From: an uncultured Methylococcales bacterium
GTDB lineage: Bacteria > Pseudomonadota > Gammaproteobacteria > Methylococcales > Methylomonadaceae
Length of the DNA: 32,442 nt
NCBI GenBank assembly: GCA_913009265.1
Contig: CAJVYL010000007.1
Location: forward strand, 1-32,442
Direction of reading: 5' to 3'
The notes under the pieces were generated by a model. That model searched no databases. It was not told where the DNA came from and was given only the letters and a program-made list of their open reading frames with translations. Both the position numbers and the translations under genes were made by a program. This document shows positions 1 to 32,442 of the stretch, piece after piece (the stretch's first letter is position 1; each line of letters opens with the position of its first letter).

Positions 1-47
1 TTTTGCCCCATTACAGCAAGACCGATTAATCCAATATTTGCTTTCAT
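1..47 (-). CDS. gnd: 6-phosphogluconate dehydrogenase, N-terminal fragment (runs off left edge)
   Basis: Reverse complement of 1..47 reads ATG... = MKANIGLIGLAVMGQ, the N-terminal Rossmann motif typical of 6PGDH (xxIGxxGxAVMGxN). Confidence 0.75.
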   Translation of the reverse strand, partial: MKANIGLIGLAVMGQ

Positions 48-145
48 TTTGCTCTCTTGATTGATGATTTAAAAAAAATGTAATTTTATCATGCAAACAA
101 AAGCTATTCCTCATTTTAGTTATAATTTCAAGTAATTAGTGAGAT

Positions 146-189
146 GCACCAAAAATGTAACAAAAAAGCTCAATGTTGGTGCCTTTTTT
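146..189 (+). terminator. Terminator-like hairpin upstream of the HDOD gene
   Basis: GCACCAA (146-152) / TTGGTGC (176-182) inverted repeat followed by CTTTTTTA. Confidence 0.4.
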
Positions 190-292
190 AATAAAATCAA
201 GAATAGATTTAAAAAGTAGCAGCTATTTCTTTTTAGATAGCGAATAAGTTATATAATCTTAATTATTGATCCGTTATAAAATATAGTTTGAT

Positions 293-1126
293 ATGTCCTC
301 TAAAATTAACAATTTATTTTCAGAAGTTAATAATGTTCCTCAAATTGCTGAAGTCATCCGCGTTATTATCAATCAATTAAGTGACCCAGATATTGATTTA
401 AAAAAAGTGGCTAAAAATGTTGAGAAAGAACAGATTATTTCTTCAAAAGTATTACGTATTGTTAATTCTGCAAGTTTTGGTTTAGCAAAAAAAATATCTA
501 CTATTGAAGAAGCTGTTGTTTTGTTGGGAATGGTTAAGTTAAAAACACTTGTGATTGCTTCAGGTATTGTTAGTTCTGTTCCTAAAATTGAAGATTTTGA
601 TGTCAAACAATTTTGGCTTGATAGCTTTTCTACTGCAACTTATGCAAGATGGTTGGCTAATGCGGGTGGTTGCAATGCAGATATTGCATTTACGGCTGGT
701 TTATTAAGTAGCTTAGGGACAATTTTGATTCATTTAGGGCAGCCTAAAGAAGCTTTAGAAATTGAACAATTAATAAAAGAAGGTGGCCATTCTCGTCTTT
801 TTTTAGAGAATATGAGACTTGGTTTTAGTAGTCAGGATGTTTCTGCTGAGCTATGTAAGTTTTGGAAATTTTCTGATGAGTTAATAATACCCATTGCACA
901 ATCTGGAAACCCATTACTTGCTGATTCAACATCTAAAATTGCCTGCTCTGTCTATATTGCTAGGCAAATTAGTATTTGTAACGCGGCCAAAATGACTAAA
1001 GAAGAAACGCTGCCACTTATTCATCCAGAAATTATTCAGAAATTAGGGTTTCCTGATGTTTTCTTTGAAGAAAAATTAGGTGATATTATGGCTCTAGAGT
1101 CAGGGCTTGATGGTTTATTAGAATAA
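293..1126 (+). CDS. HDOD domain-containing protein
   Basis: 277 aa ORF; N-terminal HDOD pattern (LRIVNSASFGLAKKISTIEEAVVLLGMVKLKTLVIA). Confidence 0.85.
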   Translation: MSSKINNLFSEVNNVPQIAEVIRVIINQLSDPDIDLKKVAKNVEKEQIISSKVLRIVNSASFGLAKKISTIEEAVVLLGMVKLKTLVIASGIVSSVPKIEDFDVKQFWLDSFSTATYARWLANAGGCNADIAFTAGLLSSLGTILIHLGQPKEALEIEQLIKEGGHSRLFLENMRLGFSSQDVSAELCKFWKFSDELIIPIAQSGNPLLADSTSKIACSVYIARQISICNAAKMTKEETLPLIHPEIIQKLGFPDVFFEEKLGDIMALESGLDGLLE

Positions 1127-1156
1127 GGGTAACTCTCTAATTTACACGGTATAAAA

Positions 1157-1187
1157 AGGCTTTCTTAATAATAGGTTAAGAAAGCCT
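1157..1187. terminator. Hairpin between convergent HDOD gene and trpC, possible bidirectional terminator
   Basis: Perfect 12-bp inverted repeat AGGCTTTCTTAA-taatagg-TTAAGAAAGCCT in a convergent intergenic gap. Confidence 0.6.
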
Positions 1188-1194
1188 AAGTAAT

Positions 1195-1995
1195 TTACAT
1201 AGAAAAAAGCTCACGCATTTTATGTCCAGGATAATCTGCTCTCATAAAGGCTTCGCCGACTAGAAAAGTATAAATTTCATTATCCAGCATCAGTTGTATA
1301 TCTTCTTGAGTATGTATGCCGCTTTCTGTGATGATCAGACGATCATCTGGAATAGACTGTTTTAAATCTAATGTTGTTTGTAAGGAAGTTTCAAAGGTTC
1401 TTAAATTACGGTTATTAACACCTATTAACTTAGTATCTAAAGTTAAAGCGCGTGTTAATTCATCTGCATTATGCGTTTCTACCAAAACATCCATACCCAA
1501 TTCAGTAGCAGTATCAGCAAGCTCATGCATTTGCTTATCTTCAAGAGCCGCAACAATCAGCAAAATACAATCAGCACCTAATGCGCGAGATTCATGAATT
1601 TGATAAGGATCAATCATAAAATCTTTTCTTAAAATTGGCAGAGGACATTTTTCTCTGGCCATTTGTAGATAAGCTTCAGAACCTTGAAAAAAATCTTTAT
1701 CCGTTAAGATAGATAAACAAGTTGCGCCATTCATTGCGTAATCTTGAGCAATCTCTATCGGTTTAAAGTTTTCTCTAATTACACCTTTACTTGGGGAGGC
1801 TTTTTTAATTTCAGCAATAATGGCTGGTTTTTTTGACTGAGCTTTGCTTTGTAACGCAGCTGCAAAACCTCTTGGGTTTTCAATTCCACTGGCAATTTCT
1901 TTTAATACATCGACAGATGTGCGTTGTTTACGATTAGCTACTTCTTCCGCTTTTCTATCAAGAATTTTTTTTAGAATATCTGGGGTATCAGTCAT
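1195..1995 (-). CDS. trpC: Indole-3-glycerol-phosphate synthase
   Basis: 266 aa; characteristic [32 protein letters not shown] and ITESGI motifs. Confidence 0.97.
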
Positions 1996-2054
1996 TTTTT
2001 AATTTTGTATGGTTGAAATAAGTAGGGGTTGCAGTCAAAAGTCTTAAGTTAAGA

Positions 2055-2135
2055 ATGTAGCCTTGATGAAACGGAGTGGAATCAAGGTTTTGTAGCTAAG
2101 ATCCTTGGTTTTACTTTGCTGCATCAAGGCTACAT
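2055..2135. repeat. MITE/REP-like palindromic repeat, copy 1 (between trpD and trpC)
   Basis: Perfect 14-bp terminal inverted repeats ATGTAGCCTTGATG (2055-2068) / CATCAAGGCTACAT (2122-2135); body ATGAAACGGAGTGGAATCAAGGTTT resembles copy 2 in inverse orientation. Confidence 0.8.
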
Positions 2136-2163
2136 TTATATTAGCCTTAACTCAATGGCTGGA

Positions 2164-3177
2164 CTATTTATTTGAATAAGCAATTAAAGCATTAAACTTT
2201 TCTAGAGCCGTACCATTCTCAATCACTTGTTGAGCTTTTTTTATTCCAGCTTCAAGCGTTATGGTTAAATTAGCGGCATAAATAGCAGCTCCCGCATTTA
2301 AGATAACAATATCTTTGGCTGCACCTGCTTGATTATTTAATACAGATTTAAGCATTGTTAAGCTCGATTCAGCCCCATCTACAGCCAATGAGTCCAGGCT
2401 AGACCGTTGCAAGCCAAATTGTTCTGGTGTTATTTGATAGGTTGAAATCTTTCCATCTTTTAATTCTGCAATATTTGAGGCACAAGCAATACTAATTTCA
2501 TCCAAACCATCTTCAGCATTTACAATTAAGACATGTTGACTGCCTAATCTTTTTAATACTTGAGCGAGTGGCTCTACCCAGTCAGTCGAAAACACACCAA
2601 TTAATTGATTGGCCGTTTCAGCTGGGTTAGATAAAGGACCTAATAAATTAAATAGCGTTCTAACCCCCATTTCTTTACGTGGGCCAATGGCATGTTTCAT
2701 AGCACCATGATGTTTTGGTGCAAACAAAAAACCAACGCCAATTTCATCAACTGATTTAGCAACTTGTTCAGCTGATAAATCAAGATTAACACCAGCGGCT
2801 TCTAACACATCTGCACTGCCGGAACTACTAGAAACAGAGCGATTACCATGCTTAGCTACTTGTCCACCTGCTGCTGCTACAACAAAAGCACAAGTAGTTG
2901 AAATATTGAAAGTATTTGCGCCATCGCCACCTGTTCCACAAGTATCAATAACATGCTTACCTGAAACAGGGACTTTACTGGCTAGTTCTCTCATTACAGC
3001 TGCGGCAGCGGCTATTTCATCAACCGTTTCACCTTTACAGCGTAAAGCAATAAGAAAACCTGCAATTTGAGCGTCTGTCGCGCCACCTGTCATGATGCTA
3101 TTCATAACATCACGCATTTCGCTGCTAGTTAAATCTTGCTTATCAAGTATTTTATTAAGAGCTTGTTGTATTTTCAT
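2164..3177 (-). CDS. trpD: Anthranilate phosphoribosyltransferase
   Basis: 337 aa; [17 protein letters not shown] and [21 protein letters not shown] motifs. Confidence 0.97.
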
Positions 3178-3184
3178 GCAAAAT

Positions 3185-3772
3185 TTAACCTTCTAAAAAG
3201 TTACGTAACATATCGTGACCATGTTCAGTCAAGATAGATTCTGGATGAAATTGCACACCTTCAATATCGAGTTCTTTATGGCGAACACCCATAATCTCAT
3301 CAATATTGCCAGACTCATCTTGAGTCCATGCAGTAATTTCTAAACAATCAGGCAGTGTTTGTTGATCAATCACTAAGGAGTGATAACGTGTAGCAATAAA
3401 TGGATTATTTAAGTTTTTAAATACGCCAGAGTCATGGTGATAAACCGGTGAGGTTTTACCATGCATAATACTTTTTGCATGCACAATATCACCACCAAAA
3501 GCATTTCCAATACTTTGATGCCCTAAACAAACACCTAAAATAGGGAGCTTGCCCGCAAACTTTAAAATAGTTTCTACAGAAATTCCAGCCTCTTTTGGTG
3601 TACAAGGCCCGGGGGAAATAACTATTTTATCGGGTGATAAGGCTTCAATATCTTCAACAGTAACTTCATCATTACGAACAACGGTAACGTCGGCACCTAA
3701 TTCACCAAAGTACTGTACTAAGTTATAAGTAAAGGAGTCGTAATTATCGACCATGACCACTTTTACGCTCAT
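3185..3772 (-). CDS. trpG: Anthranilate/aminodeoxychorismate synthase glutamine amidotransferase component
   Basis: 195 aa; class I glutamine amidotransferase [40 protein letters not shown]; overlaps trpE stop by 4 nt. Confidence 0.95.
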
Positions 3773-5256
3773 GATTTTTCTCCTTCTAGTCCTGCTTCTG
3801 CCATAGCCACTGCACGGAAAACAGCACGTCCTTTATTCATCGTTTCATCCCACTCATTTCTAGGAATTGAATCATAAACAATACCTGCTCCTGCCTGTAT
3901 ATGCAGAGTTTTATCTTTTATCACTGCTGTTCTAATAGCAATCGCAGTATCTAAATTACCTGACCAGGAAATATAGCCAACAGCCCCCGCATAAACGCCA
4001 CGTTTAACAGGTTCTAGTTCATCAATAATTTCCATTGCTCTAATTTTTGGCGCGCCACTTACTGTTCCAGCCGGAAAAGTTGCCGACAAAACATCAAAAG
4101 CATCTTTGCCTTCTTGTAAATCACCAATCACATTAGAAACAATATGCATGACATGAGAATATCTTTCGATAATCATTTTGTCGGTTAATTTAACGGTACC
4201 AATTTTAGCCACTCTGCCAGCATCATTACGTCCTAAATCTATTAGCATAAGATGTTCGGCTAATTCTTTAGGGTCTGCCAACAGTTCTTTTTCTAAAGCT
4301 TTATCTTCTTCAACAGTTTCACCGCGAGGACGCGTACCTGCAATGGGCCGAACTGTTACAGTATCATCTTCTAAACGCACTAAAATTTCTGGGGATGAAC
4401 CAACAATATGAAAATCTCCCAGGTTTAAATAATACATATAAGGCGATGGATTTAAACAACGCAAAGCTCTATATAAATTAAGTGGACTAGCAGAATAGGG
4501 AATAGACATACGCTGTGAAAGCACTACTTGCATCACATCCCCAGCAACAATATAGTCTTTAGCTTTTAATACCGCATCTTCAAAGCCTTTCTGAGTAAAA
4601 CCTGAAATAAAATCAGCTTCATCAACTTGTTTAGGTGCAGCATGAGCGTCTGTTTGTGCTGGTAGGTTTCTTAAATCAGTAATGCGATCATTAAGTCTGC
4701 TAATAGCCTTATCATAAGCATTGTCATCAGCTGGATCTGCATGAGTTAATAATAATACTTTCCCTGAAAGATTATCAAACACTAGCATTTCTTCTGATAC
4801 CATTAATAGAATATCGGGCGTACCAATAGGGTCATCTTTGCCTGTCGATTTTAATCGAGGCTCAATATAGCCAACGGTTTCATAACCAAAATAACCAACT
4901 AAGCCACCATTAAATCGAGGTAAACCTTCAATATCAGGCACTTTATAACGCTGTCTAAACTCTTCAATCCATTCTAAAGGCTGAGGATGATTAATACTTT
5001 CCAGTATTACCCCTTCTTTTTCCAGTGTAATGTCTTGTCCAGAAATTTTGACAATTGTTTTACACGGTAAACCAATAATTGAATAACGCCCCCATTGTTC
5101 ACCACCATGTACAGACTCAAATAAATAAGAGTATGCGCCATCAGCTAATTTTAGATAGGCACTTAATGGGGTGTCCAAATCAGCCAAAACTTCTCGACTA
5201 ATGGGAATACGGTTATAGCCCTGTTGGGCATATTGCTTGAATTGTTCGGGTGTCAT
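3769..5256 (-). CDS. trpE: Anthranilate synthase component I
   Basis: 495 aa; chorismate-binding signatures ([41 protein letters not shown]). Confidence 0.96.
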
Positions 5257-5375
5257 TACTGGTTACGCTTTATTCGATTATTTTTTGGTTTTACCAATTC
5301 CTTGTATTATATCTTTTTTTACGTTTATTAATAGAGCCGTTACGACTATGGTTTCTAGGATTAAGATTAAAATTT

Positions 5376-6245
5376 ATGAAATTAATTACTTTTAGCTACA
5401 AAAACACAACAAATATTGGTGCCATTATCGGCAATGAAGTGGTCGATAGTACCGGAAGCATTGATATTCCTGATGATATGATCGAGTTTTTAACAGCGGG
5501 TGATTCCGCTAAAAATGCGATGCAAGCATTGATAGATAGTGGCTATAACCGTATCCCTCTTGCCGATGTTAAAGTATTAGCGCCTATACCAAGACCTGGT
5601 AAATTTTTAGGTATCAGTTTGAATTATGCTGACCATATTTCTGAAACCAAATTAGAAAAACCTGAATATCCTACTTTTTTTACCAAACAAAGTACTTGTG
5701 TCATAGCAAATGGAGAAGCCATTCACCGGCCAACAGTTTCTGAAAAGGTAGATTATGAGGGTGAATTAGCATTTGTGATTGGTAGGCGGTGTAAAAATGT
5801 TCCTCTTGAACAGGCACATAACGTTATTGCCGGGTACACCATTGTTAATGATGTTTCTGTTCGGGATTGGCAAATACGCTCACCCACCTGGATGCTTGGT
5901 AAATCATTTGATACCCATGGGCCAATGGGACCTTGCTTAATAACAGCTGATGAAATAACTGATCCACATAATTTAGAGCTTAAAACATGGATTGATGATG
6001 AGTTACGTCAAAATTCAAATACTAAAAACATGATCTTTAATTGTTATGAAATGATTGAATATTTGTCTAAAGCAATGACATTAGAGCCTGGCGATGTTAT
6101 TTCAACAGGTACGCCAAGTGGCGTTGGCGTTAAAATGAAACCTCGTGGTTATATGAAACCAGGGCAAACAGCAAAAATTGAAATCGAAAAGATTGGCACT
6201 CTGAGTAATCCCGTTATTGAAGAACCTTTTGAGAAACTATTTTGA
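5376..6245 (+). CDS. Fumarylacetoacetate hydrolase family protein
   Basis: FAH-type motifs LGISLNYADHISE, YEGELAFVIGRRCKNV, VNDVSVRDWQ, GDVISTGTPSGVG. Provided ORF starts at 5250, but the first 42 residues are non-homologous-looking; ATG at 5376 (MKLITFSY...) is the likely start. Confidence 0.9.
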   Translation: MKLITFSYKNTTNIGAIIGNEVVDSTGSIDIPDDMIEFLTAGDSAKNAMQALIDSGYNRIPLADVKVLAPIPRPGKFLGISLNYADHISETKLEKPEYPTFFTKQSTCVIANGEAIHRPTVSEKVDYEGELAFVIGRRCKNVPLEQAHNVIAGYTIVNDVSVRDWQIRSPTWMLGKSFDTHGPMGPCLITADEITDPHNLELKTWIDDELRQNSNTKNMIFNCYEMIEYLSKAMTLEPGDVISTGTPSGVGVKMKPRGYMKPGQTAKIEIEKIGTLSNPVIEEPFEKLF

Positions 6246-7369
6246 GAGACTTAGGCTTATATATACATATTCCTTGGTGCATTAAAAAATGTCCTTATTG
6301 TGACTTTAACTCGCATGCTGTTAATGCTGAAACACCTGAAAAACAATATATAGAAACGTTATTAAAAGATTTAGAACAAGATTTGCAGTTACTTAAAGAA
6401 AGCAGAGTCATTAGTAGTATATTTATTGGGGGAGGAACCCCTAGTTTATTTTCTGCAAATAGTTTTGATACTTTATTAACAGGGATTTCTAAATTAATTC
6501 CGCTAAAAGATAATTTAGAAATTACTCTGGAAGCTAACCCTGGTACTTTCGAAAGTCAAAAATTTGCAGATTATCGTTCTGTCGGTATCAACCGGCTCTC
6601 TATCGGTATACAAAGCTTTAATAATCAGCATTTAAAAGAACTAGGTCGTGTGCATTCTGCTGAAGAGGCTATAGCAGCTGTTGAAATAGCGCATCAAGCA
6701 GGTTTTGATAATTTTAATCTTGATTTGATGTTTGGTTTACCATCACAGAGTAATGCAGAGATGCTCAACGATGTGCAAACAGCGATTAAATTACAGCCTA
6801 GTCATATCTCGTTTTATCAACTTACGCTAGAGCCTAATACATATTTTCATAAATTTCCGCCTCGCCTACCTGAAAGTGATCAAATCTATGCAGGACAAAT
6901 ACAATCACAAGAAACTTTAGCTGATGCTGGGTATATACAATATGAAATATCAGCTTATGCTAAAAACAATAGCAAGAGTCAACATAACCTTAATTATTGG
7001 CAGTTTGGGGATTATTTAGGTATTGGGGCTGGTGCGCATGGAAAACTTAGCCTTTCTCAGCCTGGTAATATTGTTAGGACAATAAAGCATAAAAGCCCTG
7101 AGCAGTACTTGAAGGATTATCAAGCAATAAGCAATACCATTGCAGCAGAAGACTTACCTTTAGAATATGTTATGAATCAATTACGATTGAAAGGTGGTTT
7201 TAAAATACAAGCATACGAACAACGCACTGGCTTAGATATAAGCACTTTGCAAGCAGGTTTATCAGACTGTTTAAAACAAGGTTTGTTAGTGCAGGAAGAT
7301 GATCTTTATTTATGTTCAGATAAAGGCTGGAACTTTCTAGATCACATTTTAGAAAAATTTATGCCCTAA
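6242..7369 (+). CDS. hemW: Radical SAM protein HemW (coproporphyrinogen III oxidase-like)
   Basis: 375 aa; LYIHIPWCIKKCPYCDFNSHA radical-SAM cysteine motif and IGGGTPSL; TTG start overlapping the FAH stop. Confidence 0.92.
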   Translation: MRDLGLYIHIPWCIKKCPYCDFNSHAVNAETPEKQYIETLLKDLEQDLQLLKESRVISSIFIGGGTPSLFSANSFDTLLTGISKLIPLKDNLEITLEANPGTFESQKFADYRSVGINRLSIGIQSFNNQHLKELGRVHSAEEAIAAVEIAHQAGFDNFNLDLMFGLPSQSNAEMLNDVQTAIKLQPSHISFYQLTLEPNTYFHKFPPRLPESDQIYAGQIQSQETLADAGYIQYEISAYAKNNSKSQHNLNYWQFGDYLGIGAGAHGKLSLSQPGNIVRTIKHKSPEQYLKDYQAISNTIAAEDLPLEYVMNQLRLKGGFKIQAYEQRTGLDISTLQAGLSDCLKQGLLVQEDDLYLCSDKGWNFLDHILEKFMP

Positions 7370-7430
7370 TTTATTACTAGCATAGTAAAATCTCAGCATA
7401 ATTTAATTAAAGGCCGTGGAACACAATAGA

Positions 7431-8069
7431 ATGCTTGATTACCAAAAAGAATTTATTCAATATGCACTGGATTGCGGCGTATTAAAATTTGGCGAATTTA
7501 AACTAAAATCGGGACGAACCAGCCCTTATTTTTTTAACACTGGATTGTTTAATACGGGAGCTATGCTGGGTAAGTTGGGACAATTTTATGCACAAACATT
7601 AATTGAATCAAAAATCCCTGTTGATATGCTCTATGGTCCAGCATATAAAGGTATTCCACTTGTTAGTACTGCTTCTATTGCTTACTCTCAGTTAAAACAA
7701 GATATTCCCTATGCTTTCAACCGTAAAGAAGCTAAAGATCATGGTGAGGGTGGTGTTATTGTTGGTACGCCGCTACAAGGTAATGTCTTAATTCTTGATG
7801 ATGTTATTACTGCTGGGACTTCTGTCCGTGAGTCTGTAGAGATCATAAAGCAAATGAATGCAACACCTGCAGGCGTATTGATTGCCTTAGATCGACAAGA
7901 AAAAGGCGAAAATGAGAAGTCTGCTGTGCAAGAAGTAAGTGAACAGTTTGGAATCCCTGTTATTTCAATAATTTCATTACCTCAAATTATTGAGTTTTTA
8001 GAACTAAGCAAAGGCTCTACAGAACAGCTTGAAATAATAAAAGCTTACCGTTTGCAATACGGTATCTAG
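7431..8069 (+). CDS. pyrE: Orotate phosphoribosyltransferase
   Basis: [40 protein letters not shown] and PRPP motif [16 protein letters not shown] at 7431 preferred over the upstream GTG at 7416. Confidence 0.96.
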
Positions 8070-8261
8070 TTATTGAGGTTTTAGATTTCAAACTTTAAAA
8101 CCAAATTAAATTATCAGTTTTTTATATATAGTCTACAATTAATTTTAGAAGGCTATTTGGGAATAGACATAATGATAGAAATAACTCATCATTTGTTTCC
8201 ATCTCCCTAAGCTTATATTAATCACTTTCGTTAAGAACAGTCCGCATACTAAAGGCTAGAC

Positions 8262-10187
8262 ATGAGGAATTTAGAATTTAAAGATCAGTTGCATGAATAC
8301 GCGGAATGGCGTGAAAAATTAATTCAGGCAATTGAGATGTATCAGGAATGGCGTACTCGTTATAAATTGAGTGATGCTCATAGTACCGATACCATCCTAA
8401 ATATACTAAATGGTTTGCAAAACGATAGAATAACGCTGGCTTTTGCTGCAGAATTTTCTAGAGGAAAAACTGAACTAATTAACTCTTTGTTTTTTGCTGA
8501 AACAGGTGTTCGTTTACTTCCTTCTTCCCCTGGGCGAACAACCATGTGCCCCACTGAGATATTTTATGACCCAAAAGGGAGCTATATTCGACTATTAAAT
8601 ATAGAAAGTCGTTTGGAAGATGTTTCTTTAATGGAGTATAAGCAAAATCCTGATCGCTGGACTCAAATTGACTTAGATTGTGATTCACCAACTCAAATGC
8701 AGGAAGCTTTTAAGGAGTTAGTGGCAGCAAAAAACGTTGATAAAAACATGGCTGATAAGCTGGGTTTATGGAATGAGAGAGAGGCAGCTGAGCAAGGTAT
8801 TATTGATCCGGAAAAGGTTGAAATACCTTGTTGGAGACATGCACAAATTAGTTTCCCTCACCCACTTTTGAAGGAAGGCTTATCAATTCTTGATACACCT
8901 GGATTAAATGCCTTAGGTACAGAGCCAGAGCTAACCTTGAGTATGCTACCAAGTGCCCAAGCAATCATCTTTGTATTAGCTGCAGATACTGGCGTAACAA
9001 AAAGTGACTTAGAAATGTGGAAAAATCATGTTTGTAATTCTAGAGGAAACAACAAGCAAGGTTTGGCTGTTGTTATGAATAAAATTGATTCTATGTGGGA
9101 TGATCTTGCTGGTGAAGATGGCTACGAAGAATCAATAATAAAACAAATAAAAACTTCAGCTACGATTTTAAAATTAAGCGAAGACCTTATTTTTCCTGTA
9201 TCAGCTAAACAAGCTTTGCTGGCCAAAGTAAAATCTGATGATGCATTGCTAGAAAGAAGCAGACTAGCAAAGTTAGAAAACTATTTATCAACCTCTATTT
9301 TAGATCAGCGCCGTCAGATTCTTATAGAAACAGTCAATAAAGATATTGGTTTTTTAATTTCTGAATCATTTAAATTTACAAAAGGAAAATTAGCAAATGC
9401 TGAAGATCAACTAGAGGAATTTAAAAAGGTTGATTTTGATAATGCCGAAATGACGGGTAAGTTAATGTCTGAAACACGAGACAGACAGAATACTTATATG
9501 TCTAATGTCGAAAACTTTCAGGCTAGTCGAAAAGTTTTTACGGTACAAGCAAAAATGCTGATTGATTCTTTTTCTAAAGATAGAATTGATACTATTATTG
9601 CTGCTACAAAGCAAGATATGTCCAAAAGTTTAACCACTTATGGAATGAAGCAAAATATTCGAAAATTATTTGATGATCTAAGAGATTTACTACAAGACTC
9701 TGTTGATATCACTAATGAAACCCGTAGATTAGTAAAAGCTATTCATTTAAAATTTCAAGATGAGCATGGTTTTAAACCGATTGAGCCACAGCTTTTTTCT
9801 ATTAAAGAGTATCAATTTGAATTAGAGCAGGTGTTTGAAGAAGGTGAGCTTTTCCGTAGTAGTGCAAAAACTACCATGACAGAACAAAGCATGGTGGTAA
9901 ATAAACTTTATAGTACCTTAATTTCAAAAGCGGCGGCTATTTTACAACGAGCTCATAACGATGCGGCATCTTGGAGTAACGGGGTTTTAACACCTTTAAT
10001 GCACCAATTAAAAGACCATAAAAAACAAATTGAAAGTCGTCTTCAAATGCTTAGAAAAATAAGTGATTCAAAAGGGGCGGTGTCTGAAAGTATTGTTAAT
10101 CTTGAAGCAGAGCTAGCACCTCTTAAAAAACAAAAAACAGAGTTAGCTATGATTATAAAAGCTGTGCATTTAACTGAGCAGCCTTAA
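8262..10187 (+). CDS. Dynamin-like GTPase family protein
   Basis: 641 aa; P-loop-like AEFSRGKTELINSL, G3 ILDTPGLNALG, G4 VVMNKIDSMWDD, long helical C-terminal region. Confidence 0.85.
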   Translation: MRNLEFKDQLHEYAEWREKLIQAIEMYQEWRTRYKLSDAHSTDTILNILNGLQNDRITLAFAAEFSRGKTELINSLFFAETGVRLLPSSPGRTTMCPTEIFYDPKGSYIRLLNIESRLEDVSLMEYKQNPDRWTQIDLDCDSPTQMQEAFKELVAAKNVDKNMADKLGLWNEREAAEQGIIDPEKVEIPCWRHAQISFPHPLLKEGLSILDTPGLNALGTEPELTLSMLPSAQAIIFVLAADTGVTKSDLEMWKNHVCNSRGNNKQGLAVVMNKIDSMWDDLAGEDGYEESIIKQIKTSATILKLSEDLIFPVSAKQALLAKVKSDDALLERSRLAKLENYLSTSILDQRRQILIETVNKDIGFLISESFKFTKGKLANAEDQLEEFKKVDFDNAEMTGKLMSETRDRQNTYMSNVENFQASRKVFTVQAKMLIDSFSKDRIDTIIAATKQDMSKSLTTYGMKQNIRKLFDDLRDLLQDSVDITNETRRLVKAIHLKFQDEHGFKPIEPQLFSIKEYQFELEQVFEEGELFRSSAKTTMTEQSMVVNKLYSTLISKAAAILQRAHNDAASWSNGVLTPLMHQLKDHKKQIESRLQMLRKISDSKGAVSESIVNLEAELAPLKKQKTELAMIIKAVHLTEQP

Positions 10188-10202
10188 TAGATATAAAGAT
10201 CA

Positions 10203-10256
10203 ACATGGCAGTCTTATCGTTCGGACTGTAGAGACAAGGCATGCCATGTCTTGTCT
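10203..10256. repeat. Nested palindromes downstream of dynamin-like gene (possible terminator/REP)
   Basis: ACATGGCA (10203-10210)/TGCCATGT (10242-10249), inner CAGTC/GACTG, and overlapping AGACAAGGCAT-gcc-ATGTCTTGTCT (10232-10256). Confidence 0.5.
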
Positions 10257-10291
10257 TTAACTTTGGGTGATACTAGGTGGAATTAAGCTTT

Positions 10292-10981
10292 TTATATTTT
10301 CTTGAAAATCAAATCCCATACACCGTGACCTAATCGAATACCTCGGTTTTCAAACTTAGTTAATGGCCTGTAATCGGGTCGCTCACTAAACTGACCATTA
10401 CTACTTGTATTAGCCAGTTTTGCACTTGCATCTAAAATTTTCAATATCGAATGAGCATAATGCTCCCAGTCTGTTGCTGCATGGAAATATCCGTTAACGA
10501 CTAACTTTTTATTCAGCAGATCTATAAAGCTAGGACGAACAATTCTACGTTTATGATGTTTTCTTTTATGCCATGGATCTGGGAAAAATAAATGAACACC
10601 TTGAACAGAATGATCAGGAATTTTTTGCTCTAAAACTTCAATTGCATCATGATGATAAATTTTAACATTGCTAATGCCTTTCTCTTCAAGTAGCAGCATT
10701 AAATGAGCAACGCCAGGTCTATGTACCTCAATACCCAAATAATTTAAATCGGGATTGGCTTCAGCCATTGCAGCTAGGCTACTACCATTTCCAAACCCTA
10801 TTTCTACTATTAAAGGCGCTTTCCGTTCAAAAACTTGGGTAAAGTCATAAGTTTTAGCAGGATCTAAGCAGTATTTATCCCAAATAGTATCAATCGCTTT
10901 TTGTTGACCGGCTGTGGCGCGGCCTTGGCGGCGAGCAAAGCTAAGGATTCTTGGGTGGGGTTCTTTTTCAATAGAGGTCAT
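10292..10981 (-). CDS. trmB: tRNA (guanine-N7-)-methyltransferase
   Basis: 229 aa; VEIGFGNGSSLAAMAEANPDLNYLGIEVHRPGV, LFFPDPWHKRKHHKRRIV motifs. Confidence 0.96.
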   Translation of the reverse strand: MTSIEKEPHPRILSFARRQGRATAGQQKAIDTIWDKYCLDPAKTYDFTQVFERKAPLIVEIGFGNGSSLAAMAEANPDLNYLGIEVHRPGVAHLMLLLEEKGISNVKIYHHDAIEVLEQKIPDHSVQGVHLFFPDPWHKRKHHKRRIVRPSFIDLLNKKLVVNGYFHAATDWEHYAHSILKILDASAKLANTSSNGQFSERPDYRPLTKFENRGIRLGHGVWDLIFKKI

Positions 10982-11097
10982 TAGTGCAGATATTACTTAT
11001 TTGATTAATTGCACTTGCACCCCTCACCTATAAGCTAGGGGAGAGTTTTGTGAGGCACACTCTCTATGTCACACAAAATACAGCGCATTTTTTACTT

Positions 11098-11122
11098 AGC
11101 TCCCACGCAAGGCATGGGAGCT
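11098..11122. repeat. Hairpin between thiSG and trmB
   Basis: AGCTCCCA-cgcaaggca-TGGGAGCT inverted repeat. Confidence 0.45.
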
Positions 11123-11140
11123 TAACAATTCTTTTAATAA

Positions 11141-12121
11141 TTAAAAGAACAGTCCGTCAACAGGTGATGAGGCTGAAGCAAAACGTTTTTTAGGCATTCT
11201 TCCTGCTAGATATGCTTCTCTACCTGCTTGAATGCCTTTTTTCATTGCAGATGCCATAAGTACAGGGTCTTTTGCTGCTGCTATAGCTGTATTCATTAAT
11301 ACGCCAGCACAACCTAATTCCATAGCCAATGCTGCATCAGAAGCTGTACCAACACCTGCATCAACTAAAATGGGGACATTTGCATTTTCAACAATTGTTA
11401 AAATGTTGTAAGGGTTTCTGATACCTAAACCTGAACCTATAGGTGCGGCAAGCGGCATAACAGCAACACAACCAATATCTTCTAAGCGTTTTGCAGCAAT
11501 AGGATCGTCATTGGTATAAACCATAACATCAAAGCCATCTTTCACTAATGCTTCAGCAGCAATAAGTGTTTCTGCAACATCAGGAAAAAGAGTTTTTTGA
11601 TCAGCCAATACTTCTAGCTTAACAAGCTTGTGCCCGCCTAATAATTCTCTGCCTAAACGACAAGTTCTTAATGCTTCTTCAACGCTATAGCAGCCAGCTG
11701 TATTAGGTAAAATAGTGTATTTATCAGGAGAGATTACTTCTAATAAATTTGGTTCACCAGGATTCTGGCCAATATTAGTTCTACGAATAGCAACAGTCAC
11801 AATTTCAGCACCACTTGCCTCGATAGCAAGTTGTGTTTCTTTCATGTCTTTGTATTTACCAGTGCCTACTAATAAGCGAGAGTTAAATGTCTGTCCAGCA
11901 AGAGTAAAAGAATCATCTTGTCCTCCACCTATTGCTTGTACAATCTCCAGCGAATCATTAGCTGATATTTTTTGTTCCGCATATTGATTGAAAGGTAAAA
12001 TCTCTTTGTTTAATTCTATTGCGATTCGTTTACCAGTTAAATCAAGGTCAGAAACGATATCTGCAACAGTTGTATTTTCACCATATTCACGGTTGTCGCC
12101 ATTTACACTTATTTTCATCAT
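11141..12121 (-). CDS. thiSG: Fused sulfur carrier ThiS / thiazole synthase ThiG
   Basis: 326 aa; N-terminal ThiS-like [27 protein letters not shown]...[12 protein letters not shown] joined in frame to ThiG-like [22 protein letters not shown]...[29 protein letters not shown]. Confidence 0.93.
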
Positions 12122-12131
12122 ATGTTCCAGA

Positions 12132-13202
12132 TTAATGTTTTACTGATCTACGTTTTTGTACTGCTTCTGCCAGTCCATTAAGTAAAAGTAGCGTATCATC
12201 CCAACCTAAACAAGCGTCGGTAATACTTTGACCGTAAGTAAGCTCTTGACCTTCAACAGTATCTTGTCGTCCCGCTTTAAGGTGACTTTCAACCATAACT
12301 CCCATGATTCTTTTGTCGCCCTGGCTAATCTGTTCTGAAACATCATCAGCAACAACTAATTGACGCTGGCATTGTTTTAAACTGTTTGCATGGCTAAAAT
12401 CAATCATAATATTAGTGGGTAGCCCGGCCTTATCAAGCCCTTCTGCTACTTTTTCAACATTGACGGCATCATAATTAGGTTCGTCATTGCCACCGCGTAA
12501 AATAATGTGTGCATCCTCGTTCCCTGTTGTAGAGAAAATAGCTGAACGACCTTCTTTAGTAACCGATAAGAAATGATGCGGACTCATTGCAGAATTAATA
12601 GCGTCAATAGCAATTCCTATCCCGCCATCTGTTGCATTTTTAAACCCAACAGGACAAGATAAACCTGAAGCTAATTCTCTATGAACTTGGCTTTCAGTCG
12701 TTCTCGCGCCAATAGCTCCCCATGAAATTAAATCAGAAACATATTGTGGTGTTATTAAATCTAAATATTCAGTCGCAGCAGGGATGCCTAAGCTATTTAA
12801 GTCTGATAATAATTGGCGGGCAACTCTCAAGCCTTTATTAATATTAAAACTCGAATTAATTTCAGGGTCATTAATTAAGCCTTTCCAGCCGACTGTTGTC
12901 CGTGGCTTTTCAAAATAAACCCGCATAATAATAACCAAATCTTTTTGTAGCTTATCCTTTGCTGTTTTTAATAGCCCAGCATATTCCTTAGCCGCTTTGG
13001 TATCATGAATGGAGCAAGGGCCAACAATAACAACCAGACGGTCATCTTTGCCCGTTAAAATATTATGGACATCATTCCGAGCTTGCAAAATAGTAGCTGC
13101 AGCTTCTTTAGTCATCGGAATTTCATCATGAACCTGTACAGGTTCAACAACCTCTTTGGTTGCACTGATTCTTAAGTCATCGGTATTAAATTTACTTTGC
13201 AT
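12132..13202 (-). CDS. aroG: 3-deoxy-7-phosphoheptulonate synthase, class I
   Basis: [52 protein letters not shown] motifs. ORF given to 13217 (TTG); ATG at 13202 is the likely start. Confidence 0.94.
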
Positions 13203-13565
13203 GGTCTCTACTGGCAAACGCTTTATTGACTATTCTATAAAACCAGCTATTTTAACTGTTTTACTGGTATGAGTGTTATTTATAATTTTATTACAGCATA
13301 AGTCCTTAGAAGATATGGCTATTAATAGGATTTATGATTTAGCTTTGATGAAGATATTGTATGCTTTTGAGTTAAAAATCCTTGACAAGGTTACAAGGAT
13401 AGTTTTTTATAGCTTCAACAAAAAAGATATCATTAATTTCACACAGCTTTATCAGGATCATCTAAAGTAGTGAAACTAGTTAATTAACGCATTTATGAAT
13501 AGCTAAAAACGATATAAAGCTCAAAATAAATTGAGCATGTCATTTTAGATTAATAAGGAATATTT

Positions 13566-14342
13566 ATGACCCGTTCTCGTCGCCCCATTCAATATTTATT
13601 ACTTGCGGCATGTAGCTTCGCTCTCCTCCCCACCGTTCATTCTGATCCATTAAATTCAGCTATTAAGGTTGAGAGCACAATTAATAATGTATCTATCAAG
13701 TCACAGAAGAGAATTGATGGTTTAAGTAATAAGACCAAAAAAATGCTGGATAAATACCGTTCAGTTACTCACCAAACGGATACCTTACTAACTTATAACA
13801 AGCATTTAAATGAGTTACTTTCCTCTCAGGAACAAGAAAAAATATCGTTAGAGCAACAGTTGCAAGAAATTGAAACAACTCAACGCGAGGTTGTACCTTT
13901 AATCTTACGTATGCTTGATAGTTTGGATCAATTTGTTGCTTTAGATCTGCCATTCTTACCCAAAGAAAGGTCTCAACGGATTGAAAAATTAAAAGAAATG
14001 ATTGTTAGAGCAGATGTGACTAATGCTGAGAAATATCGTCGTATTTTAGAAGCGTACCAAATTGAAAATGATTATGGTAATACTATAGAAGCCTATAGAG
14101 CTGACTTAACATTAGATAGCGTGACAAGCTCTGTTGATTTTTTGCGCTTAGGTCGAGTTGCTTTGTATTATCAACGATTTGATGGCAGCGAAACGGGCTA
14201 CTGGGATAAAGAACAAAAACAATGGCTTAGTTTATCTGATGATTATCGAAACGCAATTCGTAATGGCTTGCGTATTGCAAGAAAAGAAACCGCACCTAAT
14301 TTATTAGCTCTGCCCATTTCAGTTGCGGAGGCTGGTCAATGA
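13566..14342 (+). CDS. DUF3450-family periplasmic protein of TonB2-type system
   Basis: 258 aa, signal peptide, coiled coil, LILRMLDSLDQFVALDLPFLPKERSQRIEKL; first gene of an exb/ton operon. Confidence 0.8.
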   Translation: MTRSRRPIQYLLLAACSFALLPTVHSDPLNSAIKVESTINNVSIKSQKRIDGLSNKTKKMLDKYRSVTHQTDTLLTYNKHLNELLSSQEQEKISLEQQLQEIETTQREVVPLILRMLDSLDQFVALDLPFLPKERSQRIEKLKEMIVRADVTNAEKYRRILEAYQIENDYGNTIEAYRADLTLDSVTSSVDFLRLGRVALYYQRFDGSETGYWDKEQKQWLSLSDDYRNAIRNGLRIARKETAPNLLALPISVAEAGQ

Positions 14343-15661
14343 AAAAGCTTATTTTTGTTTTTGTAATCTTTTTTTCTACTCAAGCGGTTATAGCTGAACA
14401 CTTAGATTTAGATCAATTATTACGACAAGTAAAAAAATCTCAAGGTATTGAAGCTAAAACAAATAAAACAAGAGAGTCTCAGTTTTTAACTGAAAAGAAT
14501 AAACAACAAGCTTTATTAAAATCAGCGGAAAACTCTTTAGCGCAACAAGAGCGTAAAAGTATACAATTAAAAACGCGCTTAGATGCAAATGAAGAAATAC
14601 TCAGTCAATTAGAAACAGAACTAAAAGACAAAAGTGGTGTTCTTGGTGAGTTATTTGGTGTGGCAAGACAAGCTGCTGGTGATTTAAAAGCAGACTTACA
14701 ACATTCTTTGGTCTCTGCACAATTTCCTGACCGGGATAAAAAGTTAAACTTAATTACTAATAGTAAAGCCTTACCTACTATTCAGCAGCTTGAATCTTTG
14801 TGGTTTACCTTGCAACAGGAAATGACAGAATCAGGGAAAGTTGTTTATTACAATACTCAAGTTGAACAAGCATCAGGAAAACCTCATGATGCGAAGGTTG
14901 TTCGTATCGGTACATTTAATACTTTAGCAAATGGGGAATATCTTCAATACTCTGCTGATACCGGGCGTTTAACTCATTTAGCTCGTCAGCCAGAAGATAA
15001 ATATCTATCCCTTGCTAATGACTTTTCAGAAGCAAAAACAGGCATTTTAGCACTTGGAATTGATCCAACCCGTGGTGTTATTTTAAGTATGCTTATTCAA
15101 GCTCCCGATACTATTGAGCGTATTCAACAGGGTGGTTTAATTGGATATATTATTCTAGCTTTAGGGGCTATCGGTTTTATCTACGCCCTTATACGCTTAG
15201 TTGGTCTAAGTGTTACCGGCAAAAAAATGTCAACTCAAATACTCTCTTCCACAGCTACGGAAGATAACCCTTTAGGTCGTATTTTTATAGCTGCTGAACA
15301 AGATCAATCAAACGATACCGATAATTTAGAGCTAATTTTAGATGAAGCGATTACTCGTGAAATTCCCTTTTTAGAAAAAGGACTTTCAATGATTAAATTA
15401 TTAGCTGCTGTAGCACCTTTACTGGGTTTATTAGGAACAGTGACAGGGATGATTGCAACTTTCCAATCTATTAGTTTATTTGGTACGGGTGATCCAAAAT
15501 TAATGGCCAGTGGTATTTCTCAAGCATTGGTTACTACTATGCTGGGTTTGTGTGTAGCTATTCCATTGTTGTTTTTGCATAGTCTTGTTTCATCACGAAG
15601 CCGTACTTTGATTCAAGTGTTAGATGAGCAAACTGCTGGCTTAATCAGCAAGCGTAAATAA
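14339..15661 (+). CDS. TtpC-like MotA/TolQ/ExbB proton channel family protein with long periplasmic N-terminal domain
   Basis: 440 aa; signal peptide plus coiled coil, C-terminal MotA/ExbB domain LLAAVAPLLGLLGTVTGMIATFQSIS...MASGISQALVTTMLGL. Confidence 0.88.
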   Translation: MKKLIFVFVIFFSTQAVIAEHLDLDQLLRQVKKSQGIEAKTNKTRESQFLTEKNKQQALLKSAENSLAQQERKSIQLKTRLDANEEILSQLETELKDKSGVLGELFGVARQAAGDLKADLQHSLVSAQFPDRDKKLNLITNSKALPTIQQLESLWFTLQQEMTESGKVVYYNTQVEQASGKPHDAKVVRIGTFNTLANGEYLQYSADTGRLTHLARQPEDKYLSLANDFSEAKTGILALGIDPTRGVILSMLIQAPDTIERIQQGGLIGYIILALGAIGFIYALIRLVGLSVTGKKMSTQILSSTATEDNPLGRIFIAAEQDQSNDTDNLELILDEAITREIPFLEKGLSMIKLLAAVAPLLGLLGTVTGMIATFQSISLFGTGDPKLMASGISQALVTTMLGLCVAIPLLFLHSLVSSRSRTLIQVLDEQTAGLISKRK

Positions 15662-15664
15662 GCC

Positions 15665-16174
15665 ATGTCTTTATTTGATTCTTTACAACAATTTTTAAAC
15701 ACGGGCGGTGACGTGCTATGGATTATTTTAGCCGTTTCCATTTGCCTATGGAGCTTAATCGCTGAGCGATTTATTTATTTTAAACAATCATATCCGCTAC
15801 AACGCTCACAATGGTTAACTCGATGGGAAGAACAAGCTAATAAAAATTCTCAACATGCTTTATATATTAGAGAAGGCATTATTTCTGAAGCTAAAATTAA
15901 TATGGCAAAAACGGTTCCTGTTATTAAAATGCTAGTTGCATTGTGTCCATTACTCGGTTTGTTGGGAACGGTGACAGGTATGATTCATGTTTTTGATGTA
16001 ATGGCTGTTACAGGTACAGGAAATGCTAGAGCAATGGCATCAGGTGTTTCTCAAGCTACCATTCCAACAATGGCAGGAATGGTTATTGCCATTGCGGGTC
16101 TTTATTTTAGTAAATTGATAGAACAGCGGGTAAATGATGAAACCCATCATTTAACAGATTTATTGCAATATTGA
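15665..16174 (+). CDS. exbB: ExbB proton channel protein (TonB2-type)
   Basis: 169 aa; MLVALCPLLGLLGTVTGMIHVFDVMAVTGTGNARAMASGVSQATIPTMAG. Confidence 0.92.
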   Translation: MSLFDSLQQFLNTGGDVLWIILAVSICLWSLIAERFIYFKQSYPLQRSQWLTRWEEQANKNSQHALYIREGIISEAKINMAKTVPVIKMLVALCPLLGLLGTVTGMIHVFDVMAVTGTGNARAMASGVSQATIPTMAGMVIAIAGLYFSKLIEQRVNDETHHLTDLLQY

Positions 16175-16183
16175 AAATACAGA

Positions 16184-16215
16184 TCTTAAGCCCTCTCTAA
16201 GGGATTGGGCTTAAG
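16184..16215 (+). terminator. Hairpin in exbB-exbD gap (possible attenuator or RNA-processing site)
   Basis: TCTTAAGCCC (16184-16193)/GGGCTTAAGA (16206-16215), perfect 10-bp inverted repeat; no strong T-run follows. Confidence 0.4.
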
Positions 16216-16289
16216 AGTATCAACTTTAAATTAACTTTATAGTTTGCTATTAAAAAGGCTCCTTTTTAGGGATAAACAGAGATAACATT

Positions 16290-16703
16290 ATGCGTCGCAG
16301 ATCGAATCGCTCAAATGGCGAACAAACAGCTGATATTGATATGACTCCCATGCTGGATATCGTATTTATCATGTTAATTTTCTTTATTGTAACTACTTCT
16401 TTTGTGAAAGAATCTGGGATTGATGTTAATCGCCCAACCGCTCAAACAGCCACAAGAAAAGAACAAGGCAATATTATTGTAGGTATAAAGTCTAATGGTG
16501 ATGTCTGGATAGATAAAAGACTTGTTGATATTCGTGCCGTCAGAGCCAATGTTTCTAGATTACATGCTGAGCAACCTTTAGGTGCCGTTGTAATTGCTGC
16601 GGACAAAGACACTAAAGTTAAAGTGCTTACTCAAGTGATGGATCAAATTCGTTTGGCGGGTATTATGAATGCCTCAATTGCTACGGAAACAGAGTCAAAG
16701 TGA
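16290..16703 (+). CDS. exbD: ExbD biopolymer transport protein
   Basis: 137 aa; DIDMTPMLDIVFIMLIFFIVTTSFVKE. Confidence 0.93.
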   Translation: MRRRSNRSNGEQTADIDMTPMLDIVFIMLIFFIVTTSFVKESGIDVNRPTAQTATRKEQGNIIVGIKSNGDVWIDKRLVDIRAVRANVSRLHAEQPLGAVVIAADKDTKVKVLTQVMDQIRLAGIMNASIATETESK

Positions 16704-17329
16704 AAACATTTTCTATTGCAACTTTTGCGGGCATTCTGGTCTCATTAGCATTGTTTTGGTTAATGCAAGTGATGATTAGTAATAATCAACAAGGCTTTAA
16801 AAAAACTGATAATTTGCAGATGACTGAGTTTGTACGTTTAAAGCGTGAAACTAAACTGCAAACAAAAGATAGGGAAATTCCTGATGAACCTGAGCCAGAT
16901 AAACGTCCACCACCGCCTAAAATGACTGTTCAACAAGTACATGTCACACAAAACAATGTGCCTCAAATGGATATGCCTAATTTAGATATTCCATTACAGA
17001 CTAATAGTTTTAATGGCTCTGCTATTCAAGGTGTACAAATCGGCGCAGGTTCCATTAGTACTAATGTGATTCCTTTAGTACGCATTCCACCCAGATACCC
17101 TATGCGAGCAGCAAACCGTAGAATAGAAGGTTGGGTTAAAGTTGAATTTACTATTACTGAGCAAGGAACTGTTAAAGATGCTGTTGTTATTGAGGCTCAG
17201 CCAAGAAAAGTCTTTAATAGGGCTGCATTACAGGCTATTAAACGTTGGAAGTTTAAAGCTAAAATCATAGGTGGCGAAGCTTTTGAGCAACGTGCCATAC
17301 AAGTATTACAATTTAAATTATCAAAATGA
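16700..17329 (+). CDS. tonB: TonB energy transducer
   Basis: 209 aa; TM anchor, Pro-rich PDEPEPDKRPPPPK, C-terminal TonB domain RIPPRYPMRAANRRIEGWVKVEFTITEQGTVKDAVVIEAQP. Confidence 0.92.
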   Translation: MKTFSIATFAGILVSLALFWLMQVMISNNQQGFKKTDNLQMTEFVRLKRETKLQTKDREIPDEPEPDKRPPPPKMTVQQVHVTQNNVPQMDMPNLDIPLQTNSFNGSAIQGVQIGAGSISTNVIPLVRIPPRYPMRAANRRIEGWVKVEFTITEQGTVKDAVVIEAQPRKVFNRAALQAIKRWKFKAKIIGGEAFEQRAIQVLQFKLSK

Positions 17330-18534
17330 TACGTCTACTGGCTCTGGTTTTATCCTTATTAATATTGTCTCCGGCATATGCTAAAGATAAAGAGAAACAA
17401 GCTACAATTTCTCCTTGGGTATATAAGAAATTACAAAAAGCAGAGCAGCTTATTGCTAAAAAATCATATTCTCAAGCTGAACAAAAGTTAAAAGCTATTT
17501 TGCCTGATACAAAAGCAAAGAGTTATGAAAAAGCCATTGTTTTACGTAGTTTGTCTTCAGTTTATGCATTAAACAATCAATATAAAAAAGCGACTAAGTT
17601 ATTGACCCAAGCCCTTGCTTTAGATGCTCTACCCAAGAAACAAGAACAACAAGCTATTCTAAATCTAGGCCAGCTTTATATGGCTATGGAGCAATACGCT
17701 AAAGCAATTAAAGTATTAGAGCCTTGGCTAGCCACTAATTCAACAGGTAATGCAAAAGTTAATGTTTTAATTGCCAATGCTTATGCCCAATTAAAACGAT
17801 ATAGAAAAGCATTGCCTTATATTAAAAAAGCAATTGCTAATACTAAAAAGCCAGCCGAGTCCTGGTATCAATTAAATTTAGCTTTATATTATGAGCTAGA
17901 AAACTATACTTCAGCAGCAAAAATATTAAAGAAGCTGCTCACCATTTATCCTGATAAAAAAGAATATTGGTCTCAGTTAGCATCAACCTATCAACAACTA
18001 AAGCAGTATAAACAAGCCGTATCAATAAAGCATTTAGCGTTTAAAAAAGGCTTTATTCATTCAGAAAAAGAGCTTCTAGAGCTGGTTAATTTGTTTTTAT
18101 ATGTGGATCACCCATTTAAAGCTGCGACGTTATTAAATAAATTAATAGCAACTAAAAAAGTAAAAAGCACATCAAAAAATTGGGAGACTTTAGCTCATTC
18201 ATGGACTATAGCTAAAGAATATGAACAGGCGATAAAAGCCTTAGAAAAAGCCTCTAGCCTCAATAACAAAGGAAGTTTATATCAACGTTTAGGGCAAATA
18301 TATGTTGAGAAAGAGCAATGGGGTAAGGCAATCCAATCTTTTAATAAAGCCTTAAACAAGGGGAACTTAAAAAATACAGGGACAACCTATATGTTACTTG
18401 GTATGAGTTATTTTGAGCAAAAGAATAAAAAACAAGCTAAAAGGTCTTTTTTAAAAGCAGCTAAATATAGCAAGAGCAAAAAATCAGCGAGACAGTGGTT
18501 AGAGTATATCCGCGAATCAAATAAACCTCTTTAA
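17326..18534 (+). CDS. Tetratricopeptide repeat protein of the TonB2-type operon
   Basis: 402 aa; signal peptide, multiple TPR-like helical repeats; ATGA overlap with tonB. Confidence 0.88.
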   Translation: MIRLLALVLSLLILSPAYAKDKEKQATISPWVYKKLQKAEQLIAKKSYSQAEQKLKAILPDTKAKSYEKAIVLRSLSSVYALNNQYKKATKLLTQALALDALPKKQEQQAILNLGQLYMAMEQYAKAIKVLEPWLATNSTGNAKVNVLIANAYAQLKRYRKALPYIKKAIANTKKPAESWYQLNLALYYELENYTSAAKILKKLLTIYPDKKEYWSQLASTYQQLKQYKQAVSIKHLAFKKGFIHSEKELLELVNLFLYVDHPFKAATLLNKLIATKKVKSTSKNWETLAHSWTIAKEYEQAIKALEKASSLNNKGSLYQRLGQIYVEKEQWGKAIQSFNKALNKGNLKNTGTTYMLLGMSYFEQKNKKQAKRSFLKAAKYSKSKKSARQWLEYIRESNKPL

Positions 18535-18536
18535 TT

Positions 18537-18563
18537 ATAGAGGCGTCTTTAAAACGCCTCTAT
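18537..18563. terminator. Hairpin between convergent TPR and AP2-like genes
   Basis: ATAGAGGCGT-ctttaaa-ACGCCTCTAT perfect 10-bp inverted repeat. Confidence 0.6.
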
Positions 18564-18574
18564 ATCGAAAATTA

Positions 18575-19090
18575 TTACCCTACAACAGCCCCTAAGTCAG
18601 CATTTTCATAGACGCGAGTTTTCTTCCAACCAGCAAATTTATCTTCAAAAAACTGTAAATCATGATCTATAGAATGCTCATAACAGCTTCTAAATAATCT
18701 TGCCGTTCTAAAAGCATGTAGCTCATCATCAGCGGTTACCGTTTCTACATTACCCACTTGAAAAGTCTTGTTTTTGGATTTTCTGTCTTTTACCCAGAAA
18801 ACCGTATAACAAAGATAACTTTTATCTTTTCTATGGTCATACTTTATCGTTCTGGAAACACCTGTAACACCCGTAGTTGACTTGTTCTTGGGTGGTTTTA
18901 AAAACCGAGTTCGACTGCCTTTTAATACAACCAGCATTTGATCACGCCAAGTGATTGCTGCCTGTAAAGATTTATTTCTATTTCCCCATAGTTTATGTGA
19001 GAAATAGCGACTGCTCTCCTTGCCGCGTCGGACAATACGTACTTGATAACCAAAAGCGTCAGGCTCTGTAATATGTTTATTTTTTGCCAT
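18575..19090 (-). CDS. AP2-domain-like protein with two AP2-like segments
   Basis: 171 aa, basic; segment 1 GYQVRIVRRGKESSRYFSHKLWGNRNKSLQAAITWRDQML; segment 2 TGVTGVSRTIKYDHRKDKSYLCYTVFWVKDRKSKNKTFQVGNVETVTADDELHAFRTARLFRSCYE. Confidence 0.7.
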   Translation of the reverse strand: MAKNKHITEPDAFGYQVRIVRRGKESSRYFSHKLWGNRNKSLQAAITWRDQMLVVLKGSRTRFLKPPKNKSTTGVTGVSRTIKYDHRKDKSYLCYTVFWVKDRKSKNKTFQVGNVETVTADDELHAFRTARLFRSCYEHSIDHDLQFFEDKFAGWKKTRVYENADLGAVVG

Positions 19091-19449
19091 TTTATTATAA
19101 ATCCCCGATATCTTTTTGGGTAAGAATACTCAAATTCAATCATTTTTTTGTAAAAGGCTATTGATTATCAATGACTGCGGTCAAAATCAGTTGCCATTAC
19201 TTGGTTAAAAATTCAATTCATGTGGTCCTTATTATTTAGCAACAAATAGAAAAAGAAATAGTTTTGTTGTTAATTTCGTAGGACAATGACTACAAATTAT
19301 CAACAATGTTTAATGAAATATCAAGTTTTTTAGTATTTAAATTACGCAAATACCAAGTAATTTAGTGTAGAATACATCAAATACACCCTTAATCCGGTCT
19401 ATACAAACACATAACCCTTTGTTTTTTATATATTTTTTGGAGACAATAA

Positions 19450-20055
19450 ATGAGCGTATTAGTAGGCAAGCAAGCCCCTGATTTTACAGTTCCTGCGGTA
19501 TTAGCTGACGGTGAAATTGTCGATTCTTTCAGTTTTTCTGACGCAACAAGTGGAAAATATGCTGTTGTATTTTTCTACCCATTAGATTTCACTTTTGTAT
19601 GTCCAAGTGAATTAATCGCATTAGATCACCGTATGGATGAATTTAAAAAGCGTGGCGTAGAAGTTATTGCAGTCTCAATTGACTCTCATTTCACTCACAA
19701 TGCATGGCGTAACACTGCTATTAATGACGGTGGTATTGGTCAAGTCAAATACACAATGGCTGCTGACATCAATCACCAAATCTGTAAAGATTATGATGTT
19801 GAAGCTGAAGTACCTGCAGTTGCATACCGTGGTAGCTTTTTAATTGATACAAATGGCGTGGTTCGTCATCAAGTAGTTAACGATTTACCTTTAGGTCGTA
19901 ACATTGATGAAATGCTTCGTATGGTTGATGCATTAAAATTCCATGAAGAACATGGTGAAGTATGTCCAGCAGGTTGGACTCAAGGCGACTCAGGTATGGA
20001 TGCAAGCCCAACAGGCGTTGCTGATTACTTAAGCAAAAATGCTGATGACTTGTAA
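19450..20055 (+). CDS. 2-Cys peroxiredoxin (AhpC/TSA family)
   Basis: 201 aa; FYPLDFTFVCPSELIAL and C-terminal GEVCPAGW. Confidence 0.95.
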   Translation: MSVLVGKQAPDFTVPAVLADGEIVDSFSFSDATSGKYAVVFFYPLDFTFVCPSELIALDHRMDEFKKRGVEVIAVSIDSHFTHNAWRNTAINDGGIGQVKYTMAADINHQICKDYDVEAEVPAVAYRGSFLIDTNGVVRHQVVNDLPLGRNIDEMLRMVDALKFHEEHGEVCPAGWTQGDSGMDASPTGVADYLSKNADDL

Positions 20056-20106
20056 TAAATAGTTCTAACTATTTATTACAAGCTCCATTTTAATATGGAG
20101 AAAGAA

Positions 20107-20142
20107 AGGCGGAAGGCACTTAGTGCTGACCGCCTTTTTTTT
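20107..20142 (+). terminator. Rho-independent terminator of peroxiredoxin gene
   Basis: AGGCGG-aag-GCAC-tta-GTGC-tga-CCGCCT followed by a run of T. Confidence 0.9.
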
Positions 20143-20272
20143 GCTATTTTTTTCGAGTCTAATTAGATAAACTTACCTTATTGCCCTCAGTTGATAAACT
20201 ACCTATATTACAGTCTTGCTCTATTCTTAACTTAACATGGTTATTAATTAACTACAGGTTAAAGAGAAAAAA

Positions 20273-20351
20273 TGTAGCCTTGATGTAGTGAAACGAAATC
20301 AAGGAAAATATCAGCTAAACCTTGATTCCACTTCGTTTCATCAAGGCTACA
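20273..20351. repeat. MITE/REP-like palindromic repeat, copy 2 (just upstream of sulP)
   Basis: TGTAGCCTTGATG (20273-20285)/CATCAAGGCTACA (20339-20351) perfect 13-bp TIR; internal CCTTGATTCCACTTCGTTTCATCAAGG matches copy 1 in inverse orientation. Confidence 0.8.
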
Positions 20352-20371
20352 AAAACTTAACTTAATTGTCG

Positions 20372-22111
20372 ATGATGGCTTCTGCTCAAAATAATAAAAT
20401 GCAATTAAATCACTTATTCCCCATTATTTCCTGTTTAAGAAATTACAACAAACAAGACCTTAATGGTGATATTTTTGCAGGGATTATTACCGCTATTTTA
20501 TTAATACCTCAAGGCATTGCTTATGCGATGTTAGCTGGTTTACCCGCTCAAGTCGGCTTATATGCTAGTATTTTTCCAGCTGCTATTTATGCGCTTTTAG
20601 GCAGTAGTCGTACCTTATCAGTAGGCCCTGTTTCTATAGCGGCTATTATGATTGCTAGTGCATTATCCGCGCCTGAAGTAATCGCCTTTGGCTCTCCTGT
20701 TGAAAATGCCATTATTTTGGCCGCGGAAGGTGGCTTAATTTTATTGTTGATGGCATTACTCAGAATGGGCGGCTTAGTTAATTTTATTAGCCACCCGGTA
20801 TTAACAGGGTTTACAAGTGGGGCAGCAATACTCATTATATTAAGCCAAATATCACATCTGTTTGGGGTGGCACAGATTCAATGTACTATAGATTTCGCTT
20901 GTTATAACAACGCCTTTCAGCTAATAAACACATACACGCTTGGGCTTGGTTTTATTAGTTTGTTTATTCTGATCTTTTTTGGCTCGCCTCTTACTACTCT
21001 TCTTAAATATCTTAAAGTTAAACAAACATTGATAACGGCAATCAGTAAATCAGCGCCCTTATTAGTCATAATAGTCAGTACAGCGCTGGTAACTATGTAT
21101 CAATTATCAGAGTTACAAAGTGTTGCTATTGTTGGCGCGATTCAATCAGGGTTACCTGATATTAGTTTTTCATTTATAAGTAACTTCGAACAATGGAAAG
21201 CACTACTCCCTAGTGCATCTTTTATTGCTATTATCGCTTATGTAGAAAGTGTTGCTATTGCAAAAGTGACGGCTAATTTACGCAATCAAACTATTAACCC
21301 AAATCAAGAATTAGTTGCTTTGGGTACTGCAAATCTTGCCAGTGCTTTTTCAGGTGGCATGTCTGTAGCAGGTGGTTTTAGCCGCACGATGGTGAATTAT
21401 TCCGCTGGGGCGCGCACTCAAATATCAATGTTAATTGCAGTTGCCTTACTTTGTATTGCAGTCAGCTTTTTTACGGATCAATTTACTTTAATTCCAAAAG
21501 CCGCATTAGCCGCTGTTATTTTAGTAGCCATTACGCCCTTAATTAAACTTAAAGGAATAATAACAACGTGGAAATACGATAAAGCGGATGGTATGGCTGA
21601 GGTTGTAACATTAATCGGTGTGCTGGTTTTAGGTATTGAAGAGGGCATTGCCTTTGGTGTTTTAATCACTATTTTGTGTTATTTACGACGAACTAGCCAC
21701 CCACATATTGCTGTTGTTGGGCGCATCAGGCATTCTGAACATTTTAGAAATATAAAAAGACATCAAGTTGAAACCTGGAATAATTTACTTTTGATTAGAA
21801 TTGATGAAAATATTAGTTTTGCTAATATTAGTTATATTTTAAATTTTATAGAAGAAGAATCCTTTAATAATACTGAATTAAAACATGTTGTTTTAATTTT
21901 CTCCTCGGTTAGTCATATTGATAGAACCGCATTTGAAGCCTTGGAAAATTTAATTCATTCATTAAAAAGCAAATCAATTTCACTTAACTTAGCCGAAGTA
22001 AAAGGACCGGTGATGGATAAATTACAACAAACTGATTTTTTTAAACATTTAACGCCAGGTAAAGTATTTTTCCAAACCATTGAAGCTGTTGAACAGCTAA
22101 AAAATAAATGA
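20372..22111 (+). CDS. SulP family inorganic anion transporter with STAS domain
   Basis: LNGDIFAGIITAILLIPQGIAYAMLAGLPAQVGLYASIFPAAIYALLGSSRTLSVGPVS; C-terminal STAS-like region. ATG at 20372/20375 preferred over TTG at 20366. Confidence 0.93.
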   Translation: MMASAQNNKMQLNHLFPIISCLRNYNKQDLNGDIFAGIITAILLIPQGIAYAMLAGLPAQVGLYASIFPAAIYALLGSSRTLSVGPVSIAAIMIASALSAPEVIAFGSPVENAIILAAEGGLILLLMALLRMGGLVNFISHPVLTGFTSGAAILIILSQISHLFGVAQIQCTIDFACYNNAFQLINTYTLGLGFISLFILIFFGSPLTTLLKYLKVKQTLITAISKSAPLLVIIVSTALVTMYQLSELQSVAIVGAIQSGLPDISFSFISNFEQWKALLPSASFIAIIAYVESVAIAKVTANLRNQTINPNQELVALGTANLASAFSGGMSVAGGFSRTMVNYSAGARTQISMLIAVALLCIAVSFFTDQFTLIPKAALAAVILVAITPLIKLKGIITTWKYDKADGMAEVVTLIGVLVLGIEEGIAFGVLITILCYLRRTSHPHIAVVGRIRHSEHFRNIKRHQVETWNNLLLIRIDENISFANISYILNFIEEESFNNTELKHVVLIFSSVSHIDRTAFEALENLIHSLKSKSISLNLAEVKGPVMDKLQQTDFFKHLTPGKVFFQTIEAVEQLKNK

Positions 22112-25100
22112 CAGTTTCCGTAAAAAACTTTAATCCTGTTGCTACTGAATTACTTAAATCCATAAATCTGATTGAAGCCAGTGCAGGAACAGGTAAAACC
22201 TATGCCATTGCCATGCTGGTTTTGCGTTTTGTGGTTGAACAATCACTCGATATTAAACAGATACTGGTGGTTACTTTTACTAAAGCAGCAACGGAAGAAC
22301 TGAAAGACAGAATTAGGGCGCGCTTAACTGAAGCTCGCCAAGCCAGTATTGATAATTCACTTATCCCAAATGACCCGAGTATAAGGCTATGGTTAGATTC
22401 TTTAGATATAGAGCCAGAAATAATTGTTCAACGACTTAATAATGCATTGCTGGATATTGATCAAGCAGGAATCTTTACTATCCATGGTTTTTGTCAACGT
22501 ATTTTGGCCGAACATGCCTTAGAAAGCGGTCAGCTATTTGATTCTGAATTAACAGGTGATGTTAGTTCTATTAAACAAGCTTGTTCTGATGATTTTTGGC
22601 GCAAACAAATTTATCAGCGATCTATTTGGGAGGCTTCCCTTTTAACCTCGGAATATGAAACACCTGATCAATTATTAGCTAGTATTGATTTTATAGCTCC
22701 CGATCTTACTGTTTTTCCTGAATATCAAGATCTTGACCAAAAACTAGCCGATTTAAAAAAATTAATTGATAATAATAAACAAACGATTGAATTTGCTTTA
22801 AACATTATTGAAGAACAGTTAGCAGAAGGTAAGTTTAAAACAAAATTCAGTTCTAGCTTTAGGAGTACTGCACAAAATTTAATACTGTGGATTAATGAAC
22901 AAAGTACGGTACCACCAAACTTTTCTATACTGACTGAGCAAGGGTTATTTGAGGCTTTAAATGGCGTAAAATTTAAAACCAGTAAGGCCAAGCCGCTTCC
23001 CAGTGAGGAGCAGAAAACTAATTATATTAATACCTTTAATATTGACTACCCATTATTTGAAAAAATTGATGAAGCAATAGCGAGTATAAGTCTAACTTTT
23101 AGACGGGCATTACTTGAAATATTAAGAGAAGATATAGACAAAAGGTTGCAACAACTTAATGTATTATCTTTCGATGACTTAATCAGCCGTTTTTCTGCAG
23201 CATTACAAGATGAAAAAGGCGTTATCTTACGTCAAGAGATTCAGCTTCGGTTTCGAGCAGCGCTTATTGATGAGTTTCAAGATACAGACCAAAACCAATG
23301 GCTTATATTTTCTACTTTATTTAATTCCCCTGAACATTATTTATACTTAATTGGTGACCCCAAACAGGCTATTTACAAGTTTAGGGGAGCTGATATTAAC
23401 TCTTATTTTTCTGCACAAGATCAAGCTCAACATCAGTTTACACTAGGCCGTAATTGGCGTTCTCATCCGCAATTAGTAGAAGGGGTGAATCTGCTGTTTG
23501 CTAGAAAGCAGCCTTTTTATGCAGAGAAACCAGTATTTAACGATGTTAAAGCAGCTTTAACACCTCAACAGGGTGCGGTGTTTCAAAATGGTCAAGCGCT
23601 AGCGCCTCTGGTTTTATGGCAGTTAGATAAAAATGAAGATGAGTTTTGGACTTCGGGAAAAGCGGCTAATGAAATAAAAACAGCGACAGTTAATGAAATA
23701 TTAAATTTATTATCGCCTGAATTTAATATTGAAATTAAATCTAATAAGGCACAAGTTATCCCCAACGATATTGCTATATTAGTTAGAAGTAACCCGCAAG
23801 CCAGAGAATTTCAACTAGCTTTAAATAAAGTAGGTATTGCTGCTGTTATAAGTAGTAAAGAATCTGTATTTTCTGCAACAGAAGCTAATGATCTTTTTAT
23901 ATTATTACAGGCCATTGCACAACCTACTAATAATCACTTACTTAAACAGGCATTAACGCTTGATTGGTTTAACCTGAATGGTCAGCAGTTATTTCAGGTT
24001 TTAAATGATGAACTTGTGATGGATGGATGGCTATCGCGATTTTTAGATTATCAACAAAGCTGGCAAGTCGGTGGCTTTATGGTGATGATGAAGAGACTAT
24101 TAAGTAATGAAAAAGTATTCCCTCATTTATCCAAATATGAACTAGCAGAGCGACGCATTACTAATTTACAGCATTGTATTGAATTAGTTCAGCAAGCCGC
24201 TATTGATGAACATTTAGGAATTAATAAAACACTGGACTGGCTACATAATAATATTGTTCAAGCGGCTGCTAAATCTACAAGTTCTGATGAGCAGCAATTA
24301 CGCTTAGAAAGTGATGAAGATGCGGTCAAAATCATTACTATGCATGGCTCTAAAGGATTGGAATTCCCCATCGTTTTTTGTCCCTTTTTATGGCAGCGTG
24401 GTGTACAGCTAAAAAAAGAACAAAATGTAATTAAATGTTATAAAAACGATGTCATGATTGCTGATTTGGGCTCTGCATTGTTTGAACAACATAGAGAAAC
24501 TGCCTTAGAAGAAGAGTTGGCAGAAGACCTTCGGATACTTTATGTTGCCGTTACTCGTGCCAAATATAGATGTTATCTTAATTGGGCTGATGTACGTAGT
24601 AAAGCAAAAGCGAATGAATCTGCATTGGCTTATTTATTAGACTTTTCAATAGAGGATGATTTCGCACAGCAGCAACAAAAACTAAAATCGTATAGCGACC
24701 AATCCCCCTCAGTTTTTGAGCATCAATTAATAGAAGCTGAGCAAAGTGTTAGCCAAGCTTATCAGACGGTATTGACTGAAACTCCGACTCTAGCTATGCA
24801 AAGGCAAAGGGCGCTTTATACTAGCTGGCAAATGAGTAGTTACACCGCCTTATCATCTTTAAGTCAACATGATGCACCAGAATTACCCAGCGATAAAGCC
24901 AGAGAAGAGATCGTTATTAACTGGGCTGAGGCAAACTATTCAGAGCTTCCAAGGGGAGCACACACGGGGAATGTGATTCATGATTTGTTAGAAAATATTC
25001 CGTTTTATATATTGGCTGAAGAAAATGATATTAGCCAACAACGTGAAAAATCTTGCCAACGCTATGGTGTAAAAACAGCAACCCCCGAACAATTTGATTT

Positions 25101-25629
25101 GTTGTTAAAAAATACTGTTAATACCGCATTATCAAAAGAGGATAAAAACTTTTCCTTAAAAAACCTAAAATACACTCAATGTTTAAAGGAAATGCCATTT
25201 TATCTTTCAATGCAGACTTTAGATGCTAGTGAGATTAATCATATTTTAAAAGATGACCCTTGCTATCAAGCATTATCTAAAAAGATACTCTGTGGCTATT
25301 TAACAGGGTTTATTGATTTAATTTGTGAATATAAAGGCCAATATTATGTAATGGATTATAAGTCTAATAGCCTAGAAAATTATGAGCCATCAAACCTAGT
25401 TTTAGCAATGCGTGAGCATAATTATGGCCTGCAATATTGGATTTATACTTTAGTTTTACATTTGTATCTAAAAAACAGATTGGCTGACTATAGCTATGAA
25501 ACCCATATTGGAGGGGTAAAGTATTTATTTGTTAGAGGTATGAATGAAAGCCAAACTTGCAGTGGGGTTTATCATATTAAACCTGAATTTGATAAAATTG
25601 AGCAATTAGAGGCTTTATTCAGCTCTTAA
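22108..25629 (+). CDS. recB: Exodeoxyribonuclease V subunit beta
   Basis: 1173 aa UvrD-like helicase: LIEASAGTGKTYAIAMLVLRF, LIDEFQDTDQNQW, LIGDPKQAIYKFRGADI, LYVAVTRAKYRCYL; C-terminal nuclease GYLTGFIDLICEYKGQYYVMDYKSN. Confidence 0.94.
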   Translation: MTVSVKNFNPVATELLKSINLIEASAGTGKTYAIAMLVLRFVVEQSLDIKQILVVTFTKAATEELKDRIRARLTEARQASIDNSLIPNDPSIRLWLDSLDIEPEIIVQRLNNALLDIDQAGIFTIHGFCQRILAEHALESGQLFDSELTGDVSSIKQACSDDFWRKQIYQRSIWEASLLTSEYETPDQLLASIDFIAPDLTVFPEYQDLDQKLADLKKLIDNNKQTIEFALNIIEEQLAEGKFKTKFSSSFRSTAQNLILWINEQSTVPPNFSILTEQGLFEALNGVKFKTSKAKPLPSEEQKTNYINTFNIDYPLFEKIDEAIASISLTFRRALLEILREDIDKRLQQLNVLSFDDLISRFSAALQDEKGVILRQEIQLRFRAALIDEFQDTDQNQWLIFSTLFNSPEHYLYLIGDPKQAIYKFRGADINSYFSAQDQAQHQFTLGRNWRSHPQLVEGVNLLFARKQPFYAEKPVFNDVKAALTPQQGAVFQNGQALAPLVLWQLDKNEDEFWTSGKAANEIKTATVNEILNLLSPEFNIEIKSNKAQVIPNDIAILVRSNPQAREFQLALNKVGIAAVISSKESVFSATEANDLFILLQAIAQPTNNHLLKQALTLDWFNLNGQQLFQVLNDELVMDGWLSRFLDYQQSWQVGGFMVMMKRLLSNEKVFPHLSKYELAERRITNLQHCIELVQQAAIDEHLGINKTLDWLHNNIVQAAAKSTSSDEQQLRLESDEDAVKIITMHGSKGLEFPIVFCPFLWQRGVQLKKEQNVIKCYKNDVMIADLGSALFEQHRETALEEELAEDLRILYVAVTRAKYRCYLNWADVRSKAKANESALAYLLDFSIEDDFAQQQQKLKSYSDQSPSVFEHQLIEAEQSVSQAYQTVLTETPTLAMQRQRALYTSWQMSSYTALSSLSQHDAPELPSDKAREEIVINWAEANYSELPRGAHTGNVIHDLLENIPFYILAEENDISQQREKSCQRYGVKTATPEQFDLLLKNTVNTALSKEDKNFSLKNLKYTQCLKEMPFYLSMQTLDASEINHILKDDPCYQALSKKILCGYLTGFIDLICEYKGQYYVMDYKSNSLENYEPSNLVLAMREHNYGLQYWIYTLVLHLYLKNRLADYSYETHIGGVKYLFVRGMNESQTCSGVYHIKPEFDKIEQLEALFSS

Positions 25630-25757
25630 GTTTGGCAACAATGACCAGACTTTAAAAAATAAAAATTTCACTTATTTTTATAATAAGTTAGTAAAAAAAT
25701 AAAATGGAGTGATATAACTTATTCGGATAAGTCATATAACGTAGATTTATTGCTTGT

Positions 25758-25785
25758 TTGACCTTTTTTGTGGTTTTTTAGTCTA
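25758..25785 (+). promoter_or_regulatory. Promoter-like hexamers preceding candidate ncRNA/leader
   Basis: TTGACC (25758-25763), 16-nt spacer, TAGTCT (25780-25785); alternative TATTAT at 25784. Confidence 0.3.
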
Positions 25786-25790
25786 TTATC

Positions 25791-25984
25791 GCAAGCTAAA
25801 GGTTATACGTTGCAATTCAAATGCCAATTAAAGCGACATATTGTCACGCGTCAAAATGCCACATTTTCAAGCTTGCATCAGCTGGATAAACTGTACGCAA
25901 CTCTTGTATGCAACCTCTTCTTTAAGAGATTTTAGAGTTTATCAAATCCTTCCTCTCGTGCGGTCTTTTGGGCCGCATTTTTTT
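25791..25984 (+). ncRNA. Candidate structured ncRNA or 5' leader ending in an intrinsic terminator
   Basis: Stem GCAAGCT (25791-25797)/AGCTTGC (25870-25876); stem GATAAACT (25885-25892)/AGTTTATC (25936-25943) enclosing CTCTT/AAGAG; terminator TGCGGTC-ttttg-GGCCGCA followed by seven T (25959-25984). Confidence 0.5.
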
Positions 25985-25994
25985 GGAGACAGCC

Positions 25995-26633
25995 ATGCAA
26001 CGTAATTATCAGTCAGATTATTTTGACACACCTTCAATTCAAGACCTTACTCATCAAACGGCTTTTCATGAGGCTGGACATGCTGCGAGTATTTATTTAG
26101 GAAACAAACAAAAGAAACTTCCTGCTGTCTTTTTTCAAATACAGGTTCAACAGGCAAAAGAATCTAATCCGTTAAATATTGCCAAAGTTATCGGTGGCCA
26201 TTTAATTCAAAGCCTGCCTATTGCAGGACTAGATAATTTTCAATCTTTATCAAAACTGGATCAATTAAATTATCAAGCTGCTTATGAAGCGGATGTCATT
26301 AATTTATTGGTAGGCCCTTTAGCCGAAGCGAAATATGTTTCAATAAGAGATGATGAAGCATTTAACTTCAACTTAATTAATACCCATGCTTTAAATTATT
26401 ATGGTGGCTCTTCTGATGTAAAAAAAGCCTATGCTTATTTAGAATATTTCATTCCTTCTGAAAGTGAGCGTGAAGAAAAAATACTTGAATTATTTTTCCA
26501 AGCTTTTCAATTTATTAATACTCAAGGGAATTGGAAATATATCTTAAATTTAGCGCATTATATTTTAGAGAGTGAAAAAGATATTATTTCTTGTGAGGAA
26601 GCTATAGATGTTTTTGATCAATGCGTAAGTTAA
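25995..26633 (+). CDS. Stand-alone M41 (FtsH peptidase)-like HEAGH domain protein
   Basis: HEAGHAA zinc motif, LLVGPLAEAKY resembling FtsH YGGRLAEEIIYG, and GGSSDVKKAYAYLEYF resembling TGASNDIKVATNLARNMV (third ligand Asp); no AAA domain. ATG at 25995 with GGAGA RBS preferred over TTG at 25968. Confidence 0.7.
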   Translation: MQRNYQSDYFDTPSIQDLTHQTAFHEAGHAASIYLGNKQKKLPAVFFQIQVQQAKESNPLNIAKVIGGHLIQSLPIAGLDNFQSLSKLDQLNYQAAYEADVINLLVGPLAEAKYVSIRDDEAFNFNLINTHALNYYGGSSDVKKAYAYLEYFIPSESEREEKILELFFQAFQFINTQGNWKYILNLAHYILESEKDIISCEEAIDVFDQCVS

Positions 26634-26652
26634 AATAGCCGGTTACTGGTGC

Positions 26653-26703
26653 GCAGGCTTCAGCCTGCCCTTACGCTTAAGAACACAGGTAAAAGCTGTG
26701 TTC
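26653..26703. repeat. REP-like tandem palindromes in convergent intergenic region
   Basis: GCAGGCTTCAGCCTGC (26653-26668) and GAACACAG-gtaaaag-CTGTGTTC (26681-26703). Confidence 0.7.
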
Positions 26704-26723
26704 CAAAAGGAAGTGACTAATAA

Positions 26724-28286
26724 CTAAATTTGCTTTAATGGGATTTTAAAATAAAAACAGGCTCCCACTTCAGGATTATTTTTTACACCGAGTAAACCAT
26801 GATGCTCTTCAATAATTTCTTTGCAGATTGCTAACCCCAATCCAGTTCCGCCTGAGCCATCTTCAGTCAAACTACTTTGCTGAAATTTATCAAAAACAGT
26901 ATGTATCTCATTTTCAGGAACTCCTACGCCCTGATCTTTTATTTCTAGCTGTAAAGAGTCATTTAATGTCTTAATATTAAAAGTAATTACGCCTTTTATC
27001 GGAGTATGTTTTATTGCATTAGATAAAAAATTAGTGATGACTTGGAAAATACGCATATTATCAAAAACAGCAAAAGTCTCCCCTGTTTGATAATGGCATT
27101 CAGTCTTTATTTTTAACTCTTCCATTCTTGCTTTCTGTTCATTTACTGCCTGTTCAACTAAACTTCGTAAATCACATTCAACAAAGTTCATATCCATTTT
27201 TCCTGCTTCCATTTTGGATAAATCGAGCAAATCATTTAATAGATTTAATAAGCGTTGGCCACTTTCTGTAATTCTTGAAAAATAACTTTCTAGTTTTTCT
27301 CTAGGGGCTTTATCTACTCGTGTTTTGCCTAAACTAGCAAAACTTAAAATACCATGCAGAGGGGTACGAAGTTCATGGGACATATTAGCTAGAAATGCTG
27401 ATTTAGCTTGATTAGCTATTTCGGCTGCTTCTTTTGCTAAGACTAACTGTTGATGTTCTTTTTGACGAGAAATATCAACCAATACACCATTAATATTTTT
27501 AGACCGGTTGCTTGAATCTAGGCCAATAACACCTCTTATCACGATCCACCTTATTTCATCATTGGAATGAACTCTAAATTCAAAATCAAATTGATAACCT
27601 GTCTTTTCATTTATTGAAGATTGCAGATACTGTTCTAATGGCTGAATATCCTGGTGATAAATATTTTTCAACCACTGCTGATAAGGAAAAATGGACTGAC
27701 CCGAATTAATGAAGCAAATCTGCCTAGCTTTCTCATCAAGGTGTATTTGTTTGTTAGTAATATCAAATTGAAAAACACCTGCATTGGAGGCATATAATGC
27801 AGACTGTAATTGATCGGTTTTTTTTATTAAATGTTGTTCGGCCCTTTTTCTTTCTTGAACTTGGTTTTCAAGCGCCCTTTCACGTTTGATAGAGGCAGTG
27901 ACATCGGTAATATTGATTAAACAATAACGTGAAGATGTAGCGCTTACTTCTATGCTGGTAACATTAATTTGTTGCTGGAGACGATCCTTTTTTTGTGTGT
28001 CTGGTATATATAAAGGAAATGGAGCCCTATTTAAAACGCTGGATAAAATAGCAGGTAATGCTGTTTTAATATTAGAAAAAATTACTTGATGGATCCGTTT
28101 GTTTATCAATTCTGGAAATACTTCATCAAAAGATTTTCCGATAACGGTAGTACCCTTTATTAAGGAGTATTTTTCCATCCATTGATTCCAGCATACAATA
28201 TTTCCTTGCATATCTAGAACAATAACGCCTGAATTTAAACTACTAAAGAAGTTTTTTAAGTCGAGACTTAAGACTGGTTCACTCAT
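26724..28286 (-). CDS. PAS domain sensor histidine kinase
   Basis: 520 aa; PAS-like N-terminal regions, HisKA FLANMSHELRTPLHGILSF, HATPase N/G boxes NFLSNAIKHTP, DQGVGVPENEI, GGTGLGLAI; no receiver domain. Confidence 0.92.
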   Translation of the reverse strand: MSEPVLSLDLKNFFSSLNSGVIVLDMQGNIVCWNQWMEKYSLIKGTTVIGKSFDEVFPELINKRIHQVIFSNIKTALPAILSSVLNRAPFPLYIPDTQKKDRLQQQINVTSIEVSATSSRYCLINITDVTASIKRERALENQVQERKRAEQHLIKKTDQLQSALYASNAGVFQFDITNKQIHLDEKARQICFINSGQSIFPYQQWLKNIYHQDIQPLEQYLQSSINEKTGYQFDFEFRVHSNDEIRWIVIRGVIGLDSSNRSKNINGVLVDISRQKEHQQLVLAKEAAEIANQAKSAFLANMSHELRTPLHGILSFASLGKTRVDKAPREKLESYFSRITESGQRLLNLLNDLLDLSKMEAGKMDMNFVECDLRSLVEQAVNEQKARMEELKIKTECHYQTGETFAVFDNMRIFQVITNFLSNAIKHTPIKGVITFNIKTLNDSLQLEIKDQGVGVPENEIHTVFDKFQQSSLTEDGSGGTGLGLAICKEIIEEHHGLLGVKNNPEVGACFYFKIPLKQI

Positions 28287-28902
28287 AGCTTTCCAATAAC
28301 GTATTCAAGGTTTTGTACAAATCTCCCATAGAATCCATATTTAGAACAAAAACCAAATGCCCATTGATAGAGCTATTTTTTAATTCCATTTTCACAACAA
28401 TAGAAATTAAAACGTCGGTATTTGCTCCCGTTGACTGAGTAAGTAATTCATCGGTTTTTGTATCACGAAAAATAGGCAACTGAATTTTAAAACTTTCACA
28501 TAAAGCTTCTGCTATTACACTGATACAAGAATTTAAGACTATGTTGCCTATCTCTGTTAGAGCTTCACTTTGTAATTCGGTTAATATCTCGTCAGATAAG
28601 TGATCATCAAGCATTTGCTTAACCACATCAAAGCTATCTTCAGGGTTGAAAATTAGCATTGAATGCATATCAAATGGCCCTTCCATGGCTTGAGAGACAG
28701 AAAATATACTTTGATCAGGGCCAAGACGATTAGCCAGTTCTTCTGGCGTTTCAAAAATGATATCTGGAACAGATAATATAACTTCTTGATTAACTAGTTC
28801 ACTTAAGGAACTAGCTGCACTGCCAATGCCCAAGTTAAAAAGTTCTTTAAGCAGGTCGTACTGCATTTCAGATAACTCAAAAGGACTGTTTTTCATTAAC
28901 AT
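28279..28902 (-). CDS. CheC-family phosphatase-like protein
   Basis: 207 aa; ELFNLGIGSAASSLSELVNQEVILSVP and EIGNIVLNSCISVIAEALCESFKIQLP, resembling the paired ExxN...P CheC motifs. Confidence 0.85.
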   Translation of the reverse strand: MLMKNSPFELSEMQYDLLKELFNLGIGSAASSLSELVNQEVILSVPDIIFETPEELANRLGPDQSIFSVSQAMEGPFDMHSMLIFNPEDSFDVVKQMLDDHLSDEILTELQSEALTEIGNIVLNSCISVIAEALCESFKIQLPIFRDTKTDELLTQSTGANTDVLISIVVKMELKNSSINGHLVFVLNMDSMGDLYKTLNTLLESYE

Positions 28903-29126
28903 CTAAATTTAGATACGTGACTATTTTGTTAAGCATAGTCGCTATTGTAAAAATAGATAAGGGGCAGAAAGAAATATTTCCCTAGAGTTTAGGTTAAAGT
29001 GTTGGGCAAATATTGTTGACTTAAGAATTTGCTTGTTAGATTTAATATTGGAAGTGATGCTTTAGCTTCGCCCTAATCAAAGAAAACTAAAGTATCATTA
29101 CCTTAAGATAACAGCGTTATACGTTA

Positions 29127-30194
29127 TTAAGGTTTTAATGAAGTATTTGTAGTATCAATGGAATCAATACTTTCAGATACCATTTCTTGTACGGAACCAA
29201 AGTCATAACCTGATTTTGTTAATTTCAAGCCTCGATTAGCCATCATTACGCCCATAACAATAACTAACACACCTGAAACTCTAACGAGGTCATGAATAGT
29301 ATTTCTAGATAATAGGTTTGCAAAAAAACCAAAACCAAGCAAGGGGACGAGTGTTCCTAATCCAAAGAAAAGTAATAAGCTTGCACCTTCTTGTGGGCTT
29401 CCTGTTCCAGCAGCCATAATGTACATCGCTTGTAAGGGGCCACAGCCTAATAAAAAACCAGTTAAAAGACCGATTACCAGAGGGCTACGTTGAGTTTTAA
29501 TATTGCTATTAACTTCCTTGGTAAAGGCTTTTGGTAATCGTATGGTAAATGATCGTAATGAAGGAATTAAATCTAACATCTTTAGACCATAGATCAGTAA
29601 GAATATACTAGCAAATAAAGCCGCTATACCTCTCATATGAGAGGTAATAGTAATGGCTGCACCAAGTAAACCAAACCCAGCACCAATAGCTGAATAAGAG
29701 ATTGTTTTACCAATGCCATAGGCTAAATGAGCCAAAATAGCCCCTGCTTTGCTTGTTACTTTACTAGAGTAGCTAATAACAAAACTTCCACACATACCAA
29801 TACAATGAAACCCCGTAAGAAAGCCAATACTAAATAGCATGACATGACTCATCTGAGCATTTAATTGTGGAATCAGCTCAGGCATTAAACTTTTACCCCA
29901 CAGTGCAGTTCCACCAACGGCTATTAGTAAAATAATAAAAATAACAGTATGTAATAAATATGACTTTTTCTTTGGCTGCTGATTTTCTATGTCATAGCCT
30001 TTTTTCTCTATGGCCAATTGAAAATCTTGCTCAGTTACCATTTGGTCATCAAATTCGATACGAGCTGTTTTTTTGACATAATCAGCTTTAACTTTAACAA
30101 TGCCTGGCAATATTAAGATGGCATCCTCAATTGATTGTTCACAGCCGGTACATTGCATACCTTTTATTTTTAATTCAACGTGTTCAATTGTCAT
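29127..30194 (-). CDS. HMA domain plus TauE/SafE (UreH-like) transmembrane protein
   Basis: 355 aa; N-terminal heavy-metal domain KIKGMQCTGCEQSIEDAI; polytopic domain with GFHCIGMCG and GFLLGCGPLQAMYIMAAGTGS. Confidence 0.88.
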   Translation of the reverse strand: MTIEHVELKIKGMQCTGCEQSIEDAILILPGIVKVKADYVKKTARIEFDDQMVTEQDFQLAIEKKGYDIENQQPKKKSYLLHTVIFIILLIAVGGTALWGKSLMPELIPQLNAQMSHVMLFSIGFLTGFHCIGMCGSFVISYSSKVTSKAGAILAHLAYGIGKTISYSAIGAGFGLLGAAITITSHMRGIAALFASIFLLIYGLKMLDLIPSLRSFTIRLPKAFTKEVNSNIKTQRSPLVIGLLTGFLLGCGPLQAMYIMAAGTGSPQEGASLLLFFGLGTLVPLLGFGFFANLLSRNTIHDLVRVSGVLVIVMGVMMANRGLKLTKSGYDFGSVQEMVSESIDSIDTTNTSLKP

Positions 30195-30211
30195 TAGTAC
30201 AGAATCCCTTA

Positions 30212-30721
30212 TTATCTTAATAGTAACCGCAATTGATGAATATTATCATCAATCATTCTTTTTATAAGTAAGTAAAAATATAGCCCAGAAATAGCAATAA
30301 TCATACCTGCCATCGTTGAAATAGTTGCTTGAGATATACCTGCAGCCATAGAGCGAGCATTTCCAGTACCTGTTACTGCCATCACATCAAAAACATGTAT
30401 CATTCCTACAACTGTTCCTAATAAGCCAAGCATAGGGCAAATTGCAATTAGCATTTTAATGATTGTTATTGTCTTTTCCATACTAATTTTTGCGTCGGAC
30501 AAAATGTAGTTTTTGATATAAAAAAACTCTTTAGCTTGGCTGTAATTTGTTTTTTGTTGCCATTGATTTAAGTAGCTGTTCTGTTGTTTTGGATACACCC
30601 ACTTAAAATAAATAAATCTTTCACAAATTAAACTCCATAAACAAATTGATACAACTAGAATGGCCCATAAAACATTTCCACCATTCTCTAGTAATTGTAA
30701 TACTTCATTTAATGAGTCCAT
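30212..30721 (-). CDS. exbB: ExbB-like proton channel protein (paralogue of 15665..16174)
   Basis: 169 aa; LGLLGTVVGMIHVFDVMAVTGTGNARSMAAGISQATISTMAGMIIAISGLYF. Confidence 0.9.
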   Translation of the reverse strand: MDSLNEVLQLLENGGNVLWAILVVSICLWSLICERFIYFKWVYPKQQNSYLNQWQQKTNYSQAKEFFYIKNYILSDAKISMEKTITIIKMLIAICPMLGLLGTVVGMIHVFDVMAVTGTGNARSMAAGISQATISTMAGMIIAISGLYFYLLIKRMIDDNIHQLRLLLR

Positions 30722-30808
30722 ATTTTCTTTCGATCATATAATTGCTTACTAGGAAGGGGGGATGAGTTAAATTGGTGGTTTTAAAAAACTATTATTAGTA
30801 ACAGTCTT

Positions 30809-30870
30809 TTGGGGCGCAGGTTTCAACCTGCATTCTTTAGCTCAAGAGCAGGCTAAAGCCTGCGCCCCAA
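30809..30870. repeat. REP-like inverted repeat between exbB and the TonB-dependent receptor gene
   Basis: TTGGGGCGCAGGTTTCAACCTGC (30809-30831) / GCAGGCTAAAGCCTGCGCCCCAA (30848-30870); each arm is itself palindromic. Confidence 0.85.
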
Positions 30871-30966
30871 TTAGTATAAAGGAATAACAAGTTTAACCTT
30901 GATCACTAAGCTAGTGCGCACCATCAAGCTAAAAGCAATAGTGTGTTTCTCTAGTGATTATTTATA

Positions 30967-32442
30967 TTACCAATCATAACTTAGAGTGGCATAAAAGTTC
31001 CTTCCTGGCCCAGGTAAATGCTCTCCTACAGGGGTAGCATCATTAGTTCCATTTCTATTTAATCCACTAAGATGAGTACGATACGATTCATCAAGTACAT
31101 TTTCTATACCAAAGCCAACTTGTATACCTTTGACAGCATGGTGTTGTGGACGGTATTGGCCACGTAGATTCCAAATAAAGTACCCTGGGCTTTCAACTTC
31201 TTCATTATAATTTGAGGTTTCATTTTGGTCATCATAGCCTATGAGTTCTGCACCTGCTAACCATTCTGCAGTGTCATAAAATAAACCAATTCGACCATTA
31301 AGTGGAGCTATACGATATAGGTTGTCAGTCACATCATCACGTCTACCACGTACATAACTTACCATCATATCCATCTTCCAATCGTCATAAAAGCGAAAGC
31401 CACCTTCAATATCAAAGCCATATAGATAGGCATCTACATTGCTGTATTCTAGTGCTGATTTATCTATTTTTAATGCTTCAGCATTGCTTGTTGCTGTCCC
31501 TTGAATATAATCTTCCACATAACGATAAAAGATTCTAGGCATAATATAAGCGGTATCTAACTGCCAATTAAAGCCTAATTCAGCTTGGTATGATACTTCT
31601 GGTTTTAATTCTATATTACCAATATAGTTTCGGCCATCTGCTAAACCTCCTGTTGCATTTAAAGGTAACCAAAGATACCGCTCTTGATAGGAGGGTGATC
31701 GAGTTTTACGACCAAAACCGAGCTCTACATCAATGTCACTATTTAAATGATGAGTTAGTATGGCTACTACATCTACATTTAGGTCATCTTTTTCATGTTT
31801 TTTTGCATTAAAATTATTTGCAAGTTTTGAACCTGCACTTGCTGGATTAGCAAAAGGGCCTGAGATCCCTCCAACATTACCAGCGTCCATTCTTACTAAA
31901 TTAACCCGAGTCCCCAATTCTAATTCCCAATCCTTAGTAAACTCACCTTTCCATTCAGCAAAGACACCATAACGATCTCTTGATACGTTATTAAAATTCT
32001 TAATACTTAATGCGTTATTTGGATTTCTAATATGTGCATCATGTTCAATATTATCGCCATCAGCCCCGAGTAATAAATTCCCATCATATAGAGGCATTCC
32101 AATACTCATTTTATAGCCAAAACCTCTAGAGGAGTTATCTGATACTCGCTGGGCTACATCAGAAATATCACTTCCTCCCCGAAGACTATAGTTATCCATT
32201 CGATGCTGAATATCTTGATAAGAAAATTCAGTATTGATTGTATATTTATCGGCAACTAGACCTTGGTAATTAAAGTTTGAAACACCACCTCTGGAATATA
32301 CAATATCCATGGGTAAAGAAGGTGTGCCAGTGGCATGGGTATCGTTGTAGTTATACGAAAAATCAAATTCATGATTCTTATCATCTGTACGATAACCATA
32401 ACCCAGCATGCCTGCATTCCGCTCATGACTGGTATCTACATT
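30967..32442 (-). CDS. TonB-dependent receptor, copper-receptor type, C-terminal part (5' end beyond window)
   Basis: Beta-barrel pattern; TRSPSYQERYLWLPLNATGGLADGRNYIGNIELKPEVSYQAELGF resembles OprC/NosA-type receptors; terminal aromatic ATLSYDW. Reading frame stays open to 32442 (NVDTSHERNAGMLGYGY), so 32409 is not the true start. Confidence 0.88.
   Translation of the reverse strand, partial: NVDTSHERNAGMLGYGYRTDDKNHEFDFSYNYNDTHATGTPSLPMDIVYSRGGVSNFNYQGLVADKYTINTEFSYQDIQHRMDNYSLRGGSDISDVAQRVSDNSSRGFGYKMSIGMPLYDGNLLLGADGDNIEHDAHIRNPNNALSIKNFNNVSRDRYGVFAEWKGEFTKDWELELGTRVNLVRMDAGNVGGISGPFANPASAGSKLANNFNAKKHEKDDLNVDVVAILTHHLNSDIDVELGFGRKTRSPSYQERYLWLPLNATGGLADGRNYIGNIELKPEVSYQAELGFNWQLDTAYIMPRIFYRYVEDYIQGTATSNAEALKIDKSALEYSNVDAYLYGFDIEGGFRFYDDWKMDMMVSYVRGRRDDVTDNLYRIAPLNGRIGLFYDTAEWLAGAELIGYDDQNETSNYNEEVESPGYFIWNLRGQYRPQHHAVKGIQVGFGIENVLDESYRTHLSGLNRNGTNDATPVGEHLPGPGRNFYATLSYDW

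Follow-up and report, generated by a model that had tools for sequence, protein, structure and literature searches.

We identified a gene cluster in a Methylococcales MAG (64% complete) which, taken as a whole, is best explained as the copper-acquisition unit of a methanotroph (probability about 0.72). The cluster lies at the right end of contig C7, the entire 32442 bp of which were analysed (the window), and consists on the minus strand of a gene for a TonB-dependent receptor, followed by a gene for ExbB and a gene for a protein with an HMA and a DsbD_2 domain, here called HMA-SafE or SafE (Table 1). The preliminary description had given these same-strand genes in this order, and the ORF list and Pfam confirmed order, strand and coordinates; the motifs GMQCTGCE, GFHCIGMCG and GCGPLQAMYIM are likewise present as it wrote them. 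The Pfam matches are far above chance (TonB_dep_Rec_b-barrel, E 4e-30; MotA_ExbB, 5e-23; HMA, 2e-13; DsbD_2, 2e-44). A copper-acquisition unit is suggested because the receptor carries the copper residues of OprC and the parts are kept together in related genomes. The assumed methanotrophic host fits, as pmoA is present in seven of eight genomes of the same genus; PF02461 (pmoA) gave no match in the 64% complete MAG itself.

Table 1. Positions of the cluster and of related features in the window.
Feature	Position	Strand	Basis
OprC-like TonB-dependent receptor, residues ~211-701	30967..32442	-	Pfam, PDB match, OprC alignment
HxM (His-Arg-Met), aligned with OprC ligands H323 and M325	32197..32205	-	Alignment to OprC
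Imperfect palindromic repeat in the receptor-ExbB gap	30812..30867	.	Repeat core count in genome
Solitary ExbB, 169 aa	30212..30721	-	Pfam, identity to paralogue, tree
HMA-TM-DsbD_2 membrane protein (HMA-SafE), 7 predicted TM helices	29127..30194	-	Pfam, AlphaFold, conservation
N-terminal HMA (CopZ/Atx1-like) domain, GMQCTGC, predicted cytosolic	29991..30173	-	Pfam, structure match, topology
DsbD_2 membrane domain	29244..29837	-	Pfam, conservation, DsbD alignment
HCIGMC motif of DsbD_2 domain	29790-29807	-	Sequence
CGPLQAMYIM motif of DsbD_2 domain	29415-29444	-	Sequence
Complete TtpC-type TonB cluster: DUF3450, TtpC-like (440 aa), ExbB, ExbD, TonB, TPR	13566..18534	+	Pfam

Because the window is a whole contig and the receptor gene runs off its end, the first ~210 residues of the receptor are missing from it. 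The assembly also contains contig C82, which shares window positions 32366-32442 exactly (77 bp), the kind of overlap left by a break in the assembly graph, and encodes the N-terminus of the receptor including the plug with the CxxxM motif. Joining C7 and C82 gave a receptor of 701 amino acids without stops. In the relative G007 (locus L006) the receptor region is uninterrupted, and both genomes have nadC-, lspA- and ileS-like genes, named from their translations, beyond the far side of the receptor. The distance between the receptor and ExbB genes is 245 bp in the window and 4 bp in L006, where a 62-aa ORF lies in the gap between ExbB and SafE. The 245 bp contain a GC-rich palindromic repeat which is also found at 26649-26668 and whose core occurs 22 times in the genome with at most one mismatch; it is no part of the mechanism. 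A histidine kinase gene overlapping a CheC-like gene (26724-28902) lies on the same strand 224 bp past SafE. Elsewhere in the window two ORFs are without a Pfam match, 25968-26633 (221 aa) and 18575-19090 (171 aa).

We are highly confident that the receptor handles copper. A PDB search with a full-length relative of the receptor matched OprC entries only (E 1e-27), and the four copper ligands of OprC, C143, M147, H323 and M325 (PMC8610252), are all kept as CxxxM-HxM in the joined receptor when aligned to OprC, despite low sequence identity between the two. All 15 other aligned receptors belonging to clade A, B or G043/G049 keep the same four residues, as does a separate type of receptor adjoining other SafE genes; the set is absent from the aligned BtuB, FepA, FhuA and two other receptors of the same genome. 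A paralogous receptor clade, common throughout the order and with a member on contig C27 of this genome, has Gly at position 143 and retains the other three ligands (e.g., L128:659-2755, L175:7287-9434 and L176:7575-9653); in G007 and G008 these paralogues adjoin a short DsbD_2 protein without HMA. The best NCBIfam model for the full-length relative in L006 was TIGR01778 (TonB-copper) with 179.8 bits, followed by a hemin receptor model (136 bits), and the ZnuD model also scored. The equivalog cut-off of TIGR01778 is 472 bits, so that the L006 receptor is not classed as a member of that family. The OprC/NosA type proposed earlier thus held for the structural match and the four ligands and failed for the equivalog assignment. 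In a tree the full-length receptor was separated from BtuB, FepA and FhuA with support 98, against the grouping with siderophore or cobalamin receptors that would have spoken against copper, and it joined OprC with a support of only 82, the OprC branch being long and weakly placed. In G235 an in-frame TGA interrupts the receptor (L174:6824-8543).

The solitary ExbB has a MotA_ExbB domain with intact channel motifs (GLLGTVVGMI and STMAG align with those of other ExbBs) and is 61% identical to its paralogue at 15665-16174, which is part of the TtpC-type cluster in the window. Three ExbBs without ExbD or TonB partners, those of the window, G007 and G191, form one clade with support 100/99; all three adjoin OprC-like receptors and the clade was found nowhere else. 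The receptor of G229 is directly followed by a degenerate ExbB reading frame. These observations, together with the TtpC clusters of clade B described below, indicate that the receptor repeatedly gains or keeps genes of the TonB complex. Neither ExbD nor TonB was found at 29-32 kb of the window or in the 9 kb with which C82 begins. With a single energiser subunit at the locus, these two partners must be supplied in trans. Dedicated energisation, as previously claimed, amounts here to a single ExbB subunit without adjoining partners. Two candidate full TonB sets were seen in the genome. The set on contig C3 probably serves iron because it lies near sigma-factor, FecR-like and large TonB-receptor genes (named from their sequences). 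The other, the TtpC/TonB2-type cluster of the window (13566-18534), has no adjoining receptor here; its homologues sit directly behind related receptors, and it is the likely source of ExbD and TonB in trans. We consider it probable that the solitary ExbB energises this receptor.

The membrane part of HMA-SafE matches PF13386 (DsbD_2) with 152.6 bits against a curated cut-off of 24.9. The TauE/SafE family assignment of the preliminary description was not borne out, because Pfam gave only DsbD_2, DsbD_TM and HMA and no true TauE match; the heavy-metal domain was found by Pfam, with both GMxCxxC and the HMA fold present. In an AlphaFold model (mean pLDDT 83.5) the HMA fold is accompanied by seven long hydrophobic helical segments, and loop charges (positive-inside) favour a cytosolic N-terminus and a periplasmic C-terminus. 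A structure search with this model matched the HMA half only, to Cu chaperones, and returned no solved relative for the membrane half. Conserved positions were derived from 80 SafE loci fetched with exact peptide patterns including GFHCIGMC and QAMYIMAA, so that the conservation of these two stretches is partly built in. Invariant or nearly invariant are M13, C15 and C18 in the HMA domain and H130, C131, M134, C135, H156, C251, M257, M260, M314, M317 and M318. Some relatives carry a C-terminal Cupredoxin_1 domain, which passes the Pfam cut-off in one case and falls short of it in others. Where SafE adjoins a clade-B receptor in genus g10, it has this domain and lacks HMA. From topology and these domain swaps, HMA would face the cytosol, and the cupredoxin-like domain of relatives would lie in the periplasm.

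HMA-DsbD_2 proteins adjoin copper genes in methanotrophs and ammonia oxidisers as well as in some archaea. Around 78 SafE loci we found a CueO-like multicopper oxidase (24 loci), a Cu-ATPase (19), a ~171-aa protein (18), cydAB (14/12) and, more rarely, CopZ (7), CsoR (7) and a CxxxM receptor (4); the oxidase was confirmed by model and the other neighbours were named from their sequences. In Methylomonas loci (e.g., L023, L033, L039 and L075) the SafE and multicopper oxidase genes adjoin cydAB-like genes, which encode a copper-independent oxidase. The ~171-aa family looks secreted and recurs both with HMA-SafE (e.g., L026:9553-10095) and with the receptor (L127:1709-2221); it has the invariant motifs HxF, IHG..MPG and DH and had no match in Pfam, NCBIfam or a fold search. 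In G247 SafE is cut to its C-terminal half (L167:10878-11660). That HMA-SafE handles copper is very likely.

The intact trio was found in the window genome and G007/L006 only, and conservation of the trio as such was rejected. The gene-neighbourhood check showed that linkage of the receptor to TonB-complex genes and to SafE nonetheless recurs across Methylococcales, as pairs or with a full TonB cluster. SafE lies within the receptor locus in G000, G007 and G304 (in the last directly behind the receptor). The same holds for five of the six clade-B genomes, in one of which the SafE copy is disrupted. All six clade-B genomes have DUF3450-TtpC-ExbB-ExbD genes behind the receptor and a TonB in the locus; five of them also have a TPR-type gene at its customary position. 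Orthologous receptors in G008, G015, G241 and G189 have neither ExbB nor SafE adjoining. None of 16 loci of the Gly143 paralogue, most of them short, contained SafE, ExbB, TtpC, ExbD, TonB or the regulator.

This regulator is a Crp/Fnr-family gene; wherever flanking sequence was available (eleven clade-A and G043/G049 loci), it is oriented divergently to the receptor. The encoded protein (L127:1010-1705 and ten orthologues) has three invariant cysteines equivalent to C20 and C23 (CxxC) and C122 of FNR and lacks an equivalent of C29, the fourth ligand of the FNR cluster; it is possibly a metal or redox sensor, with copper, oxygen and NO as candidate signals. The palindrome TTGATAATTATCAA (one variant) is located 67-89 bp before the receptor start in seven of nine clade-A loci. 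The upstream copy of TTGATAATTATCAA is the sole exact one in the genome, and the looser pattern TTGAn6TCAA has a background of 0.05 per kb. The conserved box makes the divergent Crp/Fnr-family protein the probable regulator of the receptor operon, acting through TTGATAATTATCAA.

In the mechanism we propose, the OprC-like outer-membrane receptor would bind ionic copper at the CxxxM-HxM site, seen in the alignment, to which plug and barrel both contribute, and a TtpC-type TonB complex would supply the force. The lone ExbB would be a specialised paralogue joining ExbD and TonB made elsewhere, probably from the cluster at 13566-18534. At the inner membrane the cytosolic HMA domain of the seven-TM HMA-SafE may accept or donate Cu(I), which the invariant intramembrane Cys, Met and His residues may pass between periplasm and cytosol, and the divergent Crp/Fnr-family protein would control the operon. 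The copper-uptake reading made earlier is supported by the receptor ligands, the recurrent linkage and the ties of SafE to copper genes; net import appears likely. Import of other cargo (heme, zinc or a metallophore) by a receptor whose neighbours are there by chance is very improbable. It would accommodate the hemin and ZnuD scores and the weak placement of OprC, but the four conserved ligands, OprC as sole PDB match and a linkage that is both recurrent and independent argue against it. SafE may also serve export or homeostasis, because elsewhere its genes are found with those of the detoxification type (CueO-like oxidase, CopA). A cluster for copper export or tolerance, in which SafE moves Cu(I) outward from the cytosol and the receptor is incidental, would agree with the CopA-type ATPases, CueO-like oxidases, CsoR and CopZ next to its relatives; it is nevertheless unlikely, as TonB receptors bearing an OprC site work inward and this receptor is accompanied by both the ExbB clade and full TonB clusters.

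A serious rival concerns SafE itself, since C251 aligns with the catalytic redox Cys285 of E. coli DsbD. HMA-SafE could be a transmembrane thiol/electron relay like CcdA/DsbD, providing reducing power for periplasmic copper handling (e.g., Cu(II) to Cu(I)) with no copper path of its own; the PF02683 (DsbD_TM) match (E 2e-9) and the invariance of C251 and of the Cys pair in TM2 among SafE relatives are consistent with this. Against it, the domains fused on both sides bind metal (HMA, and the cupredoxin-like domain in relatives) and are not thioredoxin domains, six additional Met residues (134, 257, 260, 314, 317 and 318) are conserved and the neighbours are copper genes. A relay is thus a real though lesser possibility. 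A Cu(I) path is favoured because the topology sets copper-type domains on either face of one membrane core, and we give slightly better than even odds to SafE moving copper rather than electrons.

Every part of the cluster comes from a known family. The receptor resembles OprC of Pseudomonas aeruginosa and NosA (TIGR01778) in its TBDT fold and CxxxM-HxM site, OprC being the only PDB relative found (PMC8610252), and differs by low identity (180 versus 472 bits) and by its linkage to TtpC-type TonB genes, HMA-SafE and a Crp/Fnr regulator. CrtA/BfrG operons also encode a copper TBDT, sometimes with ExbBD/TonB genes, but these receptors cluster apart from OprC and usually occur with PepSY_TM and often with CruR (PMC12914433), neither of which was seen here; the Pfam scan for PepSY covered the window ORFs. 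Among the same ORFs Pfam detected no mbnA/mbnB family of the kind expected beside a methanobactin receptor (MbnT). The TonB2 system (TtpC-ExbB2-ExbD2-TonB2) has the same kinds of subunits as the cluster at 13566-18534 and the clade-B loci, whereas the receptor locus of the window has one solitary ExbB beside a copper-type receptor. With the DsbD_2/CcdA-DsbD proteins (PF13386) SafE shares the 6-TM core, HCxGMC in the first core helix and the Cys aligned with DsbD C285; it differs in the cytosolic HMA, the optional C-terminal cupredoxin-like domain of relatives, and CGPLQAMYIM in place of the LPCGLVY of the short DsbD_2 protein of its own genome. The combination was not found in open-licence PMC literature, where searches on TauE/SafE and copper, HMA-SafE, TtpC and copper, and methanotroph copper TonB receptors gave no account of such a cluster.

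Methane oxidation by pMMO is copper-dependent. How copper passes both membranes in methanotrophs without methanobactin is, to our knowledge, poorly known. The cluster offers a defined gene set of receptor, energiser, inner-membrane protein and regulator site which recurs across Methylococcales, and it suggests a function for the HMA-DsbD_2 family. More tentatively, Methylococcales may possess a full trans-envelope copper import route. In it, an OprC-like receptor and a TtpC-type energiser of its own would be joined by an HMA-DsbD_2(-cupredoxin) protein as the Cu(I) conduit of the inner membrane and by a Crp/Fnr switch whose three invariant cysteines would sense copper or oxygen. If true, the HMA-DsbD_2 conduit would represent a type of copper transporter new to bacteria.
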